Positions 1 to 64,000 of a DNA stretch of 64,000 bases are shown here, piece after piece. Position numbers and translations under genes: made by a program. The DNA is from Lacrimispora indolis DSM 755. Its GTDB lineage: Bacteria; Bacillota; Clostridia; Lachnospirales; Lachnospiraceae. Position 1 is the stretch's first letter, and each line of letters opens with the position of its first letter. Location: contig NZ_AZUI01000001.1 in assembly GCF_000526995.1 (NCBI RefSeq), positions 6,056,001-6,120,000 of the forward strand. Reading direction: 5' to 3'. A model generated the notes under the pieces. The model saw only the letters and a list, made by a program, of their open reading frames with translations, searched no databases and was not told where the DNA came from.

Positions 1-14
1 TGAGGTCTTGGCAT
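1..14 (-). CDS. 5' end of an unidentified gene leaving the window
   Basis: An ATG at position 14 on the minus strand begins Met-Pro-Arg-Pro and then leaves the window. A ribosome site (AAAGGCGG, about 20-28) and a consensus sigma-A promoter (71-98) lie in the right places upstream. Several small predicted DNA-binding families, including DUF134, begin Met-Pro/Ala-Arg-Pro. That is only a hint; four codons cannot assign a family. The palindromic promoter would suit an autoregulated DNA-binding protein. Confidence 0.5.
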
Positions 15-37
15 ATAGTTACCGCCTTTCCAAGTCA

Positions 38-69
38 ATTATATAAATGGCATATGCCATTTATATAAT
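38..69. repeat. 32-bp perfect palindrome in the leader
   Basis: Positions 38-69 are a perfect palindrome centred on GGCATATGCC, between the TATAAT box and the start codon. The half-site GGCATAT recurs at 10-16 (over the start codon), 49-55 and 87-93 (over the -35 region), so spacing is 39 and 38 bp. It is most likely a multi-site operator; a very stable leader hairpin is the alternative. Confidence 0.6.
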
Positions 70-70
70 A

Positions 71-98
71 ATTATACTCTGTTTTTGGCATATGTCAA
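71..98 (-). promoter_or_regulatory. Sigma-A promoter for the left-edge gene
   Basis: On the minus strand TTGACA (93-98) and TATAAT (71-76) are separated by 16 bases, a near-perfect sigma-A promoter pointing off the left edge. One GGCATAT copy lies at 87-93, overlapping the -35 box and the spacer. Confidence 0.7.
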
Positions 99-238
99 TA
101 ACCTAATTATAAACATCATCAGCATCTCCCAATGCCACCGTTGTTTGGCATGGCTGTTCTTTAAAAGGCATAGCTATACCACCGCCGAAACAACGTTTTT
201 TTATTTCCGTGTTCCGGCTGCCTAAATACACTTTACTG

Positions 239-2557
239 TTATCCTGCATTCATAATATTAACAATGCTCATTTTTTCGATCTTCTTAGTTGGTGAAATCA
301 CCGCGATAAAGGTTGTTAGGATCGCGGCTAAAATGACAGCAGTCAAAACCACAAGCGGCGGCTGCCAAAGCTCTCCCCAATTGGATGTTATCAACATTCC
401 GAAGAAGAAACGGTGTAAAATTAGTCCTAAAATTCCTCCCGTCAGGCTGCCGGATATAGCGTAAGCAGCAGCCTCAGCCGTTACCATTTTTTTAAGCTGT
501 TTACCTGACATGCCCACTGCACGCATCATGCCATAGTTGCCAATACGACTGGAAACACTTGCGTTTACCGTGTTGATAATATTGATTAAGGCAACGAGTG
601 CAATGACCATCAAAAATCCATATACAAATACTGCCATTGCGAGATAACTTGTGCGTACCTCGCTGTTATGTTGCTGAAAATCCAGCAGTTTCATTTCCGG
701 TGTAATCAGACTTCTGACCTGACCGGAAATGTCCTGCTTAACCTGTATATCAATAATTTTATAACAATCTACCCCGGTTAAGGCTGTAAATGTGTTTTCT
801 GAGCAAAGAATAATCCACTCGCCATTAGCTGAATCAAGGGGAACATCGGAAACAATACCGGCAACCTGTACCTCATGCAGCTTTCCGTTCATGTTCAGCG
901 TAATCGTATCGCCAATCTGCCAATTAAATTCCTGTGAATACCCGTAATCAACCAATACACCGTTTCCGTTTTTAACATTTTCAATACTGCCGGTAATAAG
1001 CGAATCTTCTGCCCACGCAAATTGAGGCTCGTCATAGGAAACCAGTGTGGCCGTATTGGTATCCCGTTTGTCGCTTGCAGGAATGTCTGTGTAAAACATA
1101 CGTCCATAGATATTCTCTATATGAGGAAGTGCATTTATTTCTTCTTTGAGTGAACGTTTAAGCAGAACGGTATCCTGGGTTCCCTCGATGGATAAATCAG
1201 GCGCATAAGGCTTCAACGGATTTAACGCATGGTTCATAAAGGTAATTAAGATTGAAAAGCACAAGAACAGGACTATGCTGATTGCAAAAGAACCCGCAAT
1301 CAACACCATGCTCTTTTTATTGGAAAAAGCGTGGCGAACACCCATTGCGGTATCTACGTGAAGCATTCTTGTGTTTGACGCTCTGTTTATTTGCAAATTA
1401 TTGGTTTTATTGATATTGCCCGTTACAGCAGCTTGAGGAGATACCCTGGCGGCTTTTTTTGTGGGAGATTTTGAAGCAAGCAAAACAACCAGGAAGCCCA
1501 TTATAATTCCCGAAGCCATACCAATCCAGCTGATCTGGAACATTGGCATTTCAGGAAGATATTCCGAGTTCAGCCTGTTTAAAAAAAAGAGTGCTGTCCA
1601 CAATATAACACATCCGGCCAATAATCCGATAGGTATTCCTTTTATACAATACTGAAGTCCCTCAAGTCGGATATATCGTTTGATTTGCTTTTTGGTTGCT
1701 CCAAGACAGCGCAGCAATCCGAAAAATTGTGTCCTTTCCAAAATGCTCATGCTAAAGCTGCTGGCAATCATGAATGTACCTGTCATTGTCACAAGAATAA
1801 ATAAAATTGCAGCTGTAAGATAAACTTCTAACACAGTGGTGTCATTGCTCTGTCCCATTAGGCCAAGTAGCATGGCATTTGTGGAAACCTGTTTATCAGT
1901 CAGACCATATTCCGCTTTGATTTCCGAAAGCGCCTGATTGATATTTACACCGTTTTTGAATTGAATGTAATCATACTCTTGATATAGTTCAGACGGAAGC
2001 GTACGCATTCCAGCAGTTGACAGCTGTAAACCGTGAGCGTCCGTACCTTGCAGGCTAGAGAAATCACCGTAGATTCCAGTGATTTTATACTGCCTTGCCT
2101 TTCCGTCAGAAAAATCAATTTCAATTGTGTCACCAATGGAAAGACCAAACTGTTCAAGACCCTGACTGTCAAGCAAGGCTTCTTGCTCCGATTCAGGATA
2201 ACGTCCATCAGAAACAACCAAATTCATTTGTTTCGCAAGCTCTTCGCTGCTGCTCTGAACAATAAGTTCCTTTCCCTGATATGTTATCGCATCAGCCATA
2301 CCCAAAAAACCGGATACATTGATATCACCGCGACTGTCTATGGAGGCTGCTGTATCGTCTGAAATATCTGAAACAATAGCGTGCCAGTTACCATACCGGC
2401 GTATCGATTCATTAATTTGGGATTTCAGGCTCATATCGGCCATACCGAAAATAGCTGTTACCAGCATGACGGATATGGCAATACATATTACAGTCAGCCT
2501 ATTTTTCTTTTTATGTACTTTTGCATATTCTGAAACAAGACCAAGATAGCTGTTCAT
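239..2557 (-). CDS. FtsX-family ABC transporter permease
   Basis: This is a 772-residue integral membrane subunit of an ABC transporter with the duplicated FtsX/MacB-type layout. One helix lies near the N-terminus (about 20-40), followed by an extracytoplasmic domain. The first FtsX block is at about 245-365, a second extracytoplasmic domain follows, and the last FtsX block is at about 640-760. A motif of the form LRCLGATKKQI follows the first helix of block 1, and MRAVGMSGKQL occupies the matching place in block 2. Its start codon overlaps the ATPase stop (ATGA, 2554-2557), so the two are translationally coupled. Pairing with an adjacent kinase/regulator resembles peptide-antibiotic or envelope-stress exporters of Firmicutes. 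The substrate is unknown. Confidence 0.9.
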   Translation of the reverse strand: MNSYLGLVSEYAKVHKKKNRLTVICIAISVMLVTAIFGMADMSLKSQINESIRRYGNWHAIVSDISDDTAASIDSRGDINVSGFLGMADAITYQGKELIVQSSSEELAKQMNLVVSDGRYPESEQEALLDSQGLEQFGLSIGDTIEIDFSDGKARQYKITGIYGDFSSLQGTDAHGLQLSTAGMRTLPSELYQEYDYIQFKNGVNINQALSEIKAEYGLTDKQVSTNAMLLGLMGQSNDTTVLEVYLTAAILFILVTMTGTFMIASSFSMSILERTQFFGLLRCLGATKKQIKRYIRLEGLQYCIKGIPIGLLAGCVILWTALFFLNRLNSEYLPEMPMFQISWIGMASGIIMGFLVVLLASKSPTKKAARVSPQAAVTGNINKTNNLQINRASNTRMLHVDTAMGVRHAFSNKKSMVLIAGSFAISIVLFLCFSILITFMNHALNPLKPYAPDLSIEGTQDTVLLKRSLKEEINALPHIENIYGRMFYTDIPASDKRDTNTATLVSYDEPQFAWAEDSLITGSIENVKNGNGVLVDYGYSQEFNWQIGDTITLNMNGKLHEVQVAGIVSDVPLDSANGEWIILCSENTFTALTGVDCYKIIDIQVKQDISGQVRSLITPEMKLLDFQQHNSEVRTSYLAMAVFVYGFLMVIALVALINIINTVNASVSSRIGNYGMMRAVGMSGKQLKKMVTAEAAAYAISGSLTGGILGLILHRFFFGMLITSNWGELWQPPLVVLTAVILAAILTTFIAVISPTKKIEKMSIVNIMNAG

Positions 2558-3237
2558 TGGGTATATCCCCCTAGATCTGTGAGAACACCGTCCGACACTT
2601 GCAGCACACGGTCAGCCGCAGAAGCAATGCTCCGGTTATGAGTAATCATGATAATTGTCTGCTGATAGCGTTTAGACGCTGTTTTTAAAAGCGATATAAC
2701 CTCACTGCTGTTTTGGCTGTCCAGATTTCCGGTCGGTTCATCTGCAAGAATCAGCATAGGACGGGTAATCAAAGCACGTCCTATGGCTACCCTCTGCTGC
2801 TGACCGCCGGATAACTGCCGTGGCAGGTGATTCCGCCTGTCCTTCAAGGACAACACAGCTAGAATTTCCTCTACATAAGCCTGATCCGGCTTTTTATAGT
2901 CCAGCAGAACGGGAAATGTAATGTTCTGCTCCACATTAAGTTCCGGTATCAGATTAAACGCCTGAAAAACAAAACCAATGTTTCTGCGGCGAAAGATAGT
3001 AAGCTTTTCATCTTTCATGCTGAATATATCATTGCCGTCAATTAACACCTTGCCGGAAGCAGGAGTGTCCAGTGCACCGATCATGTTAAGCAATGTGCTT
3101 TTTCCGGAGCCGGATTCCCCTATAATGGCAGCAAATTCTCCTTTAGGAATCGAAAAGCTCACATTCTTTAGTGCATTGACCGCAGCTTCACCTGTACCAT
3201 AGGTTTTGCTAATTGTTCTCACTTCTAATAAATCCAT
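2554..3237 (-). CDS. ABC transporter ATP-binding protein (MacB/LolD class)
   Basis: This 227-residue nucleotide-binding subunit partners the downstream FtsX permease. All motifs are intact: Walker [10 protein letters not shown] near residue 40, Q-loop (VFQAFNL), signature LSGGQQQR near 141, Walker [12 protein letters not shown] and the switch histidine in MITHN. Length and motifs fit the MacB/LolD/BceA group. The start is supported by AAAGGTG upstream. It is the third gene of a minus-strand unit ordered regulator, kinase, ATPase, permease; about 100 bp separate it from the kinase gene. Confidence 0.92.
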
Positions 3238-3336
3238 ATCTTATTACACCTTTCCAGGCAGTTACGATTCATTACGTTTTTATAACTGCCTAAGGATACG
3301 CTAACATCTGCACCTTACTCCCACATGAATTTCCGC

Positions 3337-4374
3337 TTACATCTTAGTAAGGTTAAGAAAATTCATAACAAATATGCTTCCTTTACCTAATACACTGTCC
3401 ACTGTGATGGTACCGTCATGTGCTTCCACGATTGTTTTTGCAAGAGGCAGTCCAAGGCCAATTCCTTGCGTATCCTTTGAAAAGCGGCTGCGGTAAAACC
3501 GCTTAAAAATATGGTGTATATCTTCAGGGTGTATGCCGCTTCCATTATCCTTTATGGTTATCTGTGTGACAGACGGGAGTTTTTTCCACTCAATTGTAAT
3601 CTGACTTCCTGCGTTCGTATGGTCGAGTGCATTTTTTACAATGTTACTAATAGCTTCTATGATCCAATCTCTGTCACAAAAAAGCCGGGTGTCATCTGGC
3701 CCTGACAAGGTAATAATTTTCTTTTCCCCTTTGGCACGAAATTCAAAATGCTGATAGATATCATTTATCATATTTTCTACACTTTCAGGTGCTTTTTTTA
3801 TAATAATAGCCCCTGCGTCCAGCTTCGTGATTTTCAAGAGGCTTTGAACAAGCATTTCAATCCGCTCAATCTCTTTCTCTGATTTTACTGCAAATTCCTT
3901 TACCGCGGCAATATCTTCTGTTTCATCTTGTAACAGACTGTTGTAAATCGTGAGAGCGGCAAGGGGTGTTTTTAGCTGATGAGAAATATCAGAAATATTA
4001 CCTTTCAAAAACTCTTTTAGTTTCTGTTCTTTTACTGTATGAGCATTGAGTACTGTAGCCAATGTGTTGACTGCATGGAAAAGCTTATACAGACTGCCTT
4101 CCTTATCGCAATCAATTCGGATATCCGTATTCCCTGAAAGGAATAAATTGATTTTAGATATGGCTTCTTCCATAATCTGATTTTGCTTACGAAAATAAAG
4201 AAAGCAAACGCCTAAAATACACAATGCAGCGAACAAAGACAGCAACAGTATGACAAGGTTCCATGTGCCGTAAAACAGCCATATTAGTAACTGAAATAAA
4301 AGGATAAAACCGCCCAATATACACGATATTGCAATAAAAAAATTTCTAATATCCGTATTGGTAAAAATCTTCAC
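3337..4374 (-). CDS. Two-component sensor histidine kinase
   Basis: This 345-residue membrane kinase begins at GTG (4374) behind a GAGGTG site. Two N-terminal helices (about 11-32 and 38-60) are joined by a very short loop, so it has almost no extracellular sensor. The HisKA box DISHQLKTPL carries the phospho-acceptor His near residue 132. The ATPase domain shows NIVKNALDH (N box), DNGSGI (G1) and GIGLGLPLA (G2). Lack of a sensor domain together with an adjacent FtsX transporter resembles BceS-type kinases that sense through the transporter. This is an inference, because BceS members are usually shorter in the linker. Confidence 0.9.
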   Translation of the reverse strand: MKIFTNTDIRNFFIAISCILGGFILLFQLLIWLFYGTWNLVILLLSLFAALCILGVCFLYFRKQNQIMEEAISKINLFLSGNTDIRIDCDKEGSLYKLFHAVNTLATVLNAHTVKEQKLKEFLKGNISDISHQLKTPLAALTIYNSLLQDETEDIAAVKEFAVKSEKEIERIEMLVQSLLKITKLDAGAIIIKKAPESVENMINDIYQHFEFRAKGEKKIITLSGPDDTRLFCDRDWIIEAISNIVKNALDHTNAGSQITIEWKKLPSVTQITIKDNGSGIHPEDIHHIFKRFYRSRFSKDTQGIGLGLPLAKTIVEAHDGTITVDSVLGKGSIFVMNFLNLTKM

Positions 4375-4383
4375 CTGCCCACC

Positions 4384-5070
4384 TCAATTCAATATATTCC
4401 ATTTGTACCCCATACCCCTGACGGTCAGCAGCATTTGCGGTTCACCCGGATTGTTTTCTATCTTCATTCTTAGCCTGCGAATATATACCGCTAATGTATT
4501 ATCGTCCACATAGCTGCCCTCACCGTCCCATAGCTTATCCAGAATTTTTTCTTTGGATAATATGATATTGGGATTTTGCATAAGCAGGCAAAGCAGCCGA
4601 TACTCGGCTTTTGTCAAATCCAAAAGCCGGTTGTCTTTATACACTTGTCCTTGCAGCAGCAAAACTTTTATTCCATTGGATATTATCTCTGTATCTGTCG
4701 TTCCAAAGTTCTTTGCTCTCCGAAGCAACGCGTTAATTCTCGATATGAGAACACCTAATTTAAAGGGTTTGGTTATATAATCGTCACCCCCGATATTAAG
4801 TCCTGAAACGATACTTATTTCTTCATCTGACGCAGTTAAAAAGATAATCGGCACTTTGGATACCTGACGCACTTTTTGACATACTTCAAACCCGGAACCG
4901 TCCGGCAGAGACACATCCAGGATCAATAAATCGTATTTACCGTCTGTCCAAATGGTATTGGCTTCTCTAACGGTTCGAGCAATATCCAATTCAAAACCCT
5001 GTCTTTTTAGCAAACAGGAAAGCCCATCAATCAGGCTTAAATCATCTTCAAGAAGTAACATCCTATTCAT
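4384..5070 (-). CDS. OmpR-family response regulator
   Basis: This 228-residue regulator has an N-terminal receiver domain (acidic pair LLLEDD near the start, phospho-acceptor Asp in LLILDVSLPDGSG, conserved Lys in ITKPFK) and a C-terminal winged helix (KAEYRLLCLL, then VYIRRLRMKIE). The ATG at 5070 is preferred over an in-frame ATG at 5094 because AAGGAG lies 7 bases upstream of it. It is the first gene of the operon with the kinase (10-bp gap) and the ABC exporter, which it probably controls. Confidence 0.9.
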   Translation of the reverse strand: MNRMLLLEDDLSLIDGLSCLLKRQGFELDIARTVREANTIWTDGKYDLLILDVSLPDGSGFEVCQKVRQVSKVPIIFLTASDEEISIVSGLNIGGDDYITKPFKLGVLISRINALLRRAKNFGTTDTEIISNGIKVLLLQGQVYKDNRLLDLTKAEYRLLCLLMQNPNIILSKEKILDKLWDGEGSYVDDNTLAVYIRRLRMKIENNPGEPQMLLTVRGMGYKWNILN

Positions 5071-5195
5071 TATTTTGCTCCTTTGTCCGTCCATCTTTAG
5101 GTTTTTCTATATTGGCTGGAATAAGCCATTTTCCCCCGGCCTCTTTCACTGTTAAAAATACCATGTAAGCACCGTCTTTTTACAGATATGCTTAT

Positions 5196-5224
5196 ATTAT
5201 ATTTCGAGATATCGAATAATTCAA
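5196..5224 (-). promoter_or_regulatory. Promoter of the regulator-kinase-exporter operon
   Basis: On the minus strand TTGAAT (5219-5224) and TATAAT (5196-5201) are 17 bases apart. The spacer holds the inverted repeat TTCGA-TATC-TCGAA (5203-5216), well placed for a repressor. The rest of the 325-bp gap (5095-5419) holds only a weak hairpin (7-bp arms, 5335-5353) and no recognisable gene. Confidence 0.6.
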
Positions 5225-5419
5225 GCATGTCACTTTTAAGAGCATTTATGGCTTACCACTAACCAGGCCAGCTAAGCAAAGTCAAGCCTTTGTGAATAAA
5301 AAGCAATAAATCAAAAATGAACAAGACAACCGGAGCCGCTATGCTTTAGCGGCCCGAAGTATTATAGTCCGCCGTTGAGAGCTAATCCAATGTCAGACGG
5401 CCTTCTTCATCGACTGAGT

Positions 5420-5941
5420 TCAGTAATGTTTCTGTGCTTCAAAGATGTGATTCGGTAACAAGTCATTTAAACGAATGATTTTACTGCCTTTACTTTCATA
5501 ATAACGCAGCATTTCGTCAATTTTCCTTTTATCATAACTGGTAATGCAATCTGATAGGACATTAACGCCATAATTTGCTTTGCATAAGTTGTAACAGGTT
5601 GATTTAACACAGGCAACAGCATCTGCTCCTGCTATGTAGAAATCACATATTTCATTTTTACTAATAAAGTCTGTAAATTCTTCACTGGTTAATGCGTTGC
5701 CTTTGTATTTTGTAAAAACATTTTTTGATACTATTTTCAAGTCTGAGGCTAATTCAGACCCATATGTATTAGGTTTAAGAGTCCTCGTACCGACCGATAA
5801 ATTTTCATGCCTTATATAAATAACGTGAATATTATTTTTGACTGCCCAATCAATCGCTTTATTGATATTGTCAATAATATTCTTATAATTCTTTGTTATG
5901 TCATTTTGAATATCGATTATTACTAAAGCTTTTTTCTGCAT
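5420..5941 (-). CDS. Isochorismatase-family cysteine hydrolase
   Basis: This 173-residue cytoplasmic hydrolase of the isochorismatase/nicotinamidase superfamily has the N-terminal catalytic Asp in LVIIDIQND. The nucleophilic Cys is probably in the AGADAVACVKST segment, followed by the usual YGVNVLSDCITSY stretch. The start at 5941 is chosen for its strong GGAGGAG site 7-8 bases upstream; the longer frame to 6007 has none. The substrate cannot be told from sequence. It is transcribed divergently from a WYL-type regulator that is likely to control it. Confidence 0.85.
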   Translation of the reverse strand: MQKKALVIIDIQNDITKNYKNIIDNINKAIDWAVKNNIHVIYIRHENLSVGTRTLKPNTYGSELASDLKIVSKNVFTKYKGNALTSEEFTDFISKNEICDFYIAGADAVACVKSTCYNLCKANYGVNVLSDCITSYDKRKIDEMLRYYESKGSKIIRLNDLLPNHIFEAQKHY

Positions 5942-6000
5942 AGTGTCTCCTCCTGATAGGTAGATTGATTTGTTTGCCTTTTTATTGTACCATGTAATTG

Positions 6001-6029
6001 TTGACAACAGTATGGCAACAATCTATGAT
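6001..6029 (+). promoter_or_regulatory. Promoter and operator candidate for the WYL regulator
   Basis: TTGACA (6001-6006) and TATGAT (6024-6029) are separated by 17 bases, ahead of the regulator start at 6062. An inverted repeat ATTGTTG-N12-CAACAAT (5997-6022) straddles the -35 box and spacer. A protein bound there could control both divergent genes. Confidence 0.6.
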
Positions 6030-6061
6030 GATAAGAAGAAATTTTGAAAGGCGGCTATCAA

Positions 6062-6994
6062 ATGAAAGTTGACAGGCTTGTGAGCATTATTATGATACTC
6101 CTTGGTAAAGAGCGTATAGGCGCACAGGAGTTAGCAGATATGTTTGAAGTTTCCCCCCGCACAATCTACCGCGACATAGACACGATCAACATGGCTGGTA
6201 TTCCTGTCCGCGGGGCATCGGGAGTGGGCGGCGGCTTTGAAATCATGCAGAAATACAAGATTGACAGAAAAGTTTTTTCGACTGCCGATATTTCCGCTAT
6301 CTTGATGGGGCTTTCCAGCCTTTCCAACATGATACGAGGTGATGAACTGGTAAACGCTCTTGCGAAAGTCAAGAGTTTTATCCCCGCCGACAGAGCGAAA
6401 GACATTGAATTAAAAGCAAATCAAATATATATAGATTTAAGTCCGTGGATGGGCAACAGGAACATACAACCATATTTAGAAATTATCAAAACAGCTTTAC
6501 AGGAAAGCAAGCTGCTGACCTTTGAATATGCAGACCGCTATGGAAATAAAACTGAACGAACAGCCGAGCCGTATCAGCTTGTATTGAAAAGTAGTGATTG
6601 GTATTGGCAAGGGTATTGCCATAAAAGAAATGATTTTCGCTTATTCAAACTCTCCCGCATATCAAACCTGCAAATACAAGAGGAATTTTTTACGCCGCGA
6701 GATTATCAAAAACCGCAGTTAGATTTTACTGATATTTTGGCAACTATGCAAACAAAAATTAAAATTCGTATTCATAAATCTGTCATGGACAGGGTACTTG
6801 ATTATTGCACCTATGAACACTTTTCTCCAGACGGTAATGAGCATTACATTGTTAGTTTTCCTTTCATAGAGAACGAATACTATTACAATATTCTTTTCAG
6901 TTTTGGAGACAAATGCCAGTGTTTAGAGCCGTTACATATCCGCACAGAAATGAAGCGCAGAATACAAGATATAGCTAACTTATACGAAAACTAG
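6062..6994 (+). CDS. WYL-domain transcriptional regulator (YafY/DeoR-like)
   Basis: This 310-residue DNA-binding regulator has an N-terminal HTH_11 domain (QELADMFEVSPRTIYRDID, about 18-36), the GVGGGFEI wing, and a central-to-C-terminal WYL domain (LTFEYADRYG, then EPYQLVLKSSDWYWQGYC) that in this family binds small ligands or nucleic acid. The ATG at 6062 has a GAAAGGCGG site; the longer frame would need a TTG at 6044. It probably regulates the divergent isochorismatase-like gene and itself. Confidence 0.9.
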   Translation: MKVDRLVSIIMILLGKERIGAQELADMFEVSPRTIYRDIDTINMAGIPVRGASGVGGGFEIMQKYKIDRKVFSTADISAILMGLSSLSNMIRGDELVNALAKVKSFIPADRAKDIELKANQIYIDLSPWMGNRNIQPYLEIIKTALQESKLLTFEYADRYGNKTERTAEPYQLVLKSSDWYWQGYCHKRNDFRLFKLSRISNLQIQEEFFTPRDYQKPQLDFTDILATMQTKIKIRIHKSVMDRVLDYCTYEHFSPDGNEHYIVSFPFIENEYYYNILFSFGDKCQCLEPLHIRTEMKRRIQDIANLYEN

Positions 6995-7141
6995 TACAAG
7001 GAGTCTATTCTCATATTCACAATACTTTCTGCTCGCTGTATTGTACTATTTCGTTGTTTCCGCTTGTTCTTTTACAGGTAAAAGATCAACATTCACGGCT
7101 CGTCCACTTTGAACAATCCGCTCGTTTTAGACATTTTACAT

Positions 7142-7194
7142 GGCAGCAGTCCATAAACAATATAGTTTTTTATACTGTTTTATGACGGACTGCC
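7142..7194. terminator. Long imperfect hairpin downstream of the WYL gene
   Basis: Arms beginning GGCAG and ending CTGCC (7142-7194) form a long imperfect stem around an AT-rich core. It lies between two convergent genes and probably terminates one or both. No good T tract follows directly, so this is tentative. Confidence 0.4.
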
Positions 7195-7253
7195 TTTACA
7201 TGGGCTTTTTTAGCATATACTTTTTCGCTTTAGTTTCTCAGAGCTGTCTGAAA

Positions 7254-7289
7254 GGAAATCAATCAGAGGCATGCCTCTAATTGATTTCC
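7254..7289 (-). terminator. Terminator of the pst-phoU operon
   Basis: A 36-bp palindrome with a single mismatched pair, centred on GGCATGCC, overlaps the last codons and stop of phoU. On the minus strand it is followed by TTTC. It probably ends the operon; its overlap with the coding sequence is a little unusual. Confidence 0.6.
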
Positions 7290-7939
7290 TTTAACTCACC
7301 TGTAATCATGTATATGGTTCTTTCACATATATTTGTAGAATGGTCGGCGATTCTCTCAAGATACCGGCCTAAGAACAGAAGTTTAGTGCCTTGTTTTGTA
7401 AGTTCTCTTTTTTCTGTGATAATGTTAAGGATATCATTTATAACGGTTTCATAGAGCCTGTCAACATCTTCGTCCCTCTCCGCTGCCTTTTCTGCAAGGG
7501 CAATATCCTCATTTACAAAGGCATCAAGACTCATTTTTAACATTTTCTGAGCAATATCTGCCATACTTGGAATATCTTTCAGGGAATTCATAATGGGTTC
7601 TTCGCCAATCTCAAGTATTACCTCTGCAATGTTTACTGCATTGTCTCCCATTCTTTCAAGATCTGTTATGATTTTCAGAACCGATGCAATTGTCCTTAAA
7701 TCCTTGGCGAGAGGCTGCTGAAGGGCAAGAAGCATCATACATTCCTGTTCAATTTCAAGTTCCAACTGATCTATTTCATCATCTTTCTTCAAAACAATCC
7801 TTGCAAGTTGAAGATCTTGTGTCTTTAAAGCAGTCACTGCCGTATCAATAATATTCTCAACCAGGGCTCCCATTTTTAATACCTTTTGCTTAACGTCAAG
7901 TATCTTCTGTGTAAAACGTTCTCTAACCAAAATGCTCAT
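7277..7939 (-). CDS. phoU: Phosphate transport accessory protein PhoU
   Basis: PhoU is the cytoplasmic metal-binding helical-bundle protein that links Pst transport to the PhoR/PhoP system and restrains phosphate uptake. The 220-residue product has the duplicated three-helix layout, with matching motifs ERMGDNAVNIAE (first half) and ERIADHSTNICE (second half), each carrying the metal-coordinating acidic/polar cluster. Size is normal for the family. It is the last gene of the pst operon, 35 bp after the second pstB. Confidence 0.95.
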   Translation of the reverse strand: MSILVRERFTQKILDVKQKVLKMGALVENIIDTAVTALKTQDLQLARIVLKKDDEIDQLELEIEQECMMLLALQQPLAKDLRTIASVLKIITDLERMGDNAVNIAEVILEIGEEPIMNSLKDIPSMADIAQKMLKMSLDAFVNEDIALAEKAAERDEDVDRLYETVINDILNIITEKRELTKQGTKLLFLGRYLERIADHSTNICERTIYMITGELKEIN

Positions 7940-7974
7940 CTCCTTTTACAAAAACATATAAAATATTCGGAATT

Positions 7975-8736
7975 TCAACCAAATCTTCCGGTAAGGTAAT
8001 CGTTGGTTCGATTATCCTTTGGGAATGAAAAAACCTCTTGGGTATAACCTTGCTCTATTAAATCTCCCATTAGCATGAATGCAACCCGGTCAGCAATGCG
8101 CCCAGCCTGCTGAACGGTATGCGGTGCAATGATAATGGTGTATTGCTCCTTAAGCTGTATTAAGGATTCCTCAATTTTGGCCGTTGATATTGGGTCAAGA
8201 GCTGAACAGGGTCTGTCCAGCAAAATAACCTCCGGCTCAAGAGCCAAAACCCTGGCAATACACAAGCGCTGCTGCTGACCACCGGATAACCTGGCCGCAG
8301 GAGTATCCAGCCTATCTTTGACGTCATCCCAAAGGGCAGATATCCGCAGAGCCTTTTCTACTTCCTCTGCCACAGCCGACTTGGTTTTTATTCCACCCAT
8401 ACGGGGGCCCAATGCCACATTATCAAAGATGGACATAGGAAGAGGTGTTGGTACATCAAAAACCATCCCTACCCTGCGGCGCAGTTCTGTCACATTAACA
8501 TCCGGGTCAAAGATATTTTTCCCATCTAAAAGTATCTCACCCTCCTGACGGGCACCCACAGTCAAGTCGCTCAGACGGTTTAATGTGCGGAGCAGTGTTG
8601 TTATACCACTGTTGGCCGGACCAAAAACAGCCATAATCCGATTTTTAGGTATCTCCAGGTTCAGTTCTTTAATAACCTGCTTTTGTTGATAATAGAAGTT
8701 TAATCCTTTTATCTCTATTTTTGATTTCTGTATCAT
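7975..8736 (-). CDS. pstB: PstB-like ABC ATPase with degenerate ATP site
   Basis: This 253-residue PstB paralogue in the phosphate operon is very probably catalytically impaired. Walker A reads GPANSGITT: Ile replaces the essential Lys. The Q-loop reads VFDVPTPLP, with Asp for Gln. Walker B reads VILLDRPCSALDP, with Arg for the catalytic Glu. The signature LSGGQQQR and the switch His (APHTVQQA) are kept. Reading frame, length and ribosome site (AAGAGGTG) are normal, so this is not a pseudogene. It would supply its intact signature to the ATP site of the first PstB. Whether both PstB proteins occupy one transporter is an inference. Confidence 0.88.
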   Translation of the reverse strand: MIQKSKIEIKGLNFYYQQKQVIKELNLEIPKNRIMAVFGPANSGITTLLRTLNRLSDLTVGARQEGEILLDGKNIFDPDVNVTELRRRVGMVFDVPTPLPMSIFDNVALGPRMGGIKTKSAVAEEVEKALRISALWDDVKDRLDTPAARLSGGQQQRLCIARVLALEPEVILLDRPCSALDPISTAKIEESLIQLKEQYTIIIAPHTVQQAGRIADRVAFMLMGDLIEQGYTQEVFSFPKDNRTNDYLTGRFG

Positions 8737-8746
8737 TTTTCACCTC

Positions 8747-9583
8747 TTAACGGCCCTTCGCTATGAATCGATTGACCAGCATATTAAAACCAACATTAAG
8801 CAGAAGAATAAGAATAATCAAGAGCGCTGCTGTTCCATAAGCGTTATCCATGGATATTCCCTCCCTCGCCAGTATATAAAAATGTACTGCCATGGTTCGA
8901 GTTGGGGAGAAGATTGATGCAGGCATACGCAATGCTGAGCCGGCTGTTAAAATAACGGCAGCTGTCTCGGCTACACATCTCCCTATGCTCAAAATCACTC
9001 CATTTACTATACCAGGGAGTGCTGATGGAAGTACTGTTCTGGTTATTGCCTGCCACTTAGTGAGTCCCAAAGAGAAGCCTACCTCCCGGTATAGCTGCGG
9101 CACAGTACGAATCGCCTCTTCTGATGTACGTATAATAGTAGGAAGAATCATGATAGCCATGGTTAATCCGCCGGACAAAATTGACCAGCCCATTTTTAAG
9201 TATATGACAAAGAAGATAAAACCAAAAAGTCCATATACAATGGAGGGTATGCCTGCCAGGGACTCGGCACTGAAACGGATAATGCGGGTGACTTTGCTCT
9301 CCCGTGTGTACTCCGTAAGGTATATAGCTGTTCCAATTCCAAATGGTGTTGCAACAATAACGGCTACTGCAGTCACAATCAGAGTACCGACAATGGAAGA
9401 GGCAATACCCCCGGAACGGCCCATATCCCGCGGAATATCCGTTAAAAACTGCCAGCTGAGCATAGGTATTCCCTTGACTAATATATGAATAATGATAGAA
9501 AAAAGAATTGCAATAACAAGAAGAGCAGCTGTCCAAATTAAAAATTTTGCTATCTTTTGGGAAGATTTCGGGTTAATTCTCAT
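8747..9583 (-). CDS. pstA: Phosphate ABC transporter permease PstA
   Basis: This 278-residue inner-membrane permease forms the phosphate channel with PstC. It has about six helices, the first at about 12-34 and the last near the C-terminus. The loop SLGLTKWQAITRTVLPSALPGI is the EAA-type ATPase contact. The start at 9583 is chosen because GAGGTGAGG lies just upstream and because a longer frame (to 9625) would run into pstC. It is followed after 10 bp by the degenerate pstB. Confidence 0.93.
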   Translation of the reverse strand: MRINPKSSQKIAKFLIWTAALLVIAILFSIIIHILVKGIPMLSWQFLTDIPRDMGRSGGIASSIVGTLIVTAVAVIVATPFGIGTAIYLTEYTRESKVTRIIRFSAESLAGIPSIVYGLFGFIFFVIYLKMGWSILSGGLTMAIMILPTIIRTSEEAIRTVPQLYREVGFSLGLTKWQAITRTVLPSALPGIVNGVILSIGRCVAETAAVILTAGSALRMPASIFSPTRTMAVHFYILAREGISMDNAYGTAALLIILILLLNVGFNMLVNRFIAKGR

Positions 9584-9590
9584 AGTAACC

Positions 9591-10436
9591 TCACCTCTTT
9601 CGTGTGATGTATTGGGCAGTAGCATTTAAAATCATGATAATGACAAACAGTACAATACCTGTGGCAAAAAGCGCCTGCTGGTGTTCGCCAGATGCATATC
9701 CCATCTCAATACCAATATTCGTGGTCAGTGTCCTGACAGGGTCAAGAACTGATTCAGGAAGTGCGACAGCATTACCCAGAACCATAATCACCGCCATAGT
9801 CTCACCAATTGCCCTGCCTAAACCTAAAATTACGGCAGCAACAATACCCGATTTAGCCGCAGGTAACAGCAGTGAACATATGGTCTGCCAATGTGTCAAC
9901 CCTAATGCAAGCGCTCCATCTTTATAATGGCGCGGCAGCGCAAGGAGAGATACTTCGGTGATGCTGATGATCGTTGGCAGGATCATAATACCCAAAATGA
10001 TGGAACCGGCCAATATGCTTAACCCCGGCCCTCCCAGGTAATTACGTATCATTGGTACCACGAACAATACTCCCCAAAACCCATATACCACGGAAGGTAT
10101 GGCAGCCAGCAACTGGATGGCGGGTCTGAATATGTTTCTAAGCTTTGCAGGAGCAAACTCAGCCAAAAAAATACTGCAGCAAATGGCAATGGGAACTCCC
10201 AGGATTGCTGCTCCTAAAGTGACCGATACAGATCCCACTATCATCGGGAAAATGCCATAGGCACCTTGGCTGGGAGCCCATTTCATACCAAAAACAAAGT
10301 TTATTATGCCAACCTCGGCAATAATAGGGATACCTTTTATAAATATAAACACAGTAATGAGCGCCAGCACCGATAAAGTCGAAAGAGCGATTAGTAGAAA
10401 CACTCGTTCAGATAATTTTTCCTTGAAACTCTTCAT
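9591..10436 (-). CDS. pstC: Phosphate ABC transporter permease PstC
   Basis: This 281-residue permease partners PstA. It has six predicted helices beginning at about 12-34, the PstC-type motif IPSVVYGFWGVLFVVP, and an EAA-type loop (ALGLTHWQTICSLLLPAAKSGI). Its start overlaps the pstS stop by four bases (10433-10436), so the two are coupled. Confidence 0.93.
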   Translation of the reverse strand: MKSFKEKLSERVFLLIALSTLSVLALITVFIFIKGIPIIAEVGIINFVFGMKWAPSQGAYGIFPMIVGSVSVTLGAAILGVPIAICCSIFLAEFAPAKLRNIFRPAIQLLAAIPSVVYGFWGVLFVVPMIRNYLGGPGLSILAGSIILGIMILPTIISITEVSLLALPRHYKDGALALGLTHWQTICSLLLPAAKSGIVAAVILGLGRAIGETMAVIMVLGNAVALPESVLDPVRTLTTNIGIEMGYASGEHQQALFATGIVLFVIIMILNATAQYITRKR

Positions 10437-11281
10437 TTCCCTGCCCCCTCTGCTGAAGGAATAAGTCCTTCATTGCTCAGTAACTTTTGCCCCTCTGAAG
10501 AAAGGGTAAAATCTATGAATCTCTTCTCTAACCCGGTCGGCTCACCGTTAGTGACAAACAAAAACTGCCTGGACAGTCTGTAGCTGCCATTCATTATATT
10601 TTCTCGTGTCGCTTCGATACCATCTAAATGCAAAGCCTTCACTTTATCCGTAACCAGACCCAAAGAGATAAATCCTATGGCATTAGGGTCATCCTCAACC
10701 AATTGCCGTACCGCCCCATTGGAGTCCTGGACGATAGCTTTCGGGGTTATCTCTTCTTCACCCATCAACAGCTCCGTAAAGGCACTTCTTGTACCTGATC
10801 CTTCTTCACGCGCTATGATATTGATCTTTGACTTTGAGCCTCCCAATTGACTCCAGTCGGTAATTGCAGCTGCGTAAATATCGCGGATCTGATCTGAAGT
10901 AAGGTTTTGTATTGGATTCTTAGGGTTCACTATTAATACCAATCCATCCTGAGCAATTTCTACATTCCACAGATTTTTCTCCTCATCTTTTAATGCACGG
11001 GAGGACATTCCAATATCAGCACTGTGTGTCTTGGTTGCCGTAATACCTGCCGAAGATCCTCCGCCCTGGATATCAATCACAGCGTCAGGATTTAAAACCA
11101 TATACTCTTCCGCCAGAATCTCAGCATAGGGTTGTACAGAAGTTGAGCCTGCAACAATCGCAGCTGAGCCAGGCGCCTGGCTGCAGGCAGTCATCATACC
11201 CATGGAAAGGGTCAATATCACTACGCTGACAAAACCTCTTATCCGTCTTAATAATTTGCATGTTACAATCTTTTTTCTCAT
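10433..11281 (-). CDS. pstS: Phosphate-binding lipoprotein PstS
   Basis: This 282-residue extracellular phosphate receptor anchored as a lipoprotein captures phosphate for PstCA. The signal peptide ends in a lipobox-like MTAC at about residue 33. Phosphate-contact motifs are present: AGSTSVQPY, GGGSSAGI and AREEGSGTRSAF. The start at 11281 gives a normal signal peptide; an upstream TTG at 11299 is the alternative, and neither has a strong ribosome site. Unusually, the ATPase gene precedes it in the operon. Confidence 0.93.
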   Translation of the reverse strand: MRKKIVTCKLLRRIRGFVSVVILTLSMGMMTACSQAPGSAAIVAGSTSVQPYAEILAEEYMVLNPDAVIDIQGGGSSAGITATKTHSADIGMSSRALKDEEKNLWNVEIAQDGLVLIVNPKNPIQNLTSDQIRDIYAAAITDWSQLGGSKSKINIIAREEGSGTRSAFTELLMGEEEITPKAIVQDSNGAVRQLVEDDPNAIGFISLGLVTDKVKALHLDGIEATRENIMNGSYRLSRQFLFVTNGEPTGLEKRFIDFTLSSEGQKLLSNEGLIPSAEGAGK

Positions 11282-11395
11282 ATGTCTCACAAAAATCAAA
11301 CATTAAAATCATCAGCTACGATAAAATTCTAATGTTTGATTTCCTCCATTTCTCAGAATATATTAAAGAACTGCAAGTTCACCTTTTATAAATCT

Positions 11396-12193
11396 TTATC
11401 CAAACCGACCTGTAATGTAGTCCTCTGTGCGTTTATCCTTAGGATTAGCGAAAATTTGTGCTGTTGGAGCGTATTCAACCAACGTCCCCGCCCTATCAGG
11501 ATCCATCATCATAAACGCAGTCATATGAGACACCCTTGCTGCTTGCTCCATACTATGAGTTACAATAATAATCGTATATTTTTGAGCCAGCTCCTCCATT
11601 AACCCCTCAACCTGCATTGTAGATTCCGGATCAAGAGCACTACAAGATTCATCCATTAACAAAACCTCAGGCTCCACAGCCAACGCACGGGCAATACATA
11701 AACGCTGCTGCTGGCCCGGAGAAAGATCAAAAGCAGATTCTTTCAATTTGTCCTTAACTTCGTCCCATAAAGCCACCTGGTTCAAGTTCCTCTCCACAAT
11801 CTCATCAAGACGAGCTCTTTGTTTTATTCCATGATGCCTTGGACCAAAAGCCATATTATCATACACTGACATGGGAAAGGGATTAGGTTTTTGAAAAACC
11901 ATACCAACTCTTTTTTTAAGTACAACAACATCCATATTCTTATCATAGATAGAAACACCATCAAGCATAATTTCCCCCTCTACCCTAACTCCTGGTATTG
12001 GGTCATTCATACGATTAAAAAGACGCAGAAGAGAAGATTTACCGCATCCCGACGGCCCAATTATGGCTGTAATAGCACATTCCGCAATATCCATTGTAAC
12101 ATTCCTCAGAGCTTGGAAATTGCCATAAAAAAGGTTTACCGCATCTGTTTTTATCTTGGCTCTTTGCCCAGGTTTTAACATTAGATCATCCAT
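11396..12193 (-). CDS. pstB: Phosphate ABC transporter ATPase PstB, altered signature
   Basis: This 265-residue ATP-binding subunit has a complete catalytic set: Walker [11 protein letters not shown]-loop [10 protein letters not shown], Walker [14 protein letters not shown] and switch His VTHSMEQA. Its signature is altered: LSPGQQQR, with Pro for the usual first Gly. That is the half-site that would face the dead Walker A of the second PstB. It is the first gene of the operon, about 115 bp before pstS, with PhoP-type repeats 140-165 bp upstream of its start. Confidence 0.93.
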
Positions 12194-12294
12194 TCGTCAC
12201 CCTCGCTAACCGACTCCTTATTAAACTTTAATTAAGAAGCTCTTATCCTTTATAATATTTGAAATTTCTATCTTCTTTTTCACAACAATTATTA

Positions 12295-12359
12295 ATTATA
12301 CAATAATTAAAGTTAACAAAAGCATTATCTATGTTAATTATAGGTAAAATTCTTGTAAA
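12295..12359 (-). promoter_or_regulatory. Pho boxes and promoter of the pst operon
   Basis: On the minus strand three hexamers, TTTACA (12354-12359), TTTACC (12343-12348) and TTAACA (12332-12337), repeat at exactly 11-bp intervals. This matches the direct-repeat PhoP site known from Bacillus. A TATAAT box follows at 12295-12300 with no good -35 hexamer, as expected of an activator-dependent promoter. A C9 tract (12400-12408) lies just upstream. Confidence 0.75.
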
Positions 12360-12663
12360 ATTTTTATCTCCAAAAGGTCCAGCAGGCAAGGTGATATAAC
12401 CCCCCCCCTGCCGGATTCCTAATAGACCGATATTCTTCAATCAGAATTGCGAAGCATTCTTGAAAATAGTTATTCGGACATAATCGCAGTTTGTCCTTTA
12501 TAACTATCAAAAGTAATTTATTGTCCGCAATTTGCAATACGTTTTTATATTTATACTGTTCAAATCCCCTAATCTTTTTTATTTATTCTGTATTTTGTAT
12601 GTATTGTAATATTTTCTCCATTAATTTTTTTATTAGTATCTTACGGAAGCAGAATTGTCAAAA

Positions 12664-12693
12664 ATAAAAAAAGAGATTTCTAATTGAAATCTC
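12664..12693 (-). terminator. Rho-independent terminator
   Basis: The stem GAGATTTC/GAAATCTC (12673-12680 with 12686-12693) has a 5-base loop and is followed on the minus strand by a T-rich run (12664-12672). It would end transcription of the decayed gene at 12750-12982. Confidence 0.7.
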
Positions 12694-12702
12694 TCAGACT
12701 GT

Positions 12703-12748
12703 AAAGAAAGACGGTGCAAGGACGCAAGTCCCAGCACCGTCTTTCTTT
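12703..12748. repeat. Nested hairpin with a GCAA tetraloop
   Basis: Perfect 15-bp arms (12703-12717 and 12734-12748) enclose a second short stem GGAC/GTCC capped by GCAA, a GNRA tetraloop. It lies just upstream of the terminator at 12664-12693 on the minus strand. Its function is unknown; a processed RNA end or a small repeated element are possible. Confidence 0.5.
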
Positions 12749-12749
12749 C

Positions 12750-12982
12750 AATACAGATATTCTCATGGATTTTCGTTAATAAATGATATATCGACTGATT
12801 AAATAATCCCAGTTTTTCTTTAAATTTATGCTCGTAAATGTCATCCAATGTTATATCAATAGAAATATCATGGCAGGTACGTAATTCTACTTGATCCTCA
12901 GTTATATCAAAGCCGCATTATTTTACATGTCGGGTATATGCCATTCATATACGGTGAATATTATTTTATCTTCTACTTGCAT
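12750..12982 (-). pseudogene. Decayed gene fragment, family unrecognised
   Basis: An ATG at 12982 opens a reading frame (MQVEDKIIFTVYEWHIPDM) that stops after 19 codons. Protein-like sequence resumes in another frame (CGFDITEDQVELRTC, then LDDIYEHKFKEKLGLF) until the nested hairpin. Two adjoining protein-like stretches in different frames suggest a frameshifted, truncated gene. I do not recognise the family. Confidence 0.4.
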
Positions 12983-13085
12983 TTTTACTTTCTCCTGCTC
13001 TACATCCTTTCTCTTTACAAATTGGATCTGCCAAGCCTCATATAATGTTAATACGATCCGCTTGTAATGAGTATATCAAGATTAT

Positions 13086-13511
13086 CTATAACAACGCAAA
13101 ATGAGGACTCTCAATCATTGATTTCATTTGGCATAAGCAAAAAGGATGTCCGGCGGGGTCAAACATAACTCTCCAATCATTAGAAAATTGCTCATCTGCA
13201 ATTGTTGCTCCACAATGGACTGCATGTTGAACCGCTTTTTCTAAATCATTAACAGCGAAGTCTATATGTGCCATTTGCTGTTGCGTTTCAGGCTCTTCCG
13301 GCCACACAGGCGGTTTATACTCAGGATTCCGTTGAAACATTATACCAGGATATGTTCCCTGATTGGTTCCCGGAGCGTATACACATGCCCATTCTTCATC
13401 GATCAACATCATTTCCCACTTAAGCAGCGATGCATAAAATTTTGCTAATTCATGCGGGTCTTTGCAATCCACCGTAAACGAGTACATTTTGATTTTTAAT
13501 TCATCATTCAT
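13086..13511 (-). CDS. VOC (glyoxalase/bleomycin-resistance fold) family protein
   Basis: This 141-residue small cytoplasmic protein of the vicinal-oxygen-chelate fold has paired beta-alpha-beta modules, the first beginning MYSFTVDCKDPHELAKFYASLL and the second MAHIDFAVNDLEKAVQHA. It ends in the common DPAGHPFCLCQ motif. Such proteins range from glyoxalases and dioxygenases to antibiotic-binding proteins, and the ligand is not readable here. AAGGAGG precedes the ATG. It stands alone as a single minus-strand gene. Confidence 0.85.
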   Translation of the reverse strand: MNDELKIKMYSFTVDCKDPHELAKFYASLLKWEMMLIDEEWACVYAPGTNQGTYPGIMFQRNPEYKPPVWPEEPETQQQMAHIDFAVNDLEKAVQHAVHCGATIADEQFSNDWRVMFDPAGHPFCLCQMKSMIESPHFALL

Positions 13512-13641
13512 AATGCTGATACCTCCTTAAAAAATAATCTATACTAAACTTCCATTACTTCACTCTGCCCAATCTCCCGATAAGCCAAAACTCATCCTTC
13601 CTTTTTTCGTTATAATAAACAACTCCTTCACAAATCAGAAT

Positions 13642-14472
13642 TCAGCTGAGCAAACAGTATATAATTATCCCTTGCTGAACTTGAAGCAAATACTTTTTAA
13701 ATTCGTACCCAACAAAGTACTTTGACTCTATCACATCATCAGAAACTTCCTCTCCGCGATAAAATGGAGGACAGGGATTTAATATCGCTCCATCATTCGC
13801 CATATCCATTATTTCCTTTGTAATCTGACAATTTCTAAAATCCTCAAGTACATTTGAAGGCAATGAATCCGTACAAATAATGTCTTTGCCGCTTATGGCT
13901 TCTGTTACGTAGTTGTACGTCATCAAACCATTTATCTCATAGCCGTTACCACAACATTGTGATAATTCAAAGCCCATGGCATCAGAAGCCTCTTTCCAAG
14001 CCAACCCTATATTTCCTAACGCTCCGCAAAATAAGTATTTATCATGAATAAAATCTTTCCTTATCTTTGAAAGTGCGTACATATCTGTGAGTATCTCGCA
14101 TGGATGGTTTACATCTGTCATTGCATTTATAACTGGTGCTCTTAAATATTTGGCCAGCTGTTCCAGTATGTGTATATTCCTATGTCTTACTACAATAACA
14201 TCTGCCCAGTTATTTAAATACCCGCATACATCTCTCAAATCTTCTTTTTTATCAAGCGCTTCATTGGGAAATAATATAGGTTGTCCTCCTAATAAATGTA
14301 TCCCCTTTTCAAATGTGACACGCGTTCTAATACTTGAACTTGGGAAGAATAAGACTACACTTTTCCCTTTTAGTATATCAATGTATTTACCGCACTGAAT
14401 TTCATCTGAAATCCTGAAAATATCATATATCTCCCTTGACTTTAAATCCGTTAATCTGATCAGACTTTTCAA
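13642..14472 (-). CDS. Aspartate/ornithine carbamoyltransferase-family protein
   Basis: This 276-residue two-domain protein belongs to the family that transfers the carbamoyl group of carbamoyl phosphate. The phosphate loop reads SSIRTRVTFE (family STRTR) and the carbamoyl-contact motif is NHPCEILTD (family HPCQ). The C-terminal signature is NPCPPFYRGEEV where ornithine enzymes have HCLP, and the ornithine SMG loop is missing, so the amine acceptor is uncertain. The preferred start is a TTG at 14472 with GGAGG seven bases upstream; an ATG at 14514 lacks a site. No arginine or pyrimidine genes are nearby. Confidence 0.75.
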   Translation of the reverse strand: MKSLIRLTDLKSREIYDIFRISDEIQCGKYIDILKGKSVVLFFPSSSIRTRVTFEKGIHLLGGQPILFPNEALDKKEDLRDVCGYLNNWADVIVVRHRNIHILEQLAKYLRAPVINAMTDVNHPCEILTDMYALSKIRKDFIHDKYLFCGALGNIGLAWKEASDAMGFELSQCCGNGYEINGLMTYNYVTEAISGKDIICTDSLPSNVLEDFRNCQITKEIMDMANDGAILNPCPPFYRGEEVSDDVIESKYFVGYEFKKYLLQVQQGIIIYCLLS

Positions 14473-14514
14473 ACAGATCCCTCCATATCTTCCGTTTGAT
14501 AAATTACAATCCAT

Positions 14515-14800
14515 TTATTTTCGTTAAATTTGCTACAAGCCTCCACTTGCTTTGAATTGTTAAAATAACTCGTTCATATTCCCGTGGGGCCCTGGCAAAA
14601 GAGGAAACTAATTTCCAAGTATCTGCCGGCTTGAAGCCGTAAGATAATATTCAGAAATTTTAACCTCTAAAAAGACAATAGCAATACCAACAATGTTATT
14701 ACTATAATTGTATATCCCTTCCTGCTATTTTTCAACATGTACTTATATCTTAAGATAATAATTTATATATTTTCACCTTAAAATCAATAGTATTGTTTCT
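14515..14800. other. Non-coding gap with small hairpins
   Basis: No gene is visible. A cluster at about 14583-14650 contains CGGCTTGAAGCCG and GGAAACTAATTTCC, both self-complementary, and GGGGCCC. It could be a structured leader of the carbamoyltransferase mRNA, but I match it to no riboswitch class. The remainder is AT-rich. Confidence 0.3.
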
Positions 14801-14803
14801 CTA

Positions 14804-14838
14804 AGAAAAAAGCGCAAAAGCAAAATCGCTCTTACGCT
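14804..14838 (-). terminator. Terminator of the glycan locus
   Basis: Eleven-base arms (14811-14821 and 14828-14838, two G-U pairs) around a six-base loop are followed on the minus strand by TTTTTTC. It lies about 130 bp after the BKACE stop and closes the long co-directional locus. Confidence 0.75.
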
Positions 14839-14964
14839 CAAGGGGCATTACTCAAATTATGTTTCATTCTTTTTACTTATACTATAATTAGAAGTCCATC
14901 CAGCCTGAAAGATGTCAAAGGTTGATATGCCTTTGTTGAACGTATAAGAGCGGAATACATGTAG

Positions 14965-15786
14965 TTATAGGGGACGAATATTCAGCATAGCCCTGATTTC
15001 ATCAGGGGAAGCAGGCAGCATTTTCTTCTCTCTCACAATGCCTGCCGCCGCCTCCACTAACTGAAGATTCGTACCGGCTATGGCTTCCCGGCTTAAATAC
15101 CTGCTGTCTTCAAATCCGATCCGCACCGTGGAGGCCCCTAAATCGAGCGCAGTTTTTATAATCTGGAAATCGGTCCGATGGGCATGGGTAATTCCCCACA
15201 GGATCTTCTCTTTCTCCGGAAAGAATTCCTCCAATGCTTCCAGCATGGACTTTAAGGTACGGACCGTGGCCGGAGCTGCTCCCATATGTCCCAGTACAAT
15301 GCTGAACAGAATTGGGTCTGTAAATTCATACTTCATGGACAAATCCTTTGCCGTTTTAATCATACCGATCTCAAAAACTTCTATCTCCGGAGTTTTATGA
15401 TGATTAAGAATCTGCTCTACGCAATAATGAACATCTTTAATAGGATTGATATAAACCTGATCTCCCAAATTCACAGAGCCTACATTCAGGGAGTTCGCTT
15501 CCACCCAGTCCGCAAATACAGGTGTGCAGCGCTCCTTTATGGTTAAATCCGATACCCCTCCCGTGGATACCTGGATGACAATGTCGCATTCCGAACGAAT
15601 ATACCGGACCGTTTCCTCCAACAGAGTTAAATCCGGAGTCAGCCGTCCATTCCCATCCCTTACATGCAGATGCACCATTCCGGCTCCTGCCCTGCTGCAG
15701 GCAATGACATCCTCTGCGATCTTCCTGGGATCGATCAACGTATCATCTGCTGCCACCGGTGCAACGGATATCACTATTTTTTTCAT
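14965..15786 (-). CDS. Beta-keto acid cleavage enzyme (BKACE/DUF849)
   Basis: This 273-residue TIM-barrel enzyme of the family typified by 3-keto-5-aminohexanoate cleavage enzyme condenses a beta-keto acid with acetyl-CoA to give acetoacetate and a new acyl-CoA, using a metal ion. Family features are the start KKIVISVAPVAAD, the metal-ligand histidines in GAGMVHLHVRD, the VQVSTGG-like strand and late VRIGFED. The start at 15786 follows an AGGAGAG site. It sits last in an operon after a racemase-like protein and a DUF1537 kinase, so it may cleave a keto-acid sugar fragment. The substrate is unknown. Confidence 0.85.
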   Translation of the reverse strand: MKKIVISVAPVAADDTLIDPRKIAEDVIACSRAGAGMVHLHVRDGNGRLTPDLTLLEETVRYIRSECDIVIQVSTGGVSDLTIKERCTPVFADWVEANSLNVGSVNLGDQVYINPIKDVHYCVEQILNHHKTPEIEVFEIGMIKTAKDLSMKYEFTDPILFSIVLGHMGAAPATVRTLKSMLEALEEFFPEKEKILWGITHAHRTDFQIIKTALDLGASTVRIGFEDSRYLSREAIAGTNLQLVEAAAGIVREKKMLPASPDEIRAMLNIRPL

Positions 15787-15837
15787 ACAGCTCTCCTGTT
15801 TCTTTGTTATAGGGTCATTGGTTGTAAGGGGCATTGG

Positions 15838-16509
15838 TCATAAGGTTCCCTTTGAAATAAGGGCCGCCTTCAGTGCCTTTGCTCCAAATTTCGGGCTGGA
15901 AAGCACGGTTTTCCCATACATGTCAGCGATATAGCTTTCACAATACGCCATAGAGCCCTGGGCAAACAGGATCACATCCGCCTCTTTCGCTGCTTTTCCG
16001 GCATGCTCTGCCATCAAGACCTTAAACTGCTCCTGATCCAGGCCAAACGCTCCATCCACCAGCACCTCCATCATCTCCACATGCTTTCCCATCTCTCTTG
16101 CGACCTGTAAAACAGTTCTTTTGGTAGGCTCCAGTGTGGTAGAAAGTGTTGCCATCACTGCGATGTTCCTGCCCAGTCTGACCGCTTCCCTGCACATCTC
16201 TTCATCCACTCTCACAATGGGCACTCCCAGATATCTGGCTGCATCCTGCACGCAGTCTGCAACCTCGCCCACGGAAGAGCACAGGTTCAGAATCGCATCC
16301 GCTCCCTGCTCCACCGCCTTCATATACATCCCTATCAGCCTTGCTGCAGGCGCTGCTGTAACATAACCTTCTTTTCTCACTTCCGCCAGAATTGTGGGAT
16401 CCTGAAAGCTTATGAGCTCCGCTTGGCTGCCCAGCTGTTCCCTGACTTCTTTTTCAACAATTTCAACCAGCTCCGGTGTGGTGCTGGTATAAATCAAACC
16501 AATTTTCAT
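15838..16509 (-). CDS. Aspartate/glutamate racemase-superfamily protein
   Basis: This 223-residue protein begins MKIGLIYTSTTPE and shows the two catalytic-type cysteines of cofactor-independent racemases (LNLCSSVGE near residue 75 and GSMAYCE near 185). The superfamily also includes hydantoin racemases, maleate isomerases and arylmalonate decarboxylases, so racemisation or isomerisation of an acid is as far as the sequence goes. It starts 18 bp after the DUF1537 kinase stop and 51 bp before the BKACE start, which suggests a joint pathway. Confidence 0.8.
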   Translation of the reverse strand: MKIGLIYTSTTPELVEIVEKEVREQLGSQAELISFQDPTILAEVRKEGYVTAAPAARLIGMYMKAVEQGADAILNLCSSVGEVADCVQDAARYLGVPIVRVDEEMCREAVRLGRNIAVMATLSTTLEPTKRTVLQVAREMGKHVEMMEVLVDGAFGLDQEQFKVLMAEHAGKAAKEADVILFAQGSMAYCESYIADMYGKTVLSSPKFGAKALKAALISKGTL

Positions 16510-16527
16510 ATTGAATCCTTTCTATTA

Positions 16528-17955
16528 TTATATCATTAACAGCTCCACCGCCTCCCGGAGTGTAGTCACATCTCCCACATTCCCCGGAAAAATAACATAT
16601 GGCAGTTGGGGAAACTTGCTCTCATCTCCTATACGCCATACCGGAACTCCCGGACGGATCTGCCCCAGAACCCGGGCACATTTCACCCGGAGAGCTTTGG
16701 TTCCAATGTCACTGGAAGTAATTCCGCCTTTTGCAATGATAAATGCCGGTGTCACTTCCAGCTTCTCAATCAGGGACATTACCGCTTCCGATATCTTTAA
16801 CGAACGAAGCAGCGCAGCTTCCTTTGTATCATTTTCTATGGAAAGCAGACGGCGCTTTGTATAAACGACTACGGTTCTCCCTTCACGGACCGCATTTTCA
16901 CACATCGTCCGTATCCGGTTTGCCTCCTGTTCCAGCCCTCCAGCCGTCAGCACCAGATCAGAATCCATTTCAATAAACTGAAGGCCAGCCGTCTTTTTTA
17001 ACTCTTCAAGCTGCATGGTGGTTTTCTCCGTATGAGAGCCAATCACCACAATCCCTGCCGCCCTTCCGGCCCCAGTTATCATCTCATCTTTCGTAAGAAG
17101 GGGCTTGTCACTGATATTGCCAAACGCCTTTACAAAAGCCGCAGCCGTACGGAAGATGTAATGCTTTCCCCTTCCCATGGCCCGGTAAAGAGCAATGCAG
17201 AAAACCTTAATGTCATATTCATCTACCGCATTTACGATGATTTTCTGAAAACCCTTTACAGCCAGCAGCTGCTCTGTAATTTTATCAAGTTTCATTTCCC
17301 TTAAATCTTCCAAAGAAATGCAGACAACGGAATCCGCCCGAAACCTTCCCTCCGTCTTCTCTTCGATATATCCGCAGAGGTCGGAGGATTGATATCCAAA
17401 CGTCTTATCCCCGGCAAATTCCGTCTCTCCCGCCGGAACCAGTTCGGCCCCATATTTAACATAATGGACATTATCAATGGTAAAGCGTCCTCCTTCTGCA
17501 AAAAAGGGGCACAAAATTTCTCCGTCCACCTTCCACGGGTTCTGCTCTTCTAAAACCGCCTTTAACACTTCGGTCTCCAATGGATAATGACCGCGCAGAG
17601 TGGAATCCCCGCGGCTTACAATCAGATATTCCATTCCCATCTCTTTTGCCGTCCGGTCTACCCGCTTTCCAATTTCCCCATGGGCCTTAGCCGTCTGTTC
17701 TGCCGTAAATCCCCTTGAATTGGTCAGAATGAAAAATAATTTATTCTTTTCTTCAAAACCGCGGCCTATGCTTTCCGGAGACCAGTCCGTGTAAACGGAT
17801 ATATCATGGACTGTTTGTATCCCTGTGGGATCATCATCCAAAACAACAATTTTCCTGGTATCCGCGTCGGCTTCTGCTGCCAGCAGATCATCCACCTTCC
17901 TCTTATCGTAACAGGGGTATGAATGTAATATCTCACTGCTTATTCTTTTTTCCAT
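16528..17955 (-). CDS. Four-carbon acid sugar kinase family protein (DUF1537)
   Basis: This 475-residue kinase has two domains. The N-terminal substrate domain begins VVLDDDPTGIQTVHD near residue 38; the family motif is DD-x-TG. It includes FILTNSRGF and SRGDSTLRGHYPLE. The C-terminal nucleotide domain has FIIAKGGITSSDIG near 410 and the IFPGNVG ending. Known members phosphorylate threonate, erythronate and related acid sugars, including 3-oxo-isoapionate. It overlaps the end of the GH140-like gene by 16 bp, so it belongs to the glycan operon. The actual acid sugar is not known. Confidence 0.88.
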   Translation of the reverse strand: MEKRISSEILHSYPCYDKRKVDDLLAAEADADTRKIVVLDDDPTGIQTVHDISVYTDWSPESIGRGFEEKNKLFFILTNSRGFTAEQTAKAHGEIGKRVDRTAKEMGMEYLIVSRGDSTLRGHYPLETEVLKAVLEEQNPWKVDGEILCPFFAEGGRFTIDNVHYVKYGAELVPAGETEFAGDKTFGYQSSDLCGYIEEKTEGRFRADSVVCISLEDLREMKLDKITEQLLAVKGFQKIIVNAVDEYDIKVFCIALYRAMGRGKHYIFRTAAAFVKAFGNISDKPLLTKDEMITGAGRAAGIVVIGSHTEKTTMQLEELKKTAGLQFIEMDSDLVLTAGGLEQEANRIRTMCENAVREGRTVVVYTKRRLLSIENDTKEAALLRSLKISEAVMSLIEKLEVTPAFIIAKGGITSSDIGTKALRVKCARVLGQIRPGVPVWRIGDESKFPQLPYVIFPGNVGDVTTLREAVELLMI

Positions 17956-19304
17956 CCGTCTACTTCTCCATGCATATCTTTTTCTTCCTGCAACAGCAGC
18001 ACAATATCCTTTGTCTCATCCACGGCAGGCGGCGTTTCCGTAATTTCAGACTGCCCCCTGACGGTCTTAATATAGCTCTTTATTCCTGTCGCCGGACAAA
18101 ACCAGAATACCATCATCCGTTTTTCCTTATAATCTTCCAGGGAAAGCTTTATTTCCCTTCCAGTATAAGAATAAGCCATTAAAAAGTCTTCTCCGGCAAA
18201 CACACTGATCCGACCGTACTTTTCTCCCTGTTGGGACAGGAGCTGCTGCTGCGCCGGTTTTCCGTGTACGAAGCCGACCGACTCCATCAAATCTTTTAAA
18301 TGCTTCATTTGTGAGCTTCCGGAATGATGCAGGCCGTCTTCCCATAAACAGTTTACGCCAAAGCTTCCGTCTTCTGATAAATCACGTTGAAACTGCATCA
18401 CCGCATTATGGCCGTAAGTATGGCCTGCTGCCCCGGCAAACACGTCCCAGTAGGCATAACGTCTGACATCTGCAGCCTGCCAATAGGGCTGGGTCTTATC
18501 ATGAAGTCCCTGCAGAATCCATTCATAAGAAGGCTCACCGTCCAGAACAGGTTTCACAGGCAGTCTGGCATAATCGTCTTCCACATAACGCCAGCAGTCT
18601 TCCCCAAAACAGGTTTCTGAGGGCCGGTTGTCATCCCAAGATCCTAACTGATCCTGGTCATATCTTCTGTGCCCTGACTGGAACAGATTAAAATCCAGCC
18701 ACGTTTCTTTGTGGAACCATTGGGAGGAATCCGTTCTCCCGAAGGGATGATAAGTAACCAGGCGGTCCGGCTCATCTTCTTTCATCATTTTTCCCATGGT
18801 ACAAAAAAGCTCCTGATTAACATCGCCTCTCACATCACCGCCCACGATCCAGATTAAATTGGGGCAGTGGTGATAACGTTCCAGCACGAATTTCATGAAG
18901 CTCGTTAAATTCCCCATATGTAAGGAGCCGTTTTTTACAATATCGCTTCCCCATACCGGCAGAACTCCCAGATATAATCCCAGCTCTTCTGCCATTTCCA
19001 TTACCCGGTCAATATGACTCCAAAAGGTTCCGCAGGTGTTGATTTTGGAGAAGTCCCCATTCATCAGAGCCGCATCTCCCGCCAGATTCCTTTGGTCAGC
19101 CGTATGCAAAAAGTCAGCTAAAATCACATTGTATCCTTTTTCCTTCCGGTTTCTCAAATACCGGTATGTCTCCTCTAAGGTCAGCCGTTGAAACATGAGC
19201 CAGGCGGTATCGGCCAGCCAGAAAAAAGGCGTGGCCCCGTTGGTAAAATACCGTTTGTTTTCATGCACCCGCAGAAGTCCTCTCTCCCAGGGTTTCTTAT
19301 TCAT
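17940..19304 (-). CDS. DUF4038 glycoside hydrolase (GH140-like, apiosidase candidate)
   Basis: This 454-residue TIM-barrel hydrolase has the DUF4038 start (FTNGATPFFWLADTAW), the strand LIWIVGGDVRGD carrying a catalytic-type Asp near residue 165, and KPVLDGEPSYE carrying the Glu expected as nucleophile near 255. The motif AYWDVFAGAAGHTYGHNAVMQF follows. Characterised GH140 enzymes cut apiosyl linkages in rhamnogalacturonan II. There is no signal peptide, so it would act on imported oligosaccharides. It lies between an MGH1-like hydrolase (8-bp overlap) and the DUF1537 kinase. The apiose assignment depends on family similarity and context. Confidence 0.8.
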   Translation of the reverse strand: MNKKPWERGLLRVHENKRYFTNGATPFFWLADTAWLMFQRLTLEETYRYLRNRKEKGYNVILADFLHTADQRNLAGDAALMNGDFSKINTCGTFWSHIDRVMEMAEELGLYLGVLPVWGSDIVKNGSLHMGNLTSFMKFVLERYHHCPNLIWIVGGDVRGDVNQELFCTMGKMMKEDEPDRLVTYHPFGRTDSSQWFHKETWLDFNLFQSGHRRYDQDQLGSWDDNRPSETCFGEDCWRYVEDDYARLPVKPVLDGEPSYEWILQGLHDKTQPYWQAADVRRYAYWDVFAGAAGHTYGHNAVMQFQRDLSEDGSFGVNCLWEDGLHHSGSSQMKHLKDLMESVGFVHGKPAQQQLLSQQGEKYGRISVFAGEDFLMAYSYTGREIKLSLEDYKEKRMMVFWFCPATGIKSYIKTVRGQSEITETPPAVDETKDIVLLLQEEKDMHGEVDGWKKE

Positions 19305-20562
19305 GCTCTTTCTCCTTTTCCAAGTCAGCCAACATGTTAATCGCCAGGAGGTTCCAGTTTATAAACCCGCCGTTTACCACCGGATCTCCGTTGATAGGAT
19401 TGTAATATTCATGCATACATCCCGTTTTTTCCAGATCCATGCCCAGAAGCTTTAAAGAATTACGGCAGATTTCTTCTGCTTCTTCCCGGTATCCATAAGT
19501 GAGCATGGCCTGAAACACCACATAATTGGCTACCAGCCACACAGGACCAAGCCAGTTGGAGGGATTATTGGTCGCTTCAAGATTAAACATCTTCTCATCC
19601 TTGGCCAAGGTGGCGATTCCAAAACTGCTGTGAAATGTATTCTCATCATGATAATGGCTGACCAGACTCTTTGCCTGTTCCTTTGTTGCAAAACCAGCAT
19701 ACATGGGGATAAATCCGGACCATACCCTTATTTTAATGGGAAGGGTCTTCCAGAACACCCCAAGGCCTTCATGGAACCAGTCAAATTTTCTGGTCCTGAT
19801 ATCCACGTCAACAGAATAGAAGAACTGATCCCTTTTATCCCAGCACTCCTCCTGTATGGTCTGTATCAGGACTTTCGCCCGGTTCTCCCACTCAAGGGCC
19901 TCACCGCTTTTTCCTGCGTTTTTCAGAACACACCCGTATGCCTGCATTTCCAAAACCATAAATGAATTCAAATATATATTTGCCGTGGAAAACTTGGGAC
20001 GCCCGAAGGAAGCGGGATCATTGTCCATCCCTATCATAATGTCATCGCACCAGACAAACAGCCCTTTTTCTTCCATAAAATAATTTCGGTAATAGCAGTC
20101 AAAGTATGCTTTCAGTCCGTCTAAATACTCCCCTGTCCAGGAATAATCCCCCTGGAATTCACTGATCAGACGCATCTGCTGGCAAAGAAACGGCTTATGC
20201 ATGTTCATTTGCACGCCTTCCTTATGCTTCATGTTTAAATAGGGCTCCGGCCACCGGTCAACCTCAATCATCATGGGAATATAGCCATCCTTCAGCTGAT
20301 GATCCATAAAATTTCTCACATTTCCTCTGGCATGGACCAGAATCTTTTCCTGCAGCTCCTCTGAAAAAGAATCCATGATACCGAATAATCCGTAAACCGA
20401 CCAGTAGGTATCCCAGTCCCATAAATTTCCGTCATAGACACTGCCCGGATCAATAAAGGGATGGCGGATAAATCCATGAGGCTCTTTTAAAAGCCCGTTC
20501 ACATGACCTGCCACATAATCTTTTATCTCCTGCGCATAACGTTTGCTTTCCTGATCCATCAT
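19297..20562 (-). CDS. MGH1-like (GH63/GH37-type) glycoside hydrolase
   Basis: This 421-residue cytoplasmic (alpha/alpha)6-barrel hydrolase related to trehalases and mannosyl-oligosaccharide glucosidases has YDGNLWDWDTYWSVYGLF near residue 45, GVQMNMHKPFLCQQ, NPSNWLGPVWLVANYV, and the C-terminal NPINGDPVVNGGFINWNLLA that holds the second acidic residue. The start at 20562 has GAAAGGA upstream; the longer frame would overlap the permease. No signal peptide. Its glycosidic target is unknown. Confidence 0.8.
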   Translation of the reverse strand: MMDQESKRYAQEIKDYVAGHVNGLLKEPHGFIRHPFIDPGSVYDGNLWDWDTYWSVYGLFGIMDSFSEELQEKILVHARGNVRNFMDHQLKDGYIPMMIEVDRWPEPYLNMKHKEGVQMNMHKPFLCQQMRLISEFQGDYSWTGEYLDGLKAYFDCYYRNYFMEEKGLFVWCDDIMIGMDNDPASFGRPKFSTANIYLNSFMVLEMQAYGCVLKNAGKSGEALEWENRAKVLIQTIQEECWDKRDQFFYSVDVDIRTRKFDWFHEGLGVFWKTLPIKIRVWSGFIPMYAGFATKEQAKSLVSHYHDENTFHSSFGIATLAKDEKMFNLEATNNPSNWLGPVWLVANYVVFQAMLTYGYREEAEEICRNSLKLLGMDLEKTGCMHEYYNPINGDPVVNGGFINWNLLAINMLADLEKEKEHE

Positions 20563-20567
20563 CCCGC

Positions 20568-21398
20568 TTATCCTTTCACCGCTCCTGCTGTCATCCCTTC
20601 GATTACCCTTTTGTTCAGAATCATATATAAGACCAGCATAGGGATCACGCACATAGACACGGAAGCAAAAATCGCTCCCCAGTTTTTCGCTCCAAATTCA
20701 TTCTGAAAATACAGAAGACCGGTTTGAACCGTCTTCAGCTTTTGGTCGCTGATAAATGTCATGGAAAAAATCAGATCATTCCATTTAAAGAAGAATTGCA
20801 ATACTAAAACCGTAACAATGGCATTCTTCATCAGCGGCACAACCACATACCACATCAATTTGTAGATTCCGCATCCGTCAATCACCGCCGCTTCCATAAT
20901 CTCATCGGGAAACGACCGGAGATAACCGGTTGTCAGCAGTGTCGACAGAGACAGGCCGAAAGCCGTGTATGTGATGATCAGGCAGAGCCTGCTGTTTAAA
21001 AGGCCCATTCCGGAATAGATCTGGAATAAGGGAATCAGGGCAGTTGCCACCGGAATCATGATGCCAAATTCAAAGTACTTTCCAACAAACCCCTTAAGCT
21101 TCCATCTCATCTTTGTTACCGCAAAACTGACAGTTACCGTAAACAGTACAATAAAGAATAAGGAAACCACCGTACATATAAAGCTGTTTTTAAAGAAAAT
21201 ATCCATATTTCCTCTTGTCCACGCCTCTATGTAATTCTGGATATAGAAGCCCGAGTTTAACGCATATGCCGGCTTGCTGGTCCACTCACTCTGCTGTTTT
21301 AAGGAAGCGGTCAGCATCCAGAACAGCGGATATACTTCGATCACCACAAGACAAATAATGACTAATTTAATTGCAATTGACTTAAATCCTTTTTTCAT
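20568..21398 (-). CDS. Sugar ABC transporter permease (MalG type)
   Basis: This 276-residue inner-membrane permease of a CUT1 carbohydrate importer has six predicted helices. The EAA-type loop reads EAAVIDGCGIYKLMWYVVVPLMKN, the ATPase contact. It is paired with the MalF-type permease 14 bp upstream. No ATPase gene is present in the locus, which is normal for CUT1 systems that share an MsmX-type ATPase encoded elsewhere. Confidence 0.92.
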   Translation of the reverse strand: MKKGFKSIAIKLVIICLVVIEVYPLFWMLTASLKQQSEWTSKPAYALNSGFYIQNYIEAWTRGNMDIFFKNSFICTVVSLFFIVLFTVTVSFAVTKMRWKLKGFVGKYFEFGIMIPVATALIPLFQIYSGMGLLNSRLCLIITYTAFGLSLSTLLTTGYLRSFPDEIMEAAVIDGCGIYKLMWYVVVPLMKNAIVTVLVLQFFFKWNDLIFSMTFISDQKLKTVQTGLLYFQNEFGAKNWGAIFASVSMCVIPMLVLYMILNKRVIEGMTAGAVKG

Positions 21399-21412
21399 TC
21401 TCGGCCTACCTC

Positions 21413-22291
21413 CTATTCTTTTACATCAAACTTACGGATGATGGACGATCCAAGCACGCACAGCATGAATATGAACAGCGCAACCACACTTCCGTATCCC
21501 ACCTTGTTATAGGTGAAGGAAACATTATACATATACATGGACAGGGATCTCGTGGCAGCTCCCGGTCCTCCGTTCGTAAGAGCGGTCGCGGATTCAAACA
21601 TTTTCACTGTTCCGGAAAAACTGAAGATCAGGCAGGTGATGATCATTGCATGCAGCAAAGGGGCCAGAATATGGCGAAACAGCTGCAGTCCGCCAGCTCC
21701 GTCAATTTTTGCAGCTTCGATTACGTCTCCCGGAATATCCAAAAGCGCCCCGTAGAAGATAACGGCATAAAATCCCATGGCCACCCAGATATCCATTACG
21801 CACAAGCTTCCCAGAGCCGTGGAAGCCTGGCCGATCCAGGGCTGTACCAGACCGGACAGTCCCAGGGTATCTAAAAGGCTGTTTAGCAGTCCGTAATTTG
21901 GCTGTATCTCGTAAATTTTCTGGAACAGCTGACCCACTGCCACAGTGGGCAGCACCACCGGAAAAAATACCAGAGTACGGATCACGTTCTTAAAACGTTT
22001 CAGCCAGAAATAAAACATCAGAGCCAACAAAAGCCCCATCCCTACCTGACCAAGCATAACAATGGATATGTACTTCAAATTTACGGCTAATGACGCTTTA
22101 AAGTTGCTGTCTCCCAGCAGACGCAGAAAGTTGTCAAACCCGCAGAACACCCATTTCAGCCCCGGAGATCCAGAATAAAACGAGTAATACAAAGACCATA
22201 TTACCGGCAGAATGACTATGACAGAATAGACGATCAATGCAGGTAATACGAAAATTGCAATTGCCATTTTATTTTCCAATACCTTTTTCAT
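21413..22291 (-). CDS. Sugar ABC transporter permease (MalF type)
   Basis: This 292-residue permease begins with helix AIAIFVLPALIVYSVIVILP. Its EAA loop, EAAKIDGAGGLQLFRHILAPLLHA, is typical of CUT1 partners, and it keeps the LTNGGPGAATRSLSMYMY segment common in MalF homologues. It forms the channel with the next gene. A hairpin-rich 367-bp gap separates it from the binding-protein gene. Confidence 0.92.
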   Translation of the reverse strand: MKKVLENKMAIAIFVLPALIVYSVIVILPVIWSLYYSFYSGSPGLKWVFCGFDNFLRLLGDSNFKASLAVNLKYISIVMLGQVGMGLLLALMFYFWLKRFKNVIRTLVFFPVVLPTVAVGQLFQKIYEIQPNYGLLNSLLDTLGLSGLVQPWIGQASTALGSLCVMDIWVAMGFYAVIFYGALLDIPGDVIEAAKIDGAGGLQLFRHILAPLLHAMIITCLIFSFSGTVKMFESATALTNGGPGAATRSLSMYMYNVSFTYNKVGYGSVVALFIFMLCVLGSSIIRKFDVKE

Positions 22292-22316
22292 AGAAAAACC
22301 TCCAATCCCTTTCCTT

Positions 22317-22605
22317 TTGACGCTCCCGCATGCCAGGCGGACTTATATAATCCGCTTTGCTGCCGGATTCGGGTCAAGCGGATATTCGCAATCCGCTTCG
22401 CTACTTGCTCACAGTGTGCCCCGCTCCATCGGGCATAACCGAATAGCAGCTATCGCTGCTTATCAGGTGGAGCTTGTACTCCACCTGATACAAGCAAGTC
22501 CCCTCACCCACCGCTTAATGCTTTTCGCATTTGAAGCGGGGGACTTTCTTGATTCGGTTAAAAAACGGGGTGCTGGATTCCTTTTCAGAACTTCGCAGCA
22601 CCCCG
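22317..22605 (-). terminator. Attenuating terminator and hairpin array between binding protein and permeases
   Basis: A strong terminator lies shortly after the binding-protein stop: 10-bp arms (22566-22575 with 22596-22605) followed on the minus strand by six Ts (22560-22565). Further hairpins follow, including perfect 12-bp arms at 22461-22472/22479-22490, AAGCGGAT/ATCCGCTT at about 22378-22400 and AGCAG/CTGCT at about 22445-22460. Such a block usually gives much more binding protein than permease by partial termination and RNA protection. No gene is seen in the gap. Confidence 0.7.
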
Positions 22606-22658
22606 CATCTCATTTTACGGCTTATCAGGCCATCAGACTTATAGAAGTTAAATTCTTA

Positions 22659-24068
22659 CTACTGGCTCATATCCCAGGCTTCCTGAATGGACTTCATGTA
22701 ATCCTCTGCCGATAATTCACCGGTTAACAAGGTCTGGATTCCGTCTTTTGCCACATTCTGAACTTCATTGCCCATGGTTGCTTCAAACCATGTAAAAGCA
22801 CTTTCCGCATTGTTGATGGTATCAAGGACCATTTGTGTATAACCACTGGCGCCTTCTGCAGAGACTGTATAATTATAGCCCTTTACGCTCCCCTGCAGCT
22901 CCATGGCCAGATCGCCCATATTTTCTGCGAAATATTTCATAAACCATCCGGTTGCCTCATCATAATTCTTCTGGCTGAAGGAAAGGATATTGCCGCAGTT
23001 CATGGAATAACTGCTTTCGTCGCTGACATAAGGATCTACAACCGGCACGTTGAAGAATCCGATTCCGTCTTCTCCAGCCAGATTCTGGGAAGCATCATTT
23101 AAGTTGCTTGTAAACCATGAACCGTTATAGAATACGGCTGCCTGTCCGGTCATGAGCATGGAGCCCGCGGTGTTCATGTCTACGGTATTGACTCCTTCAC
23201 CGAAATACCCTGCATTTGCCCAATCCTGCATTTTCTGGGCGGCCTTCACGTAATCCTCATCCGTATATTTGGAAATTCCTTCATCTGCTTTTGCCATGGC
23301 ATCAGGTCCGGCAATTCTGACGAGATAAGAATTTAAAAGACGGGTCGCTCCCCATTTATCCGCAGCACCGCACGCGATCGGCTGAATTCCCGCTCCCTTC
23401 AGCTTTGCAAGCACAGATTCGAACTCATCCCATGTTTTCGGAACCTGGCAGCCTGCCTGCTCAAACAAAGCCTTGTTATACCAGAAACCTTCCACATTCA
23501 TTCCAAGAGGCAGATCATAAATATCGTCCGTTCCTGATAAACTTTTCAAAAGAGAGACTGCTGATGGGTTCAATGCTTCTTCACAGTTAAAATCTTTCAG
23601 CACCTTTGAAACATTTACCAGCTTTCCTGCTTCGATTAAGTCCACAATGGGTTTGCCTGATTCGTACACGAACATATCCGGCAGATCATTGGAAGCCACC
23701 AGGGTAGCCACCTTCTGTCTTAAGTTATCGGAAGACACCACTTCATAATCCCATGTGAAATTAGGATTCACCTCTTTCTGGTATTTCTCACAGAGAGCCT
23801 TGATCAGCACGCCGTTATCATTGTCTTCCGCCCAGATCGATAAAATTTTCATGTTCTTTGTAAGCTTGGGGTCCTCCGCTGCGCTGGGTTTTCCTGAATC
23901 CGCCCCTGCAGCAGGTTCTGTTTCCCCAGAGGCTTCCGTTTTTGCTGCGGATTCCGTTTCTGCCCCTGTCTGTCCGCCGCCATCGGATGCCTGTTTGTTT
24001 CCGCAGCCGGTCAATAAGGTTGTCATCATGGCTGCAGCCAGGATTCCTGCTAAAACTTTTCTCTTCAT
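22659..24068 (-). CDS. Sugar ABC transporter substrate-binding lipoprotein
   Basis: This 469-residue extracellular receptor has a lipoprotein signal peptide (lipobox LLTGC at residues 18-22) followed by an Ala/Glu/Gly/Ser-rich linker to about 60, then a SBP_bac_1 fold (YKVNPDFTWDYEVV-like strand, GNDLPDMFVYESGKP, and AVFYNGSWFTSNL). It delivers an oligosaccharide to the two downstream permeases. GGGAGG precedes the ATG. It is encoded just after the YesM/YesN two-component genes that typically control such importers in Firmicutes. Confidence 0.92.
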   Translation of the reverse strand: MKRKVLAGILAAAMMTTLLTGCGNKQASDGGGQTGAETESAAKTEASGETEPAAGADSGKPSAAEDPKLTKNMKILSIWAEDNDNGVLIKALCEKYQKEVNPNFTWDYEVVSSDNLRQKVATLVASNDLPDMFVYESGKPIVDLIEAGKLVNVSKVLKDFNCEEALNPSAVSLLKSLSGTDDIYDLPLGMNVEGFWYNKALFEQAGCQVPKTWDEFESVLAKLKGAGIQPIACGAADKWGATRLLNSYLVRIAGPDAMAKADEGISKYTDEDYVKAAQKMQDWANAGYFGEGVNTVDMNTAGSMLMTGQAAVFYNGSWFTSNLNDASQNLAGEDGIGFFNVPVVDPYVSDESSYSMNCGNILSFSQKNYDEATGWFMKYFAENMGDLAMELQGSVKGYNYTVSAEGASGYTQMVLDTINNAESAFTWFEATMGNEVQNVAKDGIQTLLTGELSAEDYMKSIQEAWDMSQ

Positions 24069-24210
24069 TTTCTACCTCCCACACGTTTCATAGTTTTTGT
24101 TTGATAGATACATTTTAACAAGGAATTTCCCCACATACTAGTCAGTCATTTCTTTGTTTTTGTACACTTTTTATATAATAATTATGATTTGCAATTTTCT
24201 TATTGTGTAT

Positions 24211-25242
24211 TTAATCTCTTCTTCTGGTATGTCCCTTATATTCGTTCGGCGTTATACCCTGATATTTCTTGAATATCTCACAAAAATACCGGTAATTATA
24301 ATACCCCACCTTTTCACTGACTTCCATTACCTTCATGCCCTCATCCAAAAGCTCTTTTGCCTTTTTAATCCTCAAATCCGTTAAATATTTAACATAGCTC
24401 ATGCCCACTTCATTGCGGAATAAAATGCTTAAATAAGCCGGATTCATGTTTACCAGCATGGCCAGCTCATTTAAGCCGATGTTATCCGCATATTTCTCAT
24501 CAATAAACTGCAGAAGCTTCTGAATGACACGGTGATTGCTTCCCACCTTTTTTCCAAGAAAAAGCTCGCTCATCTTTCGGATGAGGGACAGGCAGTACAG
24601 CCTGCATTCTTCCTCCTCATGGAGTTTTTCCACATCATGATGGGTAAGCTGACAGACAGCATCCGGGTTTGTTTCCTTAAAAATCTGGACCAGCATTGAC
24701 ATGATCTTATATATCTCCTGTTTATACTGCTCAAAATCAGGGACTGTTTCCCTCATCACCCGTAAGATTCCTTCCATTCCTTCTTCCAGCCCTTCCGCTT
24801 TTCCAATAAGCACCATATCCACAACACGGTCTGTCTCACGTATGATCCGGTTATATGCGTATTGGGGCGGATTGCTCCGTTTTTCCACTTCCTGCAGCAC
24901 TTCCTCAATTTTCTGTATGGTAACCGGCTTATCAATATAATTCACCACGCCCAGGGTAATGGCCCGCCTGGCATATTCAAATTCCGTATAACCGCTGATC
25001 ACCACATAACTGGCTTCCGGCAGAAATTCCTTGCAGCTTTCGATCAGGGAAAGCCCGTCCAACCCGGGCATCCTGATATCTGTAATGACAATGTCCGGCT
25101 TCTGCTCCTGTATAACGTCAAGAGCGTCGATTCCATTGTAGGCATATCCCACCACTTCGCACTGCAGCTTCTGCCGTTCCAGAATCGCTTTGATCCCCTC
25201 AACCACGATATATTCATCATCTGCAACCACCATTCGATACAT
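24211..25242 (-). CDS. YesN-type response regulator, AraC output domain
   Basis: This 343-residue regulator has an N-terminal receiver (VVADDE near the start, phospho-acceptor in VITDIRMPGLDG near 56, Lys in IDKPVT), a middle linker, and a C-terminal AraC double helix-turn-helix (IGLNELAMLVNMNPAYLSILFRNE, then VSEKVGYYNYRYFCEIFKKYQG). It follows the kinase gene by 3 bp. It probably activates the binding-protein/permease operon that begins 140 bp downstream. Confidence 0.92.
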   Translation of the reverse strand: MYRMVVADDEYIVVEGIKAILERQKLQCEVVGYAYNGIDALDVIQEQKPDIVITDIRMPGLDGLSLIESCKEFLPEASYVVISGYTEFEYARRAITLGVVNYIDKPVTIQKIEEVLQEVEKRSNPPQYAYNRIIRETDRVVDMVLIGKAEGLEEGMEGILRVMRETVPDFEQYKQEIYKIMSMLVQIFKETNPDAVCQLTHHDVEKLHEEEECRLYCLSLIRKMSELFLGKKVGSNHRVIQKLLQFIDEKYADNIGLNELAMLVNMNPAYLSILFRNEVGMSYVKYLTDLRIKKAKELLDEGMKVMEVSEKVGYYNYRYFCEIFKKYQGITPNEYKGHTRRRD

Positions 25243-25245
25243 CTG

Positions 25246-27015
25246 TTATTCCCCCTTATTTTCTGCATGAAGCGGTACTCTTAGGGTAACCTCCGTTCCC
25301 GCTCCGGCCTCACTTTCAAAACAGATACCTGCCTGATCCCCATAGAACAAGGACAGCCTCTCCCTTATATTCTTTACTCCGTAGCCTTCGTCCAGAAGGT
25401 TCATATCCACAATTCCCACCCCATTATCCTTGATTTTAAATACCATAGCTTCCCCGTCAAGGCAGCCGGATAAGCGGATGCTGCACCCACCGCCAAGCTT
25501 CGGCTCCAGCCCGTGATACACCGCATTTTCCACTACAGGCTGCAAAATAAACGTAAGGATTTTCCGGGTGATCAGGGATTCTTCTATCTCAATCTTCAGT
25601 TCAAAACGGTTGTGGTAACGCATGTTCTGAAGCTTCATATACGCTTTTATTTTCTCAATCTCGGCTCCCACCTCAATCAGCTTTTCTCCTCTGTTTAAGC
25701 TCAGCTTAAACGTATCCGAAAGAGCAAGCACCATATCTGCAATCTCATCCGCATGCTCTATGACCGCCATAAAATAAAGGGAATCCAGGGTGTTGTACAA
25801 AAAATGAGGGTTGATCTGCGACTGGAGAAGTAAAAGCTCCGCCTCCTTTTCCTTGATTTCAGAATGGAGGAGCTTCTCATGTAAGTCCAGATTATTGTTT
25901 ACCGTGTTCTTAAACTGGGTGCCGATCTTTCCTATTTCCGTTTCGTCAAACTCCTCTTCAATGCGGAATGTTCCTTTGCTGACCACGTCAATATTCTTTT
26001 TCAGCTGTTCCAGAGGGAATGTGATGACCTTGGAAATTCCGTTGACAAACAAGCAGCAGATCATCAGCATGGCCATACATACCAGCACAGAAATCCAGGC
26101 AATATAATTGCTGTCACGGCTTAATTCCTCTCTGGCAATTACATTGACCACTTCCCAGTCACCCTTTTCATTGTGCACTTCACTGAATAAGTACTTGCCC
26201 GTCTCTCCTGAAATATAATCCTCCAGAACCTCCTGCTTCACGTCCGTTCCTCCGTGGAAGTAGACGAGATTCCAGTCAGGTCTGCTTACAGACCGGCTCT
26301 CATTTTTATCAAAAATCATATACCGGTTGGTCACATATCCCTCATCCCCTTTTCCAAACGCGGAAAGGAACATGCTTTTTTTAATATTAAAGACCACATA
26401 CCCCATGTCTTCTCCATTTTCCGTATTTTTCAAGGTTTTCACCATGGAAAATGTTTCATTGTTATCATCAAACAGCACGTTGTACCCGTAAAATACCTCT
26501 TTCCCCATTTCCCGGTCCGCAACCCCAACCCAGTCCATAGCTAAAATATCTTCATCCTTATGATACTTAAGCATTTTACCGTTCTGCAGGGTCAGCTTGC
26601 TGTAAAAATAGATATTTCCCTTTTTATGAATGACAACAGTACTCTGGATATATTTGTTCTGCTCAGCCAAATCTCGCAGCGTATGATTTAAAACAACATC
26701 ATCAAGGCTGGAAAAATAAGTGCTTTTCTTTTGTTTCTTCGTCATGATCTTTTTAAAATTCTGATTGTTAAGCAGGGTCCTGGAAAGGTCGACCAGATTC
26801 TGCAGCTGAATGTCAATGATGCTTCCGGACACTTCTAAATTGTGCCTGTGGGAATTCTGGTAATTGCGCTCCATGGTCCTTTTTGAAAAAATAAAGGTTA
26901 TGCAGCCAACCAAAGCCACTGCCAGAATTAAGCATATCAGCGTAGAAATCAAGATCTGATTCTTGATGCTTCTCTTTTTCCACATTTCCTCAAACCATAA
27001 TTTCCACTGCTTCAT
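25246..27015 (-). CDS. YesM-type sensor histidine kinase
   Basis: This 589-residue membrane kinase has one helix near 20-43, a large extracellular Cache-like sensor region, a second helix near 300-325 and a HAMP segment. The His_kinase domain has the acceptor in SQINPHFLYNTLDSLYF near 400, and the ATPase domain shows LQPVVENAVYHGLEP and DNGVGI. The family senses extracellular sugars, often with a binding protein. It is paired with the YesN regulator downstream and lies inside the glycan locus between GH42 and the ABC importer. Confidence 0.92.
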   Translation of the reverse strand: MKQWKLWFEEMWKKRSIKNQILISTLICLILAVALVGCITFIFSKRTMERNYQNSHRHNLEVSGSIIDIQLQNLVDLSRTLLNNQNFKKIMTKKQKKSTYFSSLDDVVLNHTLRDLAEQNKYIQSTVVIHKKGNIYFYSKLTLQNGKMLKYHKDEDILAMDWVGVADREMGKEVFYGYNVLFDDNNETFSMVKTLKNTENGEDMGYVVFNIKKSMFLSAFGKGDEGYVTNRYMIFDKNESRSVSRPDWNLVYFHGGTDVKQEVLEDYISGETGKYLFSEVHNEKGDWEVVNVIAREELSRDSNYIAWISVLVCMAMLMICCLFVNGISKVITFPLEQLKKNIDVVSKGTFRIEEEFDETEIGKIGTQFKNTVNNNLDLHEKLLHSEIKEKEAELLLLQSQINPHFLYNTLDSLYFMAVIEHADEIADMVLALSDTFKLSLNRGEKLIEVGAEIEKIKAYMKLQNMRYHNRFELKIEIEESLITRKILTFILQPVVENAVYHGLEPKLGGGCSIRLSGCLDGEAMVFKIKDNGVGIVDMNLLDEGYGVKNIRERLSLFYGDQAGICFESEAGAGTEVTLRVPLHAENKGE

Positions 27016-27099
27016 AATTCCCCTCTCCGCTTGCTATGCAAAAATAAGGAAGAACCTTAAATCCGGTGCTCCCTTATTTCTCTTTTCTAATGCCTATCC

Positions 27100-29115
27100 T
27101 TACACAATGACCTTAAAACCATTCTGCTCTAAGATTATCTCCTGTAAAAGCTTCTCTTTTGTCAGAAAATCCAATTTTCCTTCCGGAATGCAGACAGTTT
27201 TCTCCTGCCCGGAAAAATTAAACAGGAAATAGATTGATTTTCCCTGCCAGATCCGGCTTATCACCTGTACTCCTTCCGGAGCTTCCATCTCATCCTTCCG
27301 TCTGCAGACAGGGCCTAACAGTGACTTAAAAAGTGCCCTCCATGCCGGATCTTCCAGATCCGTTCCCACATAATAAGCCGTTCCGTCCCCATAGGAATGT
27401 TGGGAAATCACCATAGAGTCCTTCTTATAAGTTTCCTTGTAGGACCCCAGAAGTTTTGCCTCCCCTGCCAGCAGCTCGCTCCATGCTTTGTCCCTTGTTT
27501 CCACCTCATCTTCCTCAGATGCCAGGCGGATGCCCAGTCTGGTCCGGTTGCTGTCTAATACCGGCTCAACCTCCTGCACCGTTACTCCAAATACTTCGTC
27601 AAGATAGGCCGGAAGAGATATGGTATACCCCAGGTTATCCTCATTTTTAACACCCGTCAAAAAGGTGGCGATTAAAATTCCGCCCTGATTTACATAATCC
27701 CGGAGACGCTTTACTGTCTCCTTTTTCAGAACAAAAGCTGCCGGAAGCACCAATGCCTTATACTCCTGGAAATCACGTTCAAGGGAAATCACATCGGAAT
27801 GAATCCCAATACGCTCTAAATTATAATACAGCTTTCCGGCAAAATCCATATAAGAAAATTCAGGATCATTGACCGGCTTTATTTTTAAGGCCCAATGGCT
27901 GTCGTAATCCAGCAGAATCCCTACTTCTGAGCAGAAAGATGCTTCTTTTAAAGGTTCCAGCTGCTCTAAGATGTTGGCTGTTTCCTTCATTTCATAATAC
28001 CGCCTTCTTGGAATCCCGTCTAAATCCACGATTGCATAGTTTAACTGCTCTGCCCCCGCCGGAAAGCTGCGGAACTGATAGTGTAAAAGTAAACCGGCAC
28101 CATTGGCAAATGCCTGGACCACCGCCTGCTTCAATGCACCGGGTCCGGGCTGCAGCCGTCCCGTCCCGCTCAGCCTGTGGCCTCCTCCGGACATAAATTC
28201 CATGACCCAGAACGGTTGGTCAGGCTTTACCCCTCTGCCAAATGCATAGGGGAAGGAATCTACCCAGGCGTTTCGCAGATTGGGATAATAATCAAAGGCA
28301 TAGCAATCCAGCTGTTCAAAGCCTTTAAAATAGTCAATGCTGTTGGTCACAAGTCCCGTTCCATTGGTGGTCACCGGATACGAAGTAAAAGCCTTCAGGA
28401 TATCAGCCTGAATGTTTTGAAACTCGATCTGGCTTTCACTGGAAAACCGTTCGAACTCCAGACGGACCGTGGGGTTTTCATAAAAGTCCCGAATCTGGAT
28501 CTGCGCCCCCGGCTCAATGGCATTGACCGGTGGATTGATCTGTTCAAAGGACCGGTACTCCTGGGACCAGAAGATGGCACCGCTTCTCCTGTTAAAGGTT
28601 TCGATCCCGCCGTATTTCTGCTTCAGCCAATCCTGAAACTTCTTCCGGCAGTTTTCGCAGGTACATCTGCCCGTTCCTTCCTGAGCCAGTTCATTGTCAA
28701 TCTGAAATCCTGCCACATAGGGATTCCTGCCATAATGCTTCCCTACAGCTTCTGCGATGCCGGCACAGGCCTTCCTGTACGCTTCATGATGATAACATCC
28801 ATGTCTTCTGCCTCCGAAAGGACGGCGAATCCTCCTGTTATCCTGATATAACATGTCCGGCCAGGCTTCCACCATCCACGCCGGGGGGCATGCCGTAGGG
28901 GTTCCTACGATCGTACGGATGCCGGCCTGCCCCAGTTCCTCAATCACCGGGTCCAGCCAGGAAAAGTCATATTTTCCTTCCTCCGGTTCCATCCGGCACC
29001 AGGAAAACTCCCCCATTCGGACCGTATTGATTCCGGATTCCTTTATCAGCTTTAAATCCCATTTAAGCTCTTCTTTGCTTTTATGTTCCGGGTAATAGGA
29101 TACTCCATATAACAT
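27100..29115 (-). CDS. GH42 beta-galactosidase
   Basis: This 671-residue intracellular glycosidase begins YGVSYYPEHKSKEELKWDL. The general acid Glu is in GFQIDNELAQEG near 150 and the nucleophile Glu in PFWVMEFMSGGG near 305. The zinc-cluster cysteines CTCENCRKKF follow the acid segment. The C-terminal part is the usual trimerisation and beta domains. GH42 enzymes often act on beta-galactosides from arabinogalactan, which fits GH127 and GH78 just upstream (12-bp gap to GH127). Confidence 0.92.
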   Translation of the reverse strand: MLYGVSYYPEHKSKEELKWDLKLIKESGINTVRMGEFSWCRMEPEEGKYDFSWLDPVIEELGQAGIRTIVGTPTACPPAWMVEAWPDMLYQDNRRIRRPFGGRRHGCYHHEAYRKACAGIAEAVGKHYGRNPYVAGFQIDNELAQEGTGRCTCENCRKKFQDWLKQKYGGIETFNRRSGAIFWSQEYRSFEQINPPVNAIEPGAQIQIRDFYENPTVRLEFERFSSESQIEFQNIQADILKAFTSYPVTTNGTGLVTNSIDYFKGFEQLDCYAFDYYPNLRNAWVDSFPYAFGRGVKPDQPFWVMEFMSGGGHRLSGTGRLQPGPGALKQAVVQAFANGAGLLLHYQFRSFPAGAEQLNYAIVDLDGIPRRRYYEMKETANILEQLEPLKEASFCSEVGILLDYDSHWALKIKPVNDPEFSYMDFAGKLYYNLERIGIHSDVISLERDFQEYKALVLPAAFVLKKETVKRLRDYVNQGGILIATFLTGVKNEDNLGYTISLPAYLDEVFGVTVQEVEPVLDSNRTRLGIRLASEEDEVETRDKAWSELLAGEAKLLGSYKETYKKDSMVISQHSYGDGTAYYVGTDLEDPAWRALFKSLLGPVCRRKDEMEAPEGVQVISRIWQGKSIYFLFNFSGQEKTVCIPEGKLDFLTKEKLLQEIILEQNGFKVIV

Positions 29116-29127
29116 TGATCTGCCTCC

Positions 29128-31131
29128 TCAACCTTGCTTTTCACTGCCAAATCTGTTTCTGACTACGGGCATCCAGATGCGCATCTCATCCAGACCCCGG
29201 TTATCCCAGGCAAAATAAGGAATCATACGCACCGGGACCGGTTCATAGCCTTCCTCAGAGTAATCCTGGTAAAGGGAATTTCTGTCATATTCCGGTCCAT
29301 TAATTTTCTTTAAAAACGTGGCCCCAAGTCCGGTCACCTTCCGGCCTTCTATCTCAATCTCCTCCGGCTCCAACCGTACGTCTGACGGAACAAACAGATC
29401 GTCAATGGTTTCTGCCGGAGCGTCCATGCCTTCCAGACAGTATACCAGTGGCCCCCGCTCCACAGCTACCTGATTGCAGTTTTCTTCCACCAGAGCATGG
29501 GAGCAGGTCAGACGGGGCTTCATCCCTAAATCCAGGCTGATCACGGTATGTTCCGGATCCTCTATTTCCACAGTCAGAAAACTGCCCCTGTCCGCAGCCG
29601 AGAGCTTTCTTTCCCATATACACTTCTGCCCGTTTTCCGTTATCTGAACCCCGCTTTCTCCCCGTACCCAGGACGGGATCCTCAAATGCAGCTTCACCGG
29701 CTCATTCTTCTTCATGTCTTCAAAGCGAAAGGTTATTTTTCCGTCATATGGATAGTCCGTTTCCTGAACCAGAACACCTTCACAGCCATTCAGGAGCTTT
29801 ATATCCGCCCGGCTGGCACCGTATAATACCGGATAAATGCCGGTATCATCTAAAGTGTAAGCGTATTCACTCAGCTGGGCAATCAGCCTGGCCAGGTTCG
29901 GCGGACAGCAGTAGCTTAAAATATATTCCGTCCGCTCCTGTCCCCAGATCAGCTCATAAGGAAGTTTTTTTGCCCGGCGCAGCATGTTCTCATAGAAGAA
30001 TCTCTTCCCATCCAGGCTGACTGCCGCCAGGTTCCCATTTAAGACCATCCGTTCCAGAACCTCCGCATACTCCTCTTTTTTCTCCATGCAGAACATACGG
30101 TATGCCCAATATACGCCTCCCACAGAGGCACAGGTCTCATTGTAAGCCGTCACATTGGGAAGCTGGTATTCATATCCATAAGCCTGATGGACCAGCTGGT
30201 GGGTGAAAAAGTTTCCATATGGCGACGCACCGTTATACAAAGCGCCGCATCCTCCGGTTATATAGAGCTTCTGCGTCACAAGGCTGTGCCATACTTTATG
30301 AAGGACCTCCGTTAGTTCCGGATTTTCCTCTTCCAGGCATAAATCCGCCACTCCTGCATACAGGTAATTGGCTCTCACCGCATGGCCGATGATTTTTTCA
30401 TGTTTTATAAGAGGAAGTCTGTCCTGGTTGTCATCCAGCCCTTCCTTTATGCAGTCCCGCAGCTCCACTGCATCTTTTAACAAATCCAGATATTCCTGTT
30501 TTCCCGTTGTCCGATACAATTCGGCCAGCCCCATGTAATGGGAAGGGCATACAGCGGTCTGTGCCTCCCTGCTCTTCCTGGCCTCTTCATACAGATGCTT
30601 TAAATATCCGGCGGCTTTCTCGGCAATGGTAAGAAAGCTGTCCCGGCCTGTCACCCGTTGATACAGGCAGGCAGCGGTGAACAGGTGGCCGAAATTATAG
30701 ACTTCAAATTCGTTGATATCTCCAAGTCTTGCGGCCTTCCCCTTCTTCTCACTGATAATCTGTTTTGTGGAAATATATCCGTCAGGCATCTGTGCCCTGC
30801 CGATCAAACCAACATAATCCTCAAGCTCTTCCAAAAGCTGCCGGTCCTCTCCCAGAGCCGCCGTATAAACAGCAGATTCCATCCATTTATAAAAATCGCC
30901 GTCTCCAAAAACAGTGCCGTCAAAATCACCGTCTGATTCACCCGCTGCGATCTTAAAATTTTCCGTCACATGGCTGATTTCTTTGCTCTCAAACATTTTT
31001 TGCAGATGGGGAACCGTAGAATTCATGCAGGTATCAAGCCGTTCCTTGTATAGTCCGCCTGTCCATTTCACCGCGGGAAAGGGAAGACCGCAAACCCGGG
31101 CAAAGGGTGAACTTTTTAAATCTGTCAGCAT
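29128..31131 (-). CDS. GH127 beta-L-arabinofuranosidase
   Basis: This 667-residue (alpha/alpha)6 hydrolase has the family catalytic set: the Glu in YNETCASVGGVYWAYR near 335, and the nucleophilic Cys within SYCCPPNLARL near 410 that is coordinated to zinc with neighbouring cysteines. The C-terminal half is beta-sandwich. No signal peptide. The start at 31131 has GAGGAGG 6 bases upstream; the longer frame begins inside the GH78 gene. It would remove beta-linked L-arabinofuranose from imported side-chain fragments. Confidence 0.9.
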   Translation of the reverse strand: MLTDLKSSPFARVCGLPFPAVKWTGGLYKERLDTCMNSTVPHLQKMFESKEISHVTENFKIAAGESDGDFDGTVFGDGDFYKWMESAVYTAALGEDRQLLEELEDYVGLIGRAQMPDGYISTKQIISEKKGKAARLGDINEFEVYNFGHLFTAACLYQRVTGRDSFLTIAEKAAGYLKHLYEEARKSREAQTAVCPSHYMGLAELYRTTGKQEYLDLLKDAVELRDCIKEGLDDNQDRLPLIKHEKIIGHAVRANYLYAGVADLCLEEENPELTEVLHKVWHSLVTQKLYITGGCGALYNGASPYGNFFTHQLVHQAYGYEYQLPNVTAYNETCASVGGVYWAYRMFCMEKKEEYAEVLERMVLNGNLAAVSLDGKRFFYENMLRRAKKLPYELIWGQERTEYILSYCCPPNLARLIAQLSEYAYTLDDTGIYPVLYGASRADIKLLNGCEGVLVQETDYPYDGKITFRFEDMKKNEPVKLHLRIPSWVRGESGVQITENGQKCIWERKLSAADRGSFLTVEIEDPEHTVISLDLGMKPRLTCSHALVEENCNQVAVERGPLVYCLEGMDAPAETIDDLFVPSDVRLEPEEIEIEGRKVTGLGATFLKKINGPEYDRNSLYQDYSEEGYEPVPVRMIPYFAWDNRGLDEMRIWMPVVRNRFGSEKQG

Positions 31132-31142
31132 CGTTCTCCTCC

Positions 31143-33794
31143 TCACTGTTTTTTATAAATTATTTCAAAGCTTCCGGAGCCTGCTTCAGCCGTCATACAC
31201 CCCTCCTTAAGCTGAAAGGCAAGACCATCGGTTTCATACGGCACTGCCCCTTTTTCCAGACGTATTGTAACCGCTGCATTGGCCGGCACGGCAAAGGCAA
31301 GCCGCCGCTCTCCCGGCGTCTGCGTTTTTTCCCAGCTGATCCGGATCATTCCAAGTGCACTTTTATATGATCCTTTTGCATATGCTAAGGCGTCTCCTGT
31401 CTGGGGGCTGATGATGATACGCCGGTATCCGGAACAAACCTCATCCGTTTCAATTCCCAGAACAGAGCGGTACAGCCATTCTCCCACCGCTCCATAGGCA
31501 TAGTGGTTAAAAGAGTTCATATCCGGACTCCACATGGTTCCATCCGGCTTTAAGCCGTCCCAATGCTCCCAAATAGTGGTCGCCCCCCTCTTGACCTGAT
31601 ACAGCCAGGAAGGAAAATCTTCCTTTAAAAGCAGCTCATAAGCCTTATCCGCATAACCATTTCCACTAAGTGCATGGAGGAAATAGGGGGTGCCCACAAA
31701 GCCGGTCACCAGATGTCCGCCCTCTTTCTCAAGGAGTGTAACCAGCTGCTCGGCCGTCTTCTGCCTGTATGCTTCCGGAACAAGGTTAAAATGCAAAGCC
31801 AGAATATGGGCGGTCTGGGTCATAGCCGTCATGCTTCCGTCACTCTCAAAAAATGTGCTCTGAAACTTCTTTACAATTTCTCCATACAATGCTTCATACT
31901 CTCTGGCATCCTCTTCCCGCTGCAGGATCAAAGCTATTTTCGCAAACAGTCCTGTTGAGTATGCATAATATGCGGTACAGGTCAGATCATTGGGGGTTGC
32001 TCCGAAATAGCTGCCCTCCTCTGCATCAAGCGCCACCCAGTCTCCAAACTGCAGTTTATAATTCCAGATATGATCCCTGGCATGTTTTCTCATAAACCCG
32101 ATCCATTGCTTCATGCTGTCATACTGCTCTTCCAATATGACCTTATCCCCATACATCAGATATAAAGTCCATGGGTTGATCACGGCCGCATCAGCCCAGG
32201 CTGCCGCGGAATGGGTTCCCTTTGAAAGCAGCCAGTCGTCTTTTTCCCTGCCGCTTATGATATCCGGCACCACATGGGGAACTCCCCCTTCCGGCGTCTG
32301 GTCCGCGGCCACATCTTTCAGCCATTTTCTGAAAAACGTATAGGTATTCATCAGATAACAGGAAGTACGGCAAAAAATCTGTGCATCTCCCGTCCAGCCC
32401 ATTCTCTCATCTCTCTGGGGGCAGTCCGTGGGAATATCCAGAAAATTCCCCTTCATGCTCCACTTACTGTTGCTGTGGAGCTGGTTTACCAAAGGATGGG
32501 AACAGGAAAATTCTCCGGTTTCTTCCATGTCCGAATGCAGGACGCAGGCTTCCACATCTTCTTCTTTCAGTTCCCCCGGCCAATCCAGGACATGAACATA
32601 CCGAAAGCCCTGGAAGGTGAAATGGGGATGATAGATTTCTTCGCCTACTCCTCTGCAGATATAGCGGATTTCTTCTTTTGCCGACCTAAGATTGGCTGTA
32701 TAAACATTTCCTGAAGAATCCAGCGTCTCAAAGCATTGAAATCTTACCTCTTCTCCTGTCCTTCCCCGCACCTTAAATTGTACCCAGCCCGTTAAGTTCT
32801 GCCCGAAATCAATGACCCGGTCTCCCTGCGGCGTCTGGAAGATACTCCTTGCCTTCAGAGTCTCTATGACCTTTACCTTCGAACCAGCCTGGGCGGTCAA
32901 AGCACTCTTTGGAAACTCAATCGTTTCTACCCCCTTCCAGTCATCTGCGCGGTAGCCAGGACAGTTCCAATTTTCAATTTCCATGCCGGCGTCATAAATC
33001 TCCCCGTCATAAATCTCAGAAAAAGTCACAGGGCCCTCATGGCCCAGCCAGCTTTCTTCCGTAAAAAACGTCTCCTCCCGGCCATCCCGGTAGCGGACCA
33101 CCAGCTGCATCAGAAAAGACGCCTGGTCTCCGTAATTATTACGCAGATGAAGAAAGCCCATTTTCCCTTTATACCATCCGGCACCAACCAAAGCTCCAAG
33201 CGCATTGGCTCCCTGTTTCAGCAGATCCGTAACCTCATAGGTCTGATAGCACAAATGCTTCTGATAGGAAGTCCAGCCAGGGGTCATCTCGTCCTGGCCC
33301 ACCTTATGTCCGTTTATATAGAAATGATACAGTCCAAGTGCTGTGGTGCATGCATAGGCTTCCAGCATTTCACCGCTGACTTCGATCTCCTTTCGCAGAT
33401 AAGTGCTTCCCGAGAAGTCTTTATCCTCCGGTCCTTCCGCAGTAATGAACTGGGCCTTCCATTGGTCTTGTTTTATGACTGCAGTGACAAAAAACGCCGG
33501 TTCACTGAAACTGCTTTGTTCCTCTCCATCCTGCACCTGCACCCGGACAAAATATTTTTTACAGGAAGCAGGACAAAACCCGGCTGCCTCCACATGGATG
33601 GACTCCCGGCTCTTAACCCAGCCGCTTTCATAAACCATGGTTTTAAAGTTCTCATCCCCGGCAATCTCCAGCCTGTACGCTTCCTGCTTTACATTTTTTT
33701 TGTCACTGCAAAGAATCCAGCCAAACCATGGCCTGCCGTCCAGCCCCACCGGATTTTTCAAATATTCAATTGTTATTTCCGACACTTTCAGCAT
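31143..33794 (-). CDS. GH78 alpha-L-rhamnosidase
   Basis: This 883-residue cytoplasmic enzyme has N-terminal beta domains (rhamnosidase N and Bac_rhamnosid families) and an (alpha/alpha)6 catalytic barrel. The key motif DIPTDCPQRDERMGWTGDA lies near residue 460. A TIWEHWDGLKPDGTM segment near 755 carries a further acidic residue, and a C-terminal beta domain follows. It releases terminal rhamnose from pectin or other rhamnosides. It lies 37 bp after the FGGY kinase gene and ahead of GH127. Confidence 0.92.
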   Translation of the reverse strand: MLKVSEITIEYLKNPVGLDGRPWFGWILCSDKKNVKQEAYRLEIAGDENFKTMVYESGWVKSRESIHVEAAGFCPASCKKYFVRVQVQDGEEQSSFSEPAFFVTAVIKQDQWKAQFITAEGPEDKDFSGSTYLRKEIEVSGEMLEAYACTTALGLYHFYINGHKVGQDEMTPGWTSYQKHLCYQTYEVTDLLKQGANALGALVGAGWYKGKMGFLHLRNNYGDQASFLMQLVVRYRDGREETFFTEESWLGHEGPVTFSEIYDGEIYDAGMEIENWNCPGYRADDWKGVETIEFPKSALTAQAGSKVKVIETLKARSIFQTPQGDRVIDFGQNLTGWVQFKVRGRTGEEVRFQCFETLDSSGNVYTANLRSAKEEIRYICRGVGEEIYHPHFTFQGFRYVHVLDWPGELKEEDVEACVLHSDMEETGEFSCSHPLVNQLHSNSKWSMKGNFLDIPTDCPQRDERMGWTGDAQIFCRTSCYLMNTYTFFRKWLKDVAADQTPEGGVPHVVPDIISGREKDDWLLSKGTHSAAAWADAAVINPWTLYLMYGDKVILEEQYDSMKQWIGFMRKHARDHIWNYKLQFGDWVALDAEEGSYFGATPNDLTCTAYYAYSTGLFAKIALILQREEDAREYEALYGEIVKKFQSTFFESDGSMTAMTQTAHILALHFNLVPEAYRQKTAEQLVTLLEKEGGHLVTGFVGTPYFLHALSGNGYADKAYELLLKEDFPSWLYQVKRGATTIWEHWDGLKPDGTMWSPDMNSFNHYAYGAVGEWLYRSVLGIETDEVCSGYRRIIISPQTGDALAYAKGSYKSALGMIRISWEKTQTPGERRLAFAVPANAAVTIRLEKGAVPYETDGLAFQLKEGCMTAEAGSGSFEIIYKKQ

Positions 33795-33831
33795 GCTTTC
33801 TCTCCCATTCCATTATCGTTGTCCGCTGTAA

Positions 33832-35307
33832 TTAAGCCAGAAGCTTCCTGACCGTTTCTCTCCAGCCCTCATATTTCTCAGCTCTCACTCCTGGCTCCAT
33901 ACATGGATTATATTGCTTTGCTTTCATTTTTTCAAATATATCTTCCTGATAAATGCCAAGGGAAAGGCCTGCGGCGAAAGCGGCTCCCATTCCAGAGAGC
34001 TCTTTTATTTCGGAGACACGCACATTTGTTCCCAGGATATCGCTTTGAAACTGCATCAGGTACTGGTTTCCCGTGGGACCTCCGTCCACCCGCAGTTCTG
34101 TTATGATGCAGTTCATGTCCTCACACATAGCCTGAATTACGTCGGCAATTTGGTAGCCAATGCTTTCCAGTCCGGCCCTGACGATTTCCGCCCGGCCTGT
34201 GGTCCTTGTCATTCCGTTAATGGAAGCGGTGGCACGGCTGTCCCAATATGGCGCTCCAAGGCCGGTGAAGGCCGGGATTAAGTAGACCTTATCATTTTGG
34301 TCGGCTGCTGCTGCAATCTGCTCCGTCTCCTCCGGGGAGGAAATCATGTTCATCTTCTCTTTCAGCCAGGTAATTACCGCGCCCGTATAATTGATGTTAC
34401 CTTCCAGAATGTAGTTCACCTTTCCGCCCATGCGCCAGGCTAAGGAAGTCACTACTCCATGGGTGCTGAACACCGGTTCTTTTCCCGTATTCATCATGAT
34501 GGAAGATCCGGTTCCATAGGTTGCTTTTGTCATGCCTTTTTTTAAGCAGCCCTGGCCAAACAGCGCGCCGTGGGAATCTCCCATCACGCTGTGAATGGGA
34601 ATAGGTGCGTCAAACAGTCCCTCAAAGTCCGTCATTCCAAAGCATGAGTCCGAATCCGAAACCTCAGCAAGCCACTGGCTTTTTAAACCAAATATCTTGC
34701 AGAGCTCCTGATCCCAGGCCAAATCCCTGATATTAAAAAGCTGCGTCCTGGAAGCGTTTGAATAGTCTGTTTTATAAGAAGTTCCGCCTGTCAGACGGTA
34801 AACCAGCCACGTATCCACAGTTCCGAAACACAGCTCCTCCTTCTCCGCCCGTTCCTTCAGACCAGCCACATGTTCCAGAAGCCATTTAAATTTTGAAGCA
34901 GGAAAATAAGGGGAAAGGATCAATCCTGTCTTATTCCGTATAATTTCCGAATCAACGGTCTCTTCTATTCTTTTGCAGATGTCCCTTGACCTGGCGCATT
35001 GCCATACGATTGCCAAGGCTTGCGGTTTCCTTGTTTTCTTATCCCACACAAGGGCAGTTTCCCGCTGATTGCTGATTCCCAGACCGGCAATCTCATTTTT
35101 AGGAACTCCGGAGGTTTTCATGAGCTTTCGTACCACTTTTAACGTGTTTTGGTAGATTTCCTCCGGATCATGGGAAACGTAACCCTCTTCGCTTACGATC
35201 TGCCTGTGGGGCACATCCTCCCTTTTTACCAGTTTCCCATGGTCATCAAATAAAAGTGCCTTTGTTCCCTGAGTGCTCTGGTCCACCGCCAGAATATATT
35301 TTGCCAT
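33832..35307 (-). CDS. FGGY-family carbohydrate kinase (apulose-kinase candidate)
   Basis: This 491-residue kinase resembles glycerol kinase in its start (ILAVDQSTQGTKALLFD), NQRETALVWDKKT, the catalytic Asp in VMGDSHGALFG near 245, YGTGSSIMMNTG and DGGPTGNQYLMQFQSDI. Glycerol kinase is unlikely in this operon. It sits directly after a split transketolase (1-bp gap) and a sugar isomerase. The same trio, with an FGGY kinase called AplK, is known for D-apulose phosphorylation. A pentulose kinase role is certain enough; apulose itself is inferred. Confidence 0.85.
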   Translation of the reverse strand: MAKYILAVDQSTQGTKALLFDDHGKLVKREDVPHRQIVSEEGYVSHDPEEIYQNTLKVVRKLMKTSGVPKNEIAGLGISNQRETALVWDKKTRKPQALAIVWQCARSRDICKRIEETVDSEIIRNKTGLILSPYFPASKFKWLLEHVAGLKERAEKEELCFGTVDTWLVYRLTGGTSYKTDYSNASRTQLFNIRDLAWDQELCKIFGLKSQWLAEVSDSDSCFGMTDFEGLFDAPIPIHSVMGDSHGALFGQGCLKKGMTKATYGTGSSIMMNTGKEPVFSTHGVVTSLAWRMGGKVNYILEGNINYTGAVITWLKEKMNMISSPEETEQIAAAADQNDKVYLIPAFTGLGAPYWDSRATASINGMTRTTGRAEIVRAGLESIGYQIADVIQAMCEDMNCIITELRVDGGPTGNQYLMQFQSDILGTNVRVSEIKELSGMGAAFAAGLSLGIYQEDIFEKMKAKQYNPCMEPGVRAEKYEGWRETVRKLLA

Positions 35308-35308
35308 G

Positions 35309-36238
35309 TTAAATCAGCTCCCTTGCCCGTTTTGCGATTCCTTCTGCCGTAAGTCCGTAATACTCGAACACTTCTTTTGAGGTTCCCGTGATGACAGGGG
35401 CATCGGGAAGAGACAAATTGATCACCTTTTTTGGGCAGTGGGCTGCGACGATCTGGCTGACCATGGAACCCAAACCTCCATATGGGGAATGCTCCTCCAC
35501 GGTGATGATTGCTCCAGCACGTTCTGCCGCATGCAATACAGCCTCCTGGTCCAAAGGCTTTACACAGTACATATCAATAACGGATGCTGAAATTCCGCTT
35601 TTCTTTAACAGCTCTGCGGCCTCCAGCGCCGGCTTTACCATCTCCCCGCAGGCAATGACAGCAATATCCGTTCCAAGGGAAAGAACATTGGCCCGGTCCA
35701 GTTCAAAGGGGCAGTTCTCCTCCGTGTAAATGTCTGCCACCGCATTTCTTCCCACCCTTATGTAAGCAGGCTTCTGATCCTTTAACAATTCCTCGATCAG
35801 CCGTTTTGTCTGGAACCTGTCACTGGGCAGATAAACCCTCATATTGGGAACTGCGGCCATAGCTGCAATGTCCTGGGCGGAATGATGGCTCATTCCCAGA
35901 GCTCCATAACTGACCCCGCCGCTGATTCCGATTAAAGTCACGTTCGTGTCGGAATAAGCACAGTCTATCTTCGCCTGCTCATAACTTCTGGCAGACAAAA
36001 AGCAAGCCGGAGAAGCAGCAAATGCTTTTTTCCCGCATTTTGCCAATCCGGCCGAAATGCTGACCAGATTCTGCTCCGCAATTCCTGTTTCCACAAATTG
36101 CTCCGGGTATGCCTGTGCAAATGGGGCCAGGGATGCGCTTCCCCGTGAATCGCTGCACAAGACAATGATATCATGATCTTCCTTTGCCTGCGCTGACAAT
36201 GTCTCACATATCGCCTGTCTGTTGGGTATTTGATTCAT
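35309..36238 (-). CDS. Transketolase, C-terminal subunit
   Basis: This 309-residue beta subunit of a split thiamine-diphosphate transketolase has the pyrimidine-binding domain with the conserved Glu in ETGIAEQNLVSISAGLA near 55, plus the C-terminal transketolase domain (EHSPYGGLGSMV). It overlaps the N-terminal subunit gene by 4 bp, so they are coupled. With an isomerase and a kinase it could be the apulose-4-phosphate transketolase (AptB-like), giving dihydroxyacetone phosphate. A general pentose role is the alternative. Confidence 0.88.
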   Translation of the reverse strand: MNQIPNRQAICETLSAQAKEDHDIIVLCSDSRGSASLAPFAQAYPEQFVETGIAEQNLVSISAGLAKCGKKAFAASPACFLSARSYEQAKIDCAYSDTNVTLIGISGGVSYGALGMSHHSAQDIAAMAAVPNMRVYLPSDRFQTKRLIEELLKDQKPAYIRVGRNAVADIYTEENCPFELDRANVLSLGTDIAVIACGEMVKPALEAAELLKKSGISASVIDMYCVKPLDQEAVLHAAERAGAIITVEEHSPYGGLGSMVSQIVAAHCPKKVINLSLPDAPVITGTSKEVFEYYGLTAEGIAKRARELI

Positions 36239-37062
36239 ACTGCCGCCTCCCTTCTCATTTCCAAATCAGCCATTATAGCCTCATACTCTTCTCCAGTGGG
36301 CACCCTATGATGCCAGTCCGCCTTATTTTCCATTATCGGGGAACCACATCCTTTCACCGTGTTGGCAATCAGAACGCTGGGCCTTCCCTTTACTGTCTTT
36401 GCCTGTTCAAATGCGTCGTTCAGTTTCTCCACATCGTTTCCATCTGCCACGTCGATTACATGCCAGCCAAAGCTTTTAAAACGATTACCAAGGTCATCAT
36501 GCCCCATGACCTCCTCTGTATTCCCGGAAATCTGGAGGCGGTTGCGGTCCACAACAGCGCAGAGATTATCCAGCTTAAACTGGCTGGCAGCCATGGCCCC
36601 TTCCCATACCGATCCTTCCGCCAGCTCTCCGTCGCCCATAACTGTATAGACCCGGTAGGACCTCCCGTCCATCTTTCCTGCCAGAGCCATTCCTACACAG
36701 ACAGGCAGTCCGTGGCCCAGAGAGCCGGAATTCATCTCAATGCCAGGAAGCTTGTTGTTAGGATGCCCAATAAACCTGGAGCCGAATTTTGAGAAACTCT
36801 TTATGACTTCTTCTATGGGGAAAAAACCTTTTGCTGCAAGAACCGCATACAGAGCTTCCACGGAATGTCCCTTGCTAAGCACAAACCGGTCCCGGTTCTC
36901 ATCTTCCATCAGCTCCGGACTTATGTTCATCTGGCGGAAATACAGCACGGCCAATATATCCATGACGCTCATATCTCCGCCGATGTGGCCCCCTTTCCCT
37001 TCCATAATCATATCTATCACAGATTTTCTCAGTTCATAGGTCTTTGCCTTTAGTCCGTCCAT
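36235..37062 (-). CDS. Transketolase, N-terminal subunit
   Basis: This 275-residue alpha subunit binds the thiamine diphosphate and metal: GDGELAEGSVWEGAM near 145 followed by VVDRNRLQISG is the diphosphate/Mg motif, and SKGHSVEALYAVL and GSLGHGLPVCVGMAL contribute to the site. It starts 1 bp after the isomerase stop. It probably works with the next gene on a ketose phosphate made by the isomerase and kinase. Confidence 0.9.
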   Translation of the reverse strand: MDGLKAKTYELRKSVIDMIMEGKGGHIGGDMSVMDILAVLYFRQMNISPELMEDENRDRFVLSKGHSVEALYAVLAAKGFFPIEEVIKSFSKFGSRFIGHPNNKLPGIEMNSGSLGHGLPVCVGMALAGKMDGRSYRVYTVMGDGELAEGSVWEGAMAASQFKLDNLCAVVDRNRLQISGNTEEVMGHDDLGNRFKSFGWHVIDVADGNDVEKLNDAFEQAKTVKGRPSVLIANTVKGCGSPIMENKADWHHRVPTGEEYEAIMADLEMRREAAV

Positions 37063-37063
37063 A

Positions 37064-38464
37064 TCATTCTCCTCTTAAATAGGCCCTGATCTCTTCCTCG
37101 TTGTCATCATATAAATCCGGCTTCACGCCGATGTACTTGCATGCTTCGTATAATACCGGAACAATGTCCTTGTGGATACCCACACAGTGATGAATATAAG
37201 GCCCTTCCACCAGCTTTGCTTCCAGTTTCTTTAAGTTTGCTACCTCCACCCATACGTAAGTGCCTTTCGTGTATGGACCATCAATTCCCTTCGCCTTTCC
37301 AAGTAAAAGAGAGTATTCCCCGTTATCCCCGTCGAACCGGCACAAGGTCATCTCACCATGCTTTGCCTCCGCCTCCACAGCTCCCGGATGGTCAAAGGCC
37401 AGGGGGTAGCCCAGGGTCGGCCTTTCTTTCGCAACGGAAATGGGCCATGGGCCGCAGTGCTGAAGCAATTCTCCATTTTCGTTGTCCGGATGTCTTACGG
37501 TCCAGTCCGCAAAAAAACTTCTGCATTCATCCATGCCCGCCGCCTCTGCCATAACTGCGGTAACAGCCCCGTGAATGTCTGTCTCACAGACCACCGGGAT
37601 TCCTTCTTCATTTAACAGGGAATTGGCTCCGCATGGCATAATGCCGATTTCTCCCTGAAGAGCATTCCAGCACTGAATGGCAATCGCGTTGCAGCCGTAC
37701 TTAACTGCCAGATTTTTCATGGCAGCCTTTAATGCCGCGACATTTAACAGTGCCTCTTCACTGATTTTAATATTCATGGACTCTTTGCAGTCCTTTACGA
37801 TCTTTTCAACCTCTGTCCTCTCCTCTTTCATCTGTTGTATCTCGGAGGTTAATTCAGGCATAGGAATTGGGGACAATTGTATGTTGAACCGTTCCAGCAA
37901 CTCGCCTTCGTTGCACATGGTGGTCCAGAAATCAAAAGGCCTGGGGGCTATCTGCAGGATTCTTGTGTTTTTAAATACTTTTACTACATTGCAGACCGCC
38001 AGAAAATCACGGATTCCCCGCTCAAATTCCGGGTCCGTCAGCCGGCAGTTGGTCAGATAGGTAAAGGGAACCTTAAATCTTCTCAGCACCTTTCCTGTGG
38101 CAAAGAGGCCGCATTGACTGTCCCGCAGGCGAATTCCATTTTCGTCCGGCCTCTCGTCTCTTGGCCCCCAAATCAGGACCGGAACTCCAAGCTCCTTTGC
38201 CAGTCTCGCGCAAACGTATTCCGTTCCGAAGTTGCAATGAGGGAGAAACAGTCCATCGATTCCTTCATCCCTGAACTTTTCAGCTATGATTTTTACATGG
38301 CTGTCATCGTAGAGAAGCCCTTCTTCGTTCATATCCTTAATATCCACGAAAGAAACTCCCAGTTCCTCAAGTCTATCCGCCGTCAAATTCCTGTACTTTA
38401 TAGCATCCGGAGCGCTGAAAATGCTCCTTCTTGTGGGGGCGAACCCCAGTTTTATAGTCGCCAT
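37064..38464 (-). CDS. L-fucose/L-arabinose isomerase-family protein (sugar isomerase)
   Basis: This 466-residue cytoplasmic enzyme belongs to the L-fucose isomerase fold. It shows LFLPHCNFGTEY near residue 75 and the region GCNAIAIQCWNALQGEIGIMPCGAN near 260 to 285. It also has PVVCETDIHGAVTAVM, which carries metal-ligand acidic residues. Members isomerise aldoses to ketoses with Mn. As the first gene of the isomerase-transketolase-kinase operon it should convert the released monosaccharide; D-apiose to apulose is my inference. The start at 38464 is preferred (GAAAGG nine bases upstream) over 38473. Confidence 0.8.
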   Translation of the reverse strand: MATIKLGFAPTRRSIFSAPDAIKYRNLTADRLEELGVSFVDIKDMNEEGLLYDDSHVKIIAEKFRDEGIDGLFLPHCNFGTEYVCARLAKELGVPVLIWGPRDERPDENGIRLRDSQCGLFATGKVLRRFKVPFTYLTNCRLTDPEFERGIRDFLAVCNVVKVFKNTRILQIAPRPFDFWTTMCNEGELLERFNIQLSPIPMPELTSEIQQMKEERTEVEKIVKDCKESMNIKISEEALLNVAALKAAMKNLAVKYGCNAIAIQCWNALQGEIGIMPCGANSLLNEEGIPVVCETDIHGAVTAVMAEAAGMDECRSFFADWTVRHPDNENGELLQHCGPWPISVAKERPTLGYPLAFDHPGAVEAEAKHGEMTLCRFDGDNGEYSLLLGKAKGIDGPYTKGTYVWVEVANLKKLEAKLVEGPYIHHCVGIHKDIVPVLYEACKYIGVKPDLYDDNEEEIRAYLRGE

Positions 38465-38576
38465 AACATCCATCCTTTCTGCTGAACGATCTTTTCATAT
38501 ATATAAATTATACAGATTACATAACTTAATTTCATTATGATATTCAGTATTTATTAATGAATTTTTAACTTAATTC

Positions 38577-38605
38577 TTGCCTTTTTCCACTTAATAGACC
38601 ATAAT
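38577..38605 (+). promoter_or_regulatory. Promoter of the LacI-family regulator
   Basis: TTGCCT (38577-38582) and CATAAT (38600-38605) are 17 bases apart, ahead of the ATG at 38634. The intergenic region also has a direct repeat TAACTTAATT at 38522-38531 and 38566-38575. A minus-strand TATAAT (38507-38512) may serve the glycan operon. No classical CG-centred LacI operator is apparent. Confidence 0.45.
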
Positions 38606-38633
38606 GATATCAGAACGATCAGGAGGTACATCT

Positions 38634-39641
38634 ATGGGAATTACTGCAAAAGAGCTGGCTAAAATATTAAACCTTTCAGCTGCCGCCGTATCCATGGCTT
38701 TAAATAACAAGCCAGGCGTCAGCACGGAAACAAGAAGGAGGGTCATCGAAACAGCCCAGAAGTTTGATTATGATTTGACCCGTCACACATTTCGCCCAAG
38801 GGACGTGAGCAGCATTTACTTAATTATTTATAAAAAACACGGAGCTATCGTTGGAAGCAATCCTTTTTTTCAAGAGCTTTCCGAAGGAATCGCGGCCGGT
38901 TGCCAGAAAAATAATTACAAGATGGAAATCCGTTATTTATACGGTGAGGAAGGTAATATTGAAAATCGATTAAAAGATATGCTCTACTCCGGCTGTACCG
39001 GAATCATCCTTTTGGGAACCGAAATGACACCTGAAGATTTTCTTCCTTTTCGGTCCCTCACGATTCCGATCGTCTTACTGGACAGCTATTTTGAAACGGT
39101 TCCCTGCGACAGCATCATTATCAACAACATCCAGGGGGCTTTCCTTGCCGCTTCTTACTTGATAAAAACAACCGGAAAACAGCCTGGCTATCTCCATTCC
39201 TCCTATCCGATCGGAAATTTTGCAGAACGGCATTCCGGCTTCTTTAAGGCAATTCACACCTATGGAATGGCCGCCTCCAACAGCATTGTCCACTCAGTCA
39301 CTCCTTCCATAGAAGGCGCTTATGCGGATATGCTGGAAATCCTTAAAAGGAAGGAACCTCTGGCTCCCTGCTACTTTGCGGACAATGATTTAATCGCCAT
39401 GGGAGCCCTTAAGGCATTTAAGCAGTGTGGCTACCGGATACCGGAGGATATCTCCATCGTGGGCTTTGACAACATCCCTGCGGGAATCATTGTGGATCCT
39501 GCCCTCACTACCATTCATGTGCCTAAGCATTATATGGGAACAATGGCTGCCAACAGACTCATTAGCCGCATGGAAGAACCGGATGCCACCTCCGTGAAAC
39601 TTGAAATTGCCACGACTTTAATCCGGAGGAATTCTGCCTGA
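38634..39641 (+). CDS. LacI-family transcriptional regulator
   Basis: This 335-residue repressor-type regulator has an N-terminal HTH (ITAKELAKILNLSAAAVSMALNNKPGVS) and a periplasmic-binding-protein-like effector domain, with YFADNDLIAMGALKAF and ISIVGFDNIPAG near the C-terminal side. The ATG at 38634 has a perfect AGGAGG site. It is divergent from the isomerase-led glycan operon, and most likely senses a sugar of that pathway. Confidence 0.92.
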   Translation: MGITAKELAKILNLSAAAVSMALNNKPGVSTETRRRVIETAQKFDYDLTRHTFRPRDVSSIYLIIYKKHGAIVGSNPFFQELSEGIAAGCQKNNYKMEIRYLYGEEGNIENRLKDMLYSGCTGIILLGTEMTPEDFLPFRSLTIPIVLLDSYFETVPCDSIIINNIQGAFLAASYLIKTTGKQPGYLHSSYPIGNFAERHSGFFKAIHTYGMAASNSIVHSVTPSIEGAYADMLEILKRKEPLAPCYFADNDLIAMGALKAFKQCGYRIPEDISIVGFDNIPAGIIVDPALTTIHVPKHYMGTMAANRLISRMEEPDATSVKLEIATTLIRRNSA

Positions 39642-39660
39642 AGCAGAGGAAAAGGTTGTA

Positions 39661-39723
39661 GAATAAAAAACAGCAGGCAACGATCAAATCTCTGATTATT
39701 CAGTGACTTTTCGTTTCCTGCCG
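39661..39723 (-). terminator. Terminator between the LacI gene and the DUF5692-like gene
   Basis: Thirteen-base arms (39671-39683 and 39711-39723; one mismatch, one wobble) are followed on the minus strand by TTTTTTATTC. It ends the minus-strand membrane-protein gene and may act in both directions. Confidence 0.65.
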
Positions 39724-39729
39724 TTTCAT

Positions 39730-40788
39730 TTACTCTGCCAAAGCCTTAATTTCCTGATACTTCTTATGATCCGTATATAATTCTCCGGTATATGGATTTC
39801 TCTTTGTCTTATACATTCTGTGAATCATATATACAAATACTCCGATATTTGCAAGAAGAGCCAGCAAACTTATAACAAATAAAAAAGTGGTATCCGGTGA
39901 TACACCTGCCACCGGTTGGATTCCTATTCCGGTCAATACCGTATACCCGTCAGGGGAAAGCATTCCTTCCCGTATCGCTGCTTCTGCAATAGCCTTACTG
40001 GACCGGGAATGCACCAGAAAACTGCTGGCATCCTGAAATACCGGAAACGTCTGGGCAAACATGCACCACAGTGCCAGCGTCTGGGCACGGTGCTGCAGCC
40101 ATGCCCCCTTCCCCACTGTAAATGCACAAATTGTGGGGGCCAGCAAAAGGGCTAATCCGCAATACCATGCATGAGTCGGAAGGCAGTTATAGGTATAAGC
40201 AAAATTCCACAAATCATAGGCAATAATCCAGAACCACATCATATCAGGCCAAAGCATATCCTGGCTCTTATCTTTACTGGTCTTCTTTCGAATACAGATT
40301 CCAAACCAGCCTGTAATGGTCACAATATTCAAAAGACCTGCGATCCCGTTCATGACATTCCATGAACCGCCGATATAGTACTGAACCTGATTGTTCATAT
40401 ACTCCATAACCGGTGATACATACTGGCTTACTTCAAAATCGCGGAAACAGGCTTCCAGGATATTGACCGCCAGAATTAACGGCGGGAAACACAGCGCAAT
40501 TTTATTATGCTGCAGCTTTTTGATATGACGGATACACCAAAAGCCAATACACCCTGCCGTAGAAGAGTAAACCTTTGCCAGATGAAACCAGTCCATATAA
40601 GAAGTATCCTTCAGCGTTGTCACCCATAAAACGGTTAAAACAACCGGAAGCACAACAAAGCAGCCAAATCCCACCCATTTAAAACGGCGGCTCAATTCAT
40701 TTGCGGCAAACAACGATAGAAACACCCCAAGCCATACCAGTAAAACCAATATTGTCGGAACACCTTCTGAAAACACAAACATACCCAT
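39730..40788 (-). CDS. Polytopic membrane protein (DUF5692-like)
   Basis: This 352-residue hydrophobic protein has about eight predicted helices, starting with ILVLLVWLGVFLSLFAANEL and ending with VISLLALLANIGVFVYMIHRMY. It has conserved-looking aromatic segments (WFWIIAYDLWNFAYTYNCLPTHAWYCG). I associate it tentatively with the DUF5692 family, whose role is unknown. It lies downstream of hypA in the same direction with a gap of about 120 bp, so it may or may not be part of that operon. Confidence 0.65.
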   Translation of the reverse strand: MGMFVFSEGVPTILVLLVWLGVFLSLFAANELSRRFKWVGFGCFVVLPVVLTVLWVTTLKDTSYMDWFHLAKVYSSTAGCIGFWCIRHIKKLQHNKIALCFPPLILAVNILEACFRDFEVSQYVSPVMEYMNNQVQYYIGGSWNVMNGIAGLLNIVTITGWFGICIRKKTSKDKSQDMLWPDMMWFWIIAYDLWNFAYTYNCLPTHAWYCGLALLLAPTICAFTVGKGAWLQHRAQTLALWCMFAQTFPVFQDASSFLVHSRSSKAIAEAAIREGMLSPDGYTVLTGIGIQPVAGVSPDTTFLFVISLLALLANIGVFVYMIHRMYKTKRNPYTGELYTDHKKYQEIKALAE

Positions 40789-40911
40789 TCCTCCTTGTTT
40801 TACACGCTTCTATTTCTTTCATATTTAATTCATGAGAGCATTCTGGCATTCACCTGTGACGAATTGCGATCCCTTCTTTCACAGCCTTCGCCACTTCATC
40901 GTCAGAATCCT

Positions 40912-41253
40912 TTAGTTACACACGATCTCCTTAATGATCATGTCATCGCCCTCCAGGATTTCCATATCCATACTGCCGCAGCCAGGGCAAATTAAATCAC
41001 TGTAAACGGCATTAAATACCCTGCCGCAGCCTTTGCATTTCACAATACCGGGAATGACGATAAGCTCCAGCTCTGTTTTTTCCATAAAAGTTTTATAGGA
41101 GGCAGCAGGCCAGCTTTGCTCCAAGTATCTGGGCACGATACCGGAAAGCTCACCAACTTCGATGACAAGCTTGTGGACCTCTGTAATATTCTGCTCCTTT
41201 ACAATACGCTCAATGGTGTGAACCATTGAGTTTAATACACCAAGCTCATGCAT
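40912..41253 (-). CDS. hypA: Hydrogenase nickel-incorporation protein HypA
   Basis: This 113-residue nickel metallochaperone starts MHELGV, providing the N-terminal His2/Glu3 nickel site. It has the zinc site formed by two CxxC pairs (KCKGCGRVF and ICPGCGSMD). Length and layout are typical. HypA works with HypB to insert nickel into [NiFe] hydrogenase or urease. It follows the large Fe-S/flavin oxidoreductase gene by 20 bp. Confidence 0.93.
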   Translation of the reverse strand: MHELGVLNSMVHTIERIVKEQNITEVHKLVIEVGELSGIVPRYLEQSWPAASYKTFMEKTELELIVIPGIVKCKGCGRVFNAVYSDLICPGCGSMDMEILEGDDMIIKEIVCN

Positions 41254-41273
41254 GACTGACTCTCCCTTTCCCG

Positions 41274-43964
41274 TTAGCTTCTTCTGCCAACGCTTTCTTT
41301 GAGGGTGGCTGCAGCAATCTTTCCGGTACGTATAATTGCGTTGGCAGCAATCTTGACAGGAAGTTTTTCATAGGTATTGGGAACCGTGTTATAGGTGCGC
41401 TCCAGATGAATTGCATCAAATTTACATTTGGTCGTACACATGCCACAGCCAATACACATATAAGCGTCGATTTCTACCGCACCGCAGCCAAGACAGCGTT
41501 CCGTCTCTTTCTTTAACTGTTCCTCGGTGAAGGTCAACCGTTCATCATAGAAGCTGCCTTTTTTCTCAGGAGAATGGCCTGGTCTCTGGCGGGGAGTTGT
41601 ATCAAAATCCTGTAAGCCGATGGCAACGTTATTTTTATCAAACGCATGGTATTCCCGGCGGTCACGGCCATATACAAGAGACTGTCCCGGCTGTACATAA
41701 CGGTGAATGGAGATTGCACCTTCTTTTCCGGCTGCAATGGCATGGATCGCAAATTGGGGTCCTGTAAAACAGTCACCGCCGGCAAAAATATCCGGTTCCG
41801 AAGTCTGTAAGGTCAGACTGTCCGCTTTGGCAGTACCGCCGCGTCCAAGTTCAACCTTGCTTTCTGAGAGAAGTCCGCCCCACTGGATGGTCTGGCCAAT
41901 GGAAAGCAGTACAGTATCAGCTTCCACAGTAATGGTATCATTTTCATCGTACTTTGGAGCGAAACGCTGGTCTTCATCGAATACACTGATGCAGCGCTTA
42001 AATTCTACACCGGTTACCTTTCCATCTTCTGTCAGGATGCGCTTAGGGCCCCAGCCATTATGAAAGGAAACGTTATCTTCCTCAGCCTCTGCGATCTCCT
42101 CCGGTAATGCCGGCATTTCACCGGAACTTTCCAGACAGTAAAGATTAACAGCAGCAGCCCCCTGTCTTACCCCTGTACGGGCTACATCAATTGCTACATT
42201 TCCGCCGCCGATCACAACTACATTTCCGGAAAACTCTGCCTTTCTTCCAAGATTTACATTGCGAAGGAAATCAACGCCGGAGATAACCCCTTCAGCGTCC
42301 TCCCCTTCGATACCAAGACTTCTGCCGCCCTGTGCGCCGATTGCCAGATAAAAGGCTTCATAACCTTCTTTCCGAAGCTCATTAAGAGTAATATCTTTTC
42401 CGACTTCAATTCCGGTTTTAAAGGTAACACCCATTTCACGCAGAACATCTATTTCGGCATTAAGAACCTCCTTTTCCAGGCGGAAGGAGGGAATACCAAG
42501 GGTAAGCATACCGCCAAGTTTTTCTTCCTTTTCAAATACCGTTACCTGATAACCATCAATTGCCAGGTAATATGCACAGGAAAGACCGGAGGGACCGGAG
42601 CCTACCACTGCAATTTTATTTCCAAGATGGTAACGCATTGGCGGGATATAGCGGATCGAACCATCCAGCTCTTTATCTGCAATAAATTTTTTGATTTCAT
42701 CGATGGAAACCGGTTCATCAATATCTCCGCGGGTACATTCGCTTTCACAGCCATGAGGACAGATCCGTCCGCAGACAGCAGGGAAAGGATTTTCTTTCTT
42801 TATCAGTTCTAATGCTTCATGGTAACGGCCGGAAGCAGCAAGCTTTATGTAACCCTGTACGGAAATATGAGCAGGACAGGCAGTTTTACAGGGAGAAGTT
42901 CCTTCTTCCGCAACATCTTTACGGTTCTCGCGGTAATCCACATTCCAGTTGCTTTCTCTCCAGATATGATCACGTGCGGTAGGTTCTGCCTTTATGGCAG
43001 CGGGTGTTTTAGAACAGAGTTTTTGGCCAAGTTTTAAAGCATTAACCGGACAGTTTTCCACACACTGTCCGCAGGCTACGCAGTTTTCCTTTTTTACCGT
43101 GGCAGCGAAGTTGGATCGTATGGAATCCGGAGTATTAAAAAGTGTTGCAAGACGCAGGGAGAAGCAGGAGCAGCCACAGCAGTTGCAGATTGCCGCTGAT
43201 TCACCAAGTCCGTCGGTATGGGGCATTTCATGCATGAGGCCGTTATTTTCTGCAAATTTAATAATTTCCTTTGCTTCTTCCCGTGAAATCTGGCGGCCTC
43301 TGCCTGTTCTTATATAATATTCGGCACCTTCGCCCATCTGGATGCAAATTTCTTTTTCCAGATGGCCGCAGCCCTCATCCAGTACACGGCGTGACTGGCG
43401 GCAGGAGCAGTCAGATACTGAGAACGTATCATATTTATCCAGATAATAAGAGAGACGTTCCCAGGGTTTTGTACCAGGGATATCCTTGATGGCCTCTTCC
43501 ACAGGAATGACACGCATCATTGCCATGCCTTGCGGGAATTTTGCTGCCATAGGCGCAAGACGCAGTCTGGTATATTCTTCAAAGGCTTTGCCGATTTCAG
43601 GATGTTCGTTAAGCTGTTCCCGGTTATTTACCATCATTTCCAACATACCGGGGGCAAATATATTCACAAAGAACCGTTCTTTATGATCCTCCTTATCCTT
43701 CCATACTTTGGCGACACCTGTGTACGTTAACTGCTTTAGGAGCGCCTTTGTCTCTTCTTTACTCTTTCCGGAGCGCTTAGCGACATACTCGAAGGTACGG
43801 GGTTTACGCAGCCCTATAATCATAGCAATATCAGCCATGTCATCTGTTACAACACAGTTTAGAGCGTAGTATTCGGGAGAATTTTCATCGATTTTGTTCA
43901 TGGCTCCGGCAATACCGCCTACCATTTTCGCCAGCTTTACTATTTTAGGTCTTAATTCACTCAT
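41274..43964 (-). CDS. Multidomain Fe-S/FAD oxidoreductase (GltD-like core)
   Basis: This 896-residue cytoplasmic redox protein has an N-terminal winged-helix-like region (about 1-100). A cysteine-rich module follows (DCSCRQSRR near 195, then AICNCCGCSC near 265), then a ferredoxin motif (CVACGQCVENCP near 300). The GltD-like region includes PCKTACPAHISVQGYI and CGRICPHGCESEC. It contains an FAD motif (VVGSGPSGLSCAYYLA) and an NAD(P) motif (VIGGGNVAIDVA). The C-terminal ferredoxin motif is CIGCGMCTTKC. It probably moves electrons between NAD(P)H and a low-potential carrier. The start at 43964 has GGAAAGG. Flanked by hypA and hypB; partner enzyme not in the window. Confidence 0.85.
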   Translation of the reverse strand: MSELRPKIVKLAKMVGGIAGAMNKIDENSPEYYALNCVVTDDMADIAMIIGLRKPRTFEYVAKRSGKSKEETKALLKQLTYTGVAKVWKDKEDHKERFFVNIFAPGMLEMMVNNREQLNEHPEIGKAFEEYTRLRLAPMAAKFPQGMAMMRVIPVEEAIKDIPGTKPWERLSYYLDKYDTFSVSDCSCRQSRRVLDEGCGHLEKEICIQMGEGAEYYIRTGRGRQISREEAKEIIKFAENNGLMHEMPHTDGLGESAAICNCCGCSCFSLRLATLFNTPDSIRSNFAATVKKENCVACGQCVENCPVNALKLGQKLCSKTPAAIKAEPTARDHIWRESNWNVDYRENRKDVAEEGTSPCKTACPAHISVQGYIKLAASGRYHEALELIKKENPFPAVCGRICPHGCESECTRGDIDEPVSIDEIKKFIADKELDGSIRYIPPMRYHLGNKIAVVGSGPSGLSCAYYLAIDGYQVTVFEKEEKLGGMLTLGIPSFRLEKEVLNAEIDVLREMGVTFKTGIEVGKDITLNELRKEGYEAFYLAIGAQGGRSLGIEGEDAEGVISGVDFLRNVNLGRKAEFSGNVVVIGGGNVAIDVARTGVRQGAAAVNLYCLESSGEMPALPEEIAEAEEDNVSFHNGWGPKRILTEDGKVTGVEFKRCISVFDEDQRFAPKYDENDTITVEADTVLLSIGQTIQWGGLLSESKVELGRGGTAKADSLTLQTSEPDIFAGGDCFTGPQFAIHAIAAGKEGAISIHRYVQPGQSLVYGRDRREYHAFDKNNVAIGLQDFDTTPRQRPGHSPEKKGSFYDERLTFTEEQLKKETERCLGCGAVEIDAYMCIGCGMCTTKCKFDAIHLERTYNTVPNTYEKLPVKIAANAIIRTGKIAAATLKESVGRRS

Positions 43965-44035
43965 AATTTCCTTTCCCGCGCTTGTTTTACGCAATTGAAG
44001 TTTATGAATACCTTTTTATGACAGTTATACGTTTG

Positions 44036-44704
44036 TTATTCACACCAGGATTTTACTGCATTGCTTAACCAGCCGGTCCATTCCTCTATCCCTTCATTTT
44101 TTAAAGCGCTGATGGGAATGATGATGGCGTTGGGGTTACGAAGTCTGATATTCACTTTGCATTTTTCCAGGTCAAAATTAAAATACGGCATTACATCCAT
44201 CTTATTGATCAGTACTACATCGCAAACAGAAAACATCAGCGGATATTTAAGTGGTTTGTCGTCTCCTTCCGGTACGGATAGGATCATAGCATTTTTTACT
44301 GCGCCGGTATCAAATTCTGCAGGACAGACTAAGTTGCCCACATTTTCTAATATTACAAGGTCCAGACCGTCTGTACCAAGCCCCTCTAATCCCTGGCGGG
44401 TCATTTCCGCGTCCAGATGGCACATACCACCGGTATGCAGCTGGATCGCCTTTGCACCGGTTTGCCGTATGGTACGGGCATCCACGTCAGAATCAATATC
44501 CGCTTCCATAACACCAATATTAAGGTCGTTCTTTAGGGCATGAACCGTACGGGTCAGAGTAGTGGTCTTACCTGCACCGGGACTGGACATCAGATTAAGA
44601 AGAAAGACCTTCTTCTCCTTTAATTCTTCACGAAGCTTTCCGGCTTGTATGTTGTTGTCAGCAAAGACACTTGTTTTTATCTCAAGAACTTTAAAATCTT
44701 CCAT
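44036..44704 (-). CDS. hypB: Hydrogenase nickel-incorporation GTPase HypB
   Basis: This 222-residue SIMIBI GTPase drives nickel insertion with HypA. The P-loop is SSPGAGKTT near residue 40. The metal-binding G-domain residues are in GGMCHLDAEM, and the ENVGNLVCPAEFD motif follows. The guanine motif is INKMD near 165. The N-terminal CxxCGC nickel motif of E. coli HypB is absent, as in many Firmicutes. The start at 44704 has AAAGGAG. It is the first gene of the hypB-oxidoreductase-hypA unit. Confidence 0.93.
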   Translation of the reverse strand: MEDFKVLEIKTSVFADNNIQAGKLREELKEKKVFLLNLMSSPGAGKTTTLTRTVHALKNDLNIGVMEADIDSDVDARTIRQTGAKAIQLHTGGMCHLDAEMTRQGLEGLGTDGLDLVILENVGNLVCPAEFDTGAVKNAMILSVPEGDDKPLKYPLMFSVCDVVLINKMDVMPYFNFDLEKCKVNIRLRNPNAIIIPISALKNEGIEEWTGWLSNAVKSWCE

Positions 44705-44825
44705 GTGTTGCGCTCCTTTCTTTTCCTTTTCTGTCATCTGTTGCTTTAGAATCACTTTTTGGCATTTTCCTTTTCTTCAAAGGTCTTTCAGCCTTCAAGA
44801 GGAAGGAATATTTTTCATAAGTGCT

Positions 44826-44838
44826 CTGGTTCAGCCAG
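44826..44838. promoter_or_regulatory. GntR operator candidate, hypB side
   Basis: CTGGTTCAGCCAG is an inverted repeat differing by one base from the TGGT-N3-ACCA site typical of FadR-type GntR regulators. It lies 122 bp upstream of hypB. The same motif lies before the regulator gene. Confidence 0.45.
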
Positions 44839-44938
44839 GCGAATAGCCTAGTTTATTTTTTAACAATATCATTATAAATTATTCTATGAAAACTAGCAAT
44901 AATGTAAAAATTAATCGTCATTTTTACATATTTATTTG

Positions 44939-44992
44939 TTGAATTTTTGTAAGAATGTATGATAAAATGGTATTGATTTCTGGTATGACCAG
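44939..44992 (+). promoter_or_regulatory. GntR-gene promoter with operator at the start point
   Basis: TTGAAT (44939-44944) and TAAAAT (44963-44968, 18-base spacer) form a promoter for the GntR gene. The palindrome CTGGTATGACCAG (44980-44992) begins near the predicted start point and matches TGGT-N3-ACCA, suggesting autorepression. Confidence 0.6.
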
Positions 44993-45015
44993 AGCCAGAA
45001 TAAGGGGGAAAAAAC

Positions 45016-45717
45016 ATGGAATTTCAGAAACTTAGCGCTTCCAGCTTAAAAGAAATGTTTATTTGTCAGATTCGTGACATGATTTTATCAGGGCATATCC
45101 CGGTTGGAAGCAAATTACCTCCTGAAAGGGAGATTGCGAGACAGATGCAGGTTAGCCGTGCAGTGGTTAACAGTGGGTTTGCAGAACTTGAAAAACAGGG
45201 CTTTTTGGAAGTACATCCAAGGCAGGGAGTGTTTGTAGCAGATTACGGCAAGAACGGAAATATCAATACCTTAAATGCCATTATGGAATATCACGGAGAT
45301 ACACTTGGACAGGCAGAAATTTACTCCATACTTGAAGTACGCCGGGCATTGGAGCATCTGGCAACGGATTCCATTATAAAGAATTCATCCAATGAGGATA
45401 TTCTTGGATTGGAAGGATTATTAGAGGAAGTTGCAGATGCAACTTCGATTGAAGAAACGGTATCAGCCACCTTTTCTTTTCATCACAGACTTTCCGTTAT
45501 CAGCGGAAACAGTATTATTCCTTTAATTTACATATCTTTTAAACCTGTTGTAACACAGCTTTGGAAACGTTTTTGTCTGCGTTACGGGAAAGAGGCACTA
45601 TACGACAGCGTACTTTGTTTATATAAATGCCTCAAAGACCGTGATGCGGAGGCGGCAAGACGATGCACCGATAAACAGCTGGATGAGGCTTTGGAAGGTG
45701 GTCATCAGATATATTAA
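45016..45717 (+). CDS. GntR-family regulator (FadR/FCD type)
   Basis: This 233-residue regulator has an N-terminal winged helix (IPVGSKLPPEREIARQMQVSRAVVNSGFAELEKQGFLEVHPRQGVFV, about 33-78) and an all-helical FCD-like effector domain with LEVRRALEHLATDSI and FHHRLSVISGN, which supplies the usual metal-ligand histidine. It is divergent from hypB and probably controls the hyp/oxidoreductase operon and itself in response to an organic acid or metal-linked ligand. Confidence 0.9.
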   Translation: MEFQKLSASSLKEMFICQIRDMILSGHIPVGSKLPPEREIARQMQVSRAVVNSGFAELEKQGFLEVHPRQGVFVADYGKNGNINTLNAIMEYHGDTLGQAEIYSILEVRRALEHLATDSIIKNSSNEDILGLEGLLEEVADATSIEETVSATFSFHHRLSVISGNSIIPLIYISFKPVVTQLWKRFCLRYGKEALYDSVLCLYKCLKDRDAEAARRCTDKQLDEALEGGHQIY

Positions 45718-45769
45718 GTGAATATAATAAGAAGGGCCGGAAAAGGAGCCGTCTCTTTAAGTTAAAATA

Positions 45770-45793
45770 AAGCCGCAAGCATGCCTGCGGCTT
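45770..45793. terminator. Terminator next to the tRNA remnant
   Basis: Arms AAGCCGCA/TGCGGCTT (45770-45777 with 45786-45793) are flanked on the minus strand by TTTATTTTAA. It is well placed to end the tRNA-Ala remnant on the minus strand and may also stop the GntR transcript. Confidence 0.6.
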
Positions 45794-45803
45794 ATTGTTT
45801 AAA

Positions 45804-45860
<57 letters not shown>

Positions 45861-45950
45861 ATATGTCGGATGTGCACCCCCACAAACCATCTTTTTATAC
45901 GTTAGTAATACTTACTCAGCTGTAAAGAGCTATTATAAATGTGTTTTTAC

Positions 45951-46202
45951 TTATGATACTTTAGTAATTGATGTTTCTCTAGTTATGCTATCAATTCCGT
46001 TTAGAAATTGTTGTATATCCAGGTTTAATTCAATATCCAGTTTGTAATCCTTAAAGACATTGACCCGTTTTATAATGTGACTGGTTACCATCTTCTTTAT
46101 TTCCATATCACTCTCATCGGAAATCTCTGACCATGTGCGAATGCGGGAAAGCTCTATTTTCATTTCCGCAATCGAGCTTTGGTTATCTCCAATTTCATTA
46201 TC
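45951..46202 (-). pseudogene. Serine recombinase C-terminal fragment
   Basis: The minus-strand frame opens directly after a stop near 46202 and ends at 45951. Its product (SDESDMEIKKMVTSHIIKRV followed by NVFKDYKLDIELN) resembles the tail of large serine recombinases carried by Firmicute mobile elements. There is no catalytic domain, so it is a remnant. It lies on the 5' side of the tRNA remnant, where an integrated element should be. Confidence 0.55.
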
Positions 46203-46256
46203 TCACACAATTCATTGAAAAGCTATATGAATAGTTTCTTAAACATTGCAGCAGAA

Positions 46257-46307
46257 AGACCAGAACTCCACCAAATTATCAAATTGATAACGGGAGAGAT
46301 CTGGTCT
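46257..46307. repeat. Hairpin inside the recombination scar
   Basis: AGACCAGA/TCTGGTCT (46257-46264 with 46300-46307) form the outer stem, CTCC/GGAG a second, and TTATCAA-A-TTGATAA the centre. No T tract follows. It may be an element end or a recombination site core. Confidence 0.35.
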
Positions 46308-46346
46308 ATGAATTATAACCCCAAAAACCAAATTCATATCATAATA

Positions 46347-46615
46347 TTATAACTGCAACTGTGAAAGTGCGGAGCGTACAATTGCAGTTTCATAATCGTC
46401 TTGTATTCCCCGCACATAATTGAGTTGCCCTTTTACGCTCTCCAAGTCCTGGGCAATCCCCTGATAAGTTTTAAATAGCTGCAGGTTTAGGAAGTTCTAT
46501 TACCTTAATTGGTTCTCCGCCAAATATGATCGTCAATGATGCATTGATTTCCTATAGTAATGGTGGCATGAAGTTCGGCTTCTTTGAATACAGCAAAGTG
46601 GAATCCCGCTTTTGG
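46347..46615 (-). pseudogene. Mobile-element-like coding debris
   Basis: Two short minus-strand protein-like stretches are seen. One (frame-shifted near 46525) reads AGFHFAVFKEAELHATITI and then FGGEPIKVIELPKPAAI before a stop. The next reads FKTYQGIAQDLESVKGQLNY and ends QDDYETAIVRSALSQLQL. They look like ends of accessory genes of an integrated element; I cannot name the families. Confidence 0.4.
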
Positions 46616-47007
46616 CTGGGGGAATCCTTTACATTCTATTAGCAGGACATAAACTTCTGCCAAACAAAGATTCCAGCAACGAGTTTATCAATAAAGAAAT
46701 GGATTATAGTAATGTTCCTGCATGGAAACAATATTTATCATTAATTATCTTGGTTATCGCAGTGTTAGGTATGGTTTTTGAGGATTCCATCGGTATTCCG
46801 CTGTATATAACTTCTACTGTTGGTGCCGTAATACTGGTGCTTGCCAAAGTAGTTTCAGAAAAGGAAGCCGTTCAGTCTTTTGAGATTACTGCCGTATTTC
46901 TGGTTGCATTCATGACCCCAGTAGCAATGCCTTGTTCAACTATGGTATTACAGCCAGGTAATGCAATATGGAACAACTCCGGTAAATTTATGATTAGGAT
47001 AATCTAA
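46612..47007 (+). pseudogene. Broken SLC13 (DASS) anion transporter
   Basis: The plus-strand frame (TTG at 46612) enters mid-gene: GGILYILLAGHKLLP and PAWKQYLSLIILVIAVLGM are typical of the middle of SLC13 transporters, and AVFLVAFMTPVAMPCSTMVL of the C-terminal part. The segment that normally lies between them is missing and the true C-terminus is lost. The 5' break abuts the element debris on the other strand. Confidence 0.6.
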
Positions 47008-47100
47008 CTCATAGAATCAAGTATACAGGGATATAGTTGAGAAAAAGAATGGATCCGCCTGCTATCTCATAAAATTCCATAATTAATTCTGTACCAGAAT

Positions 47101-47161
47101 TCTGAAGAATCCTGAAGAATACGGAGAACTGGTTGAATTTACCGGCCCTGTTTATTATAGT
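47101..47161 (+). promoter_or_regulatory. Promoter with direct repeats for the first importer
   Basis: TTGAAT (47133-47138) and TATAGT (47156-47161) are 17 bases apart. Immediately upstream two 10-bp direct repeats, TCTGAAGAAT and CCTGAAGAAT (47101-47120), have the spacing of an OmpR-family regulator site. The two-component system encoded just after this operon is the obvious candidate. Confidence 0.55.
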
Positions 47162-47177
47162 TAGACATGATTAACTG

Positions 47178-47223
47178 ATTGATCCATGCACATTAAAATT
47201 TGTATGGATCAATTAAACAGCAA
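47178..47223 (+). promoter_or_regulatory. Leader inverted repeat before the binding-protein gene
   Basis: ATTGATCCAT (47178-47187) and ATGGATCAAT (47214-47223) are perfect inverted repeats separated by 26 bases, just downstream of the predicted start point and ahead of the ribosome site. It could be an operator or a leader hairpin. Confidence 0.4.
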
Positions 47224-47248
47224 AACATTATTATACGGAGGTAAAAAA

Positions 47249-48931
47249 ATGGAAAAACCCCAAAATTTGCCCTTAAAGCGGATCATGCCGCTTCTTATGG
47301 CAATGATTTTAACGTTTGCATCTATCGTTTCAGGGTGCGGCTCTTCTTCCTCTTCTTCTCAGCCTTCCTCTTCATCTCAGGCACCGGAAGAATCAAAAAC
47401 ATCGGCGGAATCCACCACAAAGAAGGACGAGCTGATTCTGGCTGTAGGTAAAACCGATACCGGTATGTTTGACCCCAAAAAGGGCTGGGGCACCCATGCG
47501 CAGATCCGTCTGACCCACAGCTCTCTCCTGCGGATTGATTCCGACATGAATTTTGTTCCCGACCTGGCCGAGTCCTATGAGGTCAGTGAGGACGCGCTGA
47601 CATGGACCTTTCCCCTGCGGGATGATGTGAAATTCTCCAACGGCAATCCGGTTACGGCGGAGGATGTCAAATTTACATATGAAATGCTTCAGGCGGACGG
47701 GGTAAAATTTGATTTATCCTTTATGAAGTCCATTGAGGCAAAGGATGCGCACACAATTGTTATTACGCTGTCTGAGCCGCGTTCCACCTTTGTCAGCCAG
47801 CTTACCGAAATAGGAATTGTTCCAAAGGATTTATACGACGACAATTATTCCGGTAATCCCATCGGCTCCGGTCCCTATAAGGTTGTTCAGTATAATGACG
47901 GACAGCAGATCATCATGGAATACAATGAATACTGGTATGGAACAGAGCCGCAGTTTAAAAAACTGACGCTTCTCCTTCTGGAAGAAGATGCTGCTCTTGC
48001 TGCTGCTAAGGCGGGGGAAGCCGATATTGTTTATGTTCCGCCCACGTTTGCAGACCAGGCTGTGGACGGCATGACCCTTCTTAAATTTGAGAGCATTGAT
48101 TCACGGGGAATCTCCATGCCCACACAAAAAAGCGGAGGAAAAGGAAAGATCAACGAAAATGATGTCAATGTAGGGAACGATGTGACCTCTGACCTGGCTA
48201 TCCGCAAGGCGTTAAGTGTGGGATTAAGCCGCGATTCGATCCTTGATATTGCACTGGATGGCTATGGACAAAAGGCATTCTCGCTTTGTGACTATTTACC
48301 CTGGTTTAACGAGGAAACCGTCATTCAGGACGGAAATATGGAAGAGGCCAGGAAAATTCTTGCTGACGGCGGGTGGGTGGACACCGACAAGGACGGCATT
48401 GTTGAAAAGGATGGCCTGAAAGCAGAGTTTGATTTGCTGTTCAGCTCCAGCGACCAGCTTCGAAGCGACATGTCTCTGGCTGTGGCAGATTTGGCACTGG
48501 AATTCGGCATTAAGATTAATGCCAAAGGAATGACCTGGGATGAGATATATGTCAAAGGTAAGGAAAACGCAGTAATGTGGGGCGGTGGGCGCCACCATGC
48601 CCATCAGTTGTATACCATGTATTCATCCAAGGTTCTTAATCAGGGATATAATAATATGACCCACTACACGAATCCAACTGTGGATGAATATCTGTATAAG
48701 GCCATGCACGCAGCGACCCAGGAAGAAGCCAACAAGTATTGGAAGCTGGCGCAGTGGGATGGCAAAACAGGCTTTGGCACACTCGGCGACATTCCTATCA
48801 TCTGGCTTGCACGTGTGGATCACCTGTATCTGGCAAACGAAAAGCTGAATGTGGGCAGTCAGCCGATTCACTCTCACGGCCATGAATGGGCTCTGTTTGG
48901 AAACATCACGGAGTGGACATGGGAAGACTGA
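47249..48931 (+). CDS. ABC transporter substrate-binding lipoprotein (nickel/peptide class)
   Basis: This 560-residue SBP_bac_5 family extracellular receptor has a lipoprotein signal with IVSGC at about residues 26-30, a poly-Ser linker, then family motifs LAESYEVSEDALTWTFPLRD and VKFSNGNPVTAEDVKFTYEM. Two unusual His-rich stretches, GGGRHHAHQLY near 450 and QPIHSHGHEW near 540, could bind a metal. The family includes NikA and DppA/OppA. Nearby hypA and hypB make nickel attractive, but the sequence does not settle it. The ATG at 47249 has GGAGG. Confidence 0.85.
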   Translation: MEKPQNLPLKRIMPLLMAMILTFASIVSGCGSSSSSSQPSSSSQAPEESKTSAESTTKKDELILAVGKTDTGMFDPKKGWGTHAQIRLTHSSLLRIDSDMNFVPDLAESYEVSEDALTWTFPLRDDVKFSNGNPVTAEDVKFTYEMLQADGVKFDLSFMKSIEAKDAHTIVITLSEPRSTFVSQLTEIGIVPKDLYDDNYSGNPIGSGPYKVVQYNDGQQIIMEYNEYWYGTEPQFKKLTLLLLEEDAALAAAKAGEADIVYVPPTFADQAVDGMTLLKFESIDSRGISMPTQKSGGKGKINENDVNVGNDVTSDLAIRKALSVGLSRDSILDIALDGYGQKAFSLCDYLPWFNEETVIQDGNMEEARKILADGGWVDTDKDGIVEKDGLKAEFDLLFSSSDQLRSDMSLAVADLALEFGIKINAKGMTWDEIYVKGKENAVMWGGGRHHAHQLYTMYSSKVLNQGYNNMTHYTNPTVDEYLYKAMHAATQEEANKYWKLAQWDGKTGFGTLGDIPIIWLARVDHLYLANEKLNVGSQPIHSHGHEWALFGNITEWTWED

Positions 48932-48978
48932 TCCGTTAATGTTTAAAAAGACACTGCGAAAAGGAAGGAGGAAGTTTC

Positions 48979-49947
48979 GTGACAAAAATAATTCTGATTC
49001 GTCTGTTTCGCATGATCACTTTAATTATCGGGCTATCAATTCTGACCTTTACTCTGGTTCACTTATCGCCCATGGACCCTGTAAATGCTTATGTCGGCGG
49101 GGACAGCTCCGCATCTCCCGAACAGATTGAAAAAATCAAGGAATATTGGGGGGTGGATAAAAGCCCGGCCGAACAATATTTTTCTTGGGCAGGATCTTTG
49201 CTTCAGGGGAATTTCGGGATATCCAAGCTGTACCGCAGCCCTGTAATTGATATCATCAAAAGCCGCGCTGTGACCTCGTTTGTATTGATGGGAACCGCAT
49301 GGGTGCTGTCCGGGATTCTGGGGTATCTCTTAGGTGTTATTTCGGCCATGAATCGTGGGAAACCACTTGATAAGGCTATCAAGTGGTATAGCTACACGCT
49401 GGTCTCCACCCCAATCTTCTGGCTGGGGCTGATTCTTCTGATTGTTTTTGCGGCAGGTCTTAAATGGTTTCCGGTAGGACTTGCCGCACCGGCCGGCGTT
49501 CTTGACAGCGAGGTGCGGTTCATTGACCGGGTGCGGCATTTTGTGCTGCCTGCCCTCACCTTAAGCATCCTGGGAGTTGCCAATATCGCCATGCATACCC
49601 GTGAAAAAATGATCGATATTTTCAACACCGAGTATGTACTGTTTGCCAAGGCAAGAGGGGAAAGCAAATGGCAAATTTTTAAAAATCATGGTTTTCGCAA
49701 CTCCATCATCCCTGCCATGTCCCTGCAATTTGCCTATTTTGGCGAGCTGTTTGGCGGCTCGGTGCTGGCGGAGCAGGTATTTGCTTATCCAGGGCTCGGC
49801 AGTACCCTGACCACTGCCGGATTAAAGGGGGATCTGCCCCTGCTGATGGGGATCATCCTGATCAGTTCCCTGTTTGTTTTTCTGGGTAATTTTATTGCGG
49901 ATATATTAAACACAGTTGTCGATCCGCGCATGAAGGGAGCTGAGTAG
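48979..49947 (+). CDS. ABC transporter permease (NikB/DppB class)
   Basis: This 322-residue permease has six predicted helices: the first (FRMITLIIGLSILTFTLVHL) and the last (LLMGIILISSLFVFLGNFIADIL) frame the DppB-type core. The EAA loop is ARGESKWQIFKNHGFRNSIIP, and the C-terminus is VVDPRMK as in NikB/DppB. GTG start with AGGAGG eight bases upstream. The next permease follows by 1 bp. Confidence 0.9.
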   Translation: MTKIILIRLFRMITLIIGLSILTFTLVHLSPMDPVNAYVGGDSSASPEQIEKIKEYWGVDKSPAEQYFSWAGSLLQGNFGISKLYRSPVIDIIKSRAVTSFVLMGTAWVLSGILGYLLGVISAMNRGKPLDKAIKWYSYTLVSTPIFWLGLILLIVFAAGLKWFPVGLAAPAGVLDSEVRFIDRVRHFVLPALTLSILGVANIAMHTREKMIDIFNTEYVLFAKARGESKWQIFKNHGFRNSIIPAMSLQFAYFGELFGGSVLAEQVFAYPGLGSTLTTAGLKGDLPLLMGIILISSLFVFLGNFIADILNTVVDPRMKGAE

Positions 49948-49948
49948 G

Positions 49949-50785
49949 ATGCATAAGAAAAAAAAAGAACAGAATGTAAAAAGAAAAATGATGCGGATGC
50001 TTGCAATTTCTTCCGTGCTTTTACTGATCATCCTCATCCTTGGCTTCACACTCAGTGATGCAAACCTGCGGCTGAGCGCAGTGGGAAAAAACCTCCCCCC
50101 AAGCACACAGCATCCATTCGGCACAGACTGGCTGGGGCGTGATATGCTGACAAGAACCATGAAAGGGCTGCGTTTGTCCCTTGCGGTGGGAGCATTTGCT
50201 TCTGTCATGAGCGTAATTGTTGCAACCGTAATGGGAATCGGAGCAGCCACCTTCGGGAAAAAAGCAGATAATGTGATTTCATGGGTGATAGATTTGTTTA
50301 TTGGAATGCCCCACCTTGTATTTATGATCTTGATTTCTTTTATTATGGGCGGCGGTATCCGCGGCATTGTACTTGGGGTATCCTTTACACACTGGATGTC
50401 TCTGGCCCGTGTGGTGCGGGCGGAGGTACTGCAAATTAAGAGTGCGGAGTATATCCATATTTCCCAAAGCTATGGAAAATCGCCCTGGTATATTGCCTGC
50501 AGGCACATTTTGCCGTCTGTATTTCCACAGATCATGATTGGCTTTCTGCTGATGTTTCCTCATGTTATCCTGCATGAAGCTGCGCTGACCTTTTTAGGGT
50601 TTGGACTGTCTCCCCAGACTCCTGCCATCGGCATCATCCTTTCGGAAGCAATGAGCCATATTTCCACCGGAAAATGGTGGCTGGTGCTCTTCCCAGGGTT
50701 GCTGCTGGTAATTGTTATTAAGAGTTTTGACAATATCGGTGAGCAGCTCCGTATCCTGATGGAGCCTGCAAGCTCCAATGAGTAA
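49949..50785 (+). CDS. ABC transporter permease (NikC/DppC class)
   Basis: This 278-residue partner permease has the N-terminal helix plus the segment HPFGTDWLGRDMLTRTMKGLR, which is diagnostic of DppC/NikC proteins. The EAA-type loop is YGKSPWYIACRHILPSVFPQI, and the C-terminal half has FLGFGLSPQTPAIG. It forms the channel with the previous gene. Confidence 0.9.
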   Translation: MHKKKKEQNVKRKMMRMLAISSVLLLIILILGFTLSDANLRLSAVGKNLPPSTQHPFGTDWLGRDMLTRTMKGLRLSLAVGAFASVMSVIVATVMGIGAATFGKKADNVISWVIDLFIGMPHLVFMILISFIMGGGIRGIVLGVSFTHWMSLARVVRAEVLQIKSAEYIHISQSYGKSPWYIACRHILPSVFPQIMIGFLLMFPHVILHEAALTFLGFGLSPQTPAIGIILSEAMSHISTGKWWLVLFPGLLLVIVIKSFDNIGEQLRILMEPASSNE

Positions 50786-50794
50786 GGGGGATAG

Positions 50795-51625
50795 ATGGAC
50801 AATATGAAAAAAACACCTCTTTTACAGGTGGAAAAGCTGGCAATTGGCTTTTCACAATATTTGAAAGGAACAAAGAAACGCGTCATTCAGCCGATTGCGG
50901 ATTTGCATGTGGATATCAGCGAAGGCGAAATCGTGGCGGTTGTGGGCGCAAGCGGTTCCGGTAAAAGTCTGCTGGCTCACGCCATACTTGGTATACTTCC
51001 CGGCAACGCCATATGCGAAGGGCATATTACATACCGGGGCGGGGAACTGACGCAAGAGCGCAAGTGCAAACTTCGGGGGAAGGAAATTTCCTTTATTCCT
51101 CAGTCAGTCAATTACCTTGACCCTCTTATGCCTGTTGGTAAGCAGGTACAAATTGGACTGGGGAAAGGGGATGCAAAGAGAAAGCAGCTTGAGCTGTTTA
51201 AGCAGTACGATTTGCAGGAAAGAGACAGCAGGTTGTTTCCTTATGAGCTTTCTGGCGGTATGCTGCGCCGCGTACTGTTTGCAACCAGTGTACGGCAGGG
51301 GATACGTCTGGTGATTGCCGATGAGCCCACTCCCGGCATCCATCCCCAGGCACTTTCGGAGATTTTGAAACAACTCAAAGCGTTTGCAGATAACGGGGCA
51401 GGTGTCATGCTGATTACCCACGATATCATGTCGGCGCTGGAGATCGCGGATCGTGTGGCGGTCATCCAGGACGGACGCACTGTGGAGATTTCCGAAGCCT
51501 CTGCTTTTGAAGGAAATGGCCAACGCCTGCAGACCGATTATACCCGCAGACTGTGGAGAGCTTTGCCGCAAAACGACTTTGATCTGGAATTTCAAAAGGA
51601 AGGAGGAAACGCATCATGCCTTTAA
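50795..51625 (+). CDS. ABC transporter ATPase (NikD/DppD class)
   Basis: This 276-residue ATPase has Walker A GASGSGKSL, Q-loop IPQSVNYLDP, signature LSGGMLRR, Walker B LVIADEPTPGIHP and switch His ITHD. The D-loop has His where most ABC proteins have Asp. The C-terminal Cys-rich oligopeptide-transporter segment is missing, unlike the paralogue at 63571. It pairs with the next gene, which overlaps by 10 bp. Confidence 0.88.
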   Translation: MDNMKKTPLLQVEKLAIGFSQYLKGTKKRVIQPIADLHVDISEGEIVAVVGASGSGKSLLAHAILGILPGNAICEGHITYRGGELTQERKCKLRGKEISFIPQSVNYLDPLMPVGKQVQIGLGKGDAKRKQLELFKQYDLQERDSRLFPYELSGGMLRRVLFATSVRQGIRLVIADEPTPGIHPQALSEILKQLKAFADNGAGVMLITHDIMSALEIADRVAVIQDGRTVEISEASAFEGNGQRLQTDYTRRLWRALPQNDFDLEFQKEGGNASCL

Positions 51626-52218
51626 CCGGTGAACACCTGGGGTTTTATTATCAGAAGGACCGCTGGATTTTTAAGGATACCAATGTTTCGGTTTCGCCTG
51701 GGGAAGTGCTTGGCTTATCCGGATACAGCGGGTGCGGAAAAACCACTCTGGCCAGAATCTTAGCCGGATATGTTTCTCCCTGCGAAGGCCGTGTAACACT
51801 GGATAATAACGTTTTTAAACGGCACAGATTCCGTCCGGTACAGCTTATTTACCAGCACCCGGAAAAGGCCATTGACCCTAAATGGCGCATGCGTGAGGTA
51901 CTGACCGAGTCCTATTCGCCTTCACAGGATATTCTGGATGCCTTTGAAATCAGGGACGAATGGATGAACCGCTGGCCCATTGAGCTCTCAGGCGGAGAAT
52001 TGCAGAGGTTTTGCATTGCCCGTGCCCTGCATCCCGAGACGAAGTATCTTATAGCGGATGAGATGACCACCATGCTGGATGCGATCACACAGGCCAGGAT
52101 ATGGCACAGTCTGCTTCACATATGCAAAGACCGGCAGCTGGGCTTGATTGTGGTCAGCCATGAAAAAAGCCTGATCAACCGTATTTGTGACCGGGTGCTT
52201 GAAGTCGGGAAAAACTGA
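51616..52218 (+). CDS. ABC transporter ATPase (NikE/DppF class), short form
   Basis: This 200-residue ATPase has Walker A GYSGCGKTT, Q-loop IYQHPEKAID, signature LSGGELQR, Walker B YLIADEMTTMLD and switch His VVSHE. It is much shorter than typical DppF (around 300), lacking the C-terminal extension. The paralogue at 62964 shares this short form. AAGGAGG precedes the ATG inside the previous gene. Confidence 0.88.
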   Translation: MPLTGEHLGFYYQKDRWIFKDTNVSVSPGEVLGLSGYSGCGKTTLARILAGYVSPCEGRVTLDNNVFKRHRFRPVQLIYQHPEKAIDPKWRMREVLTESYSPSQDILDAFEIRDEWMNRWPIELSGGELQRFCIARALHPETKYLIADEMTTMLDAITQARIWHSLLHICKDRQLGLIVVSHEKSLINRICDRVLEVGKN

Positions 52219-52290
52219 CAGGAAGATAAAAGACAGAGGGTGCCGCAATTTGATTTTTCATTTTGCGGCGCACCTGCTTTTTTTATGCTG

Positions 52291-53598
52291 TCAGATGAGC
52301 GGAAAATGCAGTTGGACGGTATATGTATCTCCCTGCTGTTTGTGGATAAAATTCCCACTGTGCAGCAGCATTATTTTCTCACAGACTTTTAGCCCAAGAC
52401 CTGTACTCTGCATTATTTCAGGGGAGTTCAGAACATGATTCCGGATCATAAGCGTAAGCTTTTGGGGTTCGGTAACAATATTCAGCTGGATTGGGCAGCC
52501 GGGATCGGCATACCGGCATATATTGGAAAACAGGTTATCAAATACACGCTGGATCATTCCCCGATCGATTTTAAGTCTGACAGCCGGCAGATTTATACTG
52601 CTTTTAACCTTAAAGCCACTTTGTTCCATTAAAAAAACGTGTTCGTTAATGACTTCATCCAGGATTTCATTCACTGTACAGTTTCTGAACTGAAGCTGTT
52701 CATGAATGCTCGTGGATATAAAAAAATATTCAAACAGGTTGTTTGTCAGGCTCTTTATCTGAAAAGCACGATTTTTGCATTTCTGTAGGAAGGGACTTTG
52801 TCCGGCGGGAACCGCCTCACCCTCCATTACCTCCAGATATCCGATCAAAGCTGTAAGCGGGGTCCGCAAATCATGGGAAATACCTGTCATCAATTGGTTA
52901 CTGGCAGTTCTTACTTTGTCAGCATACTGTTCCCGGGCGATAAACGCTTTACGCATCTCATCTATCTCCTGTGCCAGAGAAGTGAGTTCATCATTGCCTT
53001 TTACGGTGATTGTGTAATTGAGATCACCGCCTTCCAAAACCTTGATCTCCTGTTCCAGAGTATTGATGTAGGATACCTTTTTGCGAATGAACAGGATCAT
53101 AATGGTGATGAAGCATAGAAAAAATAAAAGCAGGTTTAAGCAGGCTGCATAGTCTGTATAGCGATGTTCAAATAAATCATTGATAAAAGCAACGGATTCC
53201 CCATCTGCAAAGCTCAGTGTATGACCGTTTTGCCAGGAAAAATTGATATCCTGTGTACGGCTTTCAAGAAAAAACCCTGGAAACACTGCGTGAGAGCTGT
53301 ACAGCAGTATGTTATTACGGTAAACAGCAACCTCGGTCAAATCTTCTTTTTCCATCCATCTATCCAGCATGGAGATTTCTGACAGGGATAGATTGCTGTT
53401 TTTCACATATTGTTGAAGGCTTTCTGCTTTTTCCTGAATATGTTGGGATATCACTTTCGGCTGCTCACAATACACATGGATTATTTTACGGGAAATATTT
53501 TGTGAAATAAGAAATAGTGTAGCCGAAACAAGAAACGCTGCAATGGCGGACACCAGCAATTTATGTGAAAGCCTGCATTCGCCTTTCGTATTATTCAA
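52291..53598 (-). CDS. Sensor histidine kinase, convergent to the first importer
   Basis: This 435-residue membrane kinase has helices near 14-34 and 155-178 flanking a ~120-residue extracellular domain, then a HAMP (LNYTITVKGNDELTSLAQEID). HisKA carries the acceptor in GISHDLRTPLTALIGY near 245, and an ATPase domain follows with FDNLFSNICRYADP (N box) and STGLGLKVCEKI (G2). Its start overlaps the regulator stop by 8 bp. It is closely related to the kinase at 61654. Confidence 0.88.
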   Translation of the reverse strand: MNNTKGECRLSHKLLVSAIAAFLVSATLFLISQNISRKIIHVYCEQPKVISQHIQEKAESLQQYVKNSNLSLSEISMLDRWMEKEDLTEVAVYRNNILLYSSHAVFPGFFLESRTQDINFSWQNGHTLSFADGESVAFINDLFEHRYTDYAACLNLLLFFLCFITIMILFIRKKVSYINTLEQEIKVLEGGDLNYTITVKGNDELTSLAQEIDEMRKAFIAREQYADKVRTASNQLMTGISHDLRTPLTALIGYLEVMEGEAVPAGQSPFLQKCKNRAFQIKSLTNNLFEYFFISTSIHEQLQFRNCTVNEILDEVINEHVFLMEQSGFKVKSSINLPAVRLKIDRGMIQRVFDNLFSNICRYADPGCPIQLNIVTEPQKLTLMIRNHVLNSPEIMQSTGLGLKVCEKIMLLHSGNFIHKQQGDTYTVQLHFPLI

Positions 53599-54292
53599 TG
53601 TAATATCCCCTTCCCCAGGCAGTTCGGATATATTGCGGATGGCCTATATCCTTCTCCAGTTTTTTTCTTAGGTTTTTTATATGTACCATCACCGTATTGT
53701 TTGAAAGGGGAAGAAAGGGCTCCTGCCATACATGTTCATAAATTTCACGGGCAGAAAGTGTTTTTTTTCGGTTCTGTAAAAGGAGTCGCAGCACCTGATA
53801 CTCAATGCTTGTCAGCACAATCTCCTGTCCCGCAAGTGAGACAGTTCCTGTGTCCTGATCCATATGCAGATCACCTGCTCTGATTTCATTTTTAACAACT
53901 GTTTCCGGTTTTTGGTAAATAAGGCATCTGCGAAGAAGCGCCTTCACCCTTGATATCAGCTCAACAGAAGAAAAGGGTTTTACCAGAAAATCATCTCCGC
54001 CACGGGAAAAACCCTCTGCTTTGTCGGTATCCTGTGTTTTGGCAGACAGGAACAAAATGGGAATTGTCGTTGTTTCTCTTATCATTGAACAAAGCTCTAA
54101 GCCGGAACGGCCTGGCATCATAATATCTAATATTATTAAATCTGCATGAGATTTAAGCATGATCAACGCGGTCTCCCCATCGAAGGCTTCCCGCACGATA
54201 AAGCCTTCCCGGTGCAGCAGAATGCGAACGATTTCCCGGATTTCCGGATCATCATCCACAATAAGAATTGTTGCGCCTCTGGTCAGACTCAT
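53591..54292 (-). CDS. OmpR-family response regulator, first importer
   Basis: This 233-residue regulator has receiver motifs ILIVDDDPE, LIILDIMMPGRSG and LVKPFS, and a winged-helix output domain (EYQVLRLLLQNRKKTL, then VHIKNLRKKLEKD). It probably controls the ABC importer that converges on it, perhaps at the direct repeats at 47101-47120. The paralogue is at 60960. Confidence 0.9.
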   Translation of the reverse strand: MSLTRGATILIVDDDPEIREIVRILLHREGFIVREAFDGETALIMLKSHADLIILDIMMPGRSGLELCSMIRETTTIPILFLSAKTQDTDKAEGFSRGGDDFLVKPFSSVELISRVKALLRRCLIYQKPETVVKNEIRAGDLHMDQDTGTVSLAGQEIVLTSIEYQVLRLLLQNRKKTLSAREIYEHVWQEPFLPLSNNTVMVHIKNLRKKLEKDIGHPQYIRTAWGRGYYIE

Positions 54293-54459
54293 TTATCCCA
54301 CCTCCACTCCGTCACGTTGTGAAGAACCGCAACAACTTCACGAATATCCTCACGGTCATCCATAACCATGTTTTTTAAAGCGCATAATATTCTATCAACT
54401 CCTTGTTTCATCCACAATATTTGATTATTATATTATAATTTGAGATAAAGGCGAAAGTA

Positions 54460-54550
54460 AAGGGGCTGTTGCAAAAAGAAAGATAAACACCATATACTGT
54501 ATGCATAATAATATAATGTGTTATGTACTCTTCACGGCAAACAGCCCTTA
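54460..54550. repeat. Imperfect inverted repeat in the gap before the amidase
   Basis: GGGGCTGTTGC near 54462 and the inverse of AGGGCTGTTTGC near 54550 are imperfect inverted repeats around an AT-rich core of about 65 bp. It could be a small non-autonomous element or a weak terminator downstream of the amidase gene. No direct target duplication was seen. Confidence 0.3.
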
Positions 54551-54594
54551 TATTCCGGGGTCTGCCGTAAAGAGCTCCCCTCATACCATGTCTG

Positions 54595-55164
54595 TTAAGC
54601 GAAGCCAAAGTACCGCATCAATCCTAAGTAAATGCCGTAAGCAAATCCGTATAGGTCATTACGTAACTTTTCCACATCCGAAAGATTGCTCAAATATGCC
54701 AATTCAACAAGATTTGCGGGCATATCTGCATTTCTTAAAACATATAAGGAGGGATTTTCCCTGATTCCATTATTTCTCGTTCCGGTCACCTGGGTTACTC
54801 CATCCATGATCTGTTCCGCCAGCCATTGAGCCTGTGTGCCATATTGGTAAATGTACACCTCTGTCCCATTATAGGCGGGATTAGGATTATAATTGGCGTG
54901 AATGCTTATAAAGTAGTTTGCCGGCCATTCATTGGCCATGCGGACTCTCTCTGCCAGGCTGGTGGTATTGTTTGTTCCCAATACAGTATCTGGTTCCGGC
55001 CTGGACACACGTGCCTCAAACCTTGGATCATTATTCAGCAGGCTCTGTAAATACAGCCCCACCTGATAATTTATTTCCGATTCTGTCAAACCGTTTGCTT
55101 CCGCGCCGCTGTTAAAGTATCCACTGGGATTATGACCCTGATCAATAAATATTCTAATAGCCAT
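54595..55164 (-). CDS. N-acetylmuramoyl-L-alanine amidase (Amidase_3)
   Basis: This 189-residue zinc amidase cuts the bond between MurNAc and the stem peptide. Zinc ligands are the His in FIDQGHNPSG near 10, Glu in GLTESEIN near 30 and His in YFISIHANYNP near 87. The catalytic Glu is in NLVELAYLSN near 160. There is no signal peptide or cell-wall-binding domain, so it may be released by lysis or act in sporulation. AAAGGA precedes the ATG at 55164. It is a single gene. Confidence 0.9.
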   Translation of the reverse strand: MAIRIFIDQGHNPSGYFNSGAEANGLTESEINYQVGLYLQSLLNNDPRFEARVSRPEPDTVLGTNNTTSLAERVRMANEWPANYFISIHANYNPNPAYNGTEVYIYQYGTQAQWLAEQIMDGVTQVTGTRNNGIRENPSLYVLRNADMPANLVELAYLSNLSDVEKLRNDLYGFAYGIYLGLMRYFGFA

Positions 55165-55269
55165 ATCTGTATTTCCTTTCATAATCAGCTACTTTCAATA
55201 TATTCCAGGGTCTCCCAATTGCTACATTTTCCGTGATTTTTTTACAAATTCTGGGTACAGCCTTCTTCG

Positions 55270-55461
55270 TTACTGAGCCGGAGCTGCTATCAGAATTTCC
55301 CGTATAACGAAATAGATACATACAAATGGCGCCAACTGGATTACCGCACTGATTGCGGAAAGCACGCAGGAAACGATTACAAGCGGCTTATACTTTCCGG
55401 TAAATTCAAGCAGACGGGACACCCCTGCTTTTTTGGATTTTCCATGATTTGCTCCTTTCAA
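55270..55461 (-). pseudogene. ABC exporter N-terminal fragment
   Basis: About 60 codons survive. GKYKPLVIVSCVLSAISAVIQ followed by PFVCIYFVIREIL looks like the first helices of a fused ABC exporter. The frame has no ATG. An ATG with a good AAAGGAG site upstream lies in another frame (MENPKK), pointing to a slip in the following A-run. A stop ends it before the ATPase part. Confidence 0.55.
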
Positions 55462-55492
55462 AATGGAGTTGGATAATAAGAGTTCTTTGTGA

Positions 55493-55512
55493 AGTTAGTT
55501 AAAACTAACTTA
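55493..55512. promoter_or_regulatory. AAGTTAGT palindrome, operator candidate
   Basis: AAGTTAGT-TAAA-ACTAACTT (55493-55512) is a perfect inverted repeat upstream of the ABC exporter remnant. It fits a dyad operator. The rest of the gap to 55744 is AT-rich and without a gene. Confidence 0.4.
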
Positions 55513-55744
55513 AATTCAAAAAATAAAGAAGTCCGCCACTCCTTATTTACATAAAATTTAATTTTTACAGCCTTACTAACGGCCAATACCATAAATGATT
55601 ATTACTATAGACCAGTTGAATGTAAACGCACATCATTCGCAATAACTTATTATAAAGTGTTCTGACCTCTTTGTCAAGGTTTCTGTCTTCCCGTACTCAA
55701 GGTACTTAGATACAAGGCAAGCGTATCATGCGCCTGCCATTACA

Positions 55745-56158
55745 TCATTTATTAATACATTCTTTGCAATATCCGTAAACTTCTAAATTATGTCCCTTTA
55801 TATTAAAGCCATCATCTACCATCTCAGGCAATACTTTTTCCAAGGGACAGTATTTCAGGGGGAAAATTTCCCGGCACCCTAAACAGACCGCATAATGATT
55901 ATGCTGAGACCGGTTGAACTCGTAAACCGCTACTTCATTATTCATGATCGCGAATTTAGTAACTGTTCCCTTCTTTACAAAAAGCTCAAGAGAACGGTAA
56001 ATTGTTGAAAGCGCAACCGTTTTAATATCCTTTTGAATTTCTGTAAAGATTTCAATGGAACTTAAAGGCTTTTCTGCATTTCTAAGCACAGTAAGCATGC
56101 TTTCACGCGGTTTAGTTCTTTTTATGCCAGAAGGCCAGCTTTCAAAATTCTCATCCAT
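55745..56158 (-). CDS. Fur-family metalloregulator
   Basis: This 137-residue metal-dependent repressor has an N-terminal winged helix (KPLSSIEIFTEIQ, then VALSTIYRSLELFVKKGTV) and a C-terminal dimerisation domain. The structural zinc site has two CxxC pairs (VCLGCREI and YCKECINK), and regulatory-site histidines are in SQHNHYAVC and IKGHNLE. The sequence does not separate Fur, Zur and PerR. A Zur-like role is suggested by the DUF1980/permease pair nearby. Confidence 0.88.
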   Translation of the reverse strand: MDENFESWPSGIKRTKPRESMLTVLRNAEKPLSSIEIFTEIQKDIKTVALSTIYRSLELFVKKGTVTKFAIMNNEVAVYEFNRSQHNHYAVCLGCREIFPLKYCPLEKVLPEMVDDGFNIKGHNLEVYGYCKECINK

Positions 56159-56420
56159 AATAGTATTTATCTCCGATAAAAGTAAAACTGATCCTATGAA
56201 CTATAATGGGCTCTTACTCGATATTACCATATGAATCCTTTGATACCATTATGAAGACATCAGTAATTAAATGCATACCTGACTATTATGCAAGTCAAGT
56301 CAGTCTCCAGCAAAAACTGTCCTTTTTTAAAGCAAAACAGCATAGAGTTCTTCCTCTTGCAGCATTTAAATTGATATGATTCATACCAAGGAGCAATTAT
56401 CTTACACTATCTGCCGCTTT

Positions 56421-57419
56421 TCATTCTATGATTTGATCTCCATCCTTAACACAATAATGCTTTTTTACTCCCAGTTCTGCCATCCATCTTCGGGTTGCCA
56501 TGGTTTTCCATGGGCCGCTGTTTGGGCCTCCCCCATTATCATTATCCCACAGCCACTGCGGAGTTGGCCACAGACAAATTTCCGGTTTCAGGTCTTTGTA
56601 TACCTCATACCCCACACCCTCTTGTCCATGATGTGCCATAGTAACTATATCGCAGTCCAAAGCACCTAAGTTACAATCCCTGCGTAAAAGCTCTCCGGCT
56701 TCTTCTCCCATATCCCCCAAAGTTACAACATTTGTTCCATTTAAGGAGACCAGGTATGTAACTGAGCTGTTGTTAATCGGATTTTGTTCAAGCAAGTAAG
56801 ATTTATTTAAAACCTGTATCTGTGCAGGCCCTGCATGAATTATTTCCCCAGCCTGTAAATTTTTATGAAGCACAGCTTCCGGCATTAAAGACAGCGCTCC
56901 TCTTAAATAGGATACCATTCCCACAATTCCAGGGTCCTTCTGCTGGTACCATTCATCTTCTGCAAGGGAATAATATATCCCATCAATCGTTAATTCATCT
57001 CGATGCCTATAAATAACTTCCGCAATGGCTCCTACATGATCCGGATCGGGATGGGTCAGTAGCCATGCCTTTACATGCCCCCCCTTTTGTTTGATTTGAT
57101 TAAACAGGTATTCCGCATTATCGGTCCAACCTCCATCAATGACCACCAGTCCGCCTTCTCCATCCTCTATGATAACTGACAACTGCTGTGCCGCTGTATC
57201 ATGATTGGCCAGCATAGTCAGGCGCCCTGCTCCAAAAAGAGAACTAGGGTCTGTTACAGGAGTCGATACACTTCCCCATGCACCTATCTCAATCTCTGAA
57301 TCGGAAAACAATGGATCAACCGAATGTGTTTCTTCTGCATTTGCGGTTAACGGTGTATTTGCGTTAGACACACACAGTGCGAGCACCAGTAAAAACAATC
57401 CCCTATATAATCTTTTCAT
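56421..57419 (-). CDS. Secreted metallo-beta-lactamase-fold hydrolase
   Basis: This 332-residue exported protein has a signal peptide at about 1-29 (cut near ANAEE). The MBL fold follows with LVVIDGG and the motif THPDPDHVGA near 122-131, that is HxDxDH in place of HxHxDH. NVVTLGDMGEEAGELL and VTMAHHGQEGVG supply the later ligands. Related ComEC/Rec2-type MBL proteins lack a known substrate. No gene shares its operon. Confidence 0.85.
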   Translation of the reverse strand: MKRLYRGLFLLVLALCVSNANTPLTANAEETHSVDPLFSDSEIEIGAWGSVSTPVTDPSSLFGAGRLTMLANHDTAAQQLSVIIEDGEGGLVVIDGGWTDNAEYLFNQIKQKGGHVKAWLLTHPDPDHVGAIAEVIYRHRDELTIDGIYYSLAEDEWYQQKDPGIVGMVSYLRGALSLMPEAVLHKNLQAGEIIHAGPAQIQVLNKSYLLEQNPINNSSVTYLVSLNGTNVVTLGDMGEEAGELLRRDCNLGALDCDIVTMAHHGQEGVGYEVYKDLKPEICLWPTPQWLWDNDNGGGPNSGPWKTMATRRWMAELGVKKHYCVKDGDQIIE

Positions 57420-57491
57420 AGTATTATTCTTCCTTTTCCTTCTATTATTTATTGTTTTCCTTTGTAATGGATCAATTATTTAAGCAGATTT

Positions 57492-57821
57492 TCAGATAGC
57501 ATTTTTACAATTATCCCTAAGGCGATTTATACGTTTTTGTACAATAAGGTTTAAAAGGGTTACCTGCATTGCCTGTATACCCGCCGGAATGCCTACAATC
57601 ATAATGTTTTTCAGGGTGGATATACTCAGCTGAATACCGTAAAGCCACAGCCTGTACCGTTCATAGAAAGAACACAGATGCCAAAATACCAAAATGTCCG
57701 CACCACGCCCCCCACTAATTAGGGTGACTGGCCTTTCACAACCAGGTATATTAGGGCGCAACATAACCTGCTGCTTTTCTCCCAAACCTACACTATGTTT
57801 GCAAATTATCCAATTCTCCAT
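57492..57821 (-). pseudogene. MATE-family efflux fragment
   Basis: The 109-codon minus-strand frame has a C-terminal part (YGIQLSISTLKNIMIVGIPA, GIQAMQVTLLNLIVQKRIN) resembling an internal segment of MATE multidrug exporters. Its N-terminal part has no recognisable MATE start, and its first codons overlap the neighbouring NikA-like remnant. It is a decayed internal fragment. Confidence 0.5.
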
Positions 57822-58085
57822 GTTTCCGCAAGGACAGGCTGCCCCCCTTCAGCTGTATTGACCGCCAAAGATTCAAAAGCCATATTTAAGACGCCATCTC
57901 TCCCAAAAATAAATGAGGATTGATATCCCGTATATCCTTCGTGCTGGCAAACACATCTCATCCTTTTTTATCTCTGAGCCTAATCCAGAGCTGAATTCTG
58001 GCTGTTTTTCACCTTGGGAACATGCCGTGACAGACATACATAAGGCTGTTGCCGGTATAATTGCCGTAATCTTTCTAAACTTCAT
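57806..58085 (-). pseudogene. NikA-like binding-protein remnant
   Basis: An ATG at 58085 behind AAAGGACGGGGAG opens a lipoprotein signal peptide (SVTACSQGEKQ). A one-base insertion near KDE shifts to the frame reading VFASTKDIRDINPHLFLGEM. A second shift gives NMAFESLAVNTAEGGQPVLA before a stop at 57806. Joined, these match the N-terminus of nickel/peptide SBP_bac_5 receptors. Everything beyond about 90 residues is gone. Confidence 0.65.
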
Positions 58086-58099
58086 TTCTCCCCGTCCTT

Positions 58100-58156
58100 T
58101 TATAATATAGCACATAATGCAAATGCTTTTCATTTGCATTATGTGCTATATTATAA
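58100..58156. repeat. Perfect 26-bp inverted repeat
   Basis: Arms 58100-58125 and 58131-58156 are perfectly complementary around CTTTT. On the minus strand the element ends at the ribosome site of the decayed NikA-like gene and contains TATAAT in its first arm. It may be an operator dyad, a 5' leader hairpin or the terminator of the DUF1980 gene, whose stop lies 60 bp away. Confidence 0.65.
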
Positions 58157-58215
58157 GTTAGTTACGGATAACCGTCAAGAGACTTTTCGTTGTATCTTAA
58201 AGAATCAATTTAATT

Positions 58216-59061
58216 TTAATACGGATAGACATATCCCTCCACTTTTTCTGCGGGTGTTATTTTTGTCACCGCAATATAAGGATCTGCATACTTATGTCCA
58301 TTATAATCTTCGTAGTTTAAAGTCAATGTTCCCTCTACGGTTATCCACGAATCTTCTTTTAAACCTGTTACTTCCCTGTAATCACAGAGAAAACCTGCAG
58401 GAGCCAGATCAGCGACACAACAAGTCATTGCCAGACGAGCGACTGCAAACTCATTTTCTCCATAGGTTTCTGGATCCTTCAGCACATATCCGGTTATTAC
58501 AATGGTATATCCTTCGTATTCTTCCATATGCATGTACAGCTCTGAATACCACATTCCAAACAAATCATCCGATACAATAATTTTCTTTTCTTCCTTATTC
58601 AGCCCTGGCATTGCGTTCTCATTTTCGTCTTTGGCAGGTGGCTTTTCTAATGAAACCGTCTCCTGCTGCAGGTCAGATGTCCCCTCCATCTGATCCGGAA
58701 TACGCTCAGGCTCTTTTCGTTCTGCTTTACTTATCTGCAGCTTTGAGCCTTCACCAATGGTATTGTAAGAAGAAACATCAAGGGGTGTATGTGGAAGCAA
58801 CATAATTAGGACAGGGATAATTAACAGGAAACAGTGGTTCATGCGTATTTTATATCTTGGCCTGAACAATCTCCCGGTTCCGGCCAATGCCCATAATCCC
58901 AAAATACAGGCGGTAAAATACAGATAAGGCCTCATTCTCGGAGTAACATACCGAAGATAAGCTCCGCTTGCAGCGAGATAAACGATCATTCCTCCAAAAA
59001 CCATTTGACATAGGATTTCAATTAACACCTGAGGATTTAACACTTTGACTGTTTTCTTCAT
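58216..59061 (-). CDS. DUF1980/TIGR03943-family protein (YcgQ-like)
   Basis: This 281-residue membrane-anchored protein has two or three N-terminal helices (about 15-110). A charged low-complexity linker (about 120-165) is followed by a soluble domain with the family motif RLAMTCCVADLAPAGFLC near 212 and a GTLTLNYEDYNGHKYADPYI segment. Partners of this type are encoded with DUF318 permeases. The start overlaps the permease stop by 4 bp. Context in other Firmicutes suggests metal (often zinc) starvation, but function is unproven. Confidence 0.85.
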   Translation of the reverse strand: MKKTVKVLNPQVLIEILCQMVFGGMIVYLAASGAYLRYVTPRMRPYLYFTACILGLWALAGTGRLFRPRYKIRMNHCFLLIIPVLIMLLPHTPLDVSSYNTIGEGSKLQISKAERKEPERIPDQMEGTSDLQQETVSLEKPPAKDENENAMPGLNKEEKKIIVSDDLFGMWYSELYMHMEEYEGYTIVITGYVLKDPETYGENEFAVARLAMTCCVADLAPAGFLCDYREVTGLKEDSWITVEGTLTLNYEDYNGHKYADPYIAVTKITPAEKVEGYVYPY

Positions 59062-60629
59062 AACCTAATTCCCCATATCCCATACAGCAAAAAGACCAGG
59101 AAGAAGCATACCGCGACAGTTACCAGCATCAGTTTCACTATAAATCCCTTCTTAAATCCGGAGTAGAGCATCAGCATATTCTTAATGTCCATCATTGGCC
59201 CAAATACGAGAAACCCCATAACAGCCCCGGCCGGCAGCTGGCTGGCAAGGCTGCGGGCAATGACCGCATCAGATGAAGAACACAGTGACAGGATAAAAGC
59301 CGCTGCCATCATCAACAGAATCGAAGCTGCCAGTCCGCCTCTGTACTGTGTAAGAGTCAGCGGCCCATCTCCTAACGCCTGAAAAACGGCGGCTGCCAGT
59401 ATTCCAATCAGAAGGTATTTGCCTACCTGAAAAAACTCAGCCTGCCCATGACGCAGACAAAGTACCAGCTTTCCTGCCAGTGATTCAGCTTTTTGACTGT
59501 CCTCATAACAGCCGCACGCACAGATGAACCGGCTTCGTCCACCCCCCGAAAGGAGCGGGGTCTCTCTTTGGAAAACAGCAGCAAGCAATCCAATCAAAAC
59601 TGCCGCTAAAGCACCTATTCCTGCCCGACCAGCGACCACCGTCATGTTACCGCCAAACGCATAGAAGGTTGACAGCAACACAACTGGATTCATGACAGGG
59701 GCCGCCATCATAAAGGTGACTGCCACCGGCAGAGGAATTCCTTTTTTAATCAGACTTCTAAAAACTGGAATTGAAGCACAGTCACATACCGGCAATAAAA
59801 ATCCTCCGGCTAATGCTGCTGCCATTCCCAAAACAAGAGACTTTGGAAACCATCGTTCCAGCATTCCATCCGGAATCAGTATCTGAATGACAGATGAAAG
59901 CAAAATTCCAATAAGCAAAAAGGGAACTGCCTGCAGGGTCATCCCAAAAAACAGATTGACCATTCTACTGATTGGTAATCCCTCCAGTCCGGAAATGATT
60001 CCTGCCAGAAGAAACAAACAGATGATAAGCATAAATTCCATGAAAAAGGTGCTGACCGGTCCATCCGGCTCTCTTAAAACCAGCTTACAAAGTTTGCTGT
60101 AAGAGGTCATCTCTAAAATTTGTAATCCGGGATTCACCTCTTCCAACAGACGGCGGGTACGTTGATATTGACTTTTTTTATGGTAATTGCGGACAATCGC
60201 TATGTCACTTTCTGAAATCTGATCAATTAAATAAATTCCCATTCCACTGAGGAGGAATTCCAGTTTCTCAGCGTCCACAATATGGATTACCTTTTTTAAC
60301 TGGCAGACTGAGCTGAACACCGGGTCCCAAAACAGTGATAAAAGCCAGGAAAAAGGGGCTGTTCCATTCCATTCAACCCAAATCTCTTCCCAGCCTCCGT
60401 TTTGTACAACCTCGTAAATCTGATTAGGAATCTGTTCCTGCTGCTGGTCCAATAACCTTCTGGGAATCTTCAGTTTCCTATGTCCAGTATAGCCGCAAAA
60501 GAGAGCTTCTTCGCCATCCTCAAACTGTATTACCAAAGCTTTTACTTTCCTTTTATCAAACATATTGTTTAAAAAGGTGGTTTTTCCTGCATCCAGGCTC
60601 CCTGTGATAACATAAACAGGTATTGCCAT
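59058..60629 (-). CDS. CobW-like P-loop domain fused to a DUF318-type permease
   Basis: This 523-residue fusion has an N-terminal domain (about 1-200) resembling COG0523/CobW GTPases: Walker A GSLDAGKTT at 10-18, IWVEWNGTAPF for the ETSG motif and HIVDAEKL. The guanine motif NKxD has become RNYH and there is no CxCC metal motif. Residues from about 205 form a DUF318 permease with eight to ten helices and VCDCASIPVFRSLIKKGIPL plus MMAAPVMNPVVLLSTFYAF. A metal-linked transporter is likely; the fusion is unusual. It is coupled to the DUF1980 gene. Confidence 0.85.
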   Translation of the reverse strand: MAIPVYVITGSLDAGKTTFLNNMFDKRKVKALVIQFEDGEEALFCGYTGHRKLKIPRRLLDQQQEQIPNQIYEVVQNGGWEEIWVEWNGTAPFSWLLSLFWDPVFSSVCQLKKVIHIVDAEKLEFLLSGMGIYLIDQISESDIAIVRNYHKKSQYQRTRRLLEEVNPGLQILEMTSYSKLCKLVLREPDGPVSTFFMEFMLIICLFLLAGIISGLEGLPISRMVNLFFGMTLQAVPFLLIGILLSSVIQILIPDGMLERWFPKSLVLGMAAALAGGFLLPVCDCASIPVFRSLIKKGIPLPVAVTFMMAAPVMNPVVLLSTFYAFGGNMTVVAGRAGIGALAAVLIGLLAAVFQRETPLLSGGGRSRFICACGCYEDSQKAESLAGKLVLCLRHGQAEFFQVGKYLLIGILAAAVFQALGDGPLTLTQYRGGLAASILLMMAAAFILSLCSSSDAVIARSLASQLPAGAVMGFLVFGPMMDIKNMLMLYSGFKKGFIVKLMLVTVAVCFFLVFLLYGIWGIRL

Positions 60630-60959
60630 TTTCCTCCTTTACCCAAAAGATACCTTGAAATCTCTTATAAGGAAATCAAGTCTCATTCTCTATGTCCTCC
60701 ATACTTTTTATTCACTTGTCTAACAATTTATACCTTTTAAAGATTTCACAAATGTATCTAGCACACAAAATCTCATTGCAAATTATTGGATTACATTATA
60801 AGATTTTCTATGTTAAAATAAAGTAAGATAAATTTAAAAGCTGTTATCAATCCATTTATATATTAAAAGAAATTGTGAAATAAACTTATACGTATTATGT
60901 AATATGAGAGCATACACACATTACTAAATATATTCAGCTATATGCAGGAGGGAAGCTTA
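60630..60959 (+). promoter_or_regulatory. AT-rich divergent control region
   Basis: A 330-bp gap between divergent genes, with no coding sequence seen. It contains promoter-like hexamers (TTGTGA near 60873 with TATGTA 17 bases on). It ends in AGGAGG before the regulator ATG. No clear dyad was found. Confidence 0.35.
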
Positions 60960-61661
60960 ATGCGAACATCAACTATATTGATCGTAGATGATGATAAAGA
61001 TATATGTGAAGTAACGGCCGCCTTGCTGCAAAGCCAGGGCTATTCCACATTACAGGCCAACAACGGGAAGGATGCAGTGTCCATGGTTGGAAAAGATATT
61101 GATCTGATTATTTTAGATATCATGATGCCTGGAGATTCCGGTTTTACTGTGTGTGAGAAAATGCGCAGGGTGACGACCGCACCTATTCTGTACTTAAGTG
61201 CTAAAAGCTTACCAAAGGATAAAGAAACTGCATTTAATTCAGGGGGAGATGATTACTTAACAAAGCCCTTTATTCCGGGTGAACTTCTGATAAGGGTAAA
61301 GGCCATGCTCAGAAGGTATCACATTTACTCAGGCAGCAAACAACATTCCCGCCTAAACTCAGATTTTATTCAGATTAACGAGCTGGCCATACACCCAACC
61401 TCCGGAGAAGTTTTTTTGAATGATTCACCTATATTTTTGAGACACAAAGAATATCAGCTTTTATCTTATCTTGCACAAAATAGAAGGGTCGTTTTTTCGG
61501 TGCAGGTCCTTTATGAAGAGCTTTGGGCTGAGCCATATCTTCCCTCTGCAAACAATACAGTGATGGTGCATATTCGGAATCTAAGACAAAAAGTAGAGAA
61601 AGATCCCCAGCATCCCAAATACATTCTCACTGTTTGGGGGGAGGGGTATCAGATTGTTTAG
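60960..61661 (+). CDS. OmpR-family response regulator, second importer
   Basis: This 233-residue regulator has receiver motifs ILIVDDDKD, LIILDIMMPGDSG and LTKPFI, and a winged-helix domain (EYQLLSYLAQNRRVVF, then VHIRNLRQKVEKD). The output end is very similar to the regulator at 53591 (AEPYLPSANNTVMVHI against QEPFLPLSNNTVMVHI). The ATG at 60960 follows AGGAGGG. It overlaps the kinase gene by 8 bp. Confidence 0.9.
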   Translation: MRTSTILIVDDDKDICEVTAALLQSQGYSTLQANNGKDAVSMVGKDIDLIILDIMMPGDSGFTVCEKMRRVTTAPILYLSAKSLPKDKETAFNSGGDDYLTKPFIPGELLIRVKAMLRRYHIYSGSKQHSRLNSDFIQINELAIHPTSGEVFLNDSPIFLRHKEYQLLSYLAQNRRVVFSVQVLYEELWAEPYLPSANNTVMVHIRNLRQKVEKDPQHPKYILTVWGEGYQIV

Positions 61662-62967
61662 TCTTAAGTTAGGCTCGAAGTTAGCCTTATGTACATTATC
61701 AGCATTTATCATTGCAACCCTGATTTTTTTTGTTGCTCATTCCATGGGTTCAATGTGGATTGATCATAAATTTCAAGATGCTGCCTTTGCCGAACAGCAG
61801 CAACATCTAGAGCTGCAAAAATTACAAGAGCATATTGACAATTGTCAAGCATCTGCTCTGGATTATCATTTTGTGTCCGCTTGGGTAAAGGAACGAGAGC
61901 TGACCTCTCTGTTTTTATATTATGGGGACCGTCTTATTTATGATTCAACAATTTCCTATCATGCAGGCAATTTATTGAGCGGCAGGTTAACTGCTCCCCT
62001 GCCATGGCAAAAAACGTATCCCTTGCAATTCCGTGATGTTGAAGTAACCGCAGTTATCAGCACTTTTGCGCGTCATCGCTTCGAGGATAATTTGAATTAT
62101 ATCTGTCTGGCTGTTTTTTTCTTAGTCTTTCTGCTTGTTATGCTTTGGTATATGCAGAGAAAAGTAGTTTATATACACTGTCTTGCAAAAGAAATCCGAA
62201 ATATAGAAGCAGGCAACCTTAATAATCCGATTACACTTAGAGGAAATGATGAGCTTTCCTCTCTTGCTCAGGATGTTGATAAAATGCGCTGTGCTTTGCT
62301 TAGACAAATTATTCTTTTTCAAAAGGCACGCAAGGATCGTGATCAATTTGCCGTGCATATGTCTCATGATTTGCGTACCCCTATAACCAGTTTAATTGGC
62401 TATTTGGATATTGTGAATCAAAAACGCTTTCCTGATATAAAACTGCAGCAGCAATATCTTCATAAGGCAGAGGAAAAAGCACTACAGCTTAAGAACCTTT
62501 CTGAAAATATGTTTAATCATTTTATGGTAAGCATGGATGAAGCGCAATCAGAAGATACCTTTTGTGACTGCGCAACAATTAACTTATTAATCGAAGATGG
62601 TGTTTTCATGCTGGAATCACAATTGTTTCAATCTGTATTCACAAAACCCAAAGAAGAAACCGAGTTTTTTTCCATCAAAAAGGCTTCCTTACAACGAATA
62701 TTGGATAACATTTTTTCCAACCTTTTAAAATATGCCGATCCCGCTTTTCCAATTGAAATATACTTCCAAAGATCAGAGCATGTATTTGTGCTGTCTTTTT
62801 GCAATCATATACTGAAAAAAAACTCCGACACTGTTTCCAGCGCCGGAGTTGGTTTGAAAAGTGCCCGCGAAATTGCGTTTCAAAGCGGAGGTGTGTTACA
62901 AATAAGTAAAGACGATTCTTTGTTTCAAGTTATACTTAGTATCCCTATTATATCGGTGATATCTTAA
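61654..62967 (+). CDS. Sensor histidine kinase, second importer
   Basis: This 437-residue membrane kinase begins at TTG (61654), inside the regulator gene, with GGGGAGGGG upstream. It has helices near 10-30 and 150-172, a HAMP (LNNPITLRGNDELSSLAQDVD), HisKA with the acceptor in HMSHDLRTPITSLIGY near 245, and ATPase motifs LDNIFSNLLKYADP and SAGVGLKSAREI. Same layout as the kinase at 52291. Its stop overlaps the stop of the convergent ATPase gene. Confidence 0.88.
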   Translation: MFSLKLGSKLALCTLSAFIIATLIFFVAHSMGSMWIDHKFQDAAFAEQQQHLELQKLQEHIDNCQASALDYHFVSAWVKERELTSLFLYYGDRLIYDSTISYHAGNLLSGRLTAPLPWQKTYPLQFRDVEVTAVISTFARHRFEDNLNYICLAVFFLVFLLVMLWYMQRKVVYIHCLAKEIRNIEAGNLNNPITLRGNDELSSLAQDVDKMRCALLRQIILFQKARKDRDQFAVHMSHDLRTPITSLIGYLDIVNQKRFPDIKLQQQYLHKAEEKALQLKNLSENMFNHFMVSMDEAQSEDTFCDCATINLLIEDGVFMLESQLFQSVFTKPKEETEFFSIKKASLQRILDNIFSNLLKYADPAFPIEIYFQRSEHVFVLSFCNHILKKNSDTVSSAGVGLKSAREIAFQSGGVLQISKDDSLFQVILSIPIISVIS

Positions 62968-63581
62968 CGTTGAATCTCGTTGAGAGCGGGAAGATCAATG
63001 ATGCGCGTACATACCTTTTGAGACAACGCCTTGCTATGTGTAACTATAATCATCCCCATTTCCCGTTCTTTTACTTCAGAAAGCACCAGCTGCCATATCT
63101 GGGCCTGCGTAATGACGTCCAGCATGGTGCTGATTTCATCAGCAAGCAAAAACTTTGTTTTCGGTCCCAAGATACGGGCAATGCAAAATCGCTGCATTTC
63201 ACCTCCGCTCAATTCATTTGGCCAGCGGTCCAGCCACTGCTTTTCAATGCCGATTTTTTGCAGGAACGCATCATCCGGCGTCCACGCTTCCTCCAAAATC
63301 TGCCGCATTTTCCACCGCTCATTGATTGCTTTTTCAGGATGCTGATAAATCATCTGCACCGGGCAGTAGCCAGTTGCAGGCAGGGGCTTCCCCTCAAAAA
63401 GGATTTCCCCCTCTGTGGGTACCAAATAGCCCGCAAGCAGTTTGGACAGCGTGCTTTTCCCGTAACCGGAAGGGCCGACCAATCCAACGCGCTCCCCCTT
63501 GCTAACTGTGAAACTTACGTTTTTTAATATCATCTCTTTTTTTGAATATCCGAAGCTTACATTTTTTACTTCAAGTAGCAT
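62964..63581 (-). CDS. ABC transporter ATPase (NikE/DppF class), second importer
   Basis: This 205-residue ATPase has Walker A GPSGYGKST, Q-loop IYQHPEKAIN, signature LSGGEMQR, Walker B FLLADEISTMLD and switch His VTHSK. It is the short form, as at 51616, and is clearly its paralogue. Its start overlaps the NikD-like gene by 11 bp. Confidence 0.88.
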   Translation of the reverse strand: MLLEVKNVSFGYSKKEMILKNVSFTVSKGERVGLVGPSGYGKSTLSKLLAGYLVPTEGEILFEGKPLPATGYCPVQMIYQHPEKAINERWKMRQILEEAWTPDDAFLQKIGIEKQWLDRWPNELSGGEMQRFCIARILGPKTKFLLADEISTMLDVITQAQIWQLVLSEVKEREMGMIIVTHSKALSQKVCTRIIDLPALNEIQR

Positions 63582-64000
63582 GCTTGCACCTCACCTCTCC
63601 TTCCCGCAGTTCACGCATTTCTATTGTTCCGGTGCATGCATCGGTGCGTAACCGGCAGCGTGGCGCAAAGGGGCAGCCGCTTGGCAAGCTGCCTGCATAG
63701 GGCTGTAATCCGGAAATTGGAATGAAATCATTCTGCGGCAAAGCATCCCACAAAGCCTTTGTATAAGGATGGCGCAGATGGTCTTTCCCTGCAATAAAAT
63801 CCTGAACCGGTGCAATTTCAACTGTCGTGCCCGCATAAAAAACAGCGATCTTGTCTGCAATGCTGAGCGCCAAATCAATGTCATGGGTAATCAGCATGAC
63901 GGCATTTCCCTGATCGGCAATTTCACGGAAATAGCGCATGGTTTCCTCCGCCACCTCCGCATTAAGTCCCGGGGTAGGCTCATCAGCTATGATGAGATGT
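63571..64000 (-). CDS. ABC transporter ATPase (NikD/DppD class), cut by window end
   Basis: Only the C-terminal part (about 142 codons) is inside the window; the frame continues past 64000. It includes Walker B IIADEPTPGLNAE, the switch His LITHDIDLALS, and the oligopeptide-transporter C-terminal motif with cysteines (SGCPFAPRCRLRTDAC, then RCKHAT), which can hold an Fe-S cluster in DppD. The first importer's NikD lacks that motif. Confidence 0.85.
   Translation of the reverse strand, partial: HLIIADEPTPGLNAEVAEETMRYFREIADQGNAVMLITHDIDLALSIADKIAVFYAGTTVEIAPVQDFIAGKDHLRHPYTKALWDALPQNDFIPISGLQPYAGSLPSGCPFAPRCRLRTDACTGTIEMRELREGEVRCKHAT

Follow-up and report, generated by a model that had tools for sequence, protein, structure and literature searches.

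Complementary motif losses in the two PstB ATPases of a Lacrimispora indolis pst operon point to an asymmetric phosphate importer

Two PstB ATPases at opposite ends of one operon

Can a phosphate importer be driven by two ATPases neither of which carries the full set of catalytic motifs? This question is raised by the window, i.e. the whole stretch of 64,000 nucleotides from Lacrimispora indolis DSM 755 analysed here, in which a pst operon reads, 5' to 3', pstB1-pstS-pstC-pstA-pstB2-phoU (all features lie on the minus strand, and coordinates are positions of the window). The two ATPase genes thus stand at opposite ends of pstS-pstC-pstA, in the same operon as phoU. The phosphate-binding protein gene pstS (10433..11299; TIGR02136, 233.5 bits, cut-off 206.6), the permease genes pstC (9591..10436; TIGR02138, 296.9 bits, cut-off 196.45) and pstA (8747..9625; TIGR00974, 284.2 bits, cut-off 193.45), and phoU (7277..7939; TIGR02135, 220.5 bits, cut-off 130.25) each score above the cut-off of the NCBIfam model bearing their name. 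PstB-1 (11396..12193) clears the curated cut-off of TIGR00972 (385.8 vs 343.2 bits), and PstB-2 (7975..8736) falls just below it (341.0 bits), although this is still its best NCBIfam model. Directly 3' of pstB2, after a gap of 35 bp as given in the preliminary description, lies phoU. In the interval between pstB1 and pstS a stem-loop followed by a U-run is predicted (11295..11340), resembling an attenuator or a processing site; every one of the 13 loci of the genus that carry both genes gives the same prediction, and the likelier start of pstS, an ATG at 11281, lies downstream of it. The window contains no Rfam match.

The translations bear out the motif states first described. PstB-1 has an intact Walker A (12032..12058), Q-loop (VFQKP, 11885..11899) and Walker B with the catalytic Glu (LLMDE, 11648..11662), as well as the H-loop His, yet its signature reads LSPGQ (11711..11725), the third residue being changed from Gly to Pro. 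PstB-2, on the other hand, retains the signature LSGGQ (8275..8289) and has lost the Walker A Lys to Ile (GPANSGITT, 8596..8622), the Q-loop Gln to Asp (VFDVP, 8449..8463) and the catalytic Glu to Arg (ILLDR, 8212..8226, the region reading LLDRP), with the Walker B Asp kept. Its H-loop reads Pro-His where canonical PstB has Thr-His (8119..8124; APHT replaces VTHN), and the His is retained. Neither protein therefore combines Walker A Lys, Q-loop Gln, catalytic Glu and LSGGQ, unlike E. coli PstB, which by alignment has every motif intact in one protein, and unlike 123 of 123 control PstBs (signature residue 1 being L, M or I). The annotation 'PstB' may conceal a subunit that is probably unable to hydrolyse ATP.

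In a head-to-tail dimer, the Walker motifs of PstB-1 and the LSGGQ of PstB-2 would form a complete, ATP-hydrolysing site, and the Walker motifs of PstB-2 and the LSPGQ of PstB-1 would form a degenerate, non-hydrolysing one. From this complementarity we infer that the product of the operon is a Pst phosphate importer in which an obligate heterodimer of PstB-1 and PstB-2 drives the PstC/PstA channel through a catalytic and a degenerate site, a reading to which we assign a probability of roughly 85%; assembly of the heterodimer, nucleotide occupancy and one-site hydrolysis are likewise predicted from sequence. Neither homodimer should work, and the heterodimer should possess one complete site. 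Since PstB-2 retains the A-loop aromatic residue, the Ser/Thr of Walker A and the Asp of Walker B (all three in 49/49 such proteins), the dead site most likely still binds nucleotide or stays closed throughout the cycle, and the other site would do the work, as in Pdr5.

The same composite site is damaged across bacteria

This division of the lesions is shared by 41 linked pairs from Bacillota, Chloroflexota, one Syntrophaceae MAG and one PVC MAG, which share ancestry and are not independent. In all 41 the lesions of two unequal nucleotide-binding domains (NBDs) are confined to one composite site, that of the PstB-2 Walker motifs and the PstB-1 signature, as in an asymmetric ABC transporter with one degenerate site. 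Altogether, 142 of 205 positions are changed in this site vs 0 of 205 in the opposite one, the one-sidedness that the preliminary description had noted at a single locus: the Gln in 41 pairs, the signature in 39, the Lys in 30, the catalytic Glu in 30 (to Arg, as in the window; retained in the other 11) and the His in 2. Collapsed to 22 PstB-2 lineages of less than 80% identity, the counts are Gln 22, signature 20, Lys 17, Glu 17 and His 1, with none in the other site. As controls we used 123 PstBs at loci of genomes for which no such PstB-2 had been found, including nine genomes of Chloroflexota in which two PstBs stand side by side, both intact; none of the 123 shows any of these lesions, and a chance origin of the partition is rejected on this basis. 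Separate occurrence of the two genes, or LSPGQ being common in single-PstB operons, had been named at the outset as evidence against the asymmetric importer; instead the genes are linked in 41 pairs, and the signature is changed in 0/123 controls.

The altered PstB-1 signatures are of 14 kinds among the 41 proteins and often severely changed (LAVEQ, LPLDQ, LALRQ, LSAGA), and SGGQ is kept in 49/49 PstB-2 (48 LSGGQ, 1 ISGGQ). PstB-2 proteins were assigned by motif after their loci had been read, not by score, because a profile built solely from the four deep sequences failed to tell other PstB-2 apart from canonical PstBs; further deep members may sit in genomes whose matches were left unread. 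Four further genomes have a PstB-2 without a PstB on the same stretch and a changed-signature PstB elsewhere in the genome (LSPGQ, LALGQ, FSLGQ, LSIGQ). In G633, G665 and G819 the stretch read holds PstB-2 without a partner and stops at the contig end. Signature loss is not obligatory, since three genomes (G637/L019, G639/L021 and G645/L027) hold a fully dead PstB-2 beside PstBs that, in every case read, carry LSGGQ, the damage to the dead site being limited to its Walker half. No hidden changed-signature partner was found in these three: the third PstB of G637 (C175) has LSGGQ, and the weak extra matches read in G639 (C98) and G645 (C69) are not PstB-grade. Separately, G643 encodes a PstB with LSRGQ (L145, L241) without a second PstB on the stretch, and the same genome also has a PstB-1/PstB-2 pair.

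The spread of the paired system is cross-phylum, and within Lachnospiraceae it is rare. In a sample of 299 Lachnospiraceae, the family in which the preliminary description proposed to compare both proteins, it was found in 2 genomes among the best 30 matches, the ones that were read; in the window's own genus, however, 14 of 25 genomes have the system.

A probably maintained asymmetry and its alternatives

In a tree with the motif columns masked, PstB-2 forms one side of a branch with support 100/99. A single clade of signature-broken PstB-1 is rejected (AU p 0.0027, for a group picked by its motif), which implies that breakage of the signature, or an exchange of partners, happened repeatedly. 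The pstA and pstC genes of paired operons require 2 and 3 changes, compatible with one origin. PstB-2 is under purifying selection: across 14 genomes of the genus its median dN/dS is 0.042, compared with 0.039 in PstB-1 and a range of 0.029-0.106 among the four remaining genes. Its predicted ABC fold is intact (AF2 model, mean pLDDT 93.3), with E. coli PstB as the closest PDB match. The same pairing and the same damage in distant bacteria suggest a maintained asymmetry and not gene decay; the common partition in 41/41 pairs and the low dN/dS of PstB-2 support the view first proposed in so far as it disfavoured decay.

How the asymmetry arose is another matter. The heterodimer may be real and its asymmetry a neutral ratchet, in which loss of the Q-loop Gln freed the partner's signature to drift with no functional gain, and we hold this at slightly less than even odds; it concerns origin and is compatible with the asymmetric importer. 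Indeed, the variety of PstB-1 signatures resembles relaxed constraint, the losses are graded (Gln is gone in all PstB-2, Lys and Glu only jointly in one subclade), and partners with intact signature sit at the base of the Lys-less clade. The changes in PstB-2, however, look constrained, as all 35 Lys-less proteins have Arg at the catalytic-Glu position and Asp or Glu in the Q-loop, and the protein is conserved as a whole; yet the Arg may have arisen only once. Because Lys loss is always accompanied by these two changes, whereas a Q-loop acid occurs in only 2 of 14 PstB-2 retaining Lys and Glu, we also entertain the rather doubtful idea that the degenerate site was rebuilt and not merely broken: a charge-swapped pocket, possibly with an internal salt bridge, could hold this side permanently closed, and the cost of each phosphate would fall from two ATP to one. 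If true, this would be an economy fitting the many members whose record titles place them in groups that we take to be largely anaerobic and low in energy.

It is improbable, in our view, that a PstB-1 homodimer tolerates LSPGQ and that PstB-2 is a dead regulatory pseudo-ATPase, e.g. a subunit for PhoU docking or Pi signalling. The position of phoU directly after pstB2, in the window and in many relatives, would suit such a role, and paired PstBs can be unequal, one being required and one accessory in E. faecalis according to the passages available from PMC12096839. But the signature of PstB-1 is changed in 39/41 pairs vs 0/123 controls, and in a PstB-1 homodimer this damage would sit in both sites; likewise, the invariant SGGQ of PstB-2 would be pointless in a protein that took no part in an NBD dimer.

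Import of a substrate other than phosphate appears equally unlikely. When 23 distinct genomes were searched with TIGR00972, 17 of them, that of the window included, proved to hold a further PstB-grade ATPase, so this copy might serve another oxyanion, and the additional PstB might in principle pair with either subunit. Against this stand the model scores of PstS, PstC, PstA and PhoU, and the remaining 6 of 23 genomes, in which the same search gave no PstB-grade match beyond the pair (MAGs may be incomplete). Finally, that PstB-2 is a decaying pseudogene can be dismissed, for despite three missing catalytic residues it combines a constant frame of 253 aa in the 14 genomes of the genus with low dN/dS, spread across phyla and a confident predicted fold.

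Known asymmetric transporters and implications

The degenerate site of heterodimeric exporters and of CFTR usually retains the Walker A Lys. In the PstB pairs this Lys is lost in 30/41. The likeness to TAP, TM287/288, BmrCD, PatAB and CFTR, as far as the passages at hand describe them, lies in two unequal NBDs that form a catalytic and a degenerate site; the first four are exporters and CFTR is a channel, whereas Pst is an importer. In the PDR-type fungal exporter Pdr5, one composite site is altered at largely the same positions (Walker A Lys to Cys, catalytic Glu to Asn, partner signature LNVEQ) and the other is complete (passages of PMC7756269 and PMC8421411). Pdr5 has also lost the His of the H-loop (PMC7756269, in part), which PstB-2 mostly keeps. 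Furthermore, Pdr5 is an exporter whose NBDs and transmembrane domains are fused in a single chain, whereas the PstB pair consists of separate soluble NBDs of a binding-protein-dependent importer.

That such asymmetry is known from exporters and CFTR, as the preliminary description stated, stands; that it is rare in importers needs qualifying, as RbsA and NupO are already on record with a second Walker A without Lys and at least one deviating signature (passages of PMC11466899). These are, by the same passages, type II importers of other substrates with two NBDs in one chain, and not Pst. E. coli DppDF was set aside as a degenerate importer, since the passages had no more to offer than its alignment, in a supplement, with a protein that has a degenerate site. 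Among Pst systems, E. faecalis PstB1/PstB2 and B. subtilis PstBA/PstBB resemble the present pair in having two pstB genes per pst operon, and the B. subtilis complex has been modelled with one PstBA and one PstBB (PMC11466899, in part). The E. faecalis genes are in tandem, whereas those of the window flank pstS-pstC-pstA; PstB-1 and PstB-2 also differ from an Enterococcus-type tandem in that both ATPases of the latter are intact. The canonical E. coli PstSCAB (PDB 9k3x, 9k3s), which the PstB-2 model matches best in the PDB, shares fold and operon content; no PstSCAB cryo-EM paper naming PhoU was found in the literature searched.

If the asymmetric importer is real, the one-active-site design of exporters and CFTR would reach an importer of a nutrient whose NBDs are subunits of their own, and its lesions would be divided between the first and the second pstB gene, which stand at opposite ends of an operon. 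The graded series, from loss of Gln only to loss of Lys and Glu as well, with the partner signature broken or intact, would be a natural record of asymmetry as it arises. Since homodimers of either protein should be inactive, the system would also offer a clean test of the role of the second ATP site in an ABC importer, and of whether a single hydrolysis suffices for each cycle.

The pst operon and its two PstB proteins

The pst operon of the window is arranged on the - strand in the order pstB1, pstS, pstC, pstA, pstB2 and phoU. The product of pstB1 (11396-12193, -) passes the TIGR00972 cut-off of 343.2 with 385.8 bits and that of pstB2 (7975-8736, -) narrowly misses it with 341.0 bits; phoU (7277-7939, -), pstS (10433-11299, -) and, between pstS and pstB2 on the same strand, pstC and pstA each score above the cut-offs of their curated models. 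PstB-1 and PstB-2 share 49% identity. Re-reading the motif sets (28 residues in PstB-1; GPANSGITT, VFDVP, LSGGQ, LLDRP and APHT in PstB-2) proved the preliminary description exact: PstB-1 has the signature LSPGQ and retains its catalytic residues, and PstB-2 has lost the Walker A Lys, the Q-loop Gln and the catalytic Glu and keeps LSGGQ. A further PstB of this genome, at 1.32 Mb, has every motif intact and is 60% identical to PstB-1 and 54% to PstB-2.

Between pstB1 and pstS, a stem-loop followed by a U-run (11295-11340, -) is predicted in all 13 loci of the genus that contain both genes, with a long and a short version among them; an Rfam search returned no match for it. By transcript attenuation or processing, this predicted element may set the amount of PstB-1 apart from that of S-C-A-B2. 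The TTG listed as the pstS start (11299) falls within the stem-loop, and translation more likely begins at the ATG at 11281. A neighbouring module (239-5094, -) encodes an FtsX/MacB-type permease, an ABC ATPase, a histidine kinase and a response regulator, which we take to be Bce-like and not obviously a PhoPR pair.

Distribution of the lesions between partners

In ABC head-to-tail dimers, each ATP site takes its Walker, Q and H residues from one subunit and its signature from the other. PstB-2 was recognised as a PstB lacking the Q-loop Gln, which, counting one locus per genome, gave 49 genomes; in 41 of these a second PstB, the nearest being taken as partner, lies on the same stretch, so the two genes do co-occur. 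On the PstB-2 side of the degenerate composite site, Gln is lost in all 41 pairs (by definition), Lys in 30, Glu in 30 and His in 2, and on the PstB-1 side the signature is changed in 39. At the opposite site none of 205 positions is changed (Lys, Gln, Glu and His of PstB-1 and signature positions 2-5 of PstB-2, 0 each), and the lesions are confined to one composite site, as had been proposed. Thinned to under 80% identity, the set comes down to 22 PstB-2 lineages, with Gln lost in 22, Lys in 17, Glu in 17 and His in 1, the partner signature changed in 20 and the opposite site in none; Fisher values for this partition overstate the evidence because the pairs share descent. The H-loop His is also gone (VPQS, VTNN) in the PstB-2 proteins of two loci, L221 (5881-6654, -) and L054 (8001-8759, +).

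Eight PstB-2 genomes have no linked partner. Four of them, namely G642 (identical with G300), G737, G745 and G777, carry a PstB with LSPGQ, LALGQ, FSLGQ or LSIGQ on another contig. G633, G665 and G819, where a contig end is reached before any partner comes into view, were left out of the judged set. A signature-broken partner is thus present in 43 of 46 judgeable genomes. The three exceptions are G645 (locus L027), where the only other PstB-grade match is intact, and G637 and G639, whose linked partners have LSGGQ, as does the third PstB of G637; here the Walker lesions of PstB-2 alone would still give one dead and one complete site. In genome G643, which also has a PstB-1/PstB-2 pair, a PstB with LSRGQ (locus L241, 7654-8448, +) has no second PstB on its stretch.

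The controls were 123 distinct PstBs, taken from loci of genomes in which no PstB-2 had been seen. All keep Lys, Gln, Glu and His, and all have SGGQ at signature positions 2-5 (108 LSGGQ, 11 MSGGQ, 4 ISGGQ); the changed signature is absent from these 123 proteins. Natural controls come from nine Chloroflexota genomes in which two PstBs lie side by side, each of them intact, and the published PstB1 and PstB2 of E. faecalis likewise have intact motifs (PMC12096839). A tandem PstB pair by itself does not produce the lesioned state.

Spread and history of PstB-2

A search of GTDB genome contigs with PstB-2 as query gave at least 573 confirmed relatives, the best 80 of which were kept. The best matches, down to about 60% identity, mostly have the layout pstB1-pstS-pstC-pstA-pstB2-(phoU), or pstB1 placed after pstB2, and come from Lacrimispora and other Bacillota records, MAGs of Dehalococcoidia and other Chloroflexota, and a Syntrophaceae MAG; lower in the best 80, a PVC MAG and an Anaerolineales MAG show the same lesions. 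The closest named relative among the matches listed is Lacrimispora amygdalina (PstB-2 91%). Among sampled genomes, lesioned PstB-2 occurs in at least 2 of 299 whole genomes of the window's family and at least 11 of 121 Chloroflexota (best 30 matches read as loci in each), in 2 of 341 of the window's class, where the remaining four over-threshold matches are intact, and in 7 of 295 of the order containing the genome of locus L018. Within the window's genus, 14 of 25 genomes have a PstB-2-level match, with lesions in 14/14 when read. At three Chloroflexota loci (L218, L219, L220), the S-C-A-B2 genes are separated from a canonical pst operon by the signature-broken PstB, which is encoded on the opposite strand.

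In a PstB tree computed with the motif columns left out, all 34 PstB-2 rows fall together on one side of a branch (support 100/99), and a single clade of signature-broken PstB-1 rows (locus L145 left out) is rejected (AU p 0.0027). Deep PstB-2 proteins (most Chloroflexota, the Syntrophaceae and PVC MAGs) have lost the Q-loop Gln and keep Lys and Glu, two of them also lacking His, and the signatures of their linked partners are already broken. The Bacillota-Dehalococcoidia PstB-2 clade has lost Lys and Glu in addition. Its PstB-1 proteins group (100/93) with the PstBs of loci L187 and L189, the only PstB match in each of two Chloroflexota genomes, and its basal Dehalococcoidia partner keeps LSGGQ. 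One simple scenario for this tree, much of whose backbone is weakly resolved, would be that PstB-2 lost its Q-loop Gln a single time, that one branch then acquired a new PstB in place of the old partner, and that the signature of this newcomer decayed in its turn.

Selection and a putative single-site heterodimer

Across 14 genomes of the window's genus (91 pairs, simple count method), median dN/dS is 0.042 for pstB2, 0.039 for pstB1, 0.029 for pstC, 0.052 for pstA, 0.106 for pstS and 0.086 for phoU, with synonymous sites near saturation and a truncated start in some of the pstB1, pstC and pstA sequences. The structure model of PstB-2 has a mean pLDDT of 93.3 and a pTM of 0.91, and its highest-ranking PDB hits are the E. 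coli PstB structures 9k3s and 9k3x. The two-PstB lesion system is real, conserved and under selection.

Among the open-access titles and abstract starts listed, we found no PstB with a degenerate site and no asymmetric Pst; degenerate sites have already been noted for the importers RbsA and NupO (PMC11466899).

All 49 PstB-2 proteins keep the aromatic residue of the A-loop (Tyr in 38, Phe in 11), the Ser/Thr of Walker A and the Asp of Walker B, which favours retained nucleotide binding at the degenerate site; the deviant site of Pdr5 holds ATP despite Lys-to-Cys and Glu-to-Asn changes (PMC7756269, PMC8421411). The Q-loop residue is acidic in 35/35 PstB-2 proteins with Arg at the Glu position, versus 2/14 with Glu kept, a correlation that could reflect one event because Arg may have arisen once; the degenerate site may be a rebuilt, charge-swapped pocket. 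A PstB-2 homodimer would lack catalytic residues at both sites and a PstB-1 homodimer would carry the broken signature twice over; a PstB-1/PstB-2 heterodimer would have one complete ATP site. Judged from these sequences, the pair very probably makes up the obligate heterodimer of a Pst importer with a single catalytic site.
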